This document shows, one piece after another, positions 1 to 64,000 of a DNA stretch of 64,000 nt (position 1 is its first letter; each line of letters starts with the position of its first letter). The notes beneath the pieces are model-generated. The model was not told the DNA's origin. It did not search any database and worked only from the letters and a program-made list of their open reading frames with translations. Made by a program: the position numbers and the translations under genes. The DNA is from Blastococcus sp. DSM 46786 (GTDB taxonomy: Bacteria; Actinomycetota; Actinomycetes; Mycobacteriales; Geodermatophilaceae). The stretch is from the NCBI RefSeq assembly GCF_900109665.1, contig NZ_FOAO01000001.1:317098-381097 (forward strand), given 5' to 3'.

Positions 1-134
1 TTGACGACGACGGTCTGCCCGATCTCACGGGCGATCGCCTCCGCCTGCTCGGGGGTCTCGGCGACGCCGCCGGGGAGCACGGGGACACCGTGCGAGGCCA
101 ACAGGTCACGGGCCTGGTACTCGAAGAGATCCAC
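1..134 (-). CDS. sucC: Succinate-CoA ligase beta subunit, N-terminal fragment
   Basis: Only the first 44 codons are inside the window; the gene runs off the left edge. The translation begins [19 protein letters not shown] and continues into an ATP-grasp fold, which is the typical SucC N-terminus (family motif DLFEYQA). SucC with SucD interconverts succinyl-CoA and succinate in the TCA cycle with nucleotide triphosphate formation. GTG at 132-134 is chosen because no in-frame start lies closer upstream and the family starts at this point. A TACGGT hexamer (143-148, minus strand) sits 8 nt before the GTG and could be the -10 of a leaderless or nearly leaderless transcript. The 144 bases up to position 278 hold no other gene. 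Confidence 0.9.
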
Positions 135-278
135 GAACAGGCACCGTAGACCGCCCGGAACCGGACCGCTGCCCCGGGCGTTCCCGACGGGGCCGGGGCG
201 TGGGGTGCGTCACACGGCACCTCACCCGTCCGCAGCAGGGAACGCCCCGCTCAGGGGGCCGGGAAGGGACCTGCCGGC

Positions 279-689
279 TCAGGTACCGGCGGGCTCGCCC
301 ACGTGCTCGCGCACCCACTCGACGATCTCGGTGGTGGTGGCACCGGGGGTGAAGATGCCGGTGACGCCGATGCGCCGGAGCTCGGGGACGTCCTCCTCCG
401 GGATGATCCCGCCACCGAAGACGACGACGTCGTCGACGCCGCGCTCCCGCAGCAGCTCGGTGAGCCGCGCGAACAGCGTCATGTGCGCGCCGGAGAGCAC
501 CGAGAGCCCGACGGCGTCGGCGTCCTCCTGCACCACCGTCTCGACGATCTGCTCCGGCGTCTGGTGCAGGCCGGTGTAGACCACCTCCATCCCGGCGTCG
601 CGCAGCGCACGCGCGACCACCTTCGCGCCGCGGTCGTGCCCGTCGAGTCCCGGCTTGGCGATGACCACCCGGATGCGTTCGTCCACCAC
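279..689 (-). CDS. Cobalamin-binding acyl-CoA mutase small subunit (IcmB-like)
   Basis: A 136-residue stand-alone B12-binding domain. It carries the base-off/His-on motif D16-x-H18-x-x-G21 (GLDGHDRG), the SxL stretch (LSVLSG, about 68) and the GGG loop (VFGGGIIP, about 92). Length and sequence match the small subunit of isobutyryl-CoA mutase (IcmB) or of a related acyl-CoA mutase; the large catalytic subunit must be encoded elsewhere. It would supply adenosylcobalamin for a carbon-skeleton rearrangement in branched-chain or odd-chain acyl-CoA metabolism, fitting its neighbour sucC. Start is GTG 687-689. A TAAGCT box (697-702, minus strand) lies 7 nt upstream, so the mRNA is probably leaderless. 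Which mutase it serves cannot be told from sequence alone. Confidence 0.85.
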
Positions 690-731
690 GGCTGGCAGCT
701 TAGGGCCGACGACCCCCGGGAGTGGCGCGGG

Positions 732-1751
732 TCACGCCGCGGTGCGACGCGCCCGCCAGGCGACGGCCGTCAGGCCCAGCAGTCCGAGGCCTGCGAGGAC
801 CAGGCCGGCACCCGGGACGGTCCAGACCAGCTCGTCGGACGAGGCGGCGTCCCGCACCCCCGCCAGCCCCGCGCGGAGCACGGTGACGGCGACGGCGAGC
901 AGCCCGCCGACCGCTGCCAGCCGTGGGCGCAGCGACGGCGCGAGGACCGCGCAGAGCAGCAGGGTGCCGGCCAGCAGCAGCCCGCCGAGCAGGGCGAGCC
1001 CCGGCCGCTCGAGCAGCGCCTGCGGCCCCTCCTGCATGACGACGACGCGCATGCCGGTGGCGGGGTCGATGCGCAGCTGCTCAGGGACGTCGGCGGCCGG
1101 CAGCGCGAGGCTGAGGACGGCGACCACCCCGAGCAGCACCGCGGCGCCGGCCAGCACCGAGCGGATCGGGTCCAGGGGGCCGCGGTCCTCCATCACCGTC
1201 CGCCCCCACGCCGCCGCGCCGACGACGCCGGCCAGCACGGTGAGCACCAGGGCGACGACCCCGAGCACCCAGCCTGCCCCGAGCTGCACGCTGCTGGTCA
1301 GCACCCGCTCACCGGCGAGCACCTCCACCCCCGGCCGCGCGGTCGAGCTGCTGCCCCGGTAGAGCTCGATGAGCAGCTCGCCGACGGCCAGCGCCCCGGC
1401 CACGGCGGCGTAGGCCAGGCCGAACTTCGGCACGGCCCGGCGCAGCAGTGTCGCACCGACCGCGAGATGGACCGCGGGTCCGAGCAGGGTCGCGAGCGCC
1501 CCGCCGACGCCGCGCACCTGGCGCAGCTCCTCCCCGCCGACCACCAGGTAGGTGGGGACGGCCGCGAGCACGCCGGCCAGCCCGGCGAGCACGAGCAGCA
1601 GGCCGCAGAGCCGCACCGCGGGGGGCACGGTGCCGATGACGACCCGGTCCTCCGCACCCGCCGCCGAGGCGTCGGGCGCCGACGCGCCGGTCCCTCTGCG
1701 GGCGGTCGACCCGGTGCGGACGGTACGGGCGCGGTCGTCGCGGGTGGACAC
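732..1751 (-). CDS. Polytopic membrane protein of unknown function
   Basis: A protein of 339 residues with a hydrophilic, Arg/Ser/Ala-rich N-terminal stretch of about 45 residues, followed by roughly eight hydrophobic segments rich in Leu, Val, Gly and Ala. A short periplasmic-looking insertion of charged residues lies between segments about two thirds along. No catalytic motif or named family is recognised. Start GTG (1749-1751) is preferred over the longer open frame because an AGGGGGAA ribosome-binding site lies just upstream and the upstream extension is basic and out of character. The gene stands alone, divergent from the lipase gene at 1936; the 184-base gap between them should carry both promoters. 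Confidence 0.7.
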   Translation of the reverse strand: MSTRDDRARTVRTGSTARRGTGASAPDASAAGAEDRVVIGTVPPAVRLCGLLLVLAGLAGVLAAVPTYLVVGGEELRQVRGVGGALATLLGPAVHLAVGATLLRRAVPKFGLAYAAVAGALAVGELLIELYRGSSSTARPGVEVLAGERVLTSSVQLGAGWVLGVVALVLTVLAGVVGAAAWGRTVMEDRGPLDPIRSVLAGAAVLLGVVAVLSLALPAADVPEQLRIDPATGMRVVVMQEGPQALLERPGLALLGGLLLAGTLLLCAVLAPSLRPRLAAVGGLLAVAVTVLRAGLAGVRDAASSDELVWTVPGAGLVLAGLGLLGLTAVAWRARRTAA

Positions 1752-1935
1752 GGTTCCCCCTTGGGCAGCGTGGTCACGAACAGGACTCGATCGACGGCCG
1801 ACGATGACGATCGTGTGACGCCCGACACATCGGGGCTTTACCGTCGGGTGAACGGAGCACACACGGGAGCAATGCACCGGCGGAACGACCCGAACCCGTG
1901 GTCCCGCTGGACGGCTCCAGACGGGGAGAACGGCC

Positions 1936-2829
1936 ATGCGCCGATCGAGCGAGCTCGACTCTGCTCCAGGGTGGCACACGACCGCCGATGCCGAGGTCGC
2001 GCCAGGCGGCCTGCGCGCGCTCTGTTCGCCGACCGCGCTCACCGGTGGCCTGACCGAGCTCGCCTGGCTCGGGGCGCACGTCCTCATGTACCCGCTGGGT
2101 GCACGCATGGAGCAGCTGCGCCCCTACCCCGGCAAGCGCGCCGGCGAGCAGCCACCGGTGGCCCGGGCGCTCTTCGCCGTCGACCCGCTGGCGGCGCGCA
2201 CCCCCGTGCTGCTGGTGCACGGGCTCGTCGACAACCGCTCGGTCTTCGCGGTCATGCGGCGGAGCCTGCGCCGGCGCGGGTTCGCCGCCGTCTGCTCCTG
2301 GAACTACAGCCCGCTGCTCGCCGACGTCGCCCGCGGCGCCGCCGACCTGGGGAAGCACATCGAGCGGATCTGCGAGCAGACCGGCCACGACCGTGTGCAC
2401 GTCGTCGGGCACAGCCTCGGCGGGCTGATCGCGCGCTACCACGTGCAGCGGCAGGGCGGTGACCGCCGGATCGACACGCTGGTGACCCTCGGCACCCCGC
2501 ACCGGGGTTCGCTCCTCGCCCACATCGGGCCCACGCCGCTCATCCGTCAGCTGCGCCCCGGGTCGCCGGTGCTGGCGGAGCTGGAGGAGCCCGCGCCGGG
2601 CTGCCGGACCCGCATCACCGCCCTGTACAGCGATCTCGACCAGATGGTGCTCCCCACCCGCTCGGGCCGGTGCGACCACCCCGACCTCCGTGCGCGCAAC
2701 GTGCTCTACCGCGGCGTCGGGCACATGTCGCTGCCGATGCACCGCGGGGTGCTCGACGAGGTGGCGGCCACCCTCGCCGGCGTCTGCGAACCCGGCACGA
2801 TGACCACTCCGGTCGCCGCCGTCGCCTGA
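1936..2829 (+). CDS. Alpha/beta hydrolase, triacylglycerol-lipase type
   Basis: A 297-residue alpha/beta hydrolase. It has the oxyanion-hole strand LLVHGLVDN (about 92-100) and the nucleophile elbow G-H-S160-L-G, followed by LGTPHRGS, the conserved segment of lipases of the LipA/EstA and PGAP1-like type. A late His in GVGHMSLP (about 265) is the probable catalytic His. No clear cleavable signal peptide is seen, although a hydrophobic stretch at about 37-52 could associate with membrane. It probably hydrolyses acyl esters; the substrate is unknown. ATG 1936 has a GGGGAGAA ribosome-binding site. The M23 peptidase gene follows after 222 bases, in which no riboswitch was recognised. Confidence 0.8.
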   Translation: MRRSSELDSAPGWHTTADAEVAPGGLRALCSPTALTGGLTELAWLGAHVLMYPLGARMEQLRPYPGKRAGEQPPVARALFAVDPLAARTPVLLVHGLVDNRSVFAVMRRSLRRRGFAAVCSWNYSPLLADVARGAADLGKHIERICEQTGHDRVHVVGHSLGGLIARYHVQRQGGDRRIDTLVTLGTPHRGSLLAHIGPTPLIRQLRPGSPVLAELEEPAPGCRTRITALYSDLDQMVLPTRSGRCDHPDLRARNVLYRGVGHMSLPMHRGVLDEVAATLAGVCEPGTMTTPVAAVA

Positions 2830-3051
2830 TCACCCGCGCCGCCCGCACGCCGGGTCGACACATCGACGTGACGACTCGTACACGTCACGACACGCAGCGT
2901 CGGGTGCTTGGCCGACCCATGACGGATCGTTACGGTCCGATCACGGCGCCGGGACGACCGGCGGACGCCACTCCCGGCGTCCTCGCCGTCGTCGCTCCCC
3001 CCGACGGACGCCTCCGGGCGCTCGCCGGCCAGTCGTCCGGGAAGGTCCGCC

Positions 3052-3870
3052 GTGACTCGCAGCAGCGCCCAGGTGCTGGAGGGACCACCGTCCGACGTCG
3101 TCGTGGTGCCCCGGCCCCGCGCCGCCGTCGAGGGCCCGGTCCGCGCCCCCCTCCCGGCACCCGCCCCCACCGTCGTCCCCGACGAGCCTGCGACCGCCGA
3201 CGAGCCCCGCGCGCGGCGCCGGCTGCCGCACCCGCCGGGCCGCCGCGCCCACCTCTGGCTCGCTGCGCTCGTCGCCGGTGCCGTGCTCGCCGGCATCCCG
3301 GCCGTCACCGGCGACCGTGCGGACGTCTCCGGCTCAGCCTCCGACTACGGGCTCGGCGTCAGCACCGAGATCAGCTTCGCCGGCGGGCTCGAGGGCGCCG
3401 ACGCGCGCCGCGGCATCACCGAGGCCGAGGCCCAGGCACGGCTGAGCGAGCTCGCCGCCTCGCGCGCAGCCCGGCAGCCCAAGATCGTGGCCCCGACGCA
3501 GGGCACGCTCACCACCTGCTTCTGCCGGCGCTGGGGCACCATGCACTACGGCCTGGACCTGGCCGCGCCGCTGGGCACCCCCATCCTCGCCGCGACCGAC
3601 GGCGTCGTCGTCCGGGCCGGGCGCGCTTCGGGCTACGGCAACGCCGTCTACATCCAGGACGCCGACGGCAACGTGCACATCTACGGGCACATGCGCTACT
3701 ACAGCGTCTCCGCCGGGGACCTCGTCACCGCGGGCGACCAGATCGCCAAGATCGGCAACGAGGGCCAGTCCACCGGCCCCCACCTGCACTACGAGATCCA
3801 CCGCGGCGGGATGGACGGCCGCCCGATCGACCCGCGGGCCTGGCTGGCCGAGCGCGGGGTGGGTGTGTAG
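3052..3870 (+). CDS. M23 family metallopeptidase (LytM domain)
   Basis: A 272-residue cell-wall hydrolase. A Pro/Arg-rich cytoplasmic N-terminus (1-66) precedes one transmembrane segment (about 67-85) and an exported C-terminal LytM domain (about 145-270). The zinc ligands are visible: H165-x-x-x-D169 (HYGLD) and H244-L-H246 (PHLHYEI). Enzymes of this family cut peptidoglycan cross-bridges or act as amidase activators when the site is incomplete; here the site is complete, so activity is expected. GTG 3052 is chosen for the GGAAGG ribosome-binding site upstream. Cys156 and Cys158 (CFC) close to the active domain are a common feature of actinobacterial members. Confidence 0.88.
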   Translation: MTRSSAQVLEGPPSDVVVVPRPRAAVEGPVRAPLPAPAPTVVPDEPATADEPRARRRLPHPPGRRAHLWLAALVAGAVLAGIPAVTGDRADVSGSASDYGLGVSTEISFAGGLEGADARRGITEAEAQARLSELAASRAARQPKIVAPTQGTLTTCFCRRWGTMHYGLDLAAPLGTPILAATDGVVVRAGRASGYGNAVYIQDADGNVHIYGHMRYYSVSAGDLVTAGDQIAKIGNEGQSTGPHLHYEIHRGGMDGRPIDPRAWLAERGVGV

Positions 3871-3897
3871 TTGCTCTGCGGCCCTCCGGGCCGCACC

Positions 3898-4086
3898 GCG
3901 GCCAGGTGCCGTCCCCCTGGGGCGCTGAGCCCTTTCCTGCCGGTCGTCGGGGGATCCTCCGGATCCGTGACACCGTCGTCCTCCGGACGACACCGCGACC
4001 AGGTGCCGTCCCCTGACTGACGGAGCCGCTTCGTCCTTCGGTCGCGGAGGCCTCCGGCCCCCACTCCTCAGGACAGGGCTGACCCC
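3898..4086. repeat. Tandem copies of a dispersed ~91-97 bp repeat (family 3)
   Basis: Between the M23 and pcrA stop codons two related copies lie about 97 bp apart. Each begins GCGGCCAGGTGCCGTCCCC or GCGACCAGGTGCCGTCCCC, and CCTCCGG-C-CCCACTC closes the block. The same motif order (CCAGGTGCCGTTCCCC, then GCTGAGCCC, then CCTCCGGGCCCCACTC) makes up the tandem array at 24726-24912. The copies are rich in short inverted repeats. No coding capacity is supported. The region lies between two convergent stop codons, so a transcription-termination role is possible but not shown. Confidence 0.6.
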
Positions 4087-6387
4087 CTACAGCTTCACGA
4101 GGGGGGCGTAGCGGAGGACGAGGCGCTTGGTGCCACCGGAGCCGAAGTCGACCGTCGCCTGGGCCTTGTCGGCCACGCCGGTGACCTCGACGACGGTGCC
4201 GAGCCCGAAGGCGTCGTGGCTGACCCGGTCGCCGACCTCCACGGAGATGATCTGCCGGTTGCCGGCACCGCCGCGCAGGCCGCCGGTGGACAGCCCGGTC
4301 GCCGCCACCCGCGTCTGGGCCGACCGGTACCCGGTCGAGGGGGCGGGCACCGGGTCGGTGCGCTCCCAGTGGATCGTCTCGGCGGGGATCTCGTCGAGGA
4401 ACCGCGACGGCGGGTTGTAGGCAGGCTGGCCCCAGCTGGTGCGCACCGTCGCCCGCGAGATGAACAGCCGCTGGCGCGCCCGCGTGATGCCCACGTAGGC
4501 CAGCCGCCGCTCCTCCTCCAGCTCGCGCGGGTCGCCCAGCGCCCGCAGGTGCGGGAAGACGCCGTCCTCCATGCCGGTGAGGAAGACGACCGGGAACTCC
4601 AGCCCCTTGGCGGTGTGCAGGGTCATCAGCGTGACCACGCCGGCGTCGTCGCCCGACACCGGGATCTGGTCGGCGTCGGCGACCAGCGAGACCTGCTCCA
4701 GGAAGTCGGTGACCGAGCCGCCGGGGTTGGCCGCCTCGAACTCGGCGGCCACCGAGATGAGCTCGTTGAGGTTGTCGACCCGGCCCTCGTCCTGGGGGTC
4801 GGTGCTGGCCTGCAGCTCGGCGAGGTAGCCGGTGCGGTCGAGGATGCTCTCCAGCAGCGCCGCCGGACCGGAGCCGGTCTCGACCAGTTGCTCGAACTCC
4901 TCGAGCAGCGCGACGAACTCCTGCACCGCCTTGAGCGAGCGGGTCGCCAGCTCACCGATCTCCGAGCACCGCCGCAGCGCGGAGCCGAACGCGATGCGCT
5001 CCCGGTCGGCGAAGGACTCGATGCACGACTCGGCCTTGTCGCCGATCCCGCGCTTGGGCACGTTGATGATCCGGCGCAGGCTCACGACGTCGGCCGGGTT
5101 CGCCACCAGCTTCAGGTAGGCCAGCGCATCGCGGACCTCCTTGCGCTCGTAGAACCGCACCCCGCCGACGACCTTGTACGGCATGCCGACGCGGATGAAG
5201 ACCTCTTCGAAGACGCGCGAGGCGTTGTTGGTGCGGTAGAAGACCGCGATGTCGGCCGGTCGCGCCTTCCCCTCGTCGACCAGCGCGTCGATCTGCTCGG
5301 CGACCCAGGCGGCCTCGTCGTGCTCGTTGTCGGCGACGTAGCCCTCGATCAGCTCGCCGTCGCCCGAGTCGGTCCAGAGGTTCTTCGGCCGCCGGCCGGT
5401 GTTCTTGGCGATGACCGTGTTCGCGGCCTTGAGGATGCGCTGGGTGGAGCGGTAGTTCTGCTCCAGCAGGATCGTGGTGGCCTGCGGGTAGTCGCGCTCG
5501 AACTCGTCGATGTTGCGGATGGTCGCGCCCCGGAACGCGTAGATCGACTGGTCGGCGTCGCCGACGACGCACAGCTCGGCCATCGGCACCGGCCCCGAGC
5601 CGTCGCCGACGAGCTCGCGCACCAGCATGTACTGGGCGTGGTTGGTGTCCTGGTACTCGTCGACCAGCACGTGCCGGAACCGGCGGCGGTAGTGCTCGGC
5701 GACGTCGGGAAAGGCCTGCAGCAGGTGGACCGTCGTCATGATCAGGTCGTCGAAGTCCATGGCGTGCGCCTCGCGCAGCCGCCGCTGGTAGAGCGTGTAC
5801 GCCTCCTTGAGCACCTTCTCCGGCGCCGTCTGGGGGCTGAACGACTCCTCGTCGACGAGCTCGTTCTTGAGGTTGGACACCTGGTTGGACAGGCTGCGCC
5901 CGGGATAGCGCTTCGCGTCGAGGTCCAGGTCGCGGGCGACCATCGTCATCAGCCGGATCGAGTCGCCCTGGTCGTAGATCGTGAACGACGACTTCATGCC
6001 CAGCTTGGCGGCCTCGGCCCGCAGGATGCGCACGCACATCGAGTGGAAGGTCGAGACCCACATCGACCGCGCCCGGGGGCCGACGAGCGCGGCCACCCGC
6101 TCCTTCATCTCGCCGGCGGCCTTGTTGGTGAAGGTGATCGCCAGGATCTCCCCCGGCTGCACCCCGCGGGCGCCCAGCAGGTAGGCGATCCGGTGGGTGA
6201 GCACGCGGGTCTTGCCCGACCCGGCGCCCGCGACGATGAGCAGCGGGCTGCCCTCGTGGACGACGGCGTCGCGCTGCGGGCCGTTGAGGCCGGCGAGCAT
6301 CCGGTCCAGCTCCCGCCCCACCGATCCGGGTGCGGAGCGCTGCAGGGCGGCGGTGCCGGGGAGGGACTGCTGGAGGCTGCTGCTCAT
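4087..6387 (-). CDS. pcrA: ATP-dependent DNA helicase PcrA/UvrD1
   Basis: A superfamily 1A 3'-5' DNA helicase of 766 residues. Visible motifs are the Q-motif region LNGPQRDAV, Walker A GAGSGKT (54-60), TFTNKAAGEM (motif Ia), VDEYQDTN (motif II), GDADQSIYAFRGA (motif III), QNYRST (motif IV), TLHTAKGLEF (motif V) and VGITRARQRL (motif VI). The last 50 residues (GDRVSHDAFGLGTVVEV) form the Tudor-like domain that PcrA/UvrD1 proteins use to contact RNA polymerase. It unwinds DNA in nucleotide-excision repair and in replication/transcription conflicts. ATG 6385-6387 is used; the longer open frame upstream is basic, lacks family similarity and overlaps the divergent control region of chorismate mutase. 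Confidence 0.95.
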   Translation of the reverse strand: MSSSLQQSLPGTAALQRSAPGSVGRELDRMLAGLNGPQRDAVVHEGSPLLIVAGAGSGKTRVLTHRIAYLLGARGVQPGEILAITFTNKAAGEMKERVAALVGPRARSMWVSTFHSMCVRILRAEAAKLGMKSSFTIYDQGDSIRLMTMVARDLDLDAKRYPGRSLSNQVSNLKNELVDEESFSPQTAPEKVLKEAYTLYQRRLREAHAMDFDDLIMTTVHLLQAFPDVAEHYRRRFRHVLVDEYQDTNHAQYMLVRELVGDGSGPVPMAELCVVGDADQSIYAFRGATIRNIDEFERDYPQATTILLEQNYRSTQRILKAANTVIAKNTGRRPKNLWTDSGDGELIEGYVADNEHDEAAWVAEQIDALVDEGKARPADIAVFYRTNNASRVFEEVFIRVGMPYKVVGGVRFYERKEVRDALAYLKLVANPADVVSLRRIINVPKRGIGDKAESCIESFADRERIAFGSALRRCSEIGELATRSLKAVQEFVALLEEFEQLVETGSGPAALLESILDRTGYLAELQASTDPQDEGRVDNLNELISVAAEFEAANPGGSVTDFLEQVSLVADADQIPVSGDDAGVVTLMTLHTAKGLEFPVVFLTGMEDGVFPHLRALGDPRELEEERRLAYVGITRARQRLFISRATVRTSWGQPAYNPPSRFLDEIPAETIHWERTDPVPAPSTGYRSAQTRVAATGLSTGGLRGGAGNRQIISVEVGDRVSHDAFGLGTVVEVTGVADKAQATVDFGSGGTKRLVLRYAPLVKL

Positions 6388-6505
6388 GACCGTGCCACTG
6401 TAAGCCGGACGGGTGACGGTCCCCGCGGCCCCGGAACCGCTCGCCCCACCCGTCCCACGTCCGGGCCGTGGTGCCCCGCGGCCGGGCTGTGGCAGACTCC
6501 GGACC

Positions 6506-6583
6506 GTGCTCGCCACCGTCAGCCTCGTCAGGATCGAGTTTGCCTACGGCCACCGGGATCCGGTGTCCGTCACCGCTGGCTGA
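6506..6583 (+). CDS. Candidate leader peptide of chorismate mutase (25 codons)
   Basis: A 25-codon frame, GTG 6506 to TGA 6583, directly before an intrinsic terminator and the chorismate mutase gene. It includes the segment RIEFAYGH, in which Phe is encoded by TTT, a codon very rare in this GC-rich DNA, with Tyr two codons later. A CAGACT hexamer (6493-6498) lies 7 nt before the GTG, the spacing of leaderless starts seen elsewhere in the window. Phe and Tyr are the end products of the chorismate-mutase branch, so ribosome stalling at these codons could sense their supply. Expression and conservation are unproven, and a purely chance frame cannot be excluded. Confidence 0.42.
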   Translation: MLATVSLVRIEFAYGHRDPVSVTAG

Positions 6584-6599
6584 GCACACGCCGCAACAG

Positions 6600-6631
6600 A
6601 CGCCCCGGGCCCGAGGAGCCCGGGGCGTTTC
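6600..6631 (+). terminator. Intrinsic terminator ahead of chorismate mutase (attenuator candidate)
   Basis: Perfect 10-bp stem CGCCCCGGGC (6601-6610) / GCCCGGGGCG (6618-6627) with a 7-nt loop, extended by A6600-T6628 and followed by TTTCTCGTT. It sits 17 nt after the leader-peptide stop and 43 nt before the csm ATG. No annotated plus-strand gene ends upstream, since pcrA is divergent, so the only transcript it can stop on this strand is the csm leader itself. Confidence 0.6.
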
Positions 6632-6673
6632 TCGTTCTCGGACCTCTCGGCCCCCACACCACCGAGGAACCCG

Positions 6674-6967
6674 ATGAGCACCTCCACCGCCGCCACCGTG
6701 GCCGGCCCGACCGCCCCCGAGGACCCCGCCGACCGGATCGGCGCGCTCCGCGGCGCGATCGACGCCTGCGACGCCGAGATCATCGAGCTGGTGCGCCGCC
6801 GGCTGGAGATCAGCCAGCAGATCGGCGCGCTGCGCGCCGCGTCCGGCGGGACGCGGCTCTCGCTGTCCCGCGAGCAGCAGGTGCTCTCGCGCTTCCGCAC
6901 CGCGCTGGGCCCGGACGGCGCCGCCCTCGGGATGATGCTGCTCCGCCAGGGCCGCGGCCGCCTCTGA
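6674..6967 (+). CDS. Chorismate mutase (AroQ type)
   Basis: A 97-residue all-helical AroQ-type chorismate mutase. The core RIGALRGAIDACDAEIIELV followed by RRRLEISQQIGALR gives the first helix with its active-site Arg and the conserved Lys/Arg-bearing loop; the C-terminal half is short, as in the small intracellular actinobacterial enzymes that are activated by contact with DAHP synthase. It converts chorismate to prephenate for Phe and Tyr synthesis. No signal peptide is present, so it is not the secreted type. ATG 6674 has GAGGAA as ribosome-binding site. Expression is probably controlled by the leader peptide and terminator at 6506-6631. A family 1 hairpin starts 4 bases after its stop codon. 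Confidence 0.88.
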   Translation: MSTSTAATVAGPTAPEDPADRIGALRGAIDACDAEIIELVRRRLEISQQIGALRAASGGTRLSLSREQQVLSRFRTALGPDGAALGMMLLRQGRGRL

Positions 6968-6971
6968 AGAA

Positions 6972-7025
6972 GGACCCCGTCCTCCTCACCCTTCGCACGC
7001 TCAGGGCGAGCCTCCGGACGGGGCC
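6972..7025. terminator. Family 1 post-stop hairpin between convergent genes (copy a)
   Basis: Outer stem GGACCCCGTCC (6972-6982) pairs with GGACGGGGCC (7016-7025); an inner stem CTCaCCCT / AGGGcGAG closes the loop. It starts 4 bases after the csm stop codon, and its other arm touches the stop codon of the opposite gene, so it could end transcription from both sides. Confidence 0.65.
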
Positions 7026-7318
7026 TAAGGGCCGCTGCGCCAGACCTGCGAGTCGTCGTCACCCATCGCGGCCACCTCGAACACCCGGCCGGGGCGGGCC
7101 TCGCCCACCTCGTCGGCCAGCTGCATGCCGAGCACCAGGGCGGCATCGAGGTCCTCGGCCTCGCACTCGGTGCTCACGCGCAGCACCGCGCGGTCGGGCT
7201 CCCGCCACAGCCGCAGCTCGGGGTCACCGGGCCGCAGCACCGCGCGGAGGGCGTCGACGGCGTCGTCGTCCAGCGGGGCGGAGGACCGGAGCGCGACGGA
7301 GAGGGTGAACGAGGGCAC
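7025..7318 (-). CDS. Small protein of unknown function
   Basis: A 97-residue soluble protein with an even spread of charged residues and an alternating strand/helix look (PSFTLSVALRS, RAVLRVSTECEAED, GRVFEVAAMGD). No family is recognised; the beta-alpha-beta-like pattern would suit a small ferredoxin-like fold, which is a guess. GTG 7316-7318 is taken as the start, but GTG 7367-7369 in the same frame is possible and would add 17 residues; neither has a strong ribosome-binding site. It is convergent with chorismate mutase and divergent from the ECF41 module, so the two promoters share the 110-base gap. Confidence 0.55.
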   Translation of the reverse strand: MPSFTLSVALRSSAPLDDDAVDALRAVLRPGDPELRLWREPDRAVLRVSTECEAEDLDAALVLGMQLADEVGEARPGRVFEVAAMGDDDSQVWRSGP

Positions 7319-7363
7319 CTCAGGAGTCTGCGCGACCGCGATCCCGGCTCCACCGCCGGCCCG

Positions 7364-7390
7364 TGTCACACCTGGCCGGGCTGCGTCGTC
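7364..7390 (+). promoter_or_regulatory. ECF41 sigma factor promoter
   Basis: TGTCACA (7364-7370), a 16-nt spacer, then CGTC (7387-7390). This matches the published ECF41 promoter signature TGTCACA-N16-CGTC as I recall it. It lies 38 nt before the start codon of the carboxymuconolactone-decarboxylase gene that is cotranscribed with an ECF41 sigma factor, so positive autoregulation is expected. Confidence 0.75.
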
Positions 7391-7428
7391 CCAGTGGTCG
7401 AACACCGACCACCGAGAGGACTCCCGCC

Positions 7429-7977
7429 ATGGCCCGCATCCCGCTCGACCCACCCCGCACCGCGTTCGTCCGGCTCACCGAGTGGTACTCCCGCCGGCGC
7501 TTCGGCGCCGTCCTGGACCCGGGCGCGGCGATGGCGCACCACGCCCCGGTGCTGCGCACCTACGTCCGGCACGAGCAGTCCGTGGCCCGCTGGAACCGCC
7601 TGGACCCCACCCTCAAGGCGCTCGCCGTGATGTCCTCGGCCGCCACGATCGGCTGCTCCTGGTGCCTCGACTTCGGCCACTGGGTCAGCAGCCAGGACGG
7701 CGTCGACCCGGCCAAGCTCCGCGACGTGCCCCGGTGGCGTGGTAGCGGGGTGTACTCCGACCTCGAGCGGCAGGTCATGGCCTACGCCGAGGCGATGACG
7801 ACGACGCCCCCGCAGGTCACCGACGAGATGGTGGCCGGGCTCCGCGACCACCTGGACGACGACGCCCTCGTCGAGCTCACGATGATGATCGCCGTGGAGA
7901 ACTCGCGGTCGCGCTTCAACAGCGCGCTCGGCCTGACCAGCCAGGGATTCCGGGACCGCTGCGAGCTCCCGGCGTGA
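7429..7977 (+). CDS. Carboxymuconolactone decarboxylase family protein (ECF41 partner)
   Basis: A 182-residue AhpD/CMD-fold protein. It carries the peroxidase-like C76-x-x-C79 motif (GCSWCLDFGH) with His84 in the usual position. Members use the vicinal cysteines for thiol-disulfide chemistry, often reducing peroxides. ECF41 sigma factors are typically encoded next to a carboxymuconolactone decarboxylase, oxidoreductase or epimerase (the COE genes), and this gene overlaps the sigma gene by 4 nt, so it is the expected target and partner. ATG 7429 has GAGGA in front. The natural substrate is not known for this group. Confidence 0.88.
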   Translation: MARIPLDPPRTAFVRLTEWYSRRRFGAVLDPGAAMAHHAPVLRTYVRHEQSVARWNRLDPTLKALAVMSSAATIGCSWCLDFGHWVSSQDGVDPAKLRDVPRWRGSGVYSDLERQVMAYAEAMTTTPPQVTDEMVAGLRDHLDDDALVELTMMIAVENSRSRFNSALGLTSQGFRDRCELPA

Positions 7978-8876
7978 CCGAGGCCCTCGCCCCGTTCGAC
8001 CGCCACCGCGGGCTGCTGTTCTCCGTGGCCTACCAGATGCTGGGCAGCGTCGCCGACGCCGAGGACGTCGTGCAGGACACCTGGCTGCGCTGGTCGGCGG
8101 CCGACCGGGGGGAGGTCGCCGACGCGCGCGCCTACCTGGTGCGCATCGCCACCCACCTCGCCCTGGACCGGCTCGGCTCGGCACGTGCTCGCCGGGAGAG
8201 CTACGTCGGGCCGTGGCTCCCCGAGCCGCTGCTGACCGGCACCGACCCGGTCGCCACGGCGCCCGCACCGGCGGACCCGGTCGCCGCCGCCGAGGTGGGC
8301 GAGCAGGTGTCGCTGGCCCTGCTCGTGGTGCTGGAGACCCTCTCCCCCGCCGAGCGGGCCGTGTTCGTGCTCCGCGAGGTGTTCGGGCTCGCGACGGCGG
8401 AGGTGGCCACGACGCTGGGGCGCAGCGAGTCCGCCGTGCGGCAGATGGCCCACCGGGCGCGCGAGCACGTCCAGGCCCGCCGGCCCCGGTTCGACACCGA
8501 TCGCCGGGCCCAGTTCGAGGTCACCGAGCGCTTCTTCGCCGCGTGCGCCGGTGGCGACGTCGGGGAGTTGCTGGCCGTGCTCGCTCCCGACGTCGTCCTC
8601 GTCAGCGACGGCGGGGGCAAGGTGACGGCGGCCCTGCGGCCGATCACGGGGGCCGACAAGGTCGCCCGCTTCGCGCTCGGGGTCGCCGCCCAGGGCCTGG
8701 AGCTCGCGGACGTGCGCATCGAGGTGGCCGAGGTCAACGGCGGGCCGGGGATCGTGGCCTGGGCCGGGGGTGACCCGCTGCTGGCCATGTCGCTCGTCGT
8801 CGCCGACGGGCGCATCGAGCAGGTCCTCCTCGTGCGCAACCCGGACAAGCTCGCCGGTCTCCGGGGCACCTCCTAG
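7974..8876 (+). CDS. ECF41-family sigma factor (SigJ-like) with SnoaL-like extension
   Basis: A 300-residue group IV sigma factor. Sigma region 2 spans about 1-75 (LLFSVAYQMLGSVADAEDVVQDTWLRW), the linker contains WLPEPL, and region 4 spans about 105-165. A C-terminal SnoaL-like domain (about 175-290) ends in NPDKLAGL; both WLPEPL and NPDKL are hallmarks of ECF41. In this group the fused domain replaces an anti-sigma factor and both restrains and supports activity. GTG 7974 overlaps the preceding stop codon (GTGA). The promoter at 7364-7390 fits its own specificity. What signal it answers is unknown. Confidence 0.93.
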   Translation: MTEALAPFDRHRGLLFSVAYQMLGSVADAEDVVQDTWLRWSAADRGEVADARAYLVRIATHLALDRLGSARARRESYVGPWLPEPLLTGTDPVATAPAPADPVAAAEVGEQVSLALLVVLETLSPAERAVFVLREVFGLATAEVATTLGRSESAVRQMAHRAREHVQARRPRFDTDRRAQFEVTERFFAACAGGDVGELLAVLAPDVVLVSDGGGKVTAALRPITGADKVARFALGVAAQGLELADVRIEVAEVNGGPGIVAWAGGDPLLAMSLVVADGRIEQVLLVRNPDKLAGLRGTS

Positions 8877-8879
8877 GCT
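8874..8879 (+). promoter_or_regulatory. -10 box overlapping a stop codon
   Basis: TAGGCT lies 7 nt before GTG 8887. Its first three bases are the TAG stop of the sigma gene. This is the spacing of a leaderless actinobacterial promoter, so the deacetylase gene can be transcribed separately from the sigma gene. Confidence 0.5.
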
Positions 8880-8886
8880 CCGCCGG

Positions 8887-9627
8887 GTGAGCTCCCCGTT
8901 CCAGCGCCCGTCCGGTCCCGCCGAGCACGTCGAGCGCGCGCTGTGCGTCCTGGCCCACCCCGACGACGTCGACTTCGGCAGCGCCGGCACCGTCGCGACC
9001 TGGACGGCGGCCGGCACCGAGGTGACGTACCTGATCGTCACCGACGGCGACGCGGGCGGCTTCGACGACACCCCCCGCGAGCAGATGGGGCCGCTGCGCC
9101 GGGCCGAGCAGATCGCGGCGGCCGCGGAGGTCGGCGTCACCGACGTGCGCTTCCTCGGCTACCCCGACGGCCGGCTGGAGCTGACCCTCGATCTGCGCCG
9201 GGACATCAGCCGGGTCATCCGGCAGGTGCGCCCGCAGCGGGTGCTGACCAGTTCCCCGGAGCGTTTCTGGGAGCGGATCGGGGCCAGCCACCCCGATCAC
9301 ATGACCGTCGGTGAATCGACGCTGCGGGCGGTCTACCCCGACGCCCGCAACCCCTTCGCCTTCCCCGAACTGCTCGCCGACGAGGGGCTGGACGCGTGGA
9401 CCGTCGACGAGGTCTGGCTCGGCGCCAGCCCGCGCGCCGACCACGCCGTCGACATCACCGACGTCGCCGACCGCAAGTTCGCCGCGCTGAAGTCCCACGT
9501 CACCCAGGTGAGCCACGTGCCAGACCTCGAGGCCTTCGTGACCGGCTGGATGCGGCAGACCGCGCAGCGGCTCGGCCTCCCCGCGGGCCGCCTCGCCGAG
9601 GCCTTCCACGTCGTCCACACCGCATGA
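8887..9627 (+). CDS. PIG-L/LmbE family deacetylase
   Basis: A 246-residue zinc-dependent deacetylase fold. The signature AHPDDVDFG (about 20-28) gives the His-Pro-Asp-Asp metal and catalytic residues; the later SHPDHMTVG (about 137) supplies the second metal-binding His. Actinobacterial relatives include MshB and Mca of mycothiol metabolism, which act on GlcNAc-Ins or mycothiol conjugates; this protein is shorter than those (about 300), so a general sugar or conjugate N-deacetylase is the safer call. GTG 8887 is chosen because AHPDD falls at the usual distance from it and a -10 box precedes it. The serine hydrolase follows 4 bases after the stop. Confidence 0.85.
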   Translation: MSSPFQRPSGPAEHVERALCVLAHPDDVDFGSAGTVATWTAAGTEVTYLIVTDGDAGGFDDTPREQMGPLRRAEQIAAAAEVGVTDVRFLGYPDGRLELTLDLRRDISRVIRQVRPQRVLTSSPERFWERIGASHPDHMTVGESTLRAVYPDARNPFAFPELLADEGLDAWTVDEVWLGASPRADHAVDITDVADRKFAALKSHVTQVSHVPDLEAFVTGWMRQTAQRLGLPAGRLAEAFHVVHTA

Positions 9628-9631
9628 GGCG

Positions 9632-10903
9632 ATGAGTTCCGGCCGGCCTCCGGGTCATCCCCCCGTGGACGGTCGCAGAGGTGACGTGGCGCGGGCGGAG
9701 CGGGTCGAGGCGGCGGTGGCAGGAGCGGTCGCCGCCGGAGAGGTCCCGGGCGCCGCCTGGTGGGTCGGCCGGCGCGGCCGGCCCGTCTCCACCGGCGCGA
9801 CCGGTGTGCACGCACCCGGCACCGGCGACGCCGTGCGGCCGGACACCGTGTTCCGCATCGCCTCGACGACCAAGCCGGTCGTCGCCGCCGCGGCGATGTC
9901 CCTCGTCGACGAGGGACTCCTCGCCCTCGACGACCCCGCCGACAGGTTCCTCCCGGAGCTCGCCGACCGGCGGGTCCTCGCCGACCCCGCCGACCCGGAG
10001 GCGGGGACGGTGCCGGCGGAGCGACCGATCACCGTCCGCGACGTCCTCACCCTCCGGCTGGGGCTCGGCCTGGACTTCACCGCCCCCTGGCCGTCCCCGG
10101 TGCTGGCCGCGCTCGCCGCGGCCGGGCTGCCCGTCGGCCCGCCGGCCCCGCAGGCGGCACCGGAGCCGGACGAGTGGATGCGCCGGCTCGGCGCGGTGCC
10201 GCTGGCCTACCAGCCGGGCAGCCGCTGGCTCTACCACGTGGGCGCCAGCGTGCTCGGCGTCCTGGTGTCGCGCGCCGCGGGGCGCCCCCTCCCGGCGGTG
10301 CTGGACGAGCGGGTCCTCCGGCCGGCGGGGATGCGCAGCACCGGCTTCGGGGTGCCGCCGGCGGCCCGGGACCGGCTGGGACCGCACTGGACGCCGCCGG
10401 GGCCCGACGGCGCACGCGAGCTCTACGACGCGGCGGACGGCCAGTGGTCGTCGGCGCCCGCGTTCCCCGACGGCGGCGACGGCCTGGTCTCCACGGTCGG
10501 CGACCTGGCCGCCTTCGCCCGGGTGCTCGAGTCGCAGGGGTGCGCCGCCGACGGCACCCGGGTGCTGAGCGAGGCCGCGGTCCGGGCCATGACCACCGAG
10601 CAGGTCGGCCCGGTGGACGACGAGGGCGGTGGGTGGGGGCTGGGCATCGGCGTCCGCCGCACCGACGAGCCGGGCGGCCGGCACGCCGGCTCCTACGGCT
10701 GGGACGGCGGCCTGGGCAGCACCTGGTGGACCGATCCGGTCACGGGCACGACGGCCGTCCTGCTGACCAACCAGATGTGGGCCTCCCCGGAACCACCGCC
10801 GTTGTTCGCCGCGTTCCGGCGCGCCGCCTTCGGGGGCGCGCCGGCGGGCGGGACCAGCTCCTGGGACGGGAGGCCGCCGGCGCCACGCAGCCACGTCCGC
10901 TGA
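9632..10903 (+). CDS. Serine hydrolase, class C beta-lactamase family
   Basis: A 423-residue member of the penicillin-binding/beta-lactamase superfamily. S78-T-T-K81 is the nucleophile motif, Y201 in WLYHVGAS sits in the place of the YxN motif, and HAGSYGWDGG (about 352) stands for the KTG/HxG motif. There is no signal peptide, so it is probably cytoplasmic and acts as an esterase or D-amino-acid peptidase rather than a resistance enzyme. ATG 9632 follows the PIG-L stop by 4 nt and the two are likely cotranscribed. The last 25 residues are Pro/Gly/Arg-rich and probably disordered. Confidence 0.85.
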   Translation: MSSGRPPGHPPVDGRRGDVARAERVEAAVAGAVAAGEVPGAAWWVGRRGRPVSTGATGVHAPGTGDAVRPDTVFRIASTTKPVVAAAAMSLVDEGLLALDDPADRFLPELADRRVLADPADPEAGTVPAERPITVRDVLTLRLGLGLDFTAPWPSPVLAALAAAGLPVGPPAPQAAPEPDEWMRRLGAVPLAYQPGSRWLYHVGASVLGVLVSRAAGRPLPAVLDERVLRPAGMRSTGFGVPPAARDRLGPHWTPPGPDGARELYDAADGQWSSAPAFPDGGDGLVSTVGDLAAFARVLESQGCAADGTRVLSEAAVRAMTTEQVGPVDDEGGGWGLGIGVRRTDEPGGRHAGSYGWDGGLGSTWWTDPVTGTTAVLLTNQMWASPEPPPLFAAFRRAAFGGAPAGGTSSWDGRPPAPRSHVR

Positions 10904-10944
10904 CGACGCCCACCCGCGGACCGACACGGCCCGCGGGCCTCCGC

Positions 10945-12288
10945 TCAGCCGGCGCCGAGCACCAGCAGGGTCCCGGCGAAGACGATGCCGGTGATCAGGC
11001 AGGTGATCGCGGTGAACCCGAAGATGTCGCGGACTCCCAGCCCGGCGACCGCGAGCAGCGGCAGGGCCCAGAACGGCTGGATCATGTTCGTCCACTGGTC
11101 GCCGTAGGCGATCGCCATGGTGATGACGGCGGGATCGACACCCAGGGAGTCGGCGGCGTCGAGGAAGATCGGCGCCTGGACGGCGAACTGCCCGCCGCCG
11201 CTGGGCACGAACAGGTTGAGCAGGCCGGCCGAGAGGAACGCCAGCAACCCCAGGCTGCCGGGGCTGGCGATGTCGGAGAACCACCCGCTCAGCTGCGCCG
11301 CCAGCCCCGAGGCGGTCATCATCCCGATGATGCCGGCGTAGAGCGGGTACTGGAGCAGCACCTCCCCGACGGTGCGCACCGCCCCGCCGACGAGCTCGGC
11401 CAGCTCGGCCGGGCTGCGCACGATGAGCAGGATCGCGGCGAGGAACGACCAGTTGACGATGTCGAGGGTGAGGTCGAAGCCCTCCTGCGCGAAGTACACG
11501 CCCAGGTAGCCCAGCAGCGCGAGGCCGGGGATCAGCGTGACCAGCCGCGAGGCCTCCATGCGCTCGGCGGGGGTCCCCGGCGTCTTCAACGCGACGTCGG
11601 GCTCCTCGCTCCCCATCCGCTCGGGGAGCTCGACGATCCGGTCCTTCCCCTTGGGGGCGAGCAGGACGACGGTGCCGATGATCGCCGCGACCGCCACGAC
11701 GATCGCGATGAGGTTCCAGGGCGAGTACACGGTCTCGCTGATCGGGATGGTCCGGCCGATCGCCTCCTCGACGAAGCTGCCGGGCGTCGCGGCGGCCAGC
11801 GGGCCGGTGGCGCTGTAGCCCATGTGCCAGACGGCGAAGCCCGAGTAGGCGCTGGCGACCAGCAGCGGGTAGTGCAGCTTCGTCCCGCGGCGGCGCGCGG
11901 CCCGGCCCACCTCGAGGGCGATCACGCCGCCCACCACCAGCCCCAGCCCGAAACTGATGAGCGAGGCGATCGCCGAGACGAGGGCGACGAACGCGTAGGC
12001 CGCGCGAGGGCTCTTGGGCACCTCGGCGATGCGGGTCAGCCCGGCCTTGACCGGCCGGGTGAGCGCCAGCGTGTAGCCGAGCAGCAGCACGAGGGCCACC
12101 TGCGTCATGAACGCCAGCAGCCCGGCCAGGCCGTCACCCCAGGCCCGTGTCAGCTCGGCGGGCCCGATGTCGCCGAAGACCAGGGCGAGCACCGCGACGA
12201 TCACGGTGAGCACCACCGCGAAGACGAATGCCCCCGGCAGGTAGCGCTCCACGCCGGCGACCAGCGGGCGCGACAGGGTTCGTAGCAT
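10945..12288 (-). CDS. AtoE-like short-chain fatty acid transporter
   Basis: A 447-residue integral membrane protein with about 12 hydrophobic segments and the conserved stretches PRAAYAFVALVSAIASLI, VPSGGGQFAVQAPIF and YGDQWTNMIQPFWALP, typical of the AtoE/TIGR00366 family of short-chain fatty acid permeases. It probably brings acetoacetate or short fatty acids across the membrane. A charged cytoplasmic loop lies at about 205-240. ATG 12286-12288 is preceded by GAGGAAGG. It is a single gene, convergent with the serine hydrolase and divergent from the TnpB gene. Confidence 0.82.
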   Translation of the reverse strand: MLRTLSRPLVAGVERYLPGAFVFAVVLTVIVAVLALVFGDIGPAELTRAWGDGLAGLLAFMTQVALVLLLGYTLALTRPVKAGLTRIAEVPKSPRAAYAFVALVSAIASLISFGLGLVVGGVIALEVGRAARRRGTKLHYPLLVASAYSGFAVWHMGYSATGPLAAATPGSFVEEAIGRTIPISETVYSPWNLIAIVVAVAAIIGTVVLLAPKGKDRIVELPERMGSEEPDVALKTPGTPAERMEASRLVTLIPGLALLGYLGVYFAQEGFDLTLDIVNWSFLAAILLIVRSPAELAELVGGAVRTVGEVLLQYPLYAGIIGMMTASGLAAQLSGWFSDIASPGSLGLLAFLSAGLLNLFVPSGGGQFAVQAPIFLDAADSLGVDPAVITMAIAYGDQWTNMIQPFWALPLLAVAGLGVRDIFGFTAITCLITGIVFAGTLLVLGAG

Positions 12289-12418
12289 GGCGGCCTTCCT
12301 CTCCCCCGGGCCCGCTGGGCAGGCCGACCTCGCCCATGCTTAGCGGAGGTGAGCGGGGGCGGCCAGTCGCAGCTGGTACCGCAGCCGGCAACGTTCGCCT
12401 CGTCGTTGTGTCGGTGGT

Positions 12419-13948
12419 GTGGGGCAGGGTGCGGGTGTGCCTCGTCGTCGGGAGTCGTCCGCACCGCCGGTGGTGTACCGGACGGCGCGGGTGGGGCTGC
12501 GGGCTACAGGCGGGCAGCGGCGGCGGCTGTTCGGGTTGCTGCGGTCGGGTGGGGATGTGTGGGCGGCGGTGCTGCTGCTCAACCGCTGGCGCCGGCAACG
12601 CGGTGACCGGCCGCTGGTCGGCTATCAGGAGCTGTGCCGGGAGCTGGCCGCCGCTGGGGAGGGCACCTTCGGTGAGCTCTCCACGGTGGGTGCCCGGTCG
12701 GTGCTGCGGGCTTACTCCGATGCGTGGATGAGCGCGGCCCGACGCCGCCGGGCCGGCGACGAGACGGCGCGCTTTCCGCGGCGGCGGCGGGGGCTGGTGC
12801 CGGTCCGCTTCTACGCCGGAACCTTCACCGTGGACGGTGGGCGGGTGCGGCTGCCGGTGGCCCGCGGCCGCCCGCCGTTGTGGGTGCGGCTGGCCCGCCC
12901 GCTGCCCTATCCGGACGGGCAGGTGCGCTCGGTACGGCTGACGTGTGCGGGGCGGCGGCTGTTCCTGGAAGTCACCGCCGAGGTTCCGGTCACCGTCCAC
13001 CCGGCCGGGGCGGGCCCGGATCCGGCCCGGGTCGCCGGCGTGGATCTGGGCATCATCCATCCCTACGCCGCGCTGGCACCCCGCGGTGGTGAGGGCGGCC
13101 GGGATGCGGCGCTGCTGGTGTCGGGGCGGGCGTTGCGCGCCGAGCACCGGCTGCACCTGGCCGAGGCCAAGGCCCGCACCCGCGCCGCCGCCCGCCGCGC
13201 CCCGGCACCTGGGCGGCGCGGGTCCCGGCGGTGGAAGCAGTTCCGCCGGCGCACCCGAGCCCTCGAAGGCCGGCACCGCCGGCGGCTGGCACAGGCCCGG
13301 CACGAAGCCGCGAAAGCGGTCGTGTCCTGGGCCGTGGCCCAGCGGATCGGCACCCTGGCCGTCGGCGACCCGCGCGGGGTGCTGGGCCGTGATGCCGGCC
13401 GGCGGCAGAACAAGGCCGTCCGCGACTGGGCGGTCGGCGATCTGCTGCGGGCGCTGGCCGACAAGGCCGAACAGTCCGGCATCGTCGTCGAGATGGTCGA
13501 CGAACGGGGCACCTCCTCCACCTGCCCGGCGTGCGCAGCCCGCGTGGCCAAGCCGCGGGGGCGGGTCTTTCACTGCCGGCGTTGCCGGTTCACCGGGCAC
13601 CGCGATCTTGTCGGTGCTGCCAACATCGCCGCCCGCGCCTCGGCTTCGGCCGGGGCCGCGAGCGGTGGCTCCGTCGTCACCGGGTCACCGCCGGTGACCA
13701 CGCACCGTCGAGCCGGTCGGCACCTGCCCGGTGCCGGCCGGTCCCGGCGTGATCCCCGCCGCGGATTGATCAGCCGGCCCCCGGGCCGGCCGATCCCCAC
13801 CGATCCGGTGGTCCGCGGTGGCGGGTCCATCTGGCCCGCCGTGGCCCGCCCCGGAACCGGTCCCGGTTCCGGGGAGTCGCTCGCCGGCACCCGCCGCGAG
13901 GATCAGGCACCGCCCCACCGGGGCGAACCTTGCCTGACACGGCACTAG
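12419..13948 (+). CDS. Solitary TnpB-type RNA-guided nuclease with altered RuvC-II
   Basis: A 509-codon TnpB (IS200/IS605/IS607 accessory protein). The RuvC-I Asp is D209 (AGVDLGI). The RuvC-II position, where canonical TnpB has Glu in a V-E-D-L context, reads A-V-G316-D-P-R-G, so the usual Glu is absent. RuvC-III Asp is D396 (GHRDLVGAAN). A zinc ribbon is intact with C369, C372, C386 and C389. E362 in DERGTSSTCP could serve as the third acidic residue, as proposed for some rearranged TnpB sites. After about residue 410 the frame runs through a low-complexity tail that probably overlaps guide-RNA sequence. No TnpA is adjacent. Start may be GTG 12419 or GTG 12437. The stop overlaps the last codons of the opposite LuxR gene by 4 nt. 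Confidence 0.85.
   Translation: MGQGAGVPRRRESSAPPVVYRTARVGLRATGGQRRRLFGLLRSGGDVWAAVLLLNRWRRQRGDRPLVGYQELCRELAAAGEGTFGELSTVGARSVLRAYSDAWMSAARRRRAGDETARFPRRRRGLVPVRFYAGTFTVDGGRVRLPVARGRPPLWVRLARPLPYPDGQVRSVRLTCAGRRLFLEVTAEVPVTVHPAGAGPDPARVAGVDLGIIHPYAALAPRGGEGGRDAALLVSGRALRAEHRLHLAEAKARTRAAARRAPAPGRRGSRRWKQFRRRTRALEGRHRRRLAQARHEAAKAVVSWAVAQRIGTLAVGDPRGVLGRDAGRRQNKAVRDWAVGDLLRALADKAEQSGIVVEMVDERGTSSTCPACAARVAKPRGRVFHCRRCRFTGHRDLVGAANIAARASASAGAASGGSVVTGSPPVTTHRRAGRHLPGAGRSRRDPRRGLISRPPGRPIPTDPVVRGGGSIWPAVARPGTGPGSGESLAGTRREDQAPPHRGEPCLTRH
13640..13948 (+). ncRNA. Candidate omega-RNA scaffold at the TnpB 3' end
   Basis: TnpB guide RNAs normally come from the 3' end of tnpB and the right end of the element. 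Here the last 300 bases of the frame encode no conserved protein but hold nested hairpins, including GCCGGC-CCCGG-GCCGGC around 13780 and a perfect 10-bp stem CCCCGGAACC / GGTTCCGGGG around 13851-13875. Exact ends are unknown. Confidence 0.35.
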
Positions 13949-14628
13949 AGCAACCGGTTGGTCGCCGCCCAGCGGGTGAGCTCGTTGCGGTTGGAGAGCT
14001 GCAGCTTGCGCAGCACGTTGGAGGCGTGCGACTCCACGGTCTTCACCGAGATGAACAGCCGGGACCCGATCTCCCGGTAGGTGTAGCCGCGGGCCAGCAG
14101 CTGCATCACCTCCCGCTCCCGGGCGCTCAGCAGGTCCAGCCCCGGATCGCTGACCTCCTCGGCCGCGGGCTCCTGGGCCACCGCTCCCCCGGCGGCGAAG
14201 GCGTCCAGCACGAAGCCGGCCAGCCGGGGGCTGAAGACGACGTCGCCGTCGGCCACCCGGCGGACGGCGTCGACCAGGTCGGGCCCGGAGATGGTCTTGG
14301 TGACGTAGCCCCGTGCGCCGGCCCGGATCACGGCGATCACGTCCTCCGCGGCGTCGGACACCGACAGGGCGAGCCACTTCACCTCCGGCAGCTCACCGCG
14401 GAGCGCCTCCAGCACCGCCCGCCCGCCACCGCCGGGCATGTGCACGTCCAGCAGCACGACGTCGGGCCGCGCGCCGCGGATGCCCTCGATCGCGGTGCCG
14501 ACGTCGGCCGCCTCCCCGACGACGGTCACGTCCGCGCCGAGCTCGGCGCGCACGCCGGTGCGCACCATCGCGTGGTCGTCGACCACGAACACCCGCGGGC
14601 CCATGCTGCGCTCCTCGATCGACGTCAC
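13945..14628 (-). CDS. NarL/LuxR-family response regulator of the PspC two-component system
   Basis: A 227-residue response regulator. The receiver has D17-D18 (VVDDHAMV), phosphoacceptor D61 (VVLLDVHMPG) and a conserved Lys in the GYVTKT stretch. The C-terminal LuxR helix-turn-helix reads LSAREREVMQLLARGYTYREIG and then VKTVESHASNVLRKL. GTG 14626-14628 overlaps the stop of the upstream sensor kinase (GTGA), so the pair is translationally coupled. It should regulate the divergent pspC genes and perhaps envelope-stress genes. The stop codon lies directly against the end of the TnpB element, so the gene may have been joined to the insertion without losing its end; the C-terminus WAATNRLL looks complete. 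Confidence 0.9.
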   Translation of the reverse strand: MTSIEERSMGPRVFVVDDHAMVRTGVRAELGADVTVVGEAADVGTAIEGIRGARPDVVLLDVHMPGGGGRAVLEALRGELPEVKWLALSVSDAAEDVIAVIRAGARGYVTKTISGPDLVDAVRRVADGDVVFSPRLAGFVLDAFAAGGAVAQEPAAEEVSDPGLDLLSAREREVMQLLARGYTYREIGSRLFISVKTVESHASNVLRKLQLSNRNELTRWAATNRLL

Positions 14629-15803
14629 GTGTTCTTCCTCGGCAGGACCAGCTCCACCTCGGTCCCCTCCCCCGGGGTCGACCGGACCAGCGCCGAGCCT
14701 CCCAGCCGGGCGAGCCGGCCGTGCACGGAGTCGCGCAGGCCGCGCCGGTCGTCCGGCACCGTGCCGGGGTCGAACCCCTTGCCGCGGTCCCGGACGAACA
14801 CCGACACCTGGTCGGCGGTCACCTCGGTGTAGAGGTCGGCGGAGGGCTCGCCGGAGTGCTTGGCCGCGTTGACCAGCGCCTCGCGGGTCGCGGCGCCGAG
14901 GGCGGCCAGCTCCTCGTCGACGGGGGCGTCCCCGACCACGACGGGGTCGACCGTCAGCGCGTGGTCGGCCTCCACGTCCGCGACCATGCCCGCCACCAGC
15001 CCGGCCCAGGTGCCGCCCTCCCGCACCGCCACCGGGTCGTACAGCCAGGCCCGGAGCTCCCGCTCCTGGCTGCGCGCCAGCCGGCTCACCGCCTGCGGCT
15101 CCTCGGCATTGCGCTGGATGAGGGCCAGCGTCTGCAGCACCGAGTCGTGCAGGTGCGCGGCGACGGCGGCACGCTCCTCCGACCGGATGCGGGCGGCACG
15201 CTCCTCGGCCCGGGAGTCCAGCAGCCGCCGCCACAGCGGAGCGGTCGCCAGGACGACACCGGTGAGGATGAGCAGGGTGGCGGCGAACCCGTTGCGCGCG
15301 TTGGCCAGCTGACCGGTGGTCGCCAGCAGCAGGAACAGCCCGACGCCCAGGACGGCGACCCCGCCGGCCAGGGCCCACCGGACGCCGGCGACGGCCAGCG
15401 TCCGGTCGGTGTCCAGCTGCCGCCAGATCACGGTGAGGCCGCCGGCCAGCAGGATCAGCGGCAGCACGACGTCGGTGCTGGTCCACTGGCTCAGCTGTCC
15501 CAGCAGGCTGACGGCGATCAGCCCGAGCACGACGAGCGCGATCCACTGCCGGGCACCGGCCGGGCGCCAGCCTTCGACCACCGCGGCGGACTCTCCCGGC
15601 GCCGCGACCGGCATGGTCAGCCACAGCAGCGCGTAGGCGATGATGCCCAGCCCCGTCGTCGCCAGCAGCACGAACGCCACCCGCACCACGAGCGGGTCCT
15701 GGCGCAGGTGCGCGGCGGTGCCGGCCGCGACACCGGCGACGAGCCGGCCCTCGCGCGGGCGCGCGAGCGGCGGACGCGGCGGTACGCCGACGGTGGAGGT
15801 CAC
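14625..15803 (-). CDS. PspC-domain sensor histidine kinase
   Basis: A 392-residue membrane kinase. An N-terminal PspC domain (about 10-75, ending in YALLWLTMPVAAPGE) is followed by four or five further hydrophobic segments. The HisKA_3 dimerisation segment ERAAVAAHLHDSVLQTLALI (His about 203) and a HATPase domain with REALVNAAKHSG, DRGKGFDP and DRRGLRDSVHGRL close the protein. Kinases of this build, paired with LuxR regulators, respond to envelope stress in actinobacteria. GTG 15801-15803 is preferred because the PspC domain begins right after it; the longer open frame is basic and unrelated. It is divergent from the pspC gene at 15928. Confidence 0.87.
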   Translation of the reverse strand: MTSTVGVPPRPPLARPREGRLVAGVAAGTAAHLRQDPLVVRVAFVLLATTGLGIIAYALLWLTMPVAAPGESAAVVEGWRPAGARQWIALVVLGLIAVSLLGQLSQWTSTDVVLPLILLAGGLTVIWRQLDTDRTLAVAGVRWALAGGVAVLGVGLFLLLATTGQLANARNGFAATLLILTGVVLATAPLWRRLLDSRAEERAARIRSEERAAVAAHLHDSVLQTLALIQRNAEEPQAVSRLARSQERELRAWLYDPVAVREGGTWAGLVAGMVADVEADHALTVDPVVVGDAPVDEELAALGAATREALVNAAKHSGEPSADLYTEVTADQVSVFVRDRGKGFDPGTVPDDRRGLRDSVHGRLARLGGSALVRSTPGEGTEVELVLPRKNT

Positions 15804-15927
15804 GCCACCGATCGTCGCACCGGCGACCGGCCCGCCGACACCGGTGATCACCCGGGGAGAGGAACCAGGGTCGGTTCGGGGGGTTCCCTGATGGTCACCG
15901 GCCCCGCCGGTCGGCAGGCTTGCCGCC

Positions 15928-16863
15928 ATGACCTCCGTCCCCCCTCCCGCTCCCCCCGCGGTCGAGCCACCCCCGTGGTCGCCGCCGCCCGGTCCGCCCG
16001 ACCGCGCCCAGTTGCGCCGCAGCCGCGGCGACAAGGTGATCGGCGGCGTCAGCGGCGGCCTCGCCGAGTACAGCGGCATCGACGCGCTCCTGTGGCGGGT
16101 CGGCTTCGTCGCCCTCGCCCTCGCCGGCGGCACCGGTGTGCTGGTGTACCTGCTGCTCTGGCTGCTCATGCCGGTCGCCGCCGACGGCGCCGAGCCCTCC
16201 GCGTCCGTCCGGCCCGCGACGCGGACCCGCGTCCGTGGCCCCGTCGGCCCGCGGTCGCCGGTCCCGGGCGTCACCATCGCCGGGCTGCTCATCCTCATGG
16301 GCCTGCTGGCGCTGCTGTCCCGGTTCACCGGCTGGGACCCCGGCCCGCCGGCCTTTCTCGGCACGGCGCTGCTCGTCGTCGGCGCCGGCCTGGTCGTCGG
16401 CGCCGTCACCGGTGGCCGCACCGCGCGCGGTGGGCTGATCACCCTCGGGGTGCTCCTGTCCCTCGGGCTGGTGACCGCCACGGCCACGCCGTCCGGCGGC
16501 AACGGCATCGGCGACCGCACGTACGCCCCGCAGACCGTCGACGACGTCCGGGAGGTCTACAGCGGGGGCATCGGCGACCTGGTCGTCGACCTCTCCGAGG
16601 TGCCCCTCGACGACCTCGACGAGACCCTCGAGGTCCGGGTCGATCACGGTGTCGGCGACGTCGAGGTGGTCGTGCCCCGCTCCGCCGACGTGCGGGTCTC
16701 CGCGGACCAGGGCATCGGTGAGCTCGACGTCTTCGGCACCAGCAGCACCGGCAGCGGATACCACGCCGGCAGCGGCTCGGCCCGGTGGACCGACGACGGC
16801 GAGGCCGACATCGAGCTCGAGATCCACAGCGGTATCGGACAGGTGGAGGTGTCCCGTGGCTGA
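15928..16863 (+). CDS. PspC-domain membrane protein with LiaF-like C-terminus
   Basis: A 311-residue protein. A Pro-rich cytoplasmic start (1-30) leads into a PspC domain (DKVIGGVSGGLAEYSGID, about 36-90), then three more hydrophobic segments to about residue 190. A soluble C-terminal part follows with repeated G-x-G-D/E strand motifs (GGIGDLVVDL, HGVGDVEVVV, QGIGELDVFG, SGIGQVEV), which resembles the beta-helical LiaF/DUF4097 domain. Such proteins sense or damp envelope stress. The same PspC fold is in the divergent histidine kinase, suggesting that the two interact. It overlaps the next gene by 8 nt. Confidence 0.85.
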   Translation: MTSVPPPAPPAVEPPPWSPPPGPPDRAQLRRSRGDKVIGGVSGGLAEYSGIDALLWRVGFVALALAGGTGVLVYLLLWLLMPVAADGAEPSASVRPATRTRVRGPVGPRSPVPGVTIAGLLILMGLLALLSRFTGWDPGPPAFLGTALLVVGAGLVVGAVTGGRTARGGLITLGVLLSLGLVTATATPSGGNGIGDRTYAPQTVDDVREVYSGGIGDLVVDLSEVPLDDLDETLEVRVDHGVGDVEVVVPRSADVRVSADQGIGELDVFGTSSTGSGYHAGSGSARWTDDGEADIELEIHSGIGQVEVSRG

Positions 16864-17149
16864 CTACAGCGAGTTCCCGACCACGCCGACGGCGTGGCAG
16901 GAGCAGCAGTGGCAGATGGTCCAGCCCCTGGAGACCGAGGACCGGCCCGCGCCGGAGCCCCGCCGCAAGGTCGACCTGGTCGCCCTCGTCCCGGGAGTGC
17001 TGTTCATCGTGCTGGCGCTGTCGGCGATGGTGGGGGTCGACCTGCCCTTCACCCTCTTCGAGGACGGCACCCTCCTCTGGATCCTCCTGGTCGGGGCCGG
17101 GGTGGCCCTGCTGGCCCGGGAGCTGCGGAAGCCGCGCAGCCGGGGCTGA
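16856..17149 (+). CDS. Small two-helix membrane protein downstream of pspC
   Basis: A 97-residue protein with a hydrophilic first half (Trp/Gln-rich, FPTTPTAWQEQQWQ) and two hydrophobic helices (VALVPGVLFIVLALSAMVGV and LLWILLVGAGVALLARE) ending in a basic tail. No family name is recognised. GTG 16856 overlaps the pspC stop codon by 8 nt, so it belongs to the same operon and is probably part of the envelope-stress module. The hairpin at 17170-17203 follows. Confidence 0.7.
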   Translation: MADYSEFPTTPTAWQEQQWQMVQPLETEDRPAPEPRRKVDLVALVPGVLFIVLALSAMVGVDLPFTLFEDGTLLWILLVGAGVALLARELRKPRSRG

Positions 17150-17169
17150 CCGGCGGGAGGGGCGGACGA

Positions 17170-17203
17170 CGAGGGCTCGGGAGCGACCGCTCCCGGGCCC
17201 TCG
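17170..17203. terminator. Hairpin between convergent operons
   Basis: CGAGGGC-t-CGGGAGCG (17170-17185), loop ACC, then GCTCCCG-g-GCCCTCG (17189-17203). It is a nearly perfect stem between the pspC operon and the convergent antiporter gene. No T-run follows on either strand. Confidence 0.6.
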
Positions 17204-17216
17204 CTGCGTGCAGCGG

Positions 17217-18263
17217 TCAGCCCGCGACGGCGAGGACGACCGTCCCCACGTAGATCAGCGGGATCGAGATGCCCTCGAAGCCGATCCACTTCCGGTCGCG
17301 CATGAGCAGCCCGGCGGCGAGCACGGCCGTCATGAGCAGGGTGCCGCCGACGAGGATCAGGCTGGTGGGGCCGGCGTCCCGGTAGATCGACCCCTCCAGG
17401 TAGCCGACGTCGGCCACGGCGATCATCAGGATGTCGTAGACGTTGCCGCCGACGATGTTGCCGACGCCGAGGGTCAGCTGGCCCATGCGCACCGCGGTGA
17501 GCAGGACGACGAGTTCGGGCAGCGAGCTGATCGCCGTGGTCAGGGTGAAGCCGAGGACGCCGCTGTCGAAGCCTGTCCGGGCGATGACGCTCAGGCCCGC
17601 CCGGCCGACCAGCCAGCCGGCCACACCGGTGACCAGCCCGAGCGCCGCGAGCAGACCCCACAGCCGCGCGGTGGAGCGTTCGTCGCCGTCGCCGTCGCCG
17701 TCGCCGTCGTCCTCCGCCGCGTCGCCGTCGCCGTCCGCGGTCTGGTCGGTGCGCTTGGGCTGCCACATGGGCTCGTGCTGCATCCGCCGCAGCAGCACCA
17801 GCCCGTAGCCGTAGAGGGCGGGGATCAGCAGGGTCAGGGGGTGGATCCACCCCAGCCGCAGGTCCGGGGTGGCGTAGGCGATGACCGGGATCGCCAGCAT
17901 CGCGATGAGCAGGACCGACTGGAGGACGTTCTGCAGCGACGCCGCCGCGTGCTCCAGGTTGACCCGCCGGTAGAGCAGGTCGGCGATCGCCAGCCACACC
18001 GTCTGCAGCGCGATGCCGCCGACCGGGTTGGCCAGCGCGAACCCCGGGTCCCCCTCCAGCGCGCCGGTCAGGACGGTGACGTTGCCCGGCAGCGAGGTGA
18101 CGGCACCGAGGAGCAGCGCCCCGCCGATCGCGTCACCGAGGCCGGTGCGTTCGGCGAGCGTGTCCGCGACCCGGGTGAGGCGGACGCCCACCACCACGAT
18201 GACGACGGCCATCGCGGCCAGCACGCCCAGGCTCGGCAGGAGCGGCCACGCCGACGAGATCAC
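17217..18263 (-). CDS. Cation antiporter of the CaCA (Na+/Ca2+ exchanger) family
   Basis: A 348-residue membrane protein with two homologous halves of about five helices. The alpha repeats are visible as AVTSLPGNVTVLTG with ANPVGGIALQTVW in the first half and AISSLPELVVLLTAV with GNIVGGNVYDILM in the second. The halves are joined by an acidic cytoplasmic linker of Gly-Asp repeats (about 178-196) encoded by a hexanucleotide repeat (17682-17709). It probably exchanges Ca2+ for Na+ or H+. ATG 18261-18263 is used. The 106 bases from 18264 to 18369 hold no recognised feature. Confidence 0.82.
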   Translation of the reverse strand: MISSAWPLLPSLGVLAAMAVVIVVVGVRLTRVADTLAERTGLGDAIGGALLLGAVTSLPGNVTVLTGALEGDPGFALANPVGGIALQTVWLAIADLLYRRVNLEHAAASLQNVLQSVLLIAMLAIPVIAYATPDLRLGWIHPLTLLIPALYGYGLVLLRRMQHEPMWQPKRTDQTADGDGDAAEDDGDGDGDGDERSTARLWGLLAALGLVTGVAGWLVGRAGLSVIARTGFDSGVLGFTLTTAISSLPELVVLLTAVRMGQLTLGVGNIVGGNVYDILMIAVADVGYLEGSIYRDAGPTSLILVGGTLLMTAVLAAGLLMRDRKWIGFEGISIPLIYVGTVVLAVAG

Positions 18264-18369
18264 TCGTCCTCCGGGTCCTCGACGTCAACGGCCGTCGTCC
18301 ACTTGATCACGACCAGGCGGATCCCGCCCCTCGAGTGCGGGGACGGGCCGCGCTGGCGCCGCGAGCGGA

Positions 18370-18954
18370 TCAGCCAGACACGCGGGCGCAGAAGCCGAGC
18401 GCCCGCTCCCAGAGCAGCTCGGTGGCCGCCGCATCGTGCTCCGCGGGCAGACCCGGGTCGGTGAACAGGTGCCCCTTGCCCGGGTAGTCGTGAACCTCGA
18501 TCTCGGCGCCCGCGCGGCGGGCGTCGGCGACCACCGAGTCCACCCACTCCTGCTGACGGAACGGATCGCCCTCGGTGTAGTGGATCTGGGCGGGGACACG
18601 GTCAGGCCAGCGTTCCGCTCCCAGCACCGCCAGCGGCAGCGCACCGGAGAACAGCAGCAGCCCGCCGCAACGCCGCAGCGTGGCCACGTGCTCGGCCATC
18701 CCGGCGCCGTTGGAGAAGCCTGCGGCGAGGAAGCCGTCGGGCAGGTCCCGGACCGCCTCGACCGCCCGGGCCATGAGCGCGGGGAAGCCGATGCGCTCCA
18801 CGTGCGCACCCGCTTCGCCGTAGTCGTCGAAGACCCGCCCGTCGTACTGGTCGACGACGAGCACCTCGTGCCCGGCCGCGCGCAGACGGTCCGCGGCGTC
18901 GGTGATGCCCGGCCGCACGCCGAGCACGGAGTGGAAGATCGCGATGGGAGCCAT
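18370..18954 (-). CDS. Dienelactone-hydrolase-like alpha/beta hydrolase
   Basis: A 194-residue alpha/beta hydrolase of the dienelactone hydrolase superfamily. The nucleophile elbow reads G-F-S-N-G (about 88-92), with Ser in place of the Cys of true dienelactone hydrolases; the Asp lies in YTEGDPF and the His in YPGKGHLF. Its substrate is unknown. ATG 18952-18954 is chosen because the first strand (IAIFHSVLG) starts just after it. The gene is divergent from a WYL-domain regulator with an inverted repeat in the 62-base gap, so it is very likely that regulator's target. Confidence 0.82.
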   Translation of the reverse strand: MAPIAIFHSVLGVRPGITDAADRLRAAGHEVLVVDQYDGRVFDDYGEAGAHVERIGFPALMARAVEAVRDLPDGFLAAGFSNGAGMAEHVATLRRCGGLLLFSGALPLAVLGAERWPDRVPAQIHYTEGDPFRQQEWVDSVVADARRAGAEIEVHDYPGKGHLFTDPGLPAEHDAAATELLWERALGFCARVSG

Positions 18955-18976
18955 GGGGCCACCGTGCCGTGCGCCT

Positions 18977-18996
18977 GGTGACACCGTCCTGTCACC
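18977..18996. promoter_or_regulatory. Operator for the divergent WYL regulator
   Basis: Perfect inverted repeat GGTGACA (18977-18983) - 6 nt - TGTCACC (18990-18996) in the 62-base gap between the hydrolase and its divergent YafY-type regulator. Position and symmetry suit autoregulation plus hydrolase control. Confidence 0.6.
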
Positions 18997-19016
18997 GATC
19001 CTGCGACGATCCCGGC

Positions 19017-19715
19017 ATGAACCGGACCGACCGCATGCACGCCGTCTCCGAGGAGCTGCGCCGCGCCGGAACGCGTGGGCGGACGGCCCAGCGGCTGGCC
19101 GACTGGCTGGAGGTCTCCCCCCGCACGATCAAGCGGGACGTGGCCGCGCTGCAGCAGGCAGGGCTGCCGATCTGGGCGACCGCCGGGCCCGGGGGCGGCT
19201 ACGTGCTCGACGCCGCGGCGACGCTGCCGCCGGTCAACCTGACGCCTGCGCAGGCGGTGGCGCTGGCCGTCGCGCTGGCCGGGGCATCGGAGGCTCCCTT
19301 CGCCGCGGATGGCCGGGCCGCTCTGGAAAAGCTCCTCGACGTCATGGGGCCCGGTGCCCGGGAGACCGCCCGGGACCTCGGTGGCCGGGTCTGGGTGCGC
19401 GGCGGCGCGCGGCGGCCAGGTCCGGCTTCCGTCGTCGAGGAAGCGCTCCTCCGGCGGCGCGTGGTCGCCATCCGCTACCGGGACGACGCCGGGACCGTGT
19501 CCCGCCGGCGCGTGGAGCCGCATCTGCTGGCCCGCACCGGCGACCGCTGGTACCTGGTCGGCTGGTGCCGGCTGCGCGACGCCCCGCGGTGGTTCCGCTG
19601 GGACCGCATCGAGGCTGCGGACCTCACGGCCGAGGCGGCGCCCGCACGCGATCCCGCGGCGTTCGGGACGCCACCGCCCGACGCGCACGCCGTACGCGTC
19701 CCCACCTGCCCGTGA
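19017..19715 (+). CDS. YafY-type regulator with HTH and WYL domains
   Basis: A 232-residue transcription factor. The N-terminal winged helix (TAQRLADWLEVSPRTIKRDVAAL, about 22-44) is of the HTH_11 type, and the C-terminal half is a WYL domain (VVAIRYRDDAGTVSRRRVEPHLL, then RWYLVGWC, with the W-Y-L triplet visible). WYL domains bind small effectors or nucleic acid ends. ATG 19017 is the first in-frame start after the operator. It probably controls the divergent hydrolase gene. The protein ends soon after the WYL domain, without the WCX extension. Confidence 0.85.
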   Translation: MNRTDRMHAVSEELRRAGTRGRTAQRLADWLEVSPRTIKRDVAALQQAGLPIWATAGPGGGYVLDAAATLPPVNLTPAQAVALAVALAGASEAPFAADGRAALEKLLDVMGPGARETARDLGGRVWVRGGARRPGPASVVEEALLRRRVVAIRYRDDAGTVSRRRVEPHLLARTGDRWYLVGWCRLRDAPRWFRWDRIEAADLTAEAAPARDPAAFGTPPPDAHAVRVPTCP

Positions 19716-19844
19716 CGTCTGCAACGTCGCCGTCGCGGAAGCCCGCACCGAGCGTCAGGTGACGTGCTGGAACAGTCCCGGGTGACGTACTGGAACGGCC
19801 CTCTTGCAGGAACCCGACCCAAGCGTCAGGTGACGTGCTGGAAC

Positions 19845-19899
19845 GGCCCCGTCCAGAGCCTCGCCGCGAGCGGAACGAGTGGTGAGGAGGACGGGGTCC
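19845..19899 (-). terminator. Family 1 post-stop hairpin after guaA (copy b)
   Basis: Read along guaA, the TGA at 19900-19902 is followed at once by GGACCCCGTCC, which pairs with GGACGGGGCC 35 nt later (plus-strand arms 19845-19854 and 19889-19899). The flank GTTCCAGCACGTCACCTG follows, and two further TGACGT-CTGGAAC copies lie at about 19756-19800. The region 19716-19844 holds only these partial repeats. Confidence 0.65.
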
Positions 19900-21462
19900 T
19901 CACTCCCACTCGATGGTGCCGGGCGGCTTGCTGGTCACGTCGAGGGTGACCCGGTTGATCTCCTCCACCTCGTTGGTGATCCGGGTGGAGATCCTCGCCA
20001 GCACGTCGTAGGGCAGCCGGGTCCAGTCGGCGGTCATCGCGTCCTCGCTGGACACCGGGCGCAGCACGACCGGGTGGCCGTAGGTGCGCCCGTCACCCTG
20101 GACCCCGACCGAGCGGACGTCGGCCAGCAGCACCACCGGGCACTGCCAGATCTCGTCGTCCAGCTTCGCCGCGGAGAGTTCCTCCCGGGCGATGGCGTCG
20201 GCCTTGCGCAGCACGTCGAGCCGCTCGCGGGTGACCTCGCCGACGATACGGATGCCGAGCCCCGGGCCGGGGAACGGCTGGCGCTGCACCAGCCGGTCGG
20301 GGAGGCCGAGCTGCCGGCCGACCTCGCGCACCTCGTCCTTGAACAGGGTTCGCAGCGGCTCGACCAGGTCGAAGGTGAGGTCCTCGGGCAGCCCGCCCAC
20401 GTTGTGGTGGCTCTTGATGTTGGCCGTTCCGGCACCGCCGCCGGACTCGACGACGTCGGGGTAGAGCGTGCCCTGCACCAGGAAGTCGACCGTCTCGCCG
20501 TGCGCCTGGGCGTCGGCGACGACGTCGGTGGCCGCCTGCTCGAACACCCGGATGAACTCGCGGCCGATGATCTTCCGCTTCTCCTCCGGGTCGCTGACCC
20601 CGGCGAGCGCGGCGAGGAACTGCTCGCCGGCGTCCACCACGCGCAGGTCGGCGCCGGTGGTGGCGGCGAAGTCGCGCTCGATCTGCTCGGTCTCGCCGGC
20701 CCGCATCAGCCCGTGGTCGACGTAGACGCAGGTGAGCTTGTCGCCGATCGCCTGCTGCACGAGCGCCGCGGCGACGGCGGAGTCGACCCCGCCGGACAGC
20801 GCGCACAGCGCCCGCCGGTCGCCGATCCGCTCGCGGATCGCCGCGACCTGGTCGTCGACGACGTTGCTCATCGTCCAGGTCGGCTCCAGCCCGGCGATGT
20901 CGAACAGGAAGTGCTCGAGCACCGTCTGCCCGTGGGCGGTGTGCCGCACCTCGGGGTGGAACTGGACACCGGCGAGCCGGCGGTCGACGTCCTCGAACGC
21001 GGCGACCGGGGCGCCGGTGGAGGTGGCGGTGACGGTGAACCCGGGCGGCGCGGCGGAGACGGCGTCGCCGTGGCTCATCCACACGTTCTGCTCGACCGGC
21101 AGGTCGCCGAACAGCCGCGCCTGCGTGGTGACGGTCAGCGGGGTGCCGCCGTACTCCCGGTCGCCGGTGCGGGCGACGGTGCCGCCGAGGGAGGCGGCCA
21201 TCGCCTGGAAGCCGTAGCAGATGCCGAACGCGGGGACCCCGGACTCGAACAACGTCGGGTCGACCTGCGGGGCCTCGGGCGCGTAGACGCTGGAGGGGCC
21301 GCCGGAGAGCACGATCGCGGCGGGCTTGCGGGCGACGATCTCCTCGGCCGGCACCTCCGAGGAGACGATCTCCGAGTAGACGCCGGCCTCGCGGATGCGC
21401 CGGGCGATCAGCTGGGCGTACTGGGCACCGAAGTCGACGACGAGGACGGTCGGGAAGTCCAC
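19900..21462 (-). CDS. guaA: GMP synthase (glutamine-hydrolysing)
   Basis: A 520-residue two-domain enzyme that aminates XMP to GMP. The class I glutamine amidotransferase domain has C82 (GICYGFQ) and the His-Pro-Glu of GVQFHPEV; the ATP pyrophosphatase domain has the PP-loop LSGGVDS (about 221-227), followed by the dimerisation domain ending in GTIEWE. Start is GTG 21460-21462, 4 nt after the guaB3 stop codon. With guaB3 and guaB it forms a guanine-nucleotide operon read on the minus strand (guaB-guaB3-guaA). The family 1 hairpin begins at its stop codon. Confidence 0.97.
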
Positions 21463-21466
21463 GCGG

Positions 21467-22639
21467 TCAGCCCCCGATGCTCTGCTGCCCGGGGGCCCCC
21501 TCCCGGGGGGTCCCTCCCCCGATGACCAGGTCGACGCGCTGGAACTCCTTGAGGTCGGAGTACCCGGTCTTGGCCATCGTTCGGGCCAGCGCACCGAACA
21601 GGTTGGTGCGCCCGTCCGCCTCGCGGGCCTCGCCGAGCAGCACGTCGGCCAGCGAACCGGCCGGCTCGATCCGCGCGGACGTGCCGCCGCGCGGCAGCCG
21701 CGGGTGCGCGGCCACCGAGTCCCACCACACCCCGCCACCGGGTGCCTCCGCCGCGGCGCGTAGCGGCTCCCCCAGCTGGACGGCGTCGGCACCGCAGGCC
21801 AGCGCGCGGGCGATCGCGCCGCTGGTCTCGATCCGGCCGTTGGCGATCACGTGCACGTACCGGCCGCCGGTCTCGTCCAGGTAGTCGCGGCGGGCGGCGG
21901 CGGCGTCGGCGATCGCGCTCGCCAGCGGGACGCGGATGCCCATGACGGCGTCGGTCGTCGAGTAGGTGTCGGCGCCGACGCCGACGATCACGCCGGCCGC
22001 GCCGGTGCGCATGAGGTGCAGGGCGGTGGTGTAGTTCGCCGCACCGCCCACGATGACCGGGACGTCGAGGTCGGCGATGAACTCCTTGAGGTTGAGCGCG
22101 TCACCCTGGCTGGTCACGTGCTCGGCGGAGACGATCGTGCCCTGGATGACCAGCAGGTCCACCCCGGCCGAGAGCGCCGCGGGCGCCAGCTGCTCGGTGT
22201 GCTGCGGAGAGATGCGGATCGCCGTGGTGACGCCGGCCTCGCCCATCTCCTTGATGCGGGCGGTGATGAGGTCGGTCTTCACCGGCTCGGCGTAGACCTC
22301 CTGCAGCAACGCCACGGGCGGGGCGCCGGCCGCGGCCGCCGCGGCGATCCGGCGGTACACGTCCGACGGGTCGTCGTAGCGGGTCCACAGACCCTCGCCG
22401 TTGAGGACGCCGAGGCCACCGGCCCGCCCGACGGCGATCGCCGTCGCCGGGCTGACGACGGCGTCGCTGGGGCTGGTCACCAGCGGGATGTCGAACCGGA
22501 AGGCGTCGATCTGCCAGGCGGTCGAGACGTCGTCGACGTCCCGGGTCCGCCGCGAGGGCACGATGGAGACCTCGTCGAGGTCGTAGCCCCGGCGGGCGAA
22601 GCGGTTGAGGCCGATGTCGACCGTGTCACGCGCGTTCAT
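21467..22639 (-). CDS. guaB3: GuaB3 family IMP-dehydrogenase-related protein
   Basis: A 390-residue TIM-barrel paralogue of IMP dehydrogenase without CBS domains. The N-terminus [21 protein letters not shown] is the GuaB3 hallmark. At the place of the catalytic loop GPGSICTTR of IMPDH the chain reads [10 protein letters not shown], so the active-site Cys is missing there. GuaB3 proteins sit next to guaB in actinobacteria; their activity has been described differently in different phyla, so the reaction is left open. ATG 22639 lies 2 nt after the guaB stop; a TTG two codons earlier is possible. Confidence 0.9.
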
Positions 22640-22641
22640 GC

Positions 22642-24279
<1,638 letters not shown>

Positions 24280-24280
24280 C

Positions 24281-24286
24281 TACCGT
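24281..24286 (+). promoter_or_regulatory. -10 box of a leaderless promoter
   Basis: TACCGT followed by 6 nt and GTG 24293. The spacing decides the start codon of the DUF5319 gene over the in-frame GTG at 24287. Confidence 0.55.
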
Positions 24287-24292
24287 GTGACC

Positions 24293-24691
24293 GTGTCTCC
24301 GTTCGACGACGCCTCCGGGCCCGACTTCGGCCCGGCCGACGGCCCCGCCCCTCCGCCGCTCACGATGGAGGAGCGCGCCGGGGTGCTCGACGACCTGGCC
24401 GAGCTCGAGGTCTTCCGCACCCTGCTCGAGCCGACCGGCATCAAGGGCATCGTGGTCGACTGCCCCGACTGCGAGGAGGAGCACCACGTCGACTGGGCGC
24501 TGATGCAGGCCAACCTGCGCCAGCTGCTCGACGAGGGGCAGACCGGCCGGCACGAGCCGCCCTTCGACCCGAACCCGGACGACTACGTCAGCTGGGACTA
24601 CGCCAGCGGGTACGCCGACGGCATCGCGGCGCTGGCCGAGCGGGACGAGCCCAGCGGCGGGCGCACCGGCCGGCACGCCCGCGACGACTGA
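24293..24691 (+). CDS. DUF5319 family protein
   Basis: A 132-residue acidic protein conserved in actinobacteria beside guaB. It shows the conserved blocks EERAGVLDDLAELEVFRTLL, GIKGIVVDCPDCEEEHHVDW (with a Cys-x-x-Cys pair) and the C-terminal DDYVSWDYASGYADG, which match my memory of the mycobacterial member. The two cysteines with the HHVDW stretch may bind a metal. Function is unknown. It is divergent from guaB and precedes bldM, the same order I recall in Streptomyces. Confidence 0.82.
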   Translation: MSPFDDASGPDFGPADGPAPPPLTMEERAGVLDDLAELEVFRTLLEPTGIKGIVVDCPDCEEEHHVDWALMQANLRQLLDEGQTGRHEPPFDPNPDDYVSWDYASGYADGIAALAERDEPSGGRTGRHARDD

Positions 24692-24725
24692 GCTGTGACA
24701 CTGCGCTCCTCCGGAGCGCACCGCG

Positions 24726-24912
24726 GCCACGTGCCGTTCCCCGGTCTCGCTGAGCCCCTTCGTCGTCCCTGCGCGGAACCCTCCGGGCCCCACTCGGGCC
24801 GACCCTGCACGACGCCGCCACGTGCCGTTCCCCGGTCTCGCTGAGCCCTTCCGTCGCGCCTACGCGGACCCCTCCGGGCCCCACTCGGACCGACCCTGCA
24901 CGACGCCGCCAG
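24726..24912. repeat. Tandem 91-bp repeat (family 3)
   Basis: Two full copies, 24726-24816 and 24817-24907, and the start of a third at 24908. Each begins GCCACGTGCCGTTCCCCGG, passes through TCTCGCTGAGCCC, CCTCCGGGCCCCACTCGG and ends CCGACCCTGCACGAC. The same family is at 3898-4086. The rest of the 415-base gap (24692-25106) holds no recognised gene; a short stem of CTCCGGAG lies at its left end. Confidence 0.75.
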
Positions 24913-25106
24913 GTGCCGTTCCCCTGCCGCCTTGCGCCGCACCTGACGCCGAGATCCGGGAGACAGGGCTCCGGGGCAGTGTTCGGGGCCCGATTTCCCG
25001 GAAGTCGGTCATCCGGCACGGCCCGCAGGCGGACGAGGACGCACCGAGGGCCGCCTCCCGGTGCGGGAGACGGCCCTCGGGGAGCGTCGGTCGGTCGGGT
25101 GACCGC

Positions 25107-25817
25107 TCAGCTCATGATGCCGCGGCGGAAGCCCGTCGCGACGGCCTCGGCGCGGTCCTTGGCGCCCAGCTTGCGGAACAGCCGGCGGGCGTGGGTCTTG
25201 ATGGTGTCCTCGGACAGGTAGAGCTCCCGGCCGATCTGGGCGTTGCTCTTGCCCTGGCTCATCCCGGTGAGCACCTGCATCTCGCGCATGGACAGCGCCA
25301 CGACCGGGGCGGCGTCGCGCACGGTCGAGCGCACCGTGGTGGGCGCGGAGCCCGCCAGCGGGGCCGCACCGCTCCACGCGGGCGCCGGCGCGATCGCCTG
25401 CTGCGGGATCCGGCCGTCGGCCCGCAGCCCGGCCCGGGAGAGGCCGAGGCCCATCTCGATGGCGGTCGCGTCCCACCGCAGGTAGCCGCGGGCGCCGAAG
25501 GCCACGGCGGCCCGGACGCTGTCGGCGTCGTCGGGTGCGCCGAGAACCAGCACCGGCAGCCCCGGGTGCGACCGGAGCGCCTGCGTGGCGGCGGACAGCC
25601 CGGTGTCGACGGCCCGCTGCGTGCCGACGACCAGGACGTCGGGCGTGCGGGTGGCCAGACGGGCCATCAGCGACTGCGCGTCACCGACCACCTCGACCCG
25701 GCCGACGAAGGGCAGGGCGACCAGCCGTGAGGCGACGTCGTCCCGGACCCGCCGTCGCTCGTCGTACACCCACACGGTCGCGCCGTGCACGGGTGCGCGC
25801 ATCCTGTCGTCGATCAC
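25107..25817 (-). CDS. bldM: BldM-type atypical response regulator
   Basis: A 236-residue NarL/LuxR-type regulator. The HTH reads LSMREMQVLTGMSQGKSNAQIG followed by LYLSEDTIKTHARRLFRKLGA, almost the same as I recall for Streptomyces BldM. The receiver-like domain has lost the phosphoacceptor: where a receiver has L-x-D, residues 62-66 read LVVGT with G65 in that place. It should therefore act without phosphorylation. Its neighbour is whiD, as in Streptomyces, where BldM drives sporulation genes as a homodimer or with WhiI. GTG 25815-25817 has GAGGAG upstream. Two BldM-like palindromes lie between it and whiD. Confidence 0.9.
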   Translation of the reverse strand: MIDDRMRAPVHGATVWVYDERRRVRDDVASRLVALPFVGRVEVVGDAQSLMARLATRTPDVLVVGTQRAVDTGLSAATQALRSHPGLPVLVLGAPDDADSVRAAVAFGARGYLRWDATAIEMGLGLSRAGLRADGRIPQQAIAPAPAWSGAAPLAGSAPTTVRSTVRDAAPVVALSMREMQVLTGMSQGKSNAQIGRELYLSEDTIKTHARRLFRKLGAKDRAEAVATGFRRGIMS

Positions 25818-25876
25818 GCCAGCTCCTCGCTCCTCCCGGCCGCTCGGCGGACGGGTCCCCCCACCGGCCGGGAAGG

Positions 25877-25890
25877 CACCCGGCCGGGTG
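25877..25890. promoter_or_regulatory. Perfect palindrome resembling a BldM site (site 1)
   Basis: CACCCG-GC-CGGGTG, a 14-bp perfect palindrome 60 bases upstream of bldM. It agrees with the core of the BldM homodimer consensus as I remember it (TCACCCG-nn-CGGGTGA), except for the outermost bases. Confidence 0.5.
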
Positions 25891-25897
25891 TCGCTCG

Positions 25898-25925
25898 GGT
25901 GGAGGGCCCTCGTGGGCCCTCCACC
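25898..25925. other. Perfect 12-bp hairpin in the bldM leader region
   Basis: GGTGGAGGGCCC (25898-25909), loop TCGT, GGGCCCTCCACC (25914-25925). It lies about 80 nt upstream of the bldM start, inside the divergent bldM-whiD gap, and may fold in the bldM 5' leader. Confidence 0.6.
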
Positions 25926-26027
25926 TCCGCGCGGGTCGCGCAGCCGGTCCGGGTAGCTCCCCCATCCCGGACGTCAGCCCGACCTGGAGCCACAGTGATC
26001 GACTCCCCGGCGGCGGAACAGACGCCC

Positions 26028-26043
26028 TCACCCCGGGGGGTGA
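26028..26043. promoter_or_regulatory. Near-palindrome resembling a BldM site (site 2)
   Basis: TCACCC-CGGG-GGGTGA: both outer hexamers match the recalled BldM half site, and the centre differs at two positions. It lies about 140 bases upstream of whiD. The remaining part of the gap up to whiD has no other recognised element. Confidence 0.45.
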
Positions 26044-26181
26044 GCGGCCCGGGGATCAGGTGACGCACCGCACACAGGGCAAAAGTTGCGAATCGGCTGT
26101 GTTTGGACGTGGGACGGCGAGGGCACCGGGCCCCTTGCAGCCGGACAGCCCCCTCCGGCTCTACCGAGTCCTGGAGGAGAC

Positions 26182-26481
26182 ATGGCCGACATCCGCAGAC
26201 TCCCGACGCCCGTGGCCGAGGTCTGGGACTGGCAGCTCCACGGCGCCTGCCGTGGCGAGAACACGTCCCTCTTCTTCCACCCCGACGGAGAGCGCGGGCC
26301 GGCCCGGGCGCGGCGGCAGTCCGCGGCCAAGGCCGTCTGCTCGCGTTGCCCGGTCGTCGACGCATGCCTGAAGCACGCGCTCGCCGTCCGCGAGCCCTAC
26401 GGCGTCTGGGGCGGCATGAGCGAGGAGGAGCGGGCCCGGCTGATCGCCGCCGAACCGGCCGCCGTCGCCGCCGGGGTGTAA
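26182..26481 (+). CDS. whiD: WhiB-family iron-sulfur regulator, WhiD type
   Basis: A 99-residue WhiB-like protein. The four cluster ligands are C23, C53, C56 and C62 (CRGEN..., CSRCPVVDAC), followed by the GVWGG turn (74-78) and a basic/charged tail. The start MADIRRLPTPVAEVWDWQL is close to my memory of Streptomyces WhiD. Wbl proteins bind a 4Fe-4S cluster and the housekeeping sigma factor region 4; WhiD is needed for spore maturation in Streptomyces. ATG 26182 has GGAGGAG at good distance. It is divergent from bldM and convergent with groEL. Confidence 0.93.
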   Translation: MADIRRLPTPVAEVWDWQLHGACRGENTSLFFHPDGERGPARARRQSAAKAVCSRCPVVDACLKHALAVREPYGVWGGMSEEERARLIAAEPAAVAAGV

Positions 26482-26496
26482 CTCCCCACGAGCACG

Positions 26497-26538
26497 CGAG
26501 AGGGCCCGGTCCAGGAATTCCTGGACCGGGCCCTCTCG
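26497..26538. terminator. 42-bp perfect palindrome between whiD and groEL
   Basis: Arms CGAGAGGGCCCGGTCCAGGAA (26497-26517) and its exact complement (26518-26538), centred on GAATTC. It starts 16 nt after the whiD stop codon. As RNA it forms a very stable stem and likely ends transcription from whiD, perhaps in both directions. Confidence 0.7.
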
Positions 26539-26550
26539 GGTGCGTGGTGC

Positions 26551-26640
26551 GCCGTCCTGGCTCACCGTGCGGGGTCCTGGCTCACCGTCGATCGTGAGCC
26601 AGGACCCCCGGCGATCAGGTCACCTGATCATCAGCGGCGG
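26551..26640. repeat. Family 2 element after groEL (copy A)
   Basis: Order on the plus strand: GTCCTGGCTCACCG at 26554 and again at 26574, inverted copy CGTGAGCCAGGAC at 26593-26605, then GATCAGGT-C-ACCTGATC (26613-26629) and CAGCGGCGG. Read along groEL it gives a 15-bp stem GGGGTCCTGGCTCAC / GTGAGCCAGGACCCC. A second copy with the same spacing but other arm bases is at 39608-39697. Confidence 0.7.
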
Positions 26641-26646
26641 CTCGGC

Positions 26647-28302
<1,656 letters not shown>

Positions 28303-28324
28303 TCAGTCAGTGCAGGGCGAAAGA

Positions 28325-28366
28325 CGACCGCCCCGGGACCCGAGTTCGGGTCGCCCGGGGCGGTCG
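28325..28366 (-). terminator. Strong hairpin between groES and groEL
   Basis: CGACCGCCCCGGG (28325-28337) pairs with CCCGGGGCGGTCG (28354-28366), and the inner part GACCCGA-G-TCGGGTC pairs as well. Read on the minus strand it is followed by TCTTTC. It lies 35 nt upstream of groEL. Confidence 0.65.
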
Positions 28367-28404
28367 TGACGTGCTGGAACGGCCCCCTCGCAGGCGCTGG
28401 AAAC

Positions 28405-28460
28405 GGCCCCGGTCCAGGGGCCCGCCCCGAGCCCGCGAGGGGTGGGGAGGAGCGGGGTCC
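28405..28460 (-). terminator. Family 1 post-stop hairpin after groES (copy c)
   Basis: Plus-strand arms GGCCCCGGTCC (28405-28415) and GGAGCGGGGTCC (28449-28460), one mismatch in the stem. It begins 2 nt after the groES stop codon. The flank GTGACGTGCTGGAAC is at 28367-28381. Confidence 0.6.
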
Positions 28461-28462
28461 TC

Positions 28463-28771
28463 TTACTTCTCCACGACGGCGAGCAGGTCGCGGGCGGAGA
28501 GCACCAGGTACTCCTCGCCGGCGTACTTGACCTCGGTGCCGCCGTACTTGGAGTAGATGACCACGTCGCCGACGTTCACGTCGAGCGGCACGCGGTTGCC
28601 GTTGTCGTCGATGCGGCCGGGGCCGACGGCGACGACGGTGCCCTCCTGGGGCTTCTCCTTGGCGGTGTCCGGGATGACCAGACCGGAGGCGGTGGTGGTC
28701 TCGGCCTCGTTGGCCTGGACCACGACCCGGTCCTCCAGCGGCTTGATGCTGACCTTGGTAGCGGTCGTCAC
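28463..28771 (-). CDS. groES: 10 kDa chaperonin GroES
   Basis: A 102-residue co-chaperonin. It shows [20 protein letters not shown] (strand and mobile loop), [23 protein letters not shown] and the C-terminal [33 protein letters not shown]. It caps the GroEL ring. GTG 28769-28771 is used, with AAGGGGG about 11 nt upstream. The promoter about 100 bases upstream contains a CIRCE operator, so HrcA heat-shock control is expected. Confidence 0.96.
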
Positions 28772-28873
28772 GTCGGTGACGCCCCCTTCGGTGTCGGACG
28801 GCAGGGATGTTCGATGCTGTGGCACGAGGTCGGGCACCCGCCGTCGCGGGGGTCGGGCGCCAGCCCGTGTCGC

Positions 28874-28900
28874 TTGGCACTCTACCCAGGAGAGTGCCAG
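28874..28900. promoter_or_regulatory. CIRCE operator (HrcA site)
   Basis: TTGGCACTC (28874-28882) - 9 nt - GAGTGCCAG (28892-28900). It matches the CIRCE consensus TTAGCACTC-N9-GAGTGCTAA with exact spacing and 7 of 9 bases in each arm. It is upstream of groES. Confidence 0.85.
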
Positions 28901-28908
28901 CCGCTCAA
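28879..28908 (-). promoter_or_regulatory. groES promoter inside CIRCE
   Basis: On the minus strand, -35 TTGAGC (28903-28908), an 18-nt spacer and -10 TAGAGT (28879-28884). The CIRCE arms cover the spacer and the -10 box, so bound HrcA would block RNA polymerase. Confidence 0.6.
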
Positions 28909-28966
28909 CCCGGTCGCCGGGGTGGGTGACGTCGGGCCGGTCCAGCCCGTGCGCCACGCTGTGCCG

Positions 28967-30208
28967 GTGGACCGGCCATCCGAGGAGCAGACCGCCGAGA
29001 CGGTGCGCCAGGTGCGCGCGCTGACGACCCCGGAGGGTGCGGCGGCGCTGGCGCGCGCGGCGGCGCTGCTGGCCGAGGGGGTCGATGCGGTCACCGCGCT
29101 CACGCGGCTGCGCGCCGAGGTGGGCACCGACCTCGCCGGGCCGGCGTGGGGCATCGCCCGGCAGCGGCTGAAGGCACGGGCGACGTTCGGGGCCGACGCC
29201 GACCGGATGCTGTTCACCGGCGACACCCTCGAGCAGGCCGGGCGCCCCGAACTGGCCGCCCGGCGCGCGGCCCGGCTGCTCGCCGGGGGCGCCGACTCCG
29301 TCGCCGACCTCGGCTGCGCCGCGGGCACCGACACGATCGCGCTGGCCCGCGCGGGCGCCCGGGTGCTCGCCGTCGACGTCGACCCGGTGGCCCGGGAGCT
29401 GACCGCCGCCAACGCCGAGGCGCTGGGCGTCGCCGACGACGTCTGGGTGGCGGCCGGCGACGCCGTGGAGCTGGTGGCCGCCGCGCGCGGCGGCGAGGTG
29501 GCCGGGTGCGGCGCCGCCGTCCTGGACCCCGCCCGGCGGGCCGGCGGGCGGCGGCTGCTCGATCCCGACCGCTGGTCGCCGCCGTGGTCGACCGTCGCGG
29601 AGCTCCTCACCAAGGTGCCGACGTCGGTGGTGAAGGTGGCCCCCGGGCTGGACCACGACCGGGTGCCCGACGGCGTCGAGGCGGAGTGGGTCTCGGTCGG
29701 CGGCTCGATCGTCGAGGCGCTGCTGTGGGGCGGCGCGGTGTCGGCGACCTGGCGCCGGGCGACCGTCGTCCGCGACGGCACCGCCCACGAGCTCACCGCC
29801 GACGCCGATCCGGGGCCGGCGCCGGCCGGGCCGGTGCGGGCGTGGCTGCACGAGCCCGACCCCGCGGTCATCCGCTCGGGCCTGGTCTCCCTCGTCGCCG
29901 CCGACCTCGGCGCGACCCTCGTCGACCCGACGATCGCCTACCTCACCTCCGATGGCGCGGCCGGGGGCCCGTGGGTGAGCTCCTACCGGGTCGACGAGGT
30001 GCTGCCGTTCAACCTCAAGAAGCTCAAGGCGCTGCTGCGCGAGCGCGGCGTCGGCCGGGTCGTGGTCAAGAAGCGCGGCTCGGCGATCGAGCCGGAGACC
30101 CTGGCCCGGCAGCTCCGCGGCCCCGGCAGCGGGGCGGCGACGGTCGTCGTCACCCGGGTCGCCGGCGCCCCGACCGCCCTCGTCTGCGACCTCATCAACC
30201 AGGGTTGA
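28967..30208 (+). CDS. Class I SAM-dependent methyltransferase with THUMP-like domain
   Basis: A protein of about 413 residues. An N-terminal helical region (to about 75) precedes a Rossmann methyltransferase core with motif [17 protein letters not shown] (about 107), VLAVDVDP (motif II) and the catalytic-like [14 protein letters not shown] (about 183). The C-terminal part ([32 protein letters not shown]) is the THUMP-like domain of actinobacterial members. It probably methylates an RNA or protein; the substrate is unknown. The start is uncertain: GTG 28967, 28961 and 28949 are in frame. Its last codons carry the first of two operators for the next gene. Confidence 0.75.
30195..30208. promoter_or_regulatory. 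Operator 1 of the HTH/Clp-N operon
   Basis: TCAAC-CAGG-GTTGA (30195-30208), a 5-bp inverted repeat with 4-nt centre, overlapping both the stop codon of the upstream gene and the -35 box TTGACG. Confidence 0.6.
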
Positions 30209-30234
30209 CGACTACCGCGACATCAACCTAAGTT
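30205..30234 (+). promoter_or_regulatory. Promoter of the HTH/Clp-N operon
   Basis: -35 TTGACG (30205-30210), an 18-nt spacer, -10 TAAGTT (30229-30234), then 6 nt to GTG 30241: a near-consensus leaderless promoter with both boxes inside operators. Confidence 0.65.
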
Positions 30235-30238
30235 GATG
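30221..30238. promoter_or_regulatory. Operator 2 of the HTH/Clp-N operon
   Basis: CATCAAC-CTAA-GTTGATG, a perfect 7-bp inverted repeat (30221-30238) covering the -10 box. Its core TCAAC-N4-GTTGA is the same as operator 1; the centres are 28 bp apart. Confidence 0.7.
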
Positions 30239-30240
30239 GC

Positions 30241-30459
30241 GTGGTCGTCGAACCCCTCCCGGCACCGGAGGACCCGGAAGCGGCGTTGGCGGCCGTGGTC
30301 GCCCTGCGCCGGCTGGCCGGCCGTCTGGAGGTGGATGCCGTGGTCGAGGCCGTCGGCCAGGGCTGGACGTGGGCCCAGGTCGGCGAGGCCCTCGGGATCA
30401 GCGCCCAGGCCGCCCACAAGAAGTTCGCCGCCGAGGTCCGCGCTCGTCGCGGCCGCTGA
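30241..30459 (+). CDS. Small helix-turn-helix protein
   Basis: A 72-residue protein, helical throughout, with a C-terminal HTH (GWTWAQVGEALGISAQAAHKKF, about 41-62) and a basic tail. It is just a DNA-binding domain with a short dimerisation helix. It is the likely repressor of its own operon through the two TCAAC-N4-GTTGA operators. GTG 30241 is fixed by the leaderless promoter; the ATG at 30236 is in another frame. It is followed after 16 nt by a Clp-N domain gene. Together the pair resembles mycobacterial ClpC2, where, from memory, a DNA-binding part and a Clp-N-like part are in one chain. Confidence 0.75.
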   Translation: MVVEPLPAPEDPEAALAAVVALRRLAGRLEVDAVVEAVGQGWTWAQVGEALGISAQAAHKKFAAEVRARRGR

Positions 30460-30475
30460 TCGAGGAGGAGACGGG

Positions 30476-30955
30476 ATGGGGATCGTGACCGCGCTGCGGG
30501 ACCTGCGGACGGTACGGGCGCTGCTGACCGGCGCCGAGGCCGAGTCGCGCAGCGCCGGGGAGCCGGTGCCGGGACCGGAGCACCTGCTGCTCGCCGCCAC
30601 CGCACTGCCGGACGGCACGGCGGCTGCGGCCCTCGCCCGCGTCGGCGTGGACGCCGCGCAGCTGCGCACCGCGATCGAGGCCGCGCACGCCGCCGCGCTC
30701 GCCTCGGTGGGCGTGGCCGCCGACGCCGACGGCGGGGGGCTCCAGGGACCGGCGACCGGGCCGATGCGGTCGACGCCGCAGGCCCAGCGGGTCTTCCGGC
30801 AGGCGGTGGCGGCGGCCAGGGCGGCCCGGTCCCCGCTGCGGGGCACCCACGTCGTCGTGGCGGTCTGCGACCTGGAGCACGGCGCGACCGCCCGCGCCCT
30901 GGCGGCGCTCGGCGTCGACCGCGAGGAGCTGCGCGCGGCCGCCCTCAGCGGCTGA
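30476..30955 (+). CDS. Stand-alone Clp N-terminal (Clp-N) domain protein, ClpC2-like
   Basis: A 159-residue protein with the two-repeat Clp-N fold: [33 protein letters not shown] in the first repeat and [30 protein letters not shown] in the second. There is no AAA+ module, so it cannot unfold proteins itself. Clp-N domains bind substrates, phospho-arginine or ClpC-targeting antibiotics such as cyclomarin; a free copy may act as a decoy or adaptor for ClpC1. ATG 30476 has GAGGAGGAG upstream. It is cotranscribed with the HTH gene and overlaps the end of the opposite tsaD by 11 nt. Confidence 0.8.
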
Positions 30956-31979
30956 CGACGTCGATCGGCAGGGAGCTGTCCGCGCCGAGGTCCGGGGCCG
31001 ACGGCGCGACGCCCGCGGCGACCAGCCGCGATCCCAGCGCCGCCACCATCGCCCCGTTGTCGGTGCAGAGCTTGGGGCTGGGCACCCGCAGCACGATGCC
31101 GGCCTTCGCGCAGCGCTCCTCGGCCAGCGCGCGCAGCCGAGAGTTGGCCGCCACTCCTCCGCCGAGCACCAGGTGGTCGACGCCGTGGTCACGGCAGGCG
31201 CGCACGGCCTTGGCGGTGAGGACGTCGGCGACCGCCTCCTGGAACGAGGCCGCGACGTCGGCCACCGGCACCGGCTCACCCGCCCGCTCCCGGGCCTCGA
31301 TCCACCGGGCGACGGCGGTCTTCAGGCCGGAGAAGGAGAAGTCGTAGGCGGGGTCGCGAGGGCCGGTGAGCCCGCGCGGGAAGGCGATGGCGTGCGGATC
31401 GCCCGCGCGGGCCGCCCGGTCGATCGGCGGGCCCCCGGGAAACGGCAACCCGAGCACGCGCGCGACCTTGTCGAACGCCTCGCCCGCCGCGTCGTCGATG
31501 GTGCGGCCCAGCGACTGCACCTCCTGCGCGAGGTCGGGCACCAGCAGCAGCGAGCTGTGCCCGCCGGAGACCAGCATCGCGATCGACGGCTCGGCCAGCG
31601 GCCCGTGCTGCAGCTCGTCGACGGCGACGTGAGCGGCGAGGTGGTTGACGCCGTAGAGCGGCTTGCCCAGCGCCAGGGCGTAGGCCTTGGCGGCCGCGAC
31701 GCCGACCAGCAGCGCGCCGGTCAGGCCGGGGCCGCTGGTCACCGCCACCGCGTCGACGTCGGCGGCGCGGACACCGGCCTCGGCCAGTGCCCGGTGCACC
31801 GTGGGCACCATCGCCTCCAGGTGCGCGCGGGAAGCGATCTCGGGGACGACGCCGCCGAACCGCTCGTGCTCCGCCATCGAGGTGGCCAGGGCGTCCGCCA
31901 GCAGCGTGTGCCCGCGGACGATGCCCACGCCGGTCTCGTCGCAGGAGGTCTCGAACCCGATGACCAGCGGCTCGCTCAC
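30945..31979 (-). CDS. tsaD: tRNA t6A transferase TsaD
   Basis: A 344-residue ASKHA-fold enzyme that transfers the threonylcarbamoyl group to A37 of ANN-decoding tRNAs. Visible are the N-terminal phosphate loop [13 protein letters not shown], the metal-binding HLAAHVAV (H-x-x-x-H), [10 protein letters not shown] and the late [11 protein letters not shown]. It acts with TsaB and TsaE, encoded just upstream. GTG 31977-31979 has GGAGGGA before it. A 142-base stretch of short direct repeats separates it from rimI. Confidence 0.96.
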
Positions 31980-32012
31980 GGCGTCCCTCCGCCACAAGTC
32001 GCTCCCGCCGGG

Positions 32013-32124
32013 CGCTCCGCTCCTCGCTCCCATGCCCAGGCCGTCTCCGCGGTCGCTCCGCTCCTCGCTCGTTCCTCGCTGCGATGCTCACTCACTGTCG
32101 ACGACCGCCTCGCTGCGATGCTCA
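32013..32124. repeat. Short direct repeats between tsaD and rimI
   Basis: CGCTCCGCTCCTCGCTC occurs at 32013-32029 and 32054-32070; CCTCGCTGCGATGCTCA occurs at 32074-32090 and 32108-32124. The last copy includes the stop codon of rimI. No hairpin or gene is evident. Confidence 0.7.
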
Positions 32125-32574
32125 CGCCCCTGTCCGCTCCCGCCTCATGACCACGGCGTCCGTGCCGCTCGGTTGGTAGTAGCCGCGCCGCCGGCCGATC
32201 TCGGCGAATCCGCGCCGGCGGTAGAGCTCCTGCGCCGTCTCGTTGTCCGCCCGCACCTCCAGCAGCACCACCGGAACGGCGCGCCGGTCGGCCTCGGCGA
32301 GCAGCGCGTCGAGCAGCCGGGCGCCGATGCCCTCGCCCTGCCGCGCGCCGGTCACCCCGATGGTGGCCACGTGCGCCTCGTCGTCGTAGGCGATCAGCCC
32401 GGCGTACCCGACGACCCCGGCCTCGCCCTCGGCCACCAGGTAGTGGCGGGTGTCGGGGCGGGCCAGCTCGTCGCGGTACATCGCCGCCGTCCACGTGTCG
32501 GGGGCGAAAAGCTCCTCCTCCAAGCCCATGACGGCGGGCAGGTCGGCGAGCGTCATCGGCCGCAGCCGGGTCAC
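32122..32574 (-). CDS. rimI: Ribosomal protein bS18-alanine N-acetyltransferase RimI
   Basis: A 150-residue GNAT acetyltransferase. It begins TRLRPMTLADLPAVMGLEEELFAPDTWT, a typical RimI start, and has the acetyl-CoA loop VTGARQGEGIGARLL (R/Q-x-x-G-x-G/A) and the C-terminal FAEIGRRRGYYQPSGTDAVVMRRE. It acetylates the N-terminus of S18 and possibly other proteins. GTG 32572-32574 overlaps the tsaB stop (GTGA). Confidence 0.92.
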   Translation of the reverse strand: MTRLRPMTLADLPAVMGLEEELFAPDTWTAAMYRDELARPDTRHYLVAEGEAGVVGYAGLIAYDDEAHVATIGVTGARQGEGIGARLLDALLAEADRRAVPVVLLEVRADNETAQELYRRRGFAEIGRRRGYYQPSGTDAVVMRRERTGA

Positions 32575-33203
32575 CGCGTCACGGCCTTGATCGACGTCGG
32601 CGGCACCGCGTCGGGCCGGCGCAGGTACAGCGGCACCAGCGGCGCCCCTACCGGGTCGGCGAGCTGCGCGCCCGCCGCGCGGAGCAGGCCCGCGGTGGTC
32701 ACCTCCGCCGGCGCCACCGCGCTCCCGAGCCGCTCGGCGAACGCCGGGTCGCCGACGAACGGGCCGCCCCGGCCGAACTCCTCGGGCCGCACCACCCCCG
32801 GGCCCTCGACCCGCCGGCCGGCGTCGTCGTACGCAGCCCAGTAGACCTCCTTGCGGCGGGCGTCGGTCACCACCGTGCGCGCCCCGCTCCCGATCGCGTC
32901 GAGGGAGCAGACGCCGACCACCGGCAGCCCCCGGGCGTCGGCGATCGCGGCGGCGGTGACCACACCCACCCGCAGCCCGGTGAACGGTCCGGGGCCCAGC
33001 CCGGTGACGACGGCCTCGACGTCGCCCAGCGCTAGCCCCGCGTCGGCGACCGCACCCTGGATCGCCGGGGTGAGCAGCTCGGCGTGCTTCGTGCCCGAGG
33101 GGACGGCGCGCTCGGCGAGCACCTCCGCGCCGCCGTCGGGGGTCCACCGCGCGAGCCCCGCGACGAGCGTCGGGGTGGCGGTGTCGAGCGCGAGGACCAG
33201 CAC
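32571..33203 (-). CDS. tsaB: tRNA t6A complex subunit TsaB
   Basis: A 210-residue ASKHA-fold protein, the scaffold partner of TsaD. The start LVLALDTATPTLVAGLA and the region GLGPGPFTGLRVGVVTAAAIADA are diagnostic. The metal-binding His pair of TsaD is absent, as expected for TsaB. GTG 33201-33203; it starts 6 nt after the stop of the upstream GNAT gene and overlaps rimI. Confidence 0.94.
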   Translation of the reverse strand: MLVLALDTATPTLVAGLARWTPDGGAEVLAERAVPSGTKHAELLTPAIQGAVADAGLALGDVEAVVTGLGPGPFTGLRVGVVTAAAIADARGLPVVGVCSLDAIGSGARTVVTDARRKEVYWAAYDDAGRRVEGPGVVRPEEFGRGGPFVGDPAFAERLGSAVAPAEVTTAGLLRAAGAQLADPVGAPLVPLYLRRPDAVPPTSIKAVTR

Positions 33204-33209
33204 GACCGA

Positions 33210-33743
33210 TCAGCGTAGGCGAACGCCGACGGCCACCTCGTAGACGATCTCCAGACCGTCCTCCTCGTCGACCTGCTCCCCCACGGCGACGAAGCCCTCG
33301 GCGAGCACGAGGTCGCGGGAGGCGGTGTTCGACGGTGCCACCGACGCGCGCACGGTGGTGACCGCCGGCTCCTCGGCCGCCCACGCCAGCAGGGCGCGCA
33401 GCGCCGCCCGGGCGTACCCCTGCCGCCGGTGCAGAGGGTCGGTGGAGTAGCCGACCTCGACCATGCCGGCGGCATCGGGCGGCCCGTGGAAGCCCGCCCG
33501 GCCCACCGTCAGGCCCCGTTCGCGGTCGCGCACCACCCGGGTGATCCACCGCGCGCTGGCCGGGTCGGCGACCACCTGCTCGGCGCGGACTCCCCACACC
33601 CAGCGGCACTCCGGCCCGGCGAGGTACGGGCTCAGCGGCACCGGCGCCGCCGCCTCGGCCGCGACGAGGTCGCCGTCGGCGAGCGCGCGTAACGCCGCCG
33701 GGCCCAGCACGACCAGCTCCACGACGGGCAGGCCCGGGCTCAC
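33210..33743 (-). CDS. GNAT family N-acetyltransferase
   Basis: A 177-residue GNAT of the RimJ/RimL type. The conserved core VGYSTDPLHRRQGYARAALRALLAWA holds the acetyl-CoA pyrophosphate loop R-R-Q-G-Y-A, and ASVAPSNTASRDLVLAEGF is motif B. Acceptor unknown; RimJ/RimL-like enzymes often acetylate protein N-termini or small amines. GTG 33741-33743 overlaps the upstream GNAT stop (GTGA). It lies between tsaE and tsaB, where many genomes have none. Confidence 0.82.
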   Translation of the reverse strand: MSPGLPVVELVVLGPAALRALADGDLVAAEAAAPVPLSPYLAGPECRWVWGVRAEQVVADPASARWITRVVRDRERGLTVGRAGFHGPPDAAGMVEVGYSTDPLHRRQGYARAALRALLAWAAEEPAVTTVRASVAPSNTASRDLVLAEGFVAVGEQVDEEDGLEIVYEVAVGVRLR

Positions 33744-34186
33744 AGCTCCTTCCGGAGGTGCACGTCGGCGGCGCCCGGTGTGGGCACGCCCTCCCACCGG
33801 AAGATCTCGCGGTAGCCGCGCCGCTCGTAGAAGCCCGGCGCCTGGAAGGTGAACGAGGTGACGAACACGTGGGTGCACCCGCGTGCCCGCGCCTCGTCCT
33901 CGAAGCCCGCCAGCAGGCCGGCGCCCAGGCCGTCGCCGCGGGAGTCCTCGCGCACCCACGTCATGCCGATGCCCGCGGCCACACCCCACGTCCAGCCGCT
34001 CAGGCCGGCGGCGAGCTCCCCCGAGGCGTCGAGGACCTGCACGGTCAGCTCCCGCGCCGGCGCCACGCCGTCGGTCGCGGCGGCGTTGAACGCGTCGAGC
34101 TCGCGGGAGAGCCGCTGGTCCAGCTCCGGCAGCCCGCCGGCCACGACCGTGCGGTACGGCGCCGGCAGCGCGCCAGGAGGGGTCAC
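33740..34186 (-). CDS. GNAT family N-acetyltransferase
   Basis: A 148-residue GNAT. It has LSGWTWGVAAGIGMTWVREDSRGDGLGAGLL with the pyrophosphate-binding R-G-D-G-L-G, then ARARGCTHVFVTSFTFQAPGFYERRGY. The FQAPGFYERRGY end is typical of a GNAT subgroup acting on small molecules. Start GTG 34184-34186 has AGGA 9 nt upstream; GTG 34202-34204 would add 6 residues. It is cotranscribed with the second GNAT. Confidence 0.8.
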   Translation of the reverse strand: MTPPGALPAPYRTVVAGGLPELDQRLSRELDAFNAAATDGVAPARELTVQVLDASGELAAGLSGWTWGVAAGIGMTWVREDSRGDGLGAGLLAGFEDEARARGCTHVFVTSFTFQAPGFYERRGYREIFRWEGVPTPGAADVHLRKEL

Positions 34187-34229
34187 GGTCGCGGATCCTG
34201 CCACCCGCCCCGGTGCGGCGCCGCCCGTG

Positions 34230-34682
34230 TCAGCCCCCGTCGAGCCGGTCGGCCCACCCCGGACCGTGCGGCACCAGCAGGGCCGTGCGGACGTCGTCGT
34301 CCCGCCGGTCCAGCCGCACCTCCAGGTGCTCGTCGGCCAGCTGCTCGACCAGCCCCTGCCCCCATTCGACGACGGTCACCGACTCGTCGGTCGAGGCATC
34401 GAGGTCGAGGTCGTCGACGTCGGCGTGCCCGCCGAGCCGGTAGGCGTCGACGTGCACCAGCGGGAGGCGACCGCCGCGGTGCACCCGGGCGATGACGAAC
34501 GTGGGCGAGGTGACCGGCTCCCGGACGCCGAGACCCGCGCCGATGCCCTGGGCGAGGGCGGTCTTGCCCGCACCGAGCGGGCCGACCAGCACCAGCAGGT
34601 CACCGGGGCGGGAGAGGGCCGCCAGCGCCTCGCCCAGGGCGTGGGTGTCGGCCGGATCGGGCAGCACGTGCTCGCGTTTCAC
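34230..34682 (-). CDS. tsaE: tRNA t6A ATPase TsaE
   Basis: A 150-residue P-loop protein with LLVLVGPLGAGKTALAQGIGAGLG (Walker A about 35-42), SPTFVIAR (switch-like), HVDAYRLGG and VTVVEWGQGL (Walker-B region W-E/G). It provides the ATPase step that resets the TsaBD complex. GTG 34680-34682 overlaps the UDG stop codon (GTGA). Confidence 0.94.
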   Translation of the reverse strand: MKREHVLPDPADTHALGEALAALSRPGDLLVLVGPLGAGKTALAQGIGAGLGVREPVTSPTFVIARVHRGGRLPLVHVDAYRLGGHADVDDLDLDASTDESVTVVEWGQGLVEQLADEHLEVRLDRRDDDVRTALLVPHGPGWADRLDGG

Positions 34683-35317
34683 GCGTGCTCCTCCAGCGAG
34701 CCGGCGACGGCGGTCAGGTCGGCCAGCAGCCCGGCGCGCGGGGCGCCCTTCGGGCCGAACCGGATGGCGGCCGACGGGTGGTAGGTCGCCCAGACGGCGC
34801 GGCCGTCGACCTCGTGCGGGCGGCCGCGGACGGCGGCCAGGACGGTGCGCGGGCCGAGGAACCACTTGGCCGAGGAGAGCCCCAGCGCGACGACGACGGG
34901 GCTGCCGAGCAGCTCCAGCTGGCGGCGCAGCCAGCCGCTGCACCGCGCCACCTCCGGCGCCTTCGGGGTGCGGTTGCCGGGGGGCCGGCACTTGACCACG
35001 TTGAGCACCGCCGCCTGCCCGCGGTCGAGGCCGGCCTCGGCGAGGAGCTGGTCCAGCAGCGCACCCGACTTCCCGACGAACGGCCGGCCGGTCTCGTCCT
35101 CGGTCGCACCCGGCGCCTCGCCCACCAGCACGAAGCGCGGGCGGCCGGTGCGCGGCACGTCCCCGACGACCACGTGCTGCCGGGCCGCGGCCAGCTCGGG
35201 GCAGGCCACGCAGGAGCGGGCGGTCTCCGCGAGGGCCGCCCAGCCGGGCGCGGCCGCCGCGATGCGGGCCACCTCGTCGGCGGCGGCGTCGAGCCGGGGC
35301 GGGCGGGGAGCGGCCAC
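34679..35317 (-). CDS. Family 4 uracil-DNA glycosylase
   Basis: A 212-residue iron-sulfur uracil-DNA glycosylase. Motif A is GEAPGATEDETGRPFVGKSG (66-85) and motif B is ATYHPSAAIR; the four cluster ligands are C36, C39, C110 and C126. Such enzymes remove uracil formed by cytosine deamination, which matters in very GC-rich DNA. The start is GTG 35315-35317. It leads the tsaE-GNAT-GNAT-tsaB-rimI run on the minus strand. Confidence 0.92.
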   Translation of the reverse strand: MAAPRPPRLDAAADEVARIAAAAPGWAALAETARSCVACPELAAARQHVVVGDVPRTGRPRFVLVGEAPGATEDETGRPFVGKSGALLDQLLAEAGLDRGQAAVLNVVKCRPPGNRTPKAPEVARCSGWLRRQLELLGSPVVVALGLSSAKWFLGPRTVLAAVRGRPHEVDGRAVWATYHPSAAIRFGPKGAPRAGLLADLTAVAGSLEEHA

Positions 35318-35361
35318 CCCCGCACCCTAGCCGCGGCGGCTGACCCGCCCGGGCGGCCGGG

Positions 35362-36567
35362 TCAGCTCGTCGCGCCGACGTCCGCCCCGGCCGCCACCCG
35401 GCGGAGCAGTCCCGCGATCGCCCGGCTCACCTCGCCGGGCTGCTCCAGGAGCACCATGTGCCCGGCGCCGGGCACGACCACGTACTCGACGGCGTTCTCC
35501 CCGGTCTGCGTGAGCCGCTCGACGATGAGCTCGCTGTGCTCCTGCGGGATCATCGTGTCCCGGTCACCTGTCAGCACGAGGGTGGGGACCCGGCGCAGCG
35601 GCTCCAGGCGCCCGGTCTCGTCGAGGCCGGCCAGCGCCGGGTAGAACTCGGCGATGACGTCGACCGGCGTGCCCGCGATCATCGCGTCGACGTAGCGCAC
35701 CAGGGCCGGGTCCACGTCGGACGAGCCGAACGAGAGCGCCTTGGTCGCCGCCGACACCAGGTCGGCCGCCACCCGGCGGGTGCGCTCGGCGAACGAGGGC
35801 CGGTGCCGCATGGTCCACGCGGCGACCGGCAGCACCGCGGCACGCACGCGGGTGAGCATCTCGGGCAGCCCGAAGCTCAGGTCGGCGAGATTCCCGCTGG
35901 AGGTGGAGAGCAGCGCGGCACCCCGCACCCGCGTGCCGAACAGCTCGGGCCGCAGCGCGGCGAGCCCCATGATCGTCATGCCGCCCATCGAGTGCCCCAC
36001 CAGGAGCACCGGGCCCCGGGGTGCGCGGGCGTCCAGGACCGCGAGCAGGTCGCGAGCCAGCTGGTCGATGGTGGAGTGCTCCGGTGCACCGCGGCCGGAC
36101 GAGCCGTGACCCCGCTGGTCGAAGAAGACCAGGCGGGCCTGCGGGCGGTGCCCGTTCCCGGTCGCGAGCTCCGCGCCGAGCGTGCGGCGCTGGAACGCCC
36201 ACGACGCCATCGACAGCGTGTAGCCGTGCACGAAGACGACGGTCAGCGGCGCGTCGCGGGGGCCGATCTCCTCGACCGAGAGGAGCACGCCGTCGTCGGC
36301 CTGCACCAGCGCGGTGCGGTCGGCCGGCCGCGCCTCGGCGCCGAGGGGGTCGACCTGCCGGAGCCGGCTCTCGGCCAGCGCCGACGTCACCTCCGCCGCC
36401 GGGCCCAGCTCGGCGGCGCGCACCCGGCGGGCCGCGACGCGGCTGAGGGCGACGCCGGCGGCGGTGCCCGCGGCGGCCAGCCCGACGGCGGCACCGACCA
36501 CACCGGCGGCGCGCCCCTTCGGGTGCTCGGCCGCGCGCCGGGGCGGCTGCGGGCGCCTGCGGGCCAT
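35362..36567 (-). CDS. Alpha/beta hydrolase with N-terminal membrane anchor
   Basis: A 401-residue protein. A basic start (MARRRPQPPRRAAEHPKGR) and a hydrophobic stretch (about 20-43) anchor it; the hydrolase domain has VVFVHGYTLSMASW (oxyanion), FFDQRGHGSSGRG, the nucleophile elbow GHSMGG, TLVLTGDRDTMIP (Asp) and GAGHMVLLEQP (His). Located right after alr in the same order as in other actinobacteria, it overlaps the alr stop by 1 nt. Substrate unknown; an esterase or lipase of envelope lipids is one guess. Confidence 0.85.
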   Translation of the reverse strand: MARRRPQPPRRAAEHPKGRAAGVVGAAVGLAAAGTAAGVALSRVAARRVRAAELGPAAEVTSALAESRLRQVDPLGAEARPADRTALVQADDGVLLSVEEIGPRDAPLTVVFVHGYTLSMASWAFQRRTLGAELATGNGHRPQARLVFFDQRGHGSSGRGAPEHSTIDQLARDLLAVLDARAPRGPVLLVGHSMGGMTIMGLAALRPELFGTRVRGAALLSTSSGNLADLSFGLPEMLTRVRAAVLPVAAWTMRHRPSFAERTRRVAADLVSAATKALSFGSSDVDPALVRYVDAMIAGTPVDVIAEFYPALAGLDETGRLEPLRRVPTLVLTGDRDTMIPQEHSELIVERLTQTGENAVEYVVVPGAGHMVLLEQPGEVSRAIAGLLRRVAAGADVGATS

Positions 36568-37703
36568 CAGACCGCCCCCGCCGACCCGACGTAGCGGCGG
36601 GCGAACCGGCCGCCGATCCGGGTGACCAGCTCGTAGTGGATGGTGCCGACGGCGTCCGCCCACTGCTGGGCGGTGGGCTCCCCCGCGTCCCCCGGCCCCC
36701 AGAGGACCACCTCGTCGCCGGCGGCGATCGGGTCGTCCCCGACGTCGAGGACGAACTGGTCCATGCACACCCGCCCGGCGATGGTCCGCTGCTTCCCCGC
36801 CGCGAGGACGGGCGCGGTGTTGCCCCCGGCCCGCGGCACCCCGTCGGCGTAGCCGGCGGGCACCAGGGCCAGCGTGGTCTCGGCCGCGGTCGCGTAGGTG
36901 TGGCCATAGGAGACCCCCGCGCGGGCGGGGACCCGCTTGGTCAGCGCGACGCGGGCGCGCACCGTCATCGCCGGCCGCAGCCCGTGGTCGGCGGCGTCGC
37001 CGCCGAGCGGGTCCAGCCCGTAGACGGCGACGCCGGGGCGCACCATGTCGTACCAGGTGCCGGGCAGCGCGACCGTCGCCGCCGAGTTGGCCAGGTGCCG
37101 GCGGAAGTCGGTGAGCCCGGCCGCCCGGGCGACCGCGACCGCCTCCTCGAACACCCGCACCTGCGCGCCGATGGTCGGGTGGTCCGGGGCGTCGGCGTAG
37201 GCGAGGTGGCTCCACAGCCCGGTGACCACGACATCCCCGTCGGCCTCCGCCCGGGCCGCCGCGGCGACGAGCGCGGGCCACTCGGCGACGGGGGCACCTT
37301 CCCGGGAGAGCCCGGTGTCGACGAACAGGTGCAGCCGGGCGGTCCGGCCGGTCGCCCGGGCCGCGGCCACCACCTCGGCCAGGCCCCAGGTGGCGTTGAC
37401 CGACACCTCGACGTCGGCGGCGAGCGCAGCGGCGACGTCCGCACCCGGGCCGTTCAGCCAGGCCAGCACCGGTGCCGTGACGCCGGCGGCCCGCAGGGCC
37501 AGCGCCTCGCTCACGACGGCGACGCCGAGCTGGTCGGCGCCGCCGACGAGCGCGGCCCGCGCCGCGGGCACCAGGCCGTGCCCGTACCCGTCGGCCTTGA
37601 CGACCGCCATCAGCGGCCGGCCGACCCGCTCGCGCAGCACCGCGGTGTTCGCCGCGATCGCGTCGAGGTCGACGACCACCTCGGCACCGGTCCCGTTCGT
37701 CAC
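36567..37703 (-). CDS. alr: Alanine racemase
   Basis: A 378-residue fold-III PLP enzyme making D-alanine for peptidoglycan. The PLP lysine is K36 in AVVKADGYGHG; the catalytic Tyr is in KRVPARAGVSYGHTY and RVCMDQFVLDVG follows. GTG 37701-37703 overlaps the nnr stop codon (GTGA). It is in a cell-wall and cofactor cluster with glmS, glmM and nnr. Confidence 0.96.
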   Translation of the reverse strand: MTNGTGAEVVVDLDAIAANTAVLRERVGRPLMAVVKADGYGHGLVPAARAALVGGADQLGVAVVSEALALRAAGVTAPVLAWLNGPGADVAAALAADVEVSVNATWGLAEVVAAARATGRTARLHLFVDTGLSREGAPVAEWPALVAAAARAEADGDVVVTGLWSHLAYADAPDHPTIGAQVRVFEEAVAVARAAGLTDFRRHLANSAATVALPGTWYDMVRPGVAVYGLDPLGGDAADHGLRPAMTVRARVALTKRVPARAGVSYGHTYATAAETTLALVPAGYADGVPRAGGNTAPVLAAGKQRTIAGRVCMDQFVLDVGDDPIAAGDEVVLWGPGDAGEPTAQQWADAVGTIHYELVTRIGGRFARRYVGSAGAV

Positions 37704-39166
37704 GCCCCCGAGTCTGGCAGGCCGGCCGACGGGGTACCGCGCACCCGCGCGACCGCCTCCGGCAGGTGTCGGACGACGTCGCCGGCGATGAACGGTCCGT
37801 GCGCCGCGGCGACCTGCCCGGCCCGGCCGTGCACGTGCGCGGCCACCGCCGCCGCCTCGACCGCGGGCAGGTCCGCGGCGAGCAGCGCACCGGCGATCCC
37901 CGAGAGCACGTCCCCCGTGCCGGCGGTGGCCAGCCACGGGGTGCCGGTGCCGTTGACGAAGGCGGTCCCGTCCGGGTCGGCGACCACGGTCGCGTCGCCC
38001 TTCAGCAGGACGACGGCCCCCAGGTCCGCGGCCAGCCGGCGGGTGGCCCCGATCCGGTCGTCGCCGGGCTCGGTGCCGAAGCGGGCGAACTCCCGGTCGT
38101 GCGGGGTGAGCACGGTCGGTGCCGACCGGCGGCGCACCAGCTCCGGCTCGGCGGCCAGCAGGGTCAGCCCGTCTGCGTCGACGAGCACGGGCAGGTCGGT
38201 GGCGAGCACCTCGGCCAGCACGCTGCGGGCGTCGTCCCCGGTGCCCAGACCCGGTCCGATCACCCACGCCTGCACACGGCCGGCGTCCCCCGGCCGGCCG
38301 TCGGTGACGATCGCCTCCGGCCACGCGGCCCGGACCCCGTCGGCGGCCGTCCCGGCGTAGCGCACCAGCCCGGGCCGGGTGCGCAGCGCCGCCCCGGTGC
38401 AGAGGACGCCGGCCCCCGGGTAGGTGGCCGAGCCGGCGACGACGCCGACGACCCCCTGCGAGTACTTGTCGTCGTCGGCATCCGGGAGCGGCAGGCGGGC
38501 GGCGGCGTCGGCGTCGGTCAGCTGCCGGGCCGACGGCGCCGGCAGGTGCGGCCCCAGCCCGATGTCGACCAGGTGCACCTGCCCGGCGTGACCGCGCCCG
38601 GCCCCGACGACCAGACCCGGCTTGACCGCTCCGAAGGTGACCGTGTGCATCGCCGGGAAGGCGGCGCCGGGCACGGCGCCGGTGTCGGCGTCCACCCCGC
38701 TGGGCAGGTCGACGGCGACCATCAGTGCGGGGCCTGCCGCGGCCCGATCGACCAGCGCGGCGGCCGGTTCGCGGAGCCCGCCGGAGCCCCCGAGGCCGAC
38801 GATCCCGTCGAGCACGAGGTCCGACCGGTCGAGCACCGGTCCGGCCGCCGCCGCCTCGACGGTGCGGCCACCGGCGCGGCGGAAGGCGGCGAGCGCCGCC
38901 GGGTGGGCGCGGTCGGGGGCGAGCAGGACGGCGGTCGCGCGCGCCCCCCGGGCGGCGAGCCGCGCGCCGGCGAAGAGCGCGTCGCCCCCGTTGTCCCCCG
39001 CACCCGCCAGGACGGTGACCCGGGCGCCGTAGGGGCGGCCCAGCAGCCGCAGGCACACGGTGGCCAGGCCGGCGGCCGCGCGCTGCATGAGCGCGCCGTC
39101 GGGCAGGGCGGCCAGCAGCGGGGCCTCGGCCGCGCGGACGTCGGCGGCCGTGTGCAGCTCGATCAT
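37700..39166 (-). CDS. nnr: Bifunctional NAD(P)H-hydrate epimerase/dehydratase
   Basis: A 488-residue fusion that repairs damaged NAD(P)HX. The N-terminal epimerase (YjeF_N, about 1-215) has [22 protein letters not shown] and [14 protein letters not shown]; the C-terminal ADP-dependent dehydratase (about 235-480) has [38 protein letters not shown] and [22 protein letters not shown] 39164-39166 overlaps the acpS stop (ATGA). Confidence 0.95.
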
Positions 39167-39549
39167 GTCGCCTCCCGGGTCAGACCCTCGGCGACGACCA
39201 CCGCGGAGGCGATGCCGCCGTCGTGGCTCAGCGAGACGTGCCACGAGGTGACGCCGAGCTGGGCGGCCCGCCCGGCCACCGATCCGCGCACGGCCAGGTG
39301 CGGCCGCCCGTGGGCGCCGACGGTCACCTCGGCGTCGTGCCAGTGCAGGTCACCCGGGGCGCCGAGTGCCTTTGCGAGGGCCTCCTTGGCGGCGAACCGC
39401 GCGGCCAGCGACTCCCCGGTCCGCGGGGCGCCCGACGGCGTGCGCTGCTCGTCGGGGGTGAACAGCCGATCGCGCAGCCCCGGCGTCCGGGTCAGCGACC
39501 GCGCGAAGCGGTCGACCGGCACGACATCGATCCCCACCCCGATGATCAC
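39163..39549 (-). CDS. acpS: Holo-ACP synthase
   Basis: A 128-residue 4'-phosphopantetheinyl transferase that activates acyl carrier protein. The Mg-binding D8 lies in [12 protein letters not shown], and [15 protein letters not shown] carries the conserved Glu and Lys; [19 protein letters not shown] is the C-terminal strand. GTG 39547-39549. It is upstream of nnr and alr in one operon. Confidence 0.95.
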
Positions 39550-39607
39550 GCCGCCCAGTCTGCCGCGCCGACGTCCGGGGCGCCCGGCGCCGTCCAGCCC
39601 GCCCGGC

Positions 39608-39697
39608 GCCGTCCTCCCCCACCGCAACGCGTCCTCCCCCACCGTCTGCCGTGCGGGAGGACACGCCAGGATCAGCTCACCTGATCATCGCGGCGGG
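39608..39697. repeat. Family 2 element after glmS (copy B)
   Basis: Same layout as 26551-26640: GTCCTCCCCCACCG at 39611 and 39631 (20 bp apart), inverted CGTGCGGGAGGAC at 39650-39662, GATCAGCT-C-ACCTGATC at 39670-39686, then CGCGGCGG. All spacings equal those of copy A, while the arm sequence is different. It ends 6 nt before the glmS stop codon. Confidence 0.7.
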
Positions 39698-39703
39698 CGG
39701 CCG

Positions 39704-41581
39704 CTACTCGACGGTGACGCTCTTGGCGAGGTTGCGCGGCTGGTCGACGTCGTAGCCGCGGGTGTCGGCGATCTCGCAGGACAGCACCTGCAGCGGCACC
39801 GTCGTCACCACCGGGGCCATGAGCGTCGGCGTGCGGGGCACCCGGATCAGCTCGTCGGCGAAGGGGACGACGTCCTCGTCCCCCTCCTCGGCGATCACGA
39901 TCGTGCGCGCCCCGCGGGCCCGCACCTCCTGGATGTTGGAGACGACCTTGCCGTGCACCGAGTTGCGGCTGCGCGGCGAGGGCACGATCACGACGACCGG
40001 GGTCCCCTGGTCGATGACGGCGATCGGGCCGTGCTTCAGCTCGCCGGCCGCGAAGCCCTCCGCGTGGATGTAGGCGAGTTCTTTCAGCTTCAGCGCCCCC
40101 TCGAGCGCCACCGGGAAGCCGACATGCCGGCCCAGGAAGAGAATCGTGTTCGCGTCGGCCAGCGACCGGCCCAGCGCGCGCACCGGCTCCATCTGCTCGA
40201 GCACCCGCTCCACGGCGTCGGGCAGCTGCCGCAGGTCCTCGACGATCGCGGCGATCTCGTCCTCGTACTTCACGCCGCGCACCTGGGCCAGGAACAGCCC
40301 GACGAGGTAGCAGGCCACGATCTGGGCGAGGAACGCCTTGGTCGAGGCGACCGCGATCTCGGGGCCGGCGTGGGTGTAGAGGACGGCGTCGGACTCGCGC
40401 GGGATGGTCGAGCCGTTGGCGTTGCAGATCGCCAGCACGCGGGCCTTCTGGTCCTTGGCGTGGCGCAGCGCCATCAAAGTGTCCATCGTCTCGCCCGACT
40501 GGCTGATGACGACGACGAGCGTGGACCGGTCCAGCACCGGGTCGCGGTAGCGGAACTCGCTGGCGACCTCCACCTCGACCGGGATCCGGGTCCAGTGCTC
40601 GATGGCGTACTTGGCGATCAGGCCGGCGTGGTAGCTGGTGCCGCAGGAGACGACGAAGATCTTGTCGATGTCGCGGAGCTCCTGGTCCGACAGCCGGACC
40701 TCGTCGAGGACGAGCTCGCCGTCCTCGCTCAGCCGGCCGAGCAGCGTGTCGGCGATCGCCTGCGGCTGCTCGGCGATCTCCTTGAGCATGAACCAGTCGT
40801 AGCCGCCCTTCTCGGCGGCGGCGGCGTCCCAGTCGACGGTGTAGGCGGTGGGCTCGGCCGGTGTGCCGTCGAAGCCGGTCACCGCGAGCCCCCGGGTGCG
40901 GTGGATCTCGACCACCTGGTCCTGGCCGAGCTCGCGCGCCTGCTTGGTGTGCCCGATGAACGCGGCGACGTCGGACCCCAGGAAGTACTCGGCGGTGCCC
41001 TCGGCCGTCTCCCCGATGCCGACCACCAGCGGGCTGCTGCGCCGGGCGGCGACGAGCGTGTCGGGCTCGGCGACGTGCGTGGCGACGAGGGTGAACGCTC
41101 CCTCCAGCCGCCGGCAGACCGCGCGCATCGCCTCGGCCAGCCGGCCGGGCCCCTCCGGCGTCGACCCGTAGACGGCGGCCAGCAGGTGGGCGACGACCTC
41201 GGTGTCGGTCTCCGAGCTGAACTCCACGCCGGTGGCCTCGCACTCGGCCCGCAGCGCGGCGAAGTTCTCGATGATCCCGTTGTGGATCACCGCGACCGTG
41301 GCGTCGGCGGAGACGTGCGGGTGGGCGTTCCGGTCGGTTGGGCCGCCGTGGGTGGCCCAGCGCGTGTGCCCGATGCCGATCGTCGCCGCCGGGAGCGGCT
41401 GGTCGGCGAGCAGCTTCTCCAGGTTGGCGAGCTTGCCCGCCTTCTTGGCCCACCTCAGCTCACCGTCGGCCACGACGGCGATGCCGGCCGAGTCGTACCC
41501 CCGGTACTCCAATCGCCGCAGTCCTTCCAGGACGACGTCCCGGGCGTCCTGCGGGCCGACGTATCCCACGATGCCGCACAT
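39704..41581 (-). CDS. glmS: Glucosamine-fructose-6-phosphate aminotransferase
   Basis: A 625-residue enzyme making glucosamine-6-phosphate for peptidoglycan and mycothiol. Cys1 follows the initiator Met (MCGIVGYVG), and RRLEYRGYDSAG, HTRWATHG belong to the glutaminase; two SIS domains hold VSCGTSYHAG, SQSGETMDTL and the C-terminal motif DQPRNLAKSVTVE. ATG 41579-41581. No glmS ribozyme is seen in the 80-base gap to glmM, nor expected in this phylum. A family 2 element follows its stop. Confidence 0.97.
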   Translation of the reverse strand: MCGIVGYVGPQDARDVVLEGLRRLEYRGYDSAGIAVVADGELRWAKKAGKLANLEKLLADQPLPAATIGIGHTRWATHGGPTDRNAHPHVSADATVAVIHNGIIENFAALRAECEATGVEFSSETDTEVVAHLLAAVYGSTPEGPGRLAEAMRAVCRRLEGAFTLVATHVAEPDTLVAARRSSPLVVGIGETAEGTAEYFLGSDVAAFIGHTKQARELGQDQVVEIHRTRGLAVTGFDGTPAEPTAYTVDWDAAAAEKGGYDWFMLKEIAEQPQAIADTLLGRLSEDGELVLDEVRLSDQELRDIDKIFVVSCGTSYHAGLIAKYAIEHWTRIPVEVEVASEFRYRDPVLDRSTLVVVISQSGETMDTLMALRHAKDQKARVLAICNANGSTIPRESDAVLYTHAGPEIAVASTKAFLAQIVACYLVGLFLAQVRGVKYEDEIAAIVEDLRQLPDAVERVLEQMEPVRALGRSLADANTILFLGRHVGFPVALEGALKLKELAYIHAEGFAAGELKHGPIAVIDQGTPVVVIVPSPRSRNSVHGKVVSNIQEVRARGARTIVIAEEGDEDVVPFADELIRVPRTPTLMAPVVTTVPLQVLSCEIADTRGYDVDQPRNLAKSVTVE

Positions 41582-41661
41582 TGGTCCGAGGGTACCGGGG
41601 ACCGCGCCCCGTCCGTCCCCGCGCGCGGAGGCACGGCCCCGAAGGGTGAGGGCGGTGGGGG

Positions 41662-43008
41662 TCAGCCGACCGCGGCGACGACGGCCGCGAGCCGCTGCGC
41701 GACGGCGTCGGCCTGCTCCTGCGTGGGCGCCTCCACCATGACGCGGACCAGCTGCTCCGTGCCCGACGGCCGGAGCAGGACCCGCCCGGTGCCGCCGAGC
41801 TCGGCCTCCACCGCGTTGACCGCGGCGGCGACCTCGTCGCTCGCGGACACCGCGAGGCGGTCGGAGACGGGCACGTTCACCAGGACCTGCGGCAGCCGCT
41901 GCACCACGGAGGCGAGCTCCGCCAGCGAGGCGCCGGTGCCGGCCATCCGGGAGAGCAGGGCCAGCCCGGTGAGCAGGCCGTCGCCGGTGGTGGCGTGCTC
42001 CAGGAAGACCAGGTGCCCGCTCTGCTCACCGCCGAGGCTCAGGTCGTGCGCGCGCAGGGCCTCCAGCACGTAGCGGTCACCGACCGCCGTCGTGCTCACC
42101 GAGATGCCGGCGTCGCGCATCGTGTGGTGGAAGCCGAGGTTGCTCATCACCGTGGCGACGACGGTGTCCGACTTCAGCGCCCCGCGCTCGTGCAGGTCGA
42201 GCGCGCAGATCGCGAGGATGGCGTCGCCGTCGACGACCTCGCCGTCGGCGGTCACGGCCAGGCACCGGTCGGCGTCCCCGTCGTGGGCCAGCCCGATGTC
42301 GGCGCCGCGCGCCCGGACGGCCTCGACCAGCGGCCCGAGGTGCGTGGACCCCACGCCGTCGTTGATGTTCCAGCCGTCGGGCTCGCAGCCGATGGCGTGC
42401 ACCGTGGCCCCCGCGCGCCGGTAGACCTCGGGGGCGGCGGCCGCAGCCGCGCCGTGCGCGGCGTCCACGACGACCGAGACTCCGCTCAGCGGGCGGTCGA
42501 CGGTCGAGAGCAGGTGCTCGACGTAGGCGTCGGTGCCGTCGGCGAGCGCGCTGACGCGGCCGATGGAGCTCCCGGTGGGGCGGTGCCCGTCGGAGGAGCC
42601 GGAGGTGACGGTCCGCTCGATGGCGGCCTCGAGAGCGTCGGGCAGCTTGTGCCCACCGCGGCTGAACAACTTGATGCCGTTGTCGGGCATCGGGTTGTGG
42701 CTGGCCGAGATCATGACGCCGAGGTCGGCGCCGCTGCGGCCGGTCAGCCAGGCCAGCGCCGGGGTCGGCACGACCCCGGCGAGGAGCACCTCGGCTCCCG
42801 CGCTCGCGAGACCCGCGACGACCGCGGCCTCGAGCATCTCCCCGCTGGCACGGGGGTCGCGGCCGACGACCGCGACGGGACGCGAGGTCCCGTCGCGGTC
42901 GGCGAGCACGCCTGCGGCGGCACGTGCCACCGAGAGGGCCAGCTCCGGCGTGAGGTCGGAGTTGGCCCGACCCCGGACGCCGTCGGTCCCGAAGAGTCTC
43001 CCCCCCAT
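41662..43008 (-). CDS. glmM: Phosphoglucosamine mutase
   Basis: A 448-residue alpha-D-phosphohexomutase converting glucosamine-6-phosphate to the 1-phosphate. The phosphoserine loop is ISASHNP (S103), the Mg loop is DGDADRC and the sugar loop GGEQSGH; the C-terminal [11 protein letters not shown] binds phosphate. ATG 43006-43008. It lies 20 nt after rpsI. Confidence 0.97.
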
Positions 43009-43028
43009 GGACGACGCCGCCGTACCGG

Positions 43029-43448
43029 TCAGCGCTTGGAGTACTGAGGCGCCTTGCGGGCCTTCTTGAGCCCGTACTTCTTGCGCTCCTTGACCCGCGG
43101 GTCACGGGTGAGGAAGCCGGCCTTCTTGAGGGCCGGGCGGTCCTCGGCCTCGACCTCGATGAGGGCGCGGGCGATGGCCAGGCGCAGCGCGCCGGCCTGC
43201 CCGGTGACGCCGCCACCCTTGAGGATGCCGACGACGTCGTACTGCTCGGCCTTCTCGAGGGTCACGAACGGCTCACGGATGAGCTGCTGGTGCACCTTGT
43301 TCGGGAAGTACTCCTCGAGGGAGCGGCCGTTGAGCGTGAACTGGCCGGTGCCGGGGAGCAGCCGCACGCGGACGACGGCCTCCTTGCGACGGCCGACGGT
43401 CTGCACCGGACGCCCCTCGGCGTCGGTCACGGTCAGTGCGCTGGTCAC
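43029..43448 (-). CDS. rpsI: 30S ribosomal protein S9
   Basis: A 139-residue uS9 with [37 protein letters not shown] and the basic C-terminal [19 protein letters not shown] whose tip reaches the P-site tRNA. GTG 43446-43448 overlaps the rplM stop codon (GTGA). rplM-rpsI-glmM-glmS are on one strand with short gaps. Confidence 0.98.
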
Positions 43449-43888
43449 TGGGCCACCTGCTTGATCTCGTAGGTCTGGGGCTGCTGCGCGGCGTGCGGGT
43501 GCTCCGGGCCGGCGTAGACCTTGAGCTTCTTCAGCATCTGCCGACCCAGCGTGTTGTGCGGGAGCATGCCCTTGATGGCGCGCTCGATGACGCGGTCGGG
43601 GTGCGTGCGCAGCTGGTCACCCACGTTGATGGTCTTGAGACCACCCGGGTGACCGGAGTGCCGGTAGGCGAGCTTGTCGTCCCGCTTGGACCCGGTCAGG
43701 GCGACCTTGCCGGCGTTGACGATGACGACGAAGTCGCCGACGTCCACGTGCGGGGCGTACTGGGGCTTGTGCTTGCCGCGCAGGAGCTGCGCGGTCTGGC
43801 TGGCCAGTCGACCGAGCACCACATCGGTGGCGTCGATGACGTGCCAGGCCCGGGCGACCTCGCCGGGCTTGGGGGTGTACGTGCGCAC
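43445..43888 (-). CDS. rplM: 50S ribosomal protein L13
   Basis: A 147-residue uL13: [29 protein letters not shown] at the start, [31 protein letters not shown] and [17 protein letters not shown] 43886-43888. It heads the transcript; a TATCGT box lies about 107 nt upstream. Confidence 0.98.
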
Positions 43889-43994
43889 GGCGCGCGTCCT
43901 CCGTCGTCGTCGGGATGGCTGGTGGGATCGCCTCGCCGAGCACGGGAGACGGATCTGCACGCGCGGCACCAGCCGGCACGCGCGCCAACCGGGC

Positions 43995-44000
43995 ACGATA
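43995..44000 (-). promoter_or_regulatory. -10 box of the rplM-rpsI operon
   Basis: TATCGT on the minus strand within a less GC-rich patch about 107 nt upstream of rplM. No good -35 hexamer is seen at 17-18 nt. Confidence 0.45.
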
Positions 44001-44032
44001 CCAGCAGGGTCGGAGCGGTCTTCCGCCCGCGC

Positions 44033-44521
44033 TCACACGACGGTGCGCAGCCGACCGCTGTCGACGTCGTAGACCGTTCCCCGCACCTCGGCGGCGAGCA
44101 GGTACGGGGACTCGCGCACCAGCCGCACCGACTCCCGGACGTCGTCGTCGACGTCGGCGAAGGCGCGCATCGGCCACGGCGGGCGCTGCCCGGCCGCCTG
44201 CTCGACCTGGTCGGCGAAGGCGGCCTCGTCGGCCCCGGCCAGGCCGCAACGGGTGTGGTGCACCAGCACCACCTCGCGGGTGCCGAGCACGTGCTGGGAG
44301 ATGGCGAGCGAGCGCAGCACGTCGTCGGTCACCACACCGCCGGCGTTGCGGATGACGTGCGCCTCACCCGGCACCAGCCCCAGCAGCCGGTAGACGTCCA
44401 TCCGGGCGTCCATGCACGCCACCACGGCCGTGCCCCGGGAGGGGCGTGCCGGCCCACCGAGCCCGGGGGCCTGCTCCGCCCAGGCCGCGTTCGTCTCGAG
44501 CATCCGGTCGATCTCAGCCAC
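44033..44521 (-). CDS. Beta-class carbonic anhydrase
   Basis: A 162-residue beta carbonic anhydrase. C36-x-D38-x-R40 (ACMDARMD) and H89-x-x-C92 (HHTRCG) give the zinc ligands C36, H89 and C92 and the Asp-Arg dyad. It interconverts CO2 and bicarbonate. GTG 44519-44521 lies inside the end of the upstream kinase gene (8-nt overlap), so the two form an operon. It is shorter than plant-type enzymes, as is normal for this bacterial group. Confidence 0.92.
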   Translation of the reverse strand: MAEIDRMLETNAAWAEQAPGLGGPARPSRGTAVVACMDARMDVYRLLGLVPGEAHVIRNAGGVVTDDVLRSLAISQHVLGTREVVLVHHTRCGLAGADEAAFADQVEQAAGQRPPWPMRAFADVDDDVRESVRLVRESPYLLAAEVRGTVYDVDSGRLRTVV

Positions 44522-45524
44522 GACCGGACGATAACCGGGCGCCGTGCCGGTCGCGCTCCCGGTCGATCACCTCGGCCAGCGCCGCCGGGTCCAGCGCCGG
44601 CCGGCCTCCCGCGTGCGCCACCGTGGAGGCCGCCGCCGCGGCGCCGAGCCACGCTGCCTCCTCCGGACCGCCCCGGCCGTGCAGCGCCGCGACGAGGGCG
44701 GCCACCCAGACGTCCCCGGCACCGGTGGGGTCGACCGGTGGGCCGCCCAGCCGCGGCACGAGCAGCTCGCCGTCGGTCCACGCCGGGTCGACCTCCCCGA
44801 TCCCCGCTGCCGCACCGGGCGCGGGGCCTGCGCGCCACGCCACCAGGTCGCCCTGCTCGCCGACCGCCAGCGCCACCAGCCGGGGGCCCGCCGCGAGCAG
44901 CCGCGCGGCGGCGTCCCGCGCGTCGTCCAGCCCGGACAGCCGCCGGCCCACCAGGAGCTCGGCCTCGGCGGCGTCGGCCCGGACGACGTCCGCGCGCCCG
45001 AGCACCGCGTCCCGGGTCGCCGCGTCCTCCGGTGCCCCGTCGGCCACGACGAGCGCCGTCCGGGGCACCCGCTCCAGCGCCGCGCGCACGGCCGCACCCG
45101 GTTGCTGCAGCTGGAGGCTCAGCACCTGGCAGCCCGCGACCGTCCCGCCGGCGGTGGCCACGTCGGCGGGGGTGAGCAGCGCACCGGGCGGGACGTCCTC
45201 GACCAGCCGCCGCCGGCCGCCGTCCTCGACCAGGTCCAGCAGGAGCGCGGTCGGCGTGCCCGGCCGGGGAACGACGCAGGAGACGTCGATGCCGTCGGCT
45301 GCCGCCTGCGCCAGCACGTCCCGCCCCGCGGCGTCGTCCCCGACGACGCCGACCAGCGCCACCGGGACACCGAGCTGCACGAGAGCGACCGCCTGGTTGG
45401 CCCCCTTCCCGCCGAGCAGCTCCGCACGGCCCGTGGCGGGGGCCGAGCCGCCGGCCTCCGGCACCGCCGGGAGCCGCAGCACCAGGTCGCGGCCGACCTG
45501 CCCCAGCACGACGACCGCTGCCAT
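44514..45524 (-). CDS. PfkB-family carbohydrate kinase, ribokinase-like
   Basis: A 336-residue sugar or nucleoside kinase. It has the N-terminal GGKGANQAVALVQLGV (PfkB signature 1), LVALAVGEQGDLVAW and the C-terminal PVDPTGAGDVWVAALVAAL (signature 2 with catalytic Asp). The G-G-K-G-A-N-Q motif and size point to ribokinase, but other sugars are possible. ATG 45522-45524. It is divergent from moeA (60-base gap) and overlaps the carbonic anhydrase gene. Confidence 0.85.
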   Translation of the reverse strand: MAAVVVLGQVGRDLVLRLPAVPEAGGSAPATGRAELLGGKGANQAVALVQLGVPVALVGVVGDDAAGRDVLAQAAADGIDVSCVVPRPGTPTALLLDLVEDGGRRRLVEDVPPGALLTPADVATAGGTVAGCQVLSLQLQQPGAAVRAALERVPRTALVVADGAPEDAATRDAVLGRADVVRADAAEAELLVGRRLSGLDDARDAAARLLAAGPRLVALAVGEQGDLVAWRAGPAPGAAAGIGEVDPAWTDGELLVPRLGGPPVDPTGAGDVWVAALVAALHGRGGPEEAAWLGAAAAASTVAHAGGRPALDPAALAEVIDRERDRHGARLSSGRG

Positions 45525-45584
45525 GCACGCACCTCCCGCCCACCGCCGCTGTCGGGTGCGCGGCGATGGGCGAGGATGTGCCCC

Positions 45585-46787
45585 GTGCGGACGGTCGAGG
45601 AACACCAGGCAGCGGTGGACGCCCTGCTGCGCGCCCTGCCCGAGGAGACCGTGCCCCTGGCCGAGGCGCACGGCCGGGTGCTTGCGCGCGACGTCGTCGC
45701 CGAGGTGCCGCTGCCCGGCTTCGACAACTCGGCGATGGACGGTTACGCGGGCCGGTGGGCCGAGCTCGCCGGCGCGGACGGTGGCCCGGTGCGGCTGCCG
45801 GTGGCCGAGGACATCCCCGCCGGGCGCACCGACGTCGTCCCGCTGGCGCCGGGCACCGTCCACCGCATCATGACCGGGGCCCCGCTGCCCCCGGGCGCGG
45901 ACGTCGTCGTCCCCGTGGAGCTCACCGACGGCGGCACGGACGTCGTGGAGATCCGCGACCGGCCCGCGGCAGGGAGCCACCTGCGGGGCGCCGGTGAGGA
46001 CATCGCCGCCGGCACCGTCGCGCTCTGCGCCGGCGCCCCGCTCGGCGCCGCCCAGCTGGGCCTGGCCGCGGCGGTGGGCGTCTCGGAGCTCGTCGTGCGG
46101 CGCCGGCCGCGGGTGCTGGTCCTCTCCACCGGCAGCGAGCTGGTCGCGCCGGGGCAGCCACTCTCGCGCGGCCAGATCTACGAGTCGAACTCCGCACTGC
46201 TGGCCGCCGCGGTGGAGGAGGCCGGGGGCGTGCCGCGGCGGCTGCACTTCGTCCCCGACGACGTCGACCAGTTCCTCGCGACCGTGCGCGCCGAGCTGGC
46301 CACGGCGGACCTGCTGATCACCAGCGGCGGCGTCAGCGCCGGCGCCTACGAGGTCGTGAAGGACGCCTTCCGCACGCTCGGCACGGTGGAGTTCGGCAAG
46401 GTCGCGATGCAGCCCGGCGGCCCGCAGGGTGCCGGCACCGTCGACGGCGTCCCCGTGGTCACCCTGCCCGGCAACCCGGTCAGCGCCTTCGTCTCCTTCG
46501 AGGTGTTCGTCCGCCCGGCGCTGCGCCGCGCCCTCGGGCACACCGCACCCGACCGCCTGCGGGCGCCGGCGCGGCTGTCCGGGCCGCTGCGCTCCCCCGC
46601 GGGCCGCCGCCAGTTCCTGCGCGGCCGCTACGACGGCGGCGAGGTCTCCCAGGTCGGCGGGCCCGGCTCGCACCTGGTCGCGCACCTGGCCCGGGCCAAC
46701 TGCCTGGTCGTCGTGCCCGAGGACGTCACCGAACTACCCGCCGGCGCCTCCGTGGACGTCGTGCTGATCGAGGGAGCACTCCAGTGA
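45585..46787 (+). CDS. moeA: Molybdopterin molybdenumtransferase MoeA
   Basis: A 400-residue enzyme that inserts molybdate into adenylylated molybdopterin. PLPGFDNSAMDGYA, IMTGAPLPPGADVVVPVE, VLSTGSELV, ITSGGVSAGAYEVVKD and LPGNPVSAF are all present. GTG 45585 is favoured because GAGGAT lies 7 nt upstream as a possible -10 of a leaderless promoter; ATG 45576 is in frame and would add 3 residues. It begins the moeA-moaC-mogA operon. Confidence 0.93.
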   Translation: MRTVEEHQAAVDALLRALPEETVPLAEAHGRVLARDVVAEVPLPGFDNSAMDGYAGRWAELAGADGGPVRLPVAEDIPAGRTDVVPLAPGTVHRIMTGAPLPPGADVVVPVELTDGGTDVVEIRDRPAAGSHLRGAGEDIAAGTVALCAGAPLGAAQLGLAAAVGVSELVVRRRPRVLVLSTGSELVAPGQPLSRGQIYESNSALLAAAVEEAGGVPRRLHFVPDDVDQFLATVRAELATADLLITSGGVSAGAYEVVKDAFRTLGTVEFGKVAMQPGGPQGAGTVDGVPVVTLPGNPVSAFVSFEVFVRPALRRALGHTAPDRLRAPARLSGPLRSPAGRRQFLRGRYDGGEVSQVGGPGSHLVAHLARANCLVVVPEDVTELPAGASVDVVLIEGALQ

Positions 46788-47257
46788 GCGAGCCGCGTCT
46801 CACCCACGTCGACGAGTCCGGCGCCGCCCGGATGGTCGACGTCTCCGCGAAGACCGTGACCGCCCGCGAGGCCACCGCCGCCGGCCGGGTGCTGGTCAGC
46901 CCGGAGGTCGTGGGCCTGCTGCGCGGCGAGGGGGTGCCCAAGGGCGACGCCGTGGCCGTGGCGCGGATCGCCGGCATCGCCGGGGCCAAGCGGACGCCGG
47001 ACCTCGTGCCGCTGTGCCACCCGATCGCGCTGCACGGGGTCACCGTCGACCTCGAGGTCGCCGACGACGCCGTCGAGATCACCGCGACCGCCCGCACCGC
47101 CGACCGCACCGGGGTGGAGATGGAGGCGCTCACGGCGGTCACCGTGGCCGGGCTGACCATGATCGACATGGTGAAGGCGGTCGACCCGCGGGCGGCCATC
47201 ACCGACGTCCGGTTGCTGCGCAAGTCCGGCGGCAAGAGCGGCGAGTGGAGTCGGTGA
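46784..47257 (+). CDS. moaC: Cyclic pyranopterin monophosphate synthase MoaC
   Basis: A 157-residue enzyme of the first step of molybdenum cofactor synthesis. It has RMVDVSAKTVTAREATAAG, PLCHPIALHGVTVDLE (conserved Cys-His), DRTGVEMEALTAVTVAGLTMIDMVKA with the active-site Asp and Lys. GTG 46784 overlaps the moeA stop (GTGA). The partner MoaA is not in the window. Confidence 0.95.
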   Translation: MSEPRLTHVDESGAARMVDVSAKTVTAREATAAGRVLVSPEVVGLLRGEGVPKGDAVAVARIAGIAGAKRTPDLVPLCHPIALHGVTVDLEVADDAVEITATARTADRTGVEMEALTAVTVAGLTMIDMVKAVDPRAAITDVRLLRKSGGKSGEWSR

Positions 47258-47754
47258 CCGCCCCGCTGCCGCCGGACGCCCGCGCGATGGTGCTCACGGC
47301 CTCCAACCGCGCCTACGCCGGCGTCTACGACGACCGCAGCGGCAAGGCCCTCGCCGCGGGCCTGCGAGAGCTCGGGTTCGACGTGGAGGGGCCGCACGTG
47401 CGACCGGACGACGCGACCGAACTGGAGGCCGTGCTCCGCAACGCGGTCGACGCCGGGTTCGACGTCGTCCTCACCACCGGCGGCACGGGGCTCTCCCCCA
47501 CCGACGTCACCCCCGAGGCCACCCGCGCGGTGCTGGAGCGGGAGGCGCCGGGCATCGCCGAGGCGGTCCGCCGCTACGGGGCCGAGCGCGGGGTGCCGAC
47601 GGCGGTCCTCTCCCGCGGCCTGGCCGGGACGGCGGGGCGCACCCTGATCGTCAACCTGCCCGGCTCGACCGGCGGGGTGAAGGACGGGCTCGCCGTCCTG
47701 GCGCCGCTGCTCCCGCACGTGGTCAGCCAGCTGCGCGGCGGCGACCACAGCTGA
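47254..47754 (+). CDS. mogA: Molybdopterin adenylyltransferase (MogA/MoaB family)
   Basis: A 166-residue MogA/MoaB-type protein that adenylylates molybdopterin before MoeA acts. TASNRAYAGVYDDRSGKALAAGL, VLTTGGTGLSPTDVTPEAT and NLPGSTGGVKDGLAVLAP are the family blocks. GTG 47254 overlaps the moaC stop (GTGA); GTG 47245 would add 3 residues. Confidence 0.9.
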   Translation: MTAPLPPDARAMVLTASNRAYAGVYDDRSGKALAAGLRELGFDVEGPHVRPDDATELEAVLRNAVDAGFDVVLTTGGTGLSPTDVTPEATRAVLEREAPGIAEAVRRYGAERGVPTAVLSRGLAGTAGRTLIVNLPGSTGGVKDGLAVLAPLLPHVVSQLRGGDHS

Positions 47755-47766
47755 CCGCCGCGGGGA

Positions 47767-48780
47767 TCAGCGGCTCCGGTCGCCGGTGGCCCCGGCCGGC
47801 AGCGCGCGCACGTGCCGGACACCGGACGCCCCGGTGACCAGGACCGTTCCGGCGAGGAGGACCAGCCCGGTGACGACGACGGCCCGGTAGCCGGCCACGC
47901 CGCCGTAGGTCAGCTGGCCCGCCAACGACGGGAGCAGCGCGACGCCCAGTGCGGCGACGCCCAGCCGCCCCACCGCCGTCGCCGATGGGCGGGACAGCAC
48001 GGCCGCCCCGGCAGCGACGAGCGCCACCACCCACCAGCCGACCGGCTGGCCCAGCGCCAGCAACCACGCCCCCGGCTCGCGCTCCGGCCTCGAGGCGGCC
48101 CACCCGGCCGTCGCGACGACCGGCCCCAGGAGGGTGACGAGGGCCGGGACGACGACCTGCCACCGGGCCCTCCGGGGCGCCGGCTCGGCGGGCACGAGCA
48201 CGGCCGCGAGCAGCGGCACCGCCCACGTGACCAGCGACAGCACCGCCGGCAGCGTCGTCGGCCCGCCGAGCCGCAGCGACGTGGCGAGCACCAGGCCGAG
48301 GAGGGCTGCGACGGCGAGCGGCCGGGCGGTCGACGCACCGCGGACCAGGCACACCGCCAGGGCCACGAGGAGGACGTCCACGACATGCCCGAGGGCCGCC
48401 TCCGGACGGAGGAGCAGCGGCCCGGGGAGCTGCGGGGCGGGCACACCCGGCACGAGGCCGTGGACCCACGCCGCCATGGCCAGGCCGACCAGGCCCTGCG
48501 TCGCCAGCGCGACGCTGCCCGTCAGTGCGACCAGGCGCACCGTCCGCCCGGCTGCGACGGCGCGGATCGTCGCTCCCGGCGCCCCCAGGTGCAGTCGAAG
48601 CGCCAGCCGCAGGACGTCGAGGCGGTCGGCCGGCGTGGGGCTGCCGAACTCGGCGTACTCCGGATCGTCCCGGGTGGTGGCCGCCAGGTACGTCCCGACC
48701 ATGTCGTCGGCCCACCGGGAGCGGGCGGGCTCCGGGAGGAGGCGCAGCAGCCGCCGGTACCGCTCCTCGAGGGGGCTCAT
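47767..48780 (-). CDS. Polytopic membrane protein paired with a PadR regulator
   Basis: A 337-residue protein. The first 70 residues are soluble and resemble the HAAS/permease-prefix domains found next to PadR genes (MSPLEERYRRLLRLLPEPARSRWADDM). About eight hydrophobic segments follow. Function unknown. ATG 48778-48780 overlaps the padR stop (ATGA), so it is the direct output of that regulator. It is convergent with mogA (12-base gap). Confidence 0.72.
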   Translation of the reverse strand: MSPLEERYRRLLRLLPEPARSRWADDMVGTYLAATTRDDPEYAEFGSPTPADRLDVLRLALRLHLGAPGATIRAVAAGRTVRLVALTGSVALATQGLVGLAMAAWVHGLVPGVPAPQLPGPLLLRPEAALGHVVDVLLVALAVCLVRGASTARPLAVAALLGLVLATSLRLGGPTTLPAVLSLVTWAVPLLAAVLVPAEPAPRRARWQVVVPALVTLLGPVVATAGWAASRPEREPGAWLLALGQPVGWWVVALVAAGAAVLSRPSATAVGRLGVAALGVALLPSLAGQLTYGGVAGYRAVVVTGLVLLAGTVLVTGASGVRHVRALPAGATGDRSR

Positions 48781-49103
48781 GCCGGGCGCACCGCCAGCCG
48801 CCCCCGGACAGCGCGGGCGTTGGCCTCCAGGCGCGCCACCTCGGCCTCCAGCACCTGCCGGCCCGCGCCGGTGAGCCGGTAGTACCGGCGCACCCGCCCG
48901 GCGTGCACCTCCTCGCGCTCCGGCTCGATGGCCCCCTCTGCCACCAGCCGGTCGAGCACCCCGTACAGGGTGCCGACCCGCAGCCTCACCCGGCCGCCGG
49001 AGAGCTCCTCCACCTCGCCGATCACGCCGTAGCCGTGCCGGGGCCGGTCGGCGAGCGCCGCCAGCACGAGGAAGGCGGGCTCGGTGAGCGGCCGTGCGGT
49101 CAC
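48777..49103 (-). CDS. PadR-family transcriptional regulator
   Basis: A 108-residue PadR repressor. It shows LTEPAFLVLAALADRPRHGYGVIGEVEELSGGRVRLRVGTLYGVLDRL, the winged-helix core with the G-T-L-Y-x-x-L-x-R-L signature, and YYRLTGAGRQVL. The C-terminal dimer helix is short (PadR-s2 type). GTG 49101-49103 follows TAGCCT (49110-49115) by 6 nt, so the mRNA is probably leaderless. An inverted repeat just upstream is the likely operator. Confidence 0.92.
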   Translation of the reverse strand: MTARPLTEPAFLVLAALADRPRHGYGVIGEVEELSGGRVRLRVGTLYGVLDRLVAEGAIEPEREEVHAGRVRRYYRLTGAGRQVLEAEVARLEANARAVRGRLAVRPA

Positions 49104-49109
49104 CGCCCC

Positions 49110-49115
49110 AGGCTA
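49110..49115 (-). promoter_or_regulatory. -10 box of padR
   Basis: TAGCCT on the minus strand, 6 nt before GTG; leaderless spacing. Confidence 0.5.
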
Positions 49116-49122
49116 GCGCCTC

Positions 49123-49143
49123 ATGCATCGTCTGGCGATGCAT
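49123..49143. promoter_or_regulatory. Probable PadR operator
   Basis: Perfect inverted repeat ATGCATCG (49123-49130) - TCTGG - CGATGCAT (49136-49143), placed just upstream of the padR -10 box where bound protein would cover the -35 region. It lies in the 69-base gap after fdhD. Confidence 0.65.
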
Positions 49144-49172
49144 CGGCAGGCGGGTGCTGTCGAGCGGTACGC

Positions 49173-50021
49173 CTATGCGGGCAGCTCGATCCGCTCGGTG
49201 CGGGTGTAGACGTTGCAGCCGTCGCCGCGCAGGAAGCCGACCAGGGTGATGCCCACCTCGCGCGCCAGCTCCACCGCCAGGGACGACGGTGCCGAGACCG
49301 CGGCCAGCACCGGGATGCCCGCCATGGCCGCCTTCTGGGTCAGCTCGAAGCTGGCCCGGCCGCTCACCATCAGCACCTGCCCGGCCAGCGGCAGCCGGCC
49401 CTCGCGGACGCCGTCGCCGATCACCTTGTCCACGGCGTTGTGCCGGCCGACGTCCTCCCGCAGGGCGCGCAGCTCCCCGTCGGCGGTGAACAGCCCGGCC
49501 GCGTGCAGCCCGCCGGTCTTGTCGAAGACCTGCTGCGCGGCGCGCAGCCGGTCGGGCAGCGCCAGCAGCACCTCCAGCGGCAGCTCCACCGCGTCGGCGG
49601 CGACGTCGAAGGAGGTCTTGGTGCGGATGGCGTCGATGCTCGCCTTGCCGCACACGCCACAGGAGCTGGAGGTGTAGAAGTTCCGCTCCAGGCCGGTGTC
49701 GGGCACCGGCACGCCGGGCGCGAGGTCGACGTCCACGATGTTGTAGGTGTTGCGGCCGTCGGCGTCCACGGAGTCGCAGTAGCGCAGACCGGCGACGTCG
49801 TCGGCCCCGCGGATCACGCCCTCGGTCGCCAGGAACCCGTGCACCAGGTCGAAGTCGTCGCCGGGCGTGCGCATCGTGATCGCGAGGGCGGTGCCGCCCA
49901 GCCGGATCTCCAGCGGCTCTTCCGCGGCGACCGTGTCGGGCCGGGTGGTGTGCTGCGGACCGCGGATTCGCAGCACCGGGGTGCGGCTGGTGACTCGTCC
50001 CACGCGGGCGACGGTACCCAT
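49173..50021 (-). CDS. fdhD: Formate dehydrogenase sulfurtransferase FdhD
   Basis: A 282-residue protein that carries sulfur from a cysteine desulfurase to the bis-MGD cofactor of formate dehydrogenase. The reactive pair is in SSSCGVCGKASID; AAEEPLEIRLGG, DFDLVHGFLATEGVI, FDKTGGLHAAGLF and REDVGRHNAVDKVIG are the family blocks. ATG 50019-50021. No formate dehydrogenase gene lies in the window. It is divergent from mobA with only 22 bases between. Confidence 0.95.
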   Translation of the reverse strand: MGTVARVGRVTSRTPVLRIRGPQHTTRPDTVAAEEPLEIRLGGTALAITMRTPGDDFDLVHGFLATEGVIRGADDVAGLRYCDSVDADGRNTYNIVDVDLAPGVPVPDTGLERNFYTSSSCGVCGKASIDAIRTKTSFDVAADAVELPLEVLLALPDRLRAAQQVFDKTGGLHAAGLFTADGELRALREDVGRHNAVDKVIGDGVREGRLPLAGQVLMVSGRASFELTQKAAMAGIPVLAAVSAPSSLAVELAREVGITLVGFLRGDGCNVYTRTERIELPA

Positions 50022-50031
50022 GCCGCGCGCC

Positions 50032-50037
50032 TACGGT
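50032..50037 (+). promoter_or_regulatory. -10 box of mobA
   Basis: TACGGT followed by 6 nt and GTG 50044, leaderless spacing. The -35 would lie inside fdhD. Confidence 0.5.
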
Positions 50038-50043
50038 GACGGT

Positions 50044-50634
50044 GTGGACCCGCTGACCCTCTACTCGGCCGTGGTCCTGGCCGGTGGCCGGGCCGAACGG
50101 CTCGGCGGGCAGGCCAAGCCCCAGCTGCGCGTCGGCGGCCGGACGCTGCTCGGCACCGTCCTCGACGCGGTGGCCGATGCCCGGCGGCGGGTCGTGGTCG
50201 GACCCGCGCAGGAGGTCCCCGCCGGCGTCCTCCTGATGCGCGAGACGCCGCCCGGCGGGGGGCCGGTGACTGCGCTGCGCGCCGGTCTGGAGCACGTGGA
50301 CACCGCCACCGTCGTCGTCCTCGCCGCCGACCTCCCGTTCCTCACCGCCGACCTCGTCGGAGCGCTGCGCCGGCGGCTGCGCCGCGACGGGGTGCTGGTG
50401 GTCGACGACACCGGCCGCGACCAGTTCCTGCTCGGCGCCTGGCGCACCGCGGCGCTACGCGCGGCCGTGGCGGACCCGGCCGGCCCCCGGGCGCTGCACC
50501 GGGTGGTGTCCGGGCTCGACGTCGACCGCTGGTCCCCGCCCGTCGAGCCAGGGCGGCCCGCTCCGTGGCTGGACTGCGACACCCCGGAAGAGCTGGCGCG
50601 GGCTCGGGCGGTAGGGGGGATGCCTCCCGGGTAG
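50044..50634 (+). CDS. mobA: Molybdenum cofactor guanylyltransferase MobA-like
   Basis: A 196-residue nucleotidyltransferase. The N-terminal AVVLAGGRAERLGGQAKPQLRVGGRTLL is the L-A-G-G-x-S/A-x-R-x-G-x-x-K signature, VVLAADLPFLTADLV holds the metal-binding Asp, and WLDCDTPEEL is the C-terminal substrate motif. It adds GMP to the molybdenum cofactor to give the MGD form that FdhD then sulfurates. GTG 50044 is set by the -10 box. A related cytidylyltransferase activity cannot be excluded. Confidence 0.88.
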   Translation: MDPLTLYSAVVLAGGRAERLGGQAKPQLRVGGRTLLGTVLDAVADARRRVVVGPAQEVPAGVLLMRETPPGGGPVTALRAGLEHVDTATVVVLAADLPFLTADLVGALRRRLRRDGVLVVDDTGRDQFLLGAWRTAALRAAVADPAGPRALHRVVSGLDVDRWSPPVEPGRPAPWLDCDTPEELARARAVGGMPPG

Positions 50635-50643
50635 GGCCCGGGA

Positions 50644-51309
50644 ATGCGCATCGTCATCGCCGGGGCCCACGGGCAGGTCGCCCGCCGCCTCGGCCGTCTG
50701 CTGTCCAGCCGCGGCGACACCGTCGTCGGCCTCGTCCGCAACCCCGACCACCGGGCCGACCTGGAGGCCGACGGCACCACGCCGGCGGTGATCGACCTCG
50801 AATCCGCCTCGGTCGACGACGTCGCCGAGGTGGTGCGAGGCGCCGACGCCGTCGTCTTCGCCGCGGGCGCCGGCCCGGGCAGCGGGGCCGAGCGGAAGGA
50901 CAGCGTCGACCGGGGCGCCGCGGTGCTGCTCGCCGACGCCGCCGAGCGCGCGGGCGTGCGCCCCTACCTGCTGGTCTCCTCCATGGGCACCGACCTCGTG
51001 GCCGGGAGCGGCACGCCCGAGGGCCTCGACGACGTGTTCGCCGCCTACCTGCGCGCGAAGCTGGCCGCCGAGCAGGACCTCCTCGCGCGTCCGGGGCTGG
51101 CGGTGACCGTGCTGCGACCGGGCGGGCTCACCGACGACGCCGGCACGGGCCAGGTCACCCTCGACCGGCACGTCGAGCGGGGGGAGATCCCGCGCGACGA
51201 CGTCGCCGCCGTCCTGCTGGAGTTCCTGGACCACCCGCGCGACGGTGCGGTCGTCGAGCTGGTCGCGGGCGGGACGCCGATCGCGGAGGCGGTCGCCGCG
51301 GTGCCGTGA
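50644..51309 (+). CDS. NAD(P)-binding atypical SDR (NmrA/YwnB-like)
   Basis: A 221-residue Rossmann protein. It has IVIAGAHGQVARRLGRLLSSRG (dinucleotide-binding G-x-x-G-x-x-x-x-x-L), GLVRNPDHRADLEADG, VFAAGAGPGSG and the YLRAKLAAEQDL helix, which resemble atypical short-chain dehydrogenases (SDR_a5). It lacks a clear YxxxK catalytic pair except Y-L-R-A-K. Function unknown; possibly a nucleotide-sensing or reductase role. It starts 9 nt after mobA and is convergent with truA. Confidence 0.8.
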   Translation: MRIVIAGAHGQVARRLGRLLSSRGDTVVGLVRNPDHRADLEADGTTPAVIDLESASVDDVAEVVRGADAVVFAAGAGPGSGAERKDSVDRGAAVLLADAAERAGVRPYLLVSSMGTDLVAGSGTPEGLDDVFAAYLRAKLAAEQDLLARPGLAVTVLRPGGLTDDAGTGQVTLDRHVERGEIPRDDVAAVLLEFLDHPRDGAVVELVAGGTPIAEAVAAVP

Positions 51310-51340
51310 TCGACCCGGGCGACGCCCGCCGGCCCCGGCG

Positions 51341-52135
51341 TCACCCGTTCCTGCGGGCCCGGGTGACGCCGGTCCGGGCGGCGAGCCCGGCGTCCGGCGG
51401 GTAGTCGACATCGATCAACGTCAGCCCGTGGGCGGGGGCGACCGGCACCTCGCTGGCGCGGCCGGTGCGCTGCAGCAGGCCGGCCGGCCAGTCCAACGGG
51501 CGCCGCCCCTCGCCGACCGCGATCAACCCGCCCACGAGGCTGCGCACCATGGAGTGGCAGAAGGCGTCGGCCGAGGCGTCGATGCGGACCACCTCGACGC
51601 CGGCGTCCTCCGCCACGCGCGAGACGCTCAGCCGCAGCAGCGTGCGGATGGTGGTCGCCCCCTCCCGCCGCTTGCAGAACGCCGCGAAGTCGTGCTCGCC
51701 GAGGAGCAGCCCGGCGGCGAGGTCCATGGCGGCGGCGTCGAGCCGGCGGGGCCAGGCCACCGTGTCGGTGCGGCGCAGCGGCGGCGATCCGGCCGGGTCG
51801 TCGGTCAGCCGGTAGGCGTAGTGGCGGGCCAGGGCACCGAAGCGCGCGTCGAAGTCCGGGTGCGCCTCGGTGACCGAGCGGACCACGACGTCCGGCGGCA
51901 GCACGCCCCGCAGCCGGCGGACCAGCTTCGCGTGCTGCTCGGTCCACACCCCCTGCGGCACGTCGCAGTGCACGACCTGGCCGGTGGCGTGCACGCCCGC
52001 ATCGGTGCGGCCGGCCACCGTGAGGTCGACGTTCCGGCGCAGCACCGTCGCGAGACCGCGCTCCAACTCTTCCTGCACGGTCCGCACCGCCGGCTGGCGG
52101 GCCCAGCCGTGGAAGCCGGTGCCGTCGTACTGCAC
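51341..52135 (-). CDS. truA: tRNA pseudouridine synthase A
   Basis: A 264-residue enzyme modifying uridines 38-40 of tRNA. The catalytic Asp is in AGRTDAGVHATGQVVH; FHGWARQPAVRTVQEELE and DASADAFCHSMVRSLVGGLI are conserved. The only canonical in-frame start is GTG 52133-52135, which begins at VQYDGTGFHGW and loses the first half of strand 1 (the family usually has VRLRLxxxYDG; the DNA upstream does encode VRLRLA in frame). A CTG at 52139-52141 or another non-standard start may be used. Confidence 0.88.
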   Translation of the reverse strand: MQYDGTGFHGWARQPAVRTVQEELERGLATVLRRNVDLTVAGRTDAGVHATGQVVHCDVPQGVWTEQHAKLVRRLRGVLPPDVVVRSVTEAHPDFDARFGALARHYAYRLTDDPAGSPPLRRTDTVAWPRRLDAAAMDLAAGLLLGEHDFAAFCKRREGATTIRTLLRLSVSRVAEDAGVEVVRIDASADAFCHSMVRSLVGGLIAVGEGRRPLDWPAGLLQRTGRASEVPVAPAHGLTLIDVDYPPDAGLAARTGVTRARRNG

Positions 52136-52149
52136 GGCCAGCCGGAGAC

Positions 52150-52187
52150 GGACGAGCCCGCCACCGGGGTCGGTGGCGGGCTCGTCC
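52150..52187 (-). terminator. 16-bp hairpin just upstream of truA
   Basis: GGACGAGCCCGCCACC-type stem: arms 52150-52165 and 52172-52187, perfect complement, loop GGGGTC (plus strand). It lies between the acidic ORF stop and the truA start and even overlaps the codons that would extend TruA. Confidence 0.65.
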
Positions 52188-52229
52188 TGCGGCTGATGCG
52201 TGATCAGCGGCCGGTCGCGTTCTCGAGTG

Positions 52230-52619
52230 TCATTGCGGGTCGGGCGCGGCGTCGCCGCCCTGGTACTGCTCGCTGGCCGTCGCCGCGTCGCCGAGCTCGG
52301 CGGCCTCGACCTCCGCCGCAGCGGCGCGGGCCACCTCCGGCGAGAGCGCGGGGTCCTCCACGACGGCGGCGTTCTCGCGCTGCGGCTGCGGCGTCACGTC
52401 GCCGTCGTCGTGGCGCTCGTCGTCGGGGTTGTAGAGGTCGGTGACGACCTCCTGGGCCTCGTCGCTCACGCTCGGGTGGGCGGGCGACGACTCGGTGACG
52501 GCCGGCGAGGTGTCGCCGCCGGGACCGGTGGTCTCACCCTCGAACGTGGCCCCCTGGTCGCCGCCACCGGCGGAGACGCCGGCCGCGCCCGCACCCGGGA
52601 CGTCCTGGGGCTCGCTCAT
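52230..52619 (-). CDS. Acidic low-complexity protein between rplQ and truA
   Basis: A 129-residue protein rich in Glu, Asp, Ala, Gly, Ser and Pro with no hydrophobic core; probably disordered. A possible helix lies at [15 protein letters not shown] and [17 protein letters not shown]. No family recognised. ATG 52617-52619 overlaps the rplQ stop (ATGA), so it is cotranslated with L17, whose own tail has a like composition. A frame-shifted or duplicated L17 tail is a possible origin. Codon use is like that of its neighbours. Confidence 0.65.
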
Positions 52620-53224
52620 CGGGCGTCCGTGCCCTCGGCGTCGGCATCCGCGGCGGGCGCCTCGGCGGCGACCTCGTCCGGGGAGTCGGCGCTGTCCACG
52701 GAGCCGGCGCTGTCGGCGGACTCCGGGCTGTCGACGGAGTCGGCGGAGTCGGCCGGCTCGACCGCGTCGGCGGTGACCTCGCCGGCGGCCGCGGCCGCAC
52801 CGGCGCCGGTGGCGAACTGGGTGCCACGGGCACGCTCGGCCTCGCCGACGGCCTGCTGCCCCACGGTCAGGGCCTCGACCAGCTCGATGACCGCCATGGG
52901 GGCGTTGTCGCCCTTGCGCGGGCCGACCTTGGTGATACGGGTGTAGCCGCCCGGGCGGTTCTCGTAGCGAGGACCGATCTCGGCGAACAGGGTGTGGACG
53001 ACGTCCTTGTCACGGATGGTCGTCATCACCTGACGACGGGCGTGCAGGTCACCGCGCTTCGCGAAGGTCACCAGCTTCTCGGCCAGCGGACGGAGCCGCT
53101 TGGCCTTCGCCTCGGTGGTGGTGATCCGCCCGTGCTCGAACAGCGAGGTGGCCAGGTTCGCCAGCATCAGCCGCTCGTGCGCGGGGGACCCGCCGAGACG
53201 GGGGCCCTTGGTGGGGGTGGGCAT
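52616..53224 (-). CDS. rplQ: 50S ribosomal protein L17 with acidic C-terminal extension
   Basis: A 202-residue bL17. The first 120 residues are the normal protein ([74 protein letters not shown]). About 80 more residues follow, an acidic Ser-Ala-Asp repeat tail ([19 protein letters not shown]), probably disordered on the ribosome surface near the tunnel side. ATG 53222-53224. Confidence 0.95.
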
Positions 53225-53353
53225 GTCGGTCCTTCCTCAGGCGGCCGGGCGCTCGGTGCCGGCTGCATCCGTGGTGCAAAGCGTCTGTGGTGCTCGTCCA
53301 GTGTTGCGTGTCGAACGGCTGCGCCGGACGGCGGGTCGCCCCGCCGCCCGGCT

Positions 53354-53407
53354 GGCCCCGTCCCGGGGCCCACCCTGAACTCGCGAAGGGTGGGGAGGAC
53401 GGGATCC
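53354..53407 (-). terminator. Family 1 post-stop hairpin after rpoA (copy d)
   Basis: Plus-strand arms GGCCCCGTCCC (53354-53364) and GGACGGGATCC (53397-53407); the inner stem CCCACCCT / AGGGTGGG is perfect. It begins 2 nt after the rpoA stop. The rest of the rpoA-rplQ gap (53225-53353) shows no other element. Confidence 0.7.
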
Positions 53408-53409
53408 TC

Positions 53410-54486
53410 TTAGAGCTGCTCGGTCTCCTGGTAGGAGCCGTCGTCGTACTGCGCCTGGTCGTAACCCGCGGCGTACTCGCCGGTGCCCTGGTAGGCGTCG
53501 GTCTCGTACCCCTCGTCGTAGCTCTCGATCGAGGTGGGGATGAACCCGGGCGGGCTGTCCTTGAGCGCCAGGCCCATGGCGGCCAGCTTCATCTTGACCT
53601 CGTCGATCGACTTGGCCCCGAAGTTGCGGATGTCGAGAAGGTCGGCCTCGGAACGGGTGACGAGCTCGCCGACCGTGTGCACACCCTCGCGCTTGAGGCA
53701 GTTGTAGGACCGGACGGTGAGGTCCATGTCCTCGATCGGCATCGAGAAGTTCGCGATGTCGGCGGCCTCGGCCGGGCTGGGCCCGACCTCGATGCCCTCG
53801 GCGTCGATGTTCAACTCGCGCAGCAGGCCGAACAGCTCCACCAGCGTCGACCCGGCCGACGCGATGGCATCGCGCGGAGCGATGGAGGGCTTGGTCTCGA
53901 CGTCGACCACGAGGCGGTCGAAGTCGGTGCGCTGCTCGACACGGGTCGCTTCGACGGCGTAGGTGACCTTGAGGACCGGCGAGTAGATCGAGTCGACGGG
54001 GATGCGGCCGATCTCCTGGCCGGGCTGCTTGTTCTGCGGGGCCGGCACGTAGCCACGACCGCGCTCGACGACGAGCTCGATCTCCAGGCGGCCCTTGCCG
54101 TTCAAGGTGGCGATGTGGAGGTCGGGGTTGTGCACCTCGACGCCGGCCGGCGGCGCGATGTCCGCGGCGGTCACCTCACCCGGGCCCTGCTTGCGCAGGT
54201 ACATCGTCACCGGCTCGTCGGAGTCGGAGCTGACGACCAGGCTCTTGAGGTTCAGGATGATCTCGGTGACGTCCTCCTTGACGCCCGGCACGGTGGTGAA
54301 CTCGTGCAGGGTGCCCTCGATGCGGATGCTGGTGACAGCGGCACCGGGGATGGACGACAGCAGCGTGCGCCGCAGGGAGTTGCCGAGGGTGTACCCGAAA
54401 CCCGGCTCGAGCGGCTCGATGACGAACCGCGAGCGCTGCTCGGTGATGGTCTCCTCGGTCAGCGTGGGGCGCTGTGCGATGAGCAT
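53410..54486 (-). CDS. rpoA: DNA-directed RNA polymerase subunit alpha
   Basis: A 358-residue alpha subunit. The N-terminal domain has [37 protein letters not shown] (assembly), and the C-terminal domain [48 protein letters not shown] binds UP-elements and activators. The C-terminus is extended by about 35 residues rich in Tyr, Asp, Glu and Gln ([19 protein letters not shown]). ATG 54484-54486. Confidence 0.98.
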
Positions 54487-54584
54487 TGCGTTTCTCCTTC
54501 AGGTCCTCCGGCACCCGCCATATGACGCCGTGAGGTGGTGGTGCTGGCTCCGCGCGGGCATCTGTCCGCCCGACGGAGCCGTGA

Positions 54585-54621
54585 CCCCAGGTGCCGGGAT
54601 CGGGGATCCCGGCACCTGGGG
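54585..54621 (-). terminator. 16-bp hairpin between rpsD and rpoA
   Basis: Arms CCCCAGGTGCCGGGAT (54585-54600) and ATCCCGGCACCTGGGG (54606-54621), loop CGGGG; 8 nt after the rpsD stop. A second stem of GGCTCCG...CGGAGCC lies at about 54546-54580. Either could reduce read-through or protect the upstream 3' end. Confidence 0.7.
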
Positions 54622-54629
54622 ACGAACTG

Positions 54630-55256
54630 CTACTTGGAGTAGAGCTCCACGATCAGCTGCTCCTGGACCGGGGTGTCGATCACCTGACGGGCCGGGATGC
54701 TGTGGACGAGCACGCGCAGCTGGCTGCTGATGACCTCCAGCCACGGCGGCACGGGACGCTCGCCGGCACGGGCCTGCGCCACCTCGAACGGCATCATGGT
54801 GCGCGACTTCTCGGCGACCTCGACGATGTCGTTCTCGCTGACGCGGTAGGACGGGATGTCGACCTTGCGGCCGTTCACCCGGATGTGGCCGTGGCGCACC
54901 AGCTGGCGAGCCATGTCGCGGGACTCGGCGAAGCCGGCCCGGTAGACCACGTTGTCCAGCCGCGACTCGAGGATCTGCAGCAGGACCTCACCGGTCTTGC
55001 CGGTCTTGCGGTTGGCCTCTTCGTAGTAGCCGCGGAACTGCTTCTCGAGCACGCCGTAGATGCGGCGGGCCTTCTGCTTCTCGCGCAGCTGCAGCAGGTA
55101 CTCGCTGTCCTTGCTGCGACCCCGGCCGTGCTCGCCCGGCGGATACGGCCGGATCTCGATCGGGCACTTCGGGGACTCGCACTTGCTGCCCTTGAGGAAC
55201 AGCTTCATCTTCTCGCGCCGGCACAGGCGGCAGTCGGCTCCGGTGTAACGGGCCAC
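54630..55256 (-). CDS. rpsD: 30S ribosomal protein S4, zinc-binding form
   Basis: A 208-residue uS4. It has an N-terminal zinc ribbon, C9-x-x-C12 (DCRLCRRE) and C26-x-x-x-x-C31 (KCESPKC), the C+ type. Then comes [22 protein letters not shown] and the S4 RNA-binding domain [22 protein letters not shown]4 starts 30S assembly and represses its operon in several bacteria. ATG 55254-55256. Confidence 0.97.
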
Positions 55257-55291
55257 GTCTATCTACCTCGTTCGATCTCGTCGGTGGCCGG

Positions 55292-55699
55292 TCAGACCCG
55301 GCGGCGCTTCTTGGGGCGGCAGCCGTTGTGCGGCTGCGGCGTCACGTCCTGGATCTGCCCGACCTCGAGGCCGGTGGCCTGCAGGGAGCGGATCGCGGTC
55401 TCGCGGCCGGAGCCGGGACCCTTCACGAAGACGTCGACCTTGCGCATGCCGTGCTCCTGCGCCTTGCGGGCGGCGTTCTCGGCGGCCATCTGCGCGGCGA
55501 ACGGCGTCGACTTGCGCGAGCCCTTGAAGCCGACGTGGCCGGCGGAGGCCCAGCTGATCACGTTCCCGGTCGGGTCGGTGATCGAGACGATCGTGTTGTT
55601 GAACGTGCTCTTGATGTGCGCAGCACCGTGAGCGACGTTCTTCTTCTCCTTGCGGCGGACCTTCTTGGCACCGGCCGCGGCGCGAGCCCTGGGAGGCAT
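55292..55699 (-). CDS. rpsK: 30S ribosomal protein S11
   Basis: A 135-residue uS11 with [47 protein letters not shown] and the C-terminal [20 protein letters not shown] 55697-55699. It is in the alpha operon between rpsM and rpsD. Confidence 0.98.
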
Positions 55700-55777
55700 A
55701 TGTCTGTCGAATCCTTTGTCTTTCGTGGCCTGGATCCGGTGAGGCTGCGTACGGGCCGCAAGCCGAGCCGGGGGGCA

Positions 55778-55800
55778 CTCGGGGGGCGGAGCCCCCCGAG
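55778..55800 (-). terminator. Hairpin between rpsM and rpsK
   Basis: CTCGGGGGGC (55778-55787), loop GGA, GCCCCCCGAG (55791-55800): perfect 10-bp stem 3 nt after the rpsM stop codon. Confidence 0.65.
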
Positions 55801-55803
55801 CGT

Positions 55804-56184
55804 CTACTTCTTGCCGGCCTTCTTCTTGCCGGCGATGGTCTTGCGCGGGCCCTTGCTCGAGCGCGCGTTGGTACGGGTGCGCTGACCGTGCACCGGGAGG
55901 CCACGGCGGTGCCGCAGGCCCTGGTAGCAACCGATCTCCACCTTGCGACGGATGTCGGCGGCCACCTCGCGGCGCAGGTCACCCTCGACGCGGAAGTGCT
56001 CGTCGATGTAGTCGCGCAGCTTCAGCAGGTCCTCGTCGCTGAGGTCCTTGGCACGCAGGTCGGGGTTGACGCCCGTCGCGGCCAAGGTCTCCTTGGCGTG
56101 GTGCTTGCCGATGCCATAGATGTAGGTGAGCGCGATCTCCATCCGCTTCTCGCGGGGCAGGTCGACGCCAGCCAGTCGTGCCAT
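55804..56184 (-). CDS. rpsM: 30S ribosomal protein S13
   Basis: A 126-residue uS13: [29 protein letters not shown], then [38 protein letters not shown]. It contacts the top of the 30S head and the P-site tRNA. ATG 56182-56184, 14 nt after rpmJ. Confidence 0.98.
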
Positions 56185-56198
56185 GTTCTGGTACTCCC

Positions 56199-56312
56199 TC
56201 AGCCCTGGCGCTGCTTGTGCCGGGCGTTGTCGCAGATGACCATGACCCGGCCGTGCCGGCGGATCACCTTGCACTTGTCGCAGATCTTCTTCACCGACGG
56301 CTGGACCTTCAC
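56199..56312 (-). CDS. rpmJ: 50S ribosomal protein L36
   Basis: A 37-residue bL36, too short for most ORF filters: it starts [20 protein letters not shown] and ends [12 protein letters not shown]. The zinc ligands C11, C14, C27 and H32 are present (C+ type). GTG 56310-56312. It lies between infA and rpsM, the standard order. Confidence 0.96.
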
Positions 56313-56348
56313 CGGTGCCGCCCCTCATTCCTCGAAATCGATGTGCCG

Positions 56349-56372
56349 GGACCCCGCAGGACGTGCGGGTCC
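56349..56372 (-). terminator. Hairpin between infA and rpmJ
   Basis: GGACCCCGCA (56349-56358), loop GGACG, TGCGGGTCC (56364-56372); one unpaired base. 8 nt after the infA stop codon. Confidence 0.5.
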
Positions 56373-56379
56373 GCGACGG

Positions 56380-56601
56380 TCACTTGTAGCGGTAGACGAT
56401 GCGACCGCGGGTCAGGTCGTAGGGCGAGAGCTCCACGACCACGCGGTCCTCGGGCAGGATGCGGATGTAGTGCTGACGCATCTTGCCGCTGATGTGGGCG
56501 AGCACCCGGTGCCCGTTCTGCAGCTCGACCCGGAACATCGCGTTGGGCAGCGGCTCGACGACGCGACCCTCGACCTCGATGGCCCCGTCCTTCTTCGCCA
56601 T
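56380..56601 (-). CDS. infA: Translation initiation factor IF-1
   Basis: A 73-residue OB-fold protein, [26 protein letters not shown] and then [35 protein letters not shown]. It binds the 30S A site during initiation. ATG 56599-56601. It has its own promoter about 170 nt upstream and so begins the infA-rpmJ-rpsM-rpsK-rpsD-rpoA-rplQ transcript. Confidence 0.98.
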
Positions 56602-56772
56602 GCCCTACACGCACTCCTTGACTCGGTGGTACTGGATCCTCGTGCGCCCGCGCCGGTACCCGGCTGGACGCGCTCGGAGATTGCAGATCGGGTGGTGCTG
56701 ACGCTCTCGCAGAGGGCGCTCCGGGTCATGCGGCCACAGCACGACCATGGAACGGCGCTAGCGCCACAGAAG

Positions 56773-56802
56773 ATCGTACCCCGGTGTCCCACGAGTCACC
56801 AA
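56773..56802 (-). promoter_or_regulatory. Promoter upstream of infA
   Basis: -35 TTGGTG (56797-56802), 18-nt spacer, -10 TACGAT (56773-56778) on the minus strand. It lies in the 576-base gap between map and infA; the long leader (about 165 nt) has no recognised element. Confidence 0.6.
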
Positions 56803-56920
56803 CCCGCCCCGGGAGTGACGGCCCGCACCCCGGGGTGGCGAGCCGGAACGGCCGCGGTGACGTGCTGGATCGGCCCCGATGACGTGCTGGAACTCCCCCG
56901 TCGCAGGGGTCCGGCGGGAG

Positions 56921-57145
56921 CAGGTGACGTGCTGGAACGGCCCTCGTTCAGGGTCCCGCCGCGAGCAGGTGACGCACTGGAACGGCCCTCGTTCAGGGTC
57001 CCGCCGCGAGCAGGTGACGCACTGGAACGGCCCTCGTTCAGGGTCCCGCCGCGAGCAGGTGACGCACTGGAACGGCCCTCGTTCAGGGTCCCGCCGCGAG
57101 CAGGTGACGCACTGGAACGGCCCTCGTTCAGGGTCCCGCCGCGAG
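56921..57145. repeat. 45-bp minisatellite, five copies
   Basis: Units at 56921, 56966, 57011, 57056 and 57101. Each reads CAGGTGACGCACTGGAACGG + CCCTCGTTCAGGGTCCCGCC + GCGAG; copies 2-5 are identical and copy 1 differs only in GTGC for GCAC. Degenerate copies precede it (56858-56920). The last unit joins the family 1 hairpin of map. The open frames through it are just 15-residue repeats and are not taken as genes. Confidence 0.92.
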
Positions 57146-57175
57146 CGGAGCGAGTGGTGGGGAGAACGAGGCTCC
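57119..57175 (-). terminator. Family 1 post-stop hairpin after map (copy e)
   Basis: Plus-strand arms GGCCCTCGTTC (57119-57129) and GAACGAGGCTCC (57164-57175). The stem bases differ from the other copies (TCGTTC for CCGTCC) yet still pair. It begins 2 nt after the map stop; the left arm lies inside the last minisatellite unit. Confidence 0.68.
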
Positions 57176-57177
57176 TT

Positions 57178-57981
57178 CTAGGTGCGCGGCGTGATGCCGA
57201 ACGGGGCGAGGCCGGCGACGCCACCGTCCTCGGCGGTGAGGACCCACGGGCCCTCCGGCGTGATCGCCACCGTGTGCTCGAAGTGCGCGGCGCGCGACCC
57301 GTCCTTGGTGACGACGGTCCAGCCGTCCTCGAGCTCGACCGTCGCCGGGTCCCCCACCGTCACCATGGGCTCGATCGCCAGCGCCAACCCGGGGACGAGC
57401 TTGGGCCCGCGGCCGGGACGCCCGTAGTTCAGCACGTGCGGGTCCTGGTGCATCTCGGTGCCGATGCCGTGGCCGCCGTAGTTGTCGACGATGCCGTACG
57501 GGTGCTGCTCGCGGCGGATCTCCTGCTCCACGGCAGAGCTGATGTCGGTGAGCCGCCCCCCCGCGACCGCCCGGGCGAGACCGGCCCACATCGAGCGCTC
57601 GGTGACGGCCATGAGTGCGGCATCCTCGGCCGAGGGCTCGCCGACGGTCATCGTCACGGCCGAATCGCCGTGCCACCCGTCCAGGATGGCGCCGCAGTCG
57701 ACCGAGATGTTGTCACCGGTCGCCAGCGTCCGGTCCTTGCGCGGGATGCCGTGCACGATCTCGTCGTTGATCGACGCGCAGATGCTGCCCGTGAACCCGT
57801 GGTACCCGAGGAACGAGGGCACCGCCCCCGCGCTGCGGATGTGGTCCTCGGCGATCGCGTCGAGCTCGCCGGTGGTCACCCCCGGCCGGATGGCGGCGCG
57901 GACCGCCGCGATCGCCCCCGCGACGACCAGCCCGGCCCCCCGCATCAGCTCGATCTCGTGCGGCGTCTTGATCTGGATCAT
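57178..57981 (-). CDS. map: Type I methionine aminopeptidase
   Basis: A 267-residue metalloprotease that removes the initiator Met. Metal ligands are in SVDCGAILDGWHGDSA (two Asp), GGHGIGTEMHQDP (His), ALAIEPMVT (Glu) and the last Glu in AAHFEHTVAI. ATG 57979-57981 has GGAGTGG in front; the longer frame would add 18 unlikely residues. No N-terminal zinc-finger extension is present. adk lies 91 bases upstream. Confidence 0.96.
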   Translation of the reverse strand: MIQIKTPHEIELMRGAGLVVAGAIAAVRAAIRPGVTTGELDAIAEDHIRSAGAVPSFLGYHGFTGSICASINDEIVHGIPRKDRTLATGDNISVDCGAILDGWHGDSAVTMTVGEPSAEDAALMAVTERSMWAGLARAVAGGRLTDISSAVEQEIRREQHPYGIVDNYGGHGIGTEMHQDPHVLNYGRPGRGPKLVPGLALAIEPMVTVGDPATVELEDGWTVVTKDGSRAAHFEHTVAITPEGPWVLTAEDGGVAGLAPFGITPRT

Positions 57982-58072
57982 GCGTCCACTCCACTTCGCG
58001 AGCAACGGAAGGCGGCCGAGGATTCCTGCCGTCATCTGCCGCGTCGCCTCTCCACCGCGCCCGGCCGCCGGA

Positions 58073-58687
58073 TCAGACGGCGGCCGGCTGACCGGCCTCG
58101 CCGTCGCCGTGGACGCCCAGGGCGCGCATCGCGCGCGAGGTGACCTCCTCGACGGAGCCGATCGCGTCGATCGGCGCGAGCAGTCCCTCGCCCTCGTAGA
58201 AGCCGGACAGCGGTGCGGTCTGTTCCCGGTACACCTTCAGCCGGTGCCGGACGGTCTCGGGTTTGTCGTCGTCCCGCTGGACCATCTGGCCGTCGACGAG
58301 CATCCGCCGGCCGGAGAGGCGGCGGACCAGCTCGTCCTCGTCGACGACCAGCTCGAGGACCCGGTCCAGCCCGTGCCCCAGGTCCTGGAGGGAGGACCGC
58401 AGCTGCTCGGCCTGCGCGATGGTGCGGGGAAAGCCGTCGAGCAGGAAGCCACCCGTGGCGTCGGCCTCTGCCAGCCGACCCTTGACCATGGCCACCGTGA
58501 TCTCGTCGGGGACGAGGTCGCCGGCGTCCATGTAGACCTTGGCCTTGCGGCCCAGCTCCGTCTGCCCGCTCACGTTCGCCCGGAAGATGTCACCCGTCGA
58601 GATCGCGGGGACCCCGAGCTTGCCGGCGATGATTTGCGCCTGGGTGCCCTTGCCCGCTCCGGGCGGCCCCAGGAGGACGACGCGCAC
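58073..58687 (-). CDS. adk: Adenylate kinase
   Basis: A 204-residue kinase balancing ATP, ADP and AMP. The P-loop GPPGAGKGT is at 7-15; [10 protein letters not shown] (AMP-binding), [15 protein letters not shown] and a short LID ([26 protein letters not shown]) without zinc Cys follow. GTG 58685-58687 overlaps the secY stop codon by 1 nt. Confidence 0.96.
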
Positions 58688-59997
58688 TACTTCAGGAACC
58701 CTTCGTAGTTCCGCTGGTTCAGTTGCGTCTCGATCTGCTTCACCGTCTCCAACCCCACTCCGACCATGATCAACACGGCGACGCCGCCGAACGGGAAGTT
58801 CTGGTTCTGCCCCTCCTGCGTGACGGCCAGGAAGAAGTTGGGCAGGACGGCGACCACACCCAGGTAGATCGACCCGGGCAGGGTGATCCGGGACAGCACG
58901 TACTGCAGGTATTCGGCGGTGGGCCGGCCGGGGCGGATGCCCGGGATGAAGCCGCCGTAGCGCTTCATGTCGTCGGCCCGCTCCTCCGGGTTGAACGTGA
59001 TCGACACGTAGAAGTACGTGAAGAAGACGATCAGGCCGAAGAAGACCGCGATGTGGACCGGGCTGCTCTGGTCGATGATGTACGTCTCGAAGAACTGGCG
59101 GACGCCACCGGTCTCGGTGCCCTGGAGCTGCACGATCAACTGCGGCAGGTACAGCAGCGACGAGGCGAAGATGACCGGGATGACGCCGGCCTGGTTCACC
59201 TTCAGCGGGAGGTAGGTCGAGGTCCCGCCGTACATGCGGCGCCCGACCATCCGCTTGGCGTACTGGACCGGGATGCGCCGCTGGGCCTGCTCGACGTAGA
59301 CGACCGTGCCGATGATGACGACCGCGAAGGCGCAGACGACGGCGAAGACGATGCCGCCGCGGGTCTGCAGGATCGAGCCACCCTCGGCCGGGATGCGCGC
59401 CGCGATCGAGGTGAAGATCAGCACGGACATGCCGTTGCCGATCCCCTTCTCGGTGAGCAGCTCGCCGAGCCACATGATCAGCGCGGTACCGGCGGTCAGC
59501 GCGATGACCAGGACCACCGTCGTCCAGACGGAATCCGAGGGGATGATCTCCTCGGAGCAGTTCGGGAACAGCTGTCCGCTGCGTGCCAGCGCGATGATGC
59601 CGGTGCTCTGCAGCACGGCCAGCGCGATGGTGAGGTACCGGGTGTACTGGGTCAGCTTCGCCTGACCCGACTGCCCTTCCTTCTTCAGCTGCTCAAAGCG
59701 CGGGATCACCACCACCAGCAGCTGCACGATGATGCTCGCCGTGATGTACGGCATGATCCCCAGCGCGAACACCGAGAGCCGCAGCAGCGCCCCGCCGGAG
59801 AACAGGTTCACCAGCGAGTAGAGGTCGCGCTGGTCCGAGGCCTGCGCCTGCTCCAGGCAGCTGTTGATCGCCTCCACCGAGACACCGGGCCCGGGGACCG
59901 CGGCCCCCAGCCGGTAGACGGCGATGATCGCCAGGGAGAACAGCAGCTTGCGCCGGAGGTCTGGCGTCCGGAACGCCGCGGCGAACGCCTGCAGCAC
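58687..59997 (-). CDS. secY: Protein translocase subunit SecY
   Basis: A 436-residue channel protein with ten membrane helices. Typical segments: [96 protein letters not shown] and [22 protein letters not shown] 59995-59997 with GGGAGGG in front. It is followed by adk and map. Confidence 0.97.
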
Positions 59998-60064
59998 GTG
60001 CCCTCCCCTTGTCGGTCGAGTCAGGTTAGCAATCGGCCCGCCCCGCACTGGTGCGAGGCGGCAA

Positions 60065-60141
60065 AAGGACCCCCGTGCCCCTCACCGCTCGCGTGCTCGC
60101 GGCGGCCCCGGCGAGGGGACCTGAGGGGCAGGGGGGTCCTT
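60065..60141 (-). terminator. Long family 1-like hairpin between rplO and secY (copy f)
   Basis: AAGGACCCCCGTGCCCCTCA (60065-60084) pairs with TGAGGGGCAGGGGGGTCCTT (60122-60141) with a single mismatch; 20-bp arms. It begins 6 nt after the rplO stop codon and splits the spc operon from secY-adk-map. Confidence 0.72.
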
Positions 60142-60147
60142 CTGCTG

Positions 60148-60591
60148 TCAGATGCGGGTGGTGCTGCCTCCGGCCGCGGCGATCTTCTCGGCCGCGGAGG
60201 CGGAGAAGGCGTTCGCGTGCACGTCGACCTTGACCCCGCCGAGGTCGCCCGTGCCGAGCACCTTGACCGGCTGGCCGCGGCGCACGGCGCCGGCCTCGGC
60301 CAGCGTGTCCGGGTTGACCGGACCGCCCTGCGGGAACAGGGCCGCGATCCGGTCGAGGTTGACGACCTGGAAGACGACCTTGTTGTTGTTCTTGAAGCCC
60401 GAGAGCTTGGGCAGCCGCATGTTCAGCGGGGTCTGCCCGCCCTCGAAGCGCGGGGAGACGGTGCCCCGCGCGCCGGTGCCCTTGGTACCGCGCCCGGCCG
60501 TCTTGCCCTTGGAACCCTCACCACGACCCACGCGGGTCTTCTTGGTGTGGGCGCCGGGGGCCGGCCGCAGGTGGTGGACCTTCAGTGTCAT
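60148..60591 (-). CDS. rplO: 50S ribosomal protein L15
   Basis: A 147-residue uL15: [56 protein letters not shown] and [24 protein letters not shown] 60589-60591. It follows rpmD by 13 nt. Confidence 0.98.
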
Positions 60592-60604
60592 AGCGAGTCT
60601 TTCC

Positions 60605-60784
60605 TCAGACTTCTTCGACGGTGACCAGGTGCGGCACCGTCGCGACCATCCCGCGGATCTCGGGACGGTCCTCCTGGACGACCGAGTCGTTGATCCGCTT
60701 CAGCCCGAGCGAACGCAGCGTCTGGCGCTGGTTCGGCTTGGTGCCGATGGCCGACTTGATCTGGGTCACCTTGATCTGCGCCAC
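60605..60784 (-). CDS. rpmD: 50S ribosomal protein L30
   Basis: A 59-residue uL30 ([53 protein letters not shown]). GTG 60782-60784, 1 nt after the rpsE stop codon. Confidence 0.97.
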
Positions 60785-60785
60785 G

Positions 60786-61400
60786 TCACACCCCCTGGCC
60801 CGCACGCGCACGCAGCATGGCGGCCGGGGCCACGTCCTCGAGGGGCAGCCCGCGGCGGGCCGCGATCTCCTCGGGGCGGACGAGGTCCTTCAGCGCCTGC
60901 ATGGTGGCGTGCACGATGTTGATCGGGTTCGACGAACCGAGGCTCTTGGAGAGCACGTCGTGGATCCCGGCGCACTCGAGGACGGCACGCACCGGGCCAC
61001 CGGCGATGACACCGGTACCGGGGCTGGCCGGCTTCAGCAGCACCACGCCGGCCGCCGCCTCACCCTGCACGGGGTGCGGGATGGTGCTGGCGATGCGGGG
61101 CACCTTGTAGAAGTGCTTCTTGGCCTCCTCGACGCCCTTGGCGATCGCCGCGGGCACCTCCTTGGCCTTGCCGTAGCCGACGCCCACGGTGCCGTCACCG
61201 TCGCCCACGATCACCAAGGCGGTGAAGCTGAAGCGCCGACCACCCTTGACGACCTTGGACACGCGGTTGATGGCCACCACGCGCTCGATGTAGTTGCTCT
61301 TCTCGGCGGGCGCGCCTCCGGGGCCCCGCCCGCCGTCACGACGGTCCCGGCGGTCGTTGCCGCCGCCGGCGCCGCCGCCGCGTCGCTGTGGTCCTGGCAT
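60786..61400 (-). CDS. rpsE: 30S ribosomal protein S5
   Basis: A 204-residue uS5. A Gly/Arg-rich disordered N-terminus of about 33 residues precedes the double-stranded-RNA-binding domain ([36 protein letters not shown]) and the C-terminal domain [35 protein letters not shown] 61398-61400. Confidence 0.98.
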
Positions 61401-61449
61401 CAGACGTCCCTCTCGATCTGCTCGCTCGTGCTGGTGGGGTAGGTGGTCA

Positions 61450-61872
61450 TCAGAAGTCCAGCCCACCCTCGCGGGCACCGTCGGCCAGGGCGGCGATGCG
61501 CCCGGCGTAGCGGTTGCCCCCGCGGTCGAAGACGACCGCCGTGATGCCGGCGGCCTTCGCGCGCTCGGCCACCAGGGCACCCACCTGACGGGCCAGGGCG
61601 GACTTGTCGCCCTCGGCGCCGCGCAGGCCGGCGTCCATGGTGGAGGCGCTCACCACGGTGCGACCGACGGTGTCGTCGACGATCTGCACGTGGATGTGGC
61701 GCGAGCTGCGCTTGACCACCAGACGCGGGCGCTCCGGCGTGCCGGAGACCCGCTTGCGCAGCCGGTTGTGCCGACGCAGCCGCGAGGTGCGGCGCGCCGT
61801 GCTGATGTCGGTGCCGACGGGCTTGCGGCCGCCGGCGGTCTTCCCGTTCTTGGGAGCAGTTGCCTGAGCCAT
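61450..61872 (-). CDS. rplR: 50S ribosomal protein L18
   Basis: A 140-residue uL18 that binds 5S r[54 protein letters not shown], and [31 protein letters not shown] 61870-61872 overlaps the rplF stop (TGATG); GTG one codon upstream is possible. Confidence 0.98.
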
Positions 61873-62411
61873 CACTTACCCGTCTTCCCGACCTTGCGCT
61901 TGACGACCTCGCCCTGGTACCGCACACCCTTGCCCTTGTACGGGTCGGGCCTGCGGATCTTGCGGATCTTGGCCGCCACCTCACCGACCAGCTGCTTGTC
62001 GATGCCGCTGACCCGCAGACGGGTCGGGGACTCGACCGCGAACGTGATGCCCTCCGGGGCCTTCACCGGCACGGGGTGGCTGAAGCCCAGGGCGAACTCG
62101 AGGTCCGAGCCGCGAGCCTGGACGCGGTAACCGACACCGACGATCTCGAGGGTCTTGGTGTAGCCCTCGGTGACGCCGGTGATCATGTTGGCGATCAGAG
62201 TCCGCGAGAGCCCGTGCAGGGCGCGGTTCTGCCGCTCGTCGTTGGGGCGCTGCACCCGCAGCGTGCCGTCCTCGTCGCGCTCGACGGTGATCGGCGCGGC
62301 GACCGTGTGGCTGAGCGCGCCCTTGGGTCCCTTCACGCTGACCGTCTGACCGTCGATGGCGACGTCCACACCACCGGGCACGGCGATCGGGAGTCGTCCG
62401 ATCCGTGACAT
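61872..62411 (-). CDS. rplF: 50S ribosomal protein L6
   Basis: A 179-residue uL6: [50 protein letters not shown], and [30 protein letters not shown] 62409-62411, 15 nt after rpsH. Confidence 0.98.
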
Positions 62412-62426
62412 CTTCGCTCGCTCCTC

Positions 62427-62837
62427 TTACCAGACGTAGGCGAGGACTTCCCCACCCACGCCCTTCTTGTTCGCCTGCTTGTCGGTCAGCAGCCCGGTCG
62501 AGGTCGAGATGATCGCCACGCCGAGCCCGCCGAGCACCTTGGGCAGTGCGGTGGACTTCGCGTACACCCGCAGACCGGGCTTGGAGACCCGGCGGACCCC
62601 GGCGATGCTCCGCTCGCGGTTGGGGCCGTACTTCAGGTCGACGACCAGCTGCTTGAAGGGGTTGCCGTCCTTGTCGACGTCGTCCACGCGCCAGCCGGCG
62701 ATGTAACCCTCCTGCTGGAGGATCTCGGCGATGTGCGTCTTCAGCTTCGACGACGGCATGACCGCGGAGTCGTGGTACGCCTGGTTGGCGTTGCGCAGAC
62801 GCGTCAGCATGTCTGCGATCGGGTCGGTCATCGTCAT
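62427..62837 (-). CDS. rpsH: 30S ribosomal protein S8
   Basis: A 136-residue uS8: [61 protein letters not shown] and [14 protein letters not shown] 62835-62837 is used; ATG 62829-62831 two codons later is possible. The 209 bases to rpsZ hold the family 1 copy g and otherwise nothing recognised. Confidence 0.98.
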
Positions 62838-62987
62838 GACGTGAGTGGTGCCTCTCTCGCCGCGGTTCCTCGTGCGCCGGGTCTCAGGGACTTGGCGCCG
62901 GGCCTCTCGGCGATCGGTGGTGCCTAGTGGACAGTTACTGCTGTGCGTGTCGCACCCGCGCCGGCCCCGTTGGTGAGGGCCTGGAAC

Positions 62988-63044
62988 GGCCCGGCTGCAG
63001 GGCCCCGTGGCGCGCGAAGCGTGTCACGGGGAGCAGCCGGGTCC
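62988..63044 (-). terminator. Family 1 post-stop hairpin after rpsZ (copy g)
   Basis: Plus-strand arms GGCCCGGCTGC (62988-62998) and GCAGCCGGGTCC (63033-63044); inner stem CCCCGTG / CACGGGG is perfect. Both stems differ in sequence from the other copies but stay paired. It begins 2 nt after the rpsZ stop codon. Confidence 0.72.
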
Positions 63045-63046
63045 TT

Positions 63047-63232
63047 CTACCAGCTGGACTTTCGCACGCCGGGGAGCTCCCCGGCGTGGGCCATCTCCCG
63101 CAGGCAGATCCGGCACAGGCCGAACTTGCGGAAGACCGAGTGCGGGCGTCCGCACCGCTGGCAGCGGGTGTAGCCGCGCACCTTGAACTTCGGGGTGCGA
63201 GCTGCCTTGTTGATCAGCGCCTTCTTGGCCAT
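63047..63232 (-). CDS. rpsZ: 30S ribosomal protein S14 type Z
   Basis: A 61-residue zinc-binding uS14: [55 protein letters not shown]. The ligands are C24, C27, C40 and C43. ATG 63230-63232. It is the C+ form in its usual place between rplE and rpsH. Confidence 0.98.
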
Positions 63233-63251
63233 CTCTTCTCTCCTGCCCGGC

Positions 63252-63836
63252 TCAGCGGACGGTCGTGATGACGGGCTGGCCGGCGAAGGGGAAGCCGAGT
63301 TGGCGGAGCAGCTCGCGACCCTCCTCGTCGTTGGTCGCGGTGGTGACCAGGGTGATGTCCATGCCGCGGGGACGGTCGATCCTGTCGACGTCGATCTCGC
63401 GGAACATCGACTGCTCGGTCAGGCCGAACGTGTAGTTGCCGTTGCCGTCGAACTGCTTGGCGTTCAGACCGCGGAAGTCGCGGATGCGGGGCAGGGCCAG
63501 CGACAGCAGGCGGTCGAGGAACTCCCACATGCGGTCGCCGCGGAGGGTGACCTTTGCGCCGATCGGCATGCCCTCGCGCAGCTTGAACTGCGCGATGGAC
63601 TTGCGGGCCCGGACGACGGCCGGCTTCTGACCGGTGATGGCGGTGAGGTCGCGGACCGCGCCGTCCATCAGCTTGGCGTCGCGGGTGGCCTCGCCGACGC
63701 CCATGTTGACGACGATCTTCGTCAGGCGCGGGATCTGCATGACGTTCTCGTAGCCGAACTCCGACTGGAGGGCGGGCACGATCGTCTCGCGGTAGTGGGC
63801 GAGCATGCGGGGCAGCTCACGGGTGGGTGCGCTCAT
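63252..63836 (-). CDS. rplE: 50S ribosomal protein L5
   Basis: A 194-residue uL5 binding 5S r[61 protein letters not shown] and [15 protein letters not shown] 63834-63836, 5 nt after rplX. Confidence 0.98.
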
Positions 63837-63841
63837 GAGGT

Positions 63842-64000
63842 TCAGAGGTCCTTACCGGTGCGCCGCGAGACCCGGATGCTGCGGCCTTCCTCGTCCTTGC
63901 GGTAGCCGACCCGGGTCGGCTTCTCCTCGGAGTCGACCACCATCACGCTGCTCACGTGGATGGCCGCCTCCTGCGTGACGATCCCGCCCTGCTGGGCGCC
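63842..64000 (-). CDS. rplX: 50S ribosomal protein L24, C-terminal fragment
   Basis: Only the last 52 codons are in the window; the gene runs off the right edge. The translation [20 protein letters not shown], then [28 protein letters not shown] is the typical uL24 C-terminus (IxxxEAPIHxSNV in the family). It precedes rplE as usual. Confidence 0.95.

What the first reader, a model, noticed from the sequence alone, without database searches (positions are those of the whole stretch)
62988..63049. Family 1: seven post-stop hairpins with compensatory stem changes
Seven elements (6972, 19845, 28405, 53354, 57119, 60065, 62988) start 2-6 nt after a stop codon (csm, guaA, groES, rpoA, map, rplO, rpsZ). 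Six share, in gene sense, AGRAGGA-CC, a 7-11 bp outer stem, a TCCCCACC-like inner region and the flank GTTCCAG-ACGTCAC. The outer stem reads CCCGTCC/GGACGGG in some, CTCGTTC/GAACGAG after map and CGGCTGC/GCAGCCG after rpsZ; the inner stem is CCCACCCT/AGGGTGGG after rpoA and CCCCGTG/CACGGGG after rpsZ. Copies that keep pairing while bases change suggest selection for the fold. No T-run follows, so these may be a lineage-specific terminator or 3'-end protection device that also spreads as a repeat.
Basis: partly seen in the sequence, partly recalled or inferred. Interest (0 to 1): 0.8.

Follow-up and report, generated by a model that had tools for sequence, protein, structure and literature searches.

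The report
Backward-facing hairpin repeat after stop codons
Bacteria of one family carry many scattered copies of a short hairpin sequence packed directly against the ends of genes; its folding is preserved mainly on the strand opposite to the gene, which suggests a movable stop signal that faces backwards and may shield genes from unwanted transcription.

Summary
The hairpins are real and belong to a large family. A model from six window copies finds 135 matches (E<=1) in this 4.59 Mb genome. An exact 58-nt pattern occurs in 93 of 112 genomes of the family (Geodermatophilaceae) and in none of 395 others of the phylum. Both stems covary strongly. In 77 of 120 copies the element starts 0-10 nt after a same-strand stop codon; of 20 others beside a divergent gene start, 12 abut a -10-like box. 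At five gene ends in 21 genomes of the genus it is present in some and absent in others.

Imperfect pairs in gene sense are A.C rather than G.U (57 v 9, 21 v 4, 50 v 21); those are G.U wobbles on the opposite strand. That strand folds better (115 of 120) and has a U-rich tail (83 of 101). Unpaired sites show no matching mutation bias.

Best explanation: a REP/MITE-like repeat built as an intrinsic terminator facing backwards, stopping polymerase before it enters a gene's 3' end or a promoter. Termination, benefit and mode of spread are inferred. Main rival: a bottom-strand DNA hairpin used for mobility.

The parts
6972..7025 (+). element after csm (chorismate mutase), short outer-stem type CCCCGTCC/GGACGGGG
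   Evidence: R2 E 3.7e-11; stop TGA ends 4 nt before; Pfam CM_2 upstream
19836..19899 (-). element after guaA, with GTTCCAGCACGTCACC flank
   Evidence: R2 E 2.7e-12; stop TGA directly before GGACC
28396..28459 (-). element after groES
   Evidence: R2 E 7e-13; stop TAA ends 3 nt before; Cpn10
53345..53407 (-). element between rpoA and rplQ; followed by the native hairpin
   Evidence: R2 E 1.5e-8; 5 of 21 genomes have an element here at E<=0.001
57110..57174 (-). element after map
   Evidence: R2 E 3.1e-14; 8 of 21 genomes have an element here
56880..57116 (-). tandem 45-bp repeats of the 3' half of the element (GGGCCGTTCCAGTGCGTCACC units) next to the map copy
   Evidence: the repeat finder D1/D2
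60068..60130 (+). reversed, enlarged palindromic copy after rplO (gene on - strand)
   Evidence: R2 E 5e-7 on the + strand; 86-nt fold z -6.9; in this gap 7 forward and 6 reversed copies in 21 genomes
62979..63043 (-). element after rpsZ (the finding's coordinates 62988-63049); altered apical loop, stem kept
   Evidence: R2 E 1.6e-11; 13 of 21 genomes; stems differ with pairing kept among relatives

Best explanation
A REP/MITE-like intergenic repeat of about 60-75 bp, nearly confined to Geodermatophilaceae, that works as a compact, backward-facing intrinsic terminator (a directional transcription insulator). Read in gene sense it is GAAGGACC + variable stem arm + CC(C/T)CACNNC + loop TCGCNNGCTC + partner arms + GGCC, often followed by GTTCCAGCACGTCACC. 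The strand kept paired is the opposite one: GGCC-hairpin-GGUCC-UUC. On that strand it is a GC hairpin with a U-rich tail. RNA polymerase coming from the GTTCCAG side would be released at the AAGG end, just before (a) the 3' end of an oppositely oriented gene (most copies) or (b) the -10 box of a co-directed promoter (part of the other copies). The tight docking against stop codons and -10 boxes puts the stop at the border of the protected unit. Shown: family, fold, strand bias of pairing, tail, docking, turnover. Inferred: that it terminates transcription, that shielding is the benefit, and that an unidentified mechanism spreads it.
For: 135 matches in this genome. 77 of 120 copies start 0-10 nt after a same-strand stop; in 56 GTDB loci 52 of 80 copies are behind one (13 of the 25 not picked by the pattern). 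Imperfect pairs, A.C v G.U in gene sense: 57 v 9 in 117 distinct strings from seven congeners, outside the conserved pair 19-38 (40 v 7 without the innermost pair 22-35); 21 v 4 in the 45 of 80 GTDB copies that could be parsed; 50 v 21 in 120 own copies (34 v 19 without the innermost variable pair 33-46). The conserved 'mismatch' 19-38 is A.C in 81 of 115 strings, a G.U on the other strand. Control: unpaired conserved sites show C>T 16/978 and G>A 8/425. The opposite strand folds better in 115 of 120 copies, mean -37.2 v -31.3 kcal/mol. Opposite-strand tail: >=3 U in 8 nt in 83 of 101 copies with an exact GGACC, gene-sense tail 18 of 93, background 5.5%; also 25 of 30 copies not behind a stop; 12.2% of 705 windows at element-free stops. 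Of 20 copies not behind a stop but beside a divergent gene start, 12 have ANNNTA (a -10 hexamer on the other strand) within 17 nt, control 29 of 501. At rpsZ the loop differs but stems stay mostly paired. The element stands in place of the native hairpin after rpoA in some congeners.
Against: No transcript data. The tail (UUC, UUCUUC) is weak. The gene-sense strand also folds strongly (mean -31.3), so two-way termination is not excluded; at rpsZ 2 of 11 copies (G020, G022) fold better in gene sense. The loop TCGCNNGCTC and internal loop are more conserved than a plain terminator needs, which points to a protein or mobility factor. 63 of 120 copies have a co-directed gene downstream, where the source of antisense transcription is not known. 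34 of 120 own copies were not classed as behind a stop, and 22 of these are not among the 12 with the divergent -10 motif. Copies share ancestry, so p-values are only indicative. Two genomes outside the family also have matches.
Confidence: 0.48

Rival explanations
1. Bottom-strand single-stranded DNA hairpin used as a mobility substrate (as in REP/RAYT, IS200/IS605 or attC systems): an unknown enzyme recognises the folded strand, the conserved loop and the internal loop, and inserts copies next to stop codons or -10 boxes; any termination is a by-product.
Against: No Y1 transposase PF01797 in the own genome; relatives and other recombinases not searched. Element strand follows the replication direction only moderately, 77 of 117 in G021 (p 0.0008, terminus assumed at half, gene-strand bias not measured). 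At rpsZ copies with an altered loop keep compensatory pairing, which mobility alone does not need. No target duplication was established.
Confidence: 0.25
2. One reading: gene-sense terminator (I-shaped, no U tract) or 3'-end protection hairpin of the upstream mRNA.
For: Most copies directly follow a stop in fixed orientation; gene-sense fold still strong; native hairpin replaced after rpoA.
Against: G.U is rarer than A.C in gene sense; mostly no gene-sense tail; position within the ribosome's reach, where an E. coli terminator is repressed (PMC4824070 abstract).
Confidence: 0.14
3. Translational control: a hairpin within 15 nt of the stop stalls terminating ribosomes, as reported for E. coli REPs.
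For: Distance 0-10 nt in 77 of 120; REP precedent in passages of PMC12306157.
Against: Does not explain the opposite-strand pairing bias or the copies at -10 boxes.
Confidence: 0.05
4. Covariation without selection: hairpin template switching (quasipalindrome correction) re-copies one arm from the other.
For: Near-perfect palindrome versions exist, e.g. after rpsZ in G078 (L231) and after rplO in several genomes.
Against: Would not give a strand bias tied to element orientation, and would erase the conserved A.C pair, bulge and asymmetric internal loop, which persist.
Confidence: 0.08

Closest known systems
REP elements (GTAG/CGTC-tagged palindromes, RAYT-associated)
   Same: Short, many-copy extragenic palindromes; often next to stop codons and sometimes supplying TAG (PMC3733652, one passage seen); imperfect stem with conserved features
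   Different: Longer, with two covarying stems; no PF01797 (RAYT/Y1) match in the own genome; outer arms freely variable; preferred orientation to genes; the names Geodermatophilus, Blastococcus and Modestobacter do not occur in PMC3733652
Intrinsic terminators of high-GC Actinobacteria (U-rich and U-lacking, 'I-shaped')
   Same: Mean fold below the -23 kcal/mol class limit of PMC8269248; >=3 U in 8 nt on the opposite strand, the paper's U-rich criterion (passage)
   Different: A sequence family that turns over between species, facing against the upstream gene, with a conserved loop
E. coli REPs within 15 nt of stop codons (ribosome stalling; authorship Liang, Rudd and Deutscher recalled; described in PMC12306157 passages)
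   Same: Distance to the stop codon
   Different: Pairing is kept on the non-mRNA strand; also docks at -10-like boxes
MITEs
   Same: Small, many copies, presence/absence at orthologous sites
   Different: No transposase partner and no target duplication found (only PF01797 was searched for)

Membership tests
REP/RAYT | many-copy short extragenic palindrome with conserved imperfect stem | tested here: met
REP/RAYT | cognate RAYT (Y1_Tnp, PF01797) in the genome | tested here: not met
   0 matches in G000; the control search rings in 5 of 14 genomes; relatives not tested
REP/RAYT | GTAG or CGTC tag at one end of the palindrome | tested here: not met
   the 5' foot is GAAGG; TAG or another stop triplet precedes it in part of the copies; CGTC occurs only in the 3' flank, which varies
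Intrinsic terminator (U-rich) | GC hairpin followed by U-rich tail on the transcribed strand | tested here: met
   met on the strand opposite to the upstream gene, 83 of 101; not on the gene strand, 18 of 93
Intrinsic terminator (U-rich) | RNA 3' ends at the tail | not testable with these tools
   no transcriptome held
MITE | terminal inverted repeats shared with an autonomous transposon, and target site duplication | tested here: inconclusive
   filled and empty sites compared by eye at five gene ends: no duplication seen; no autonomous partner searched beyond PF01797
Rfam families | match at gathering score | tested here: not met
   0 matches in the window; two chance-level hits at relaxed threshold in 131 bases around the rpsZ copy
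Integron attC | RYYYAAC/GTTRRRY core sites and variable loop (features recalled) | tested here: not met
   GTT in the flank is followed by CCAG and the loop is conserved; no integrase search was made

The most novel reading that the evidence does not exclude
A mobile, family-wide genetic insulator: a selfish or domesticated repeat that docks against stop codons and -10 boxes and works as a one-way roadblock for RNA polymerase, kept by selection because it shields genes from antisense and read-through transcription while its conserved loop serves an unknown mobility factor.
Probability: 0.33. Interest if true: 0.8.

Novelty: new variant of a known kind. Interest (0 to 1): 0.62.

Why it matters
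It gives a natural series of hundreds of compensated hairpins whose wobble pattern tells which strand is under selection, so 'terminator or mobility hairpin' becomes testable by orientation. If the backward-facing reading holds, a movable repeat has become a general guard against antisense transcription in a bacterial family, which bears on why bacterial genes end in hairpins and how terminators are replaced. The congeners with 0-11 copies beside others with more than 100 are ready-made natural controls.

Tried and rejected
Gene-sense terminator as the main reading: set back by the wobble pattern, tail and position. RAYT-driven REP: no PF01797 in the own genome. Cruciform or other two-strand DNA function: would give no strand bias. 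A base-triple reading of columns 28/51/55 (C-G..C against T-A..T): the two states go with one outer-stem type, so it is not evidence. Replication-strand targeting: 77 of 117 co-directed in G021, a moderate bias that gene orientation may explain. Carriage by phages or plasmids: no viral contig with the exact 29-nt pattern, no plasmid match with a 41-nt query; the phage collection was not searched. The rpsZ site across the family (30 loci): the element is there in part of the genomes only, others have unrelated hairpins or none; a first attempt with a motif search missed most loci. Outside the family, G079 had 2 and G089 had 1 match with strong scores (best E 4.1e-14 and 1.6e-11, one 96 nt from a contig end); transfer or contamination was not examined. 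Three genera placed in the family (g50, g51, g52; 9 genomes, several incomplete) have no pattern match. Not done: R-scape, gene-content comparison of low- and high-copy congeners, a formal null for distance to the stop codon.

Limits: the genome search scores at most 150 candidates per genome (43 in the larger search), so copy numbers are lower bounds; two further copies appeared in fetched flanks and one. Gene borders come from a home-made codon-position finder which misses some genes (it missed groES). A3 and A4 are fitted to the model; the sequences are not. Of the 22 other genomes of the genus, 20 were compared at the five gene ends (G009 and G015 left out).

Full report
WHAT IS THERE. The window (74.2% G+C) lies in a 4,587,055-base genome of 47 contigs. 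A covariance model from six of them (R1) finds 135 matches at E<=1 in the genome; only 150 of 7,936 candidates were scored, so this is a lower bound, and two further copies turned up in fetched flanks (L109, L027). The flank GGCCGTTCCAGNACGTCAC alone has 70 places with up to 2 mismatches, against 2 for the reversed control. Rfam has no match at gathering score in the window.

ANATOMY (gene sense). GAA GG[A]CC, variable outer arm, CC internal loop, CCCACNNC inner arm, loop TCGCNNGCTC (10-11 nt), NNNGCGGG-like partner, NCC(C/T)CT internal loop, partner of the outer arm, GGCC, often GTTCCAGCACGTCACC. The loop and internal loops vary little while the arms vary. In 117 distinct ungapped strings from seven congeners there are 43 different outer 5' arms, and 72 of 117 have all seven outer pairs Watson-Crick.

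COVARIATION. In 111 copies, 96.2% of 1,650 cells pair; cells changed on both sides 315 (shuffles 94.6 +/- 7.0); covariation score 0.509 (shuffles 0.143 +/- 0.008; slid by 1-3 columns at most 0.086). The number of pairs with a double change (11) and of further pair types (30) do not exceed shuffles. That alignment is fitted to the model. A sequence-only MAFFT alignment of 120 copies gives stem pairs as the seven top mutual-information pairs and 11 of the top 15.

WHICH STRAND IS KEPT PAIRED. In gene sense, imperfect pairs are A.C rather than G.U: 57 v 9 among 117 congener strings, outside the conserved pair 19-38, with A.C ahead in 9 of 10 columns; 17 of the 57 lie at the innermost counted pair, 40 v 7 without it. 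21 v 4 in the 45 of 80 GTDB-family copies that could be parsed. 50 v 21 in 120 own copies (34 v 19 without the pair 33-46), both for copies behind a stop (33 v 17) and for the others (17 v 4). An A.C in gene sense is a G.U on the opposite strand. The conserved 'mismatch' 19-38 is A.C in 81 of 115 strings, G-C in 20, A-T in 10, G.T in 1; G.T would be rare here by chance too. Unpaired conserved sites of 111 copies show C>T 16 of 978 and G>A 8 of 425, and the 3' flank shows no excess of G>A, so strand-biased mutation does not explain it. The opposite strand folds better in 115 of 120 copies with RNA parameters and in 104 of 120 with DNA parameters. Shared ancestry makes p-values indicative only.

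TAIL. On the opposite strand the hairpin is followed by a U-rich stretch: at least 3 U in 8 nt in 83 of 101 copies (those of 120 with an exact GGACC), against 18 of 93 for the gene-sense tail and 5.5% of background windows. It holds for copies not behind a stop (25 of 30) as for those behind one (58 of 71), and exceeds element-free stop codons (12.2% of 705 windows). Three or more U in 8 nt is the criterion PMC8269248 used for U-rich ends in Streptomyces clavuligerus (passage).

DOCKING. Of 120 own copies with context, 83 have a same-strand gene upstream without overlap, and 77 of these start 0-10 nt after its stop; the next gene is co-directed in 63 and convergent in 19; 17 lie reversed behind a gene of the other strand, 6 between divergent genes, 14 overlap a predicted gene. 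No formal null was made for the distance. Genes ending at an element use TAG more often than others (22 of 85 v 32 of 249). In 80 copies from 56 GTDB loci, 52 are behind a same-strand stop, 5 reversed, 23 neither; among the 25 not picked by the search pattern the figures are 13, 2 and 10. By a looser rule 86 of 120 own copies are behind a stop and 34 are not. Of these 34, 20 lie beside a divergent gene start and 12 of the 20 have ANNNTA, a -10 hexamer TANNNT on the other strand, within 17 nt of GGACC, against 29 of 501 control windows; 2 of the other 14 and 1 of 86 forward copies have it. So the AAGG edge abuts a stop codon or a -10-like box in most but not all copies.

DISTRIBUTION AND TURNOVER. 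All 56 loci with an exact 29-nt pattern in the GTDB genome collection are titled Geodermatophilus, Blastococcus, Modestobacter, Goekera or Geodermatophilaceae, except one titled Bacillus sp. and marked UNVERIFIED_ORG. A 58-nt pattern occurs in 93 of 112 family genomes (9 of 12 genera) with no control match in any, and in none of 395 other genomes drawn from the phylum. With the model, 17 of 121 genomes of the order match; 15 are of the family, two are not. In the gaps behind five genes in 21 genomes an element (E<=0.001) is present in 13 (rpsZ), 13 (rplO; 7 forward, 6 reversed), 8 (map), 5 (rpsD) and 5 (rpoA). After rpoA the native hairpin is absent and the element stands in its place in G005, G021 and G003; this genome has both. 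At rpsZ the copies of G000, G010, G017, G008, G007 and G019 share an altered loop but keep paired stems that differ by compensated changes (G003 has one unpaired outer position); 9 of 11 rpsZ copies fold better on the opposite strand, G020 and G022 do not.

HOW IT MOST LIKELY WORKS. On the strand kept paired it has the parts of an intrinsic terminator, facing against the upstream gene's direction. Placed behind a stop codon it would end antisense or convergent transcription at the gene's border; in the other setting it would end read-through before the next promoter. A gene-sense terminator this close to a stop would be within reach of the ribosome; in E. coli a terminator several bp behind a gene is almost completely repressed (PMC4824070, abstract and outline seen), whereas antisense RNA has no ribosomes (inference). 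Shown: fold, strand bias, tail, docking, turnover. Inferred: termination, benefit, means of spread.

AGAINST THIS READING. The loop is more conserved than a terminator needs, which favours a recognised hairpin; an ssDNA mobility substrate would show the same strand bias. PF01797 is absent from this genome, which leaves the mobility factor unknown. In G021, 77 of 117 copies are co-directed with replication (dnaA at 742, terminus assumed at half), a moderate bias. The gene-sense strand folds well too. No transcript data exist here.

KNOWN OR NEW. REPs lie near stop codons and can supply TAG (PMC3733652, one passage), and within 15 nt of stops are reported to stall ribosomes in E. coli (PMC12306157, passages). 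Searches for this family's names with repeats, hairpins, terminators or REPs (listings only, papers such as PMC2625358 on BOX-PCR and PMC3035280 on the Geodermatophilus obscurus genome not opened) listed no paper whose title or shown abstract describes this element; the library lacks most subscription papers. I call it a new variant of a known kind.

Noticed in passing
window 26549-26632 and 39606-39689: A second intergenic hairpin pair (GTCCTGGCTCACC...GTGAGCCAGGAC and GTCCTCCCCCACC...GTGCGGGAGGAC) sharing the end GATCAGNTCACCTGATCATC, 73% alike.
   Followed up: no
window 24722-24938 and 3876-4013: 91-nt tandem repeats and relatives with CCACGTGCCGTTCCCC...GCTGAGCC, another repeat family.
   Followed up: no
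window about 54540-54630 (after rpsD): An unrelated hairpin CCCCAGGTGCCGGGATC/GATCCCGGCACCTGGGG sits after rpsD here and, slightly changed, in G019, where G018 has a Family 1 element instead; post-stop slots seem to be filled by interchangeable hairpins.
   Followed up: partly
L231 (G078), after rpsZ: A copy whose two arms are exact reverse complements over nearly the whole hairpin, as if one arm had been recopied from the other.
   Followed up: no
G001, G016, G006, G020: Congeners with 0, 2, 4 and 11 copies beside congeners with more than 100: natural controls for finding a mobility factor.
   Followed up: no
window 56880-57130: The 3' half of the element is tandemly repeated with a 45-bp period behind map; closely spaced flank copies stand at several other places of the genome.
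   Followed up: partly
L158 (SPQJ01000002.1): Record titled Bacillus sp. AZ43 (UNVERIFIED_ORG) carries the element; probably a mislabelled Geodermatophilaceae genome (inference).
   Followed up: no
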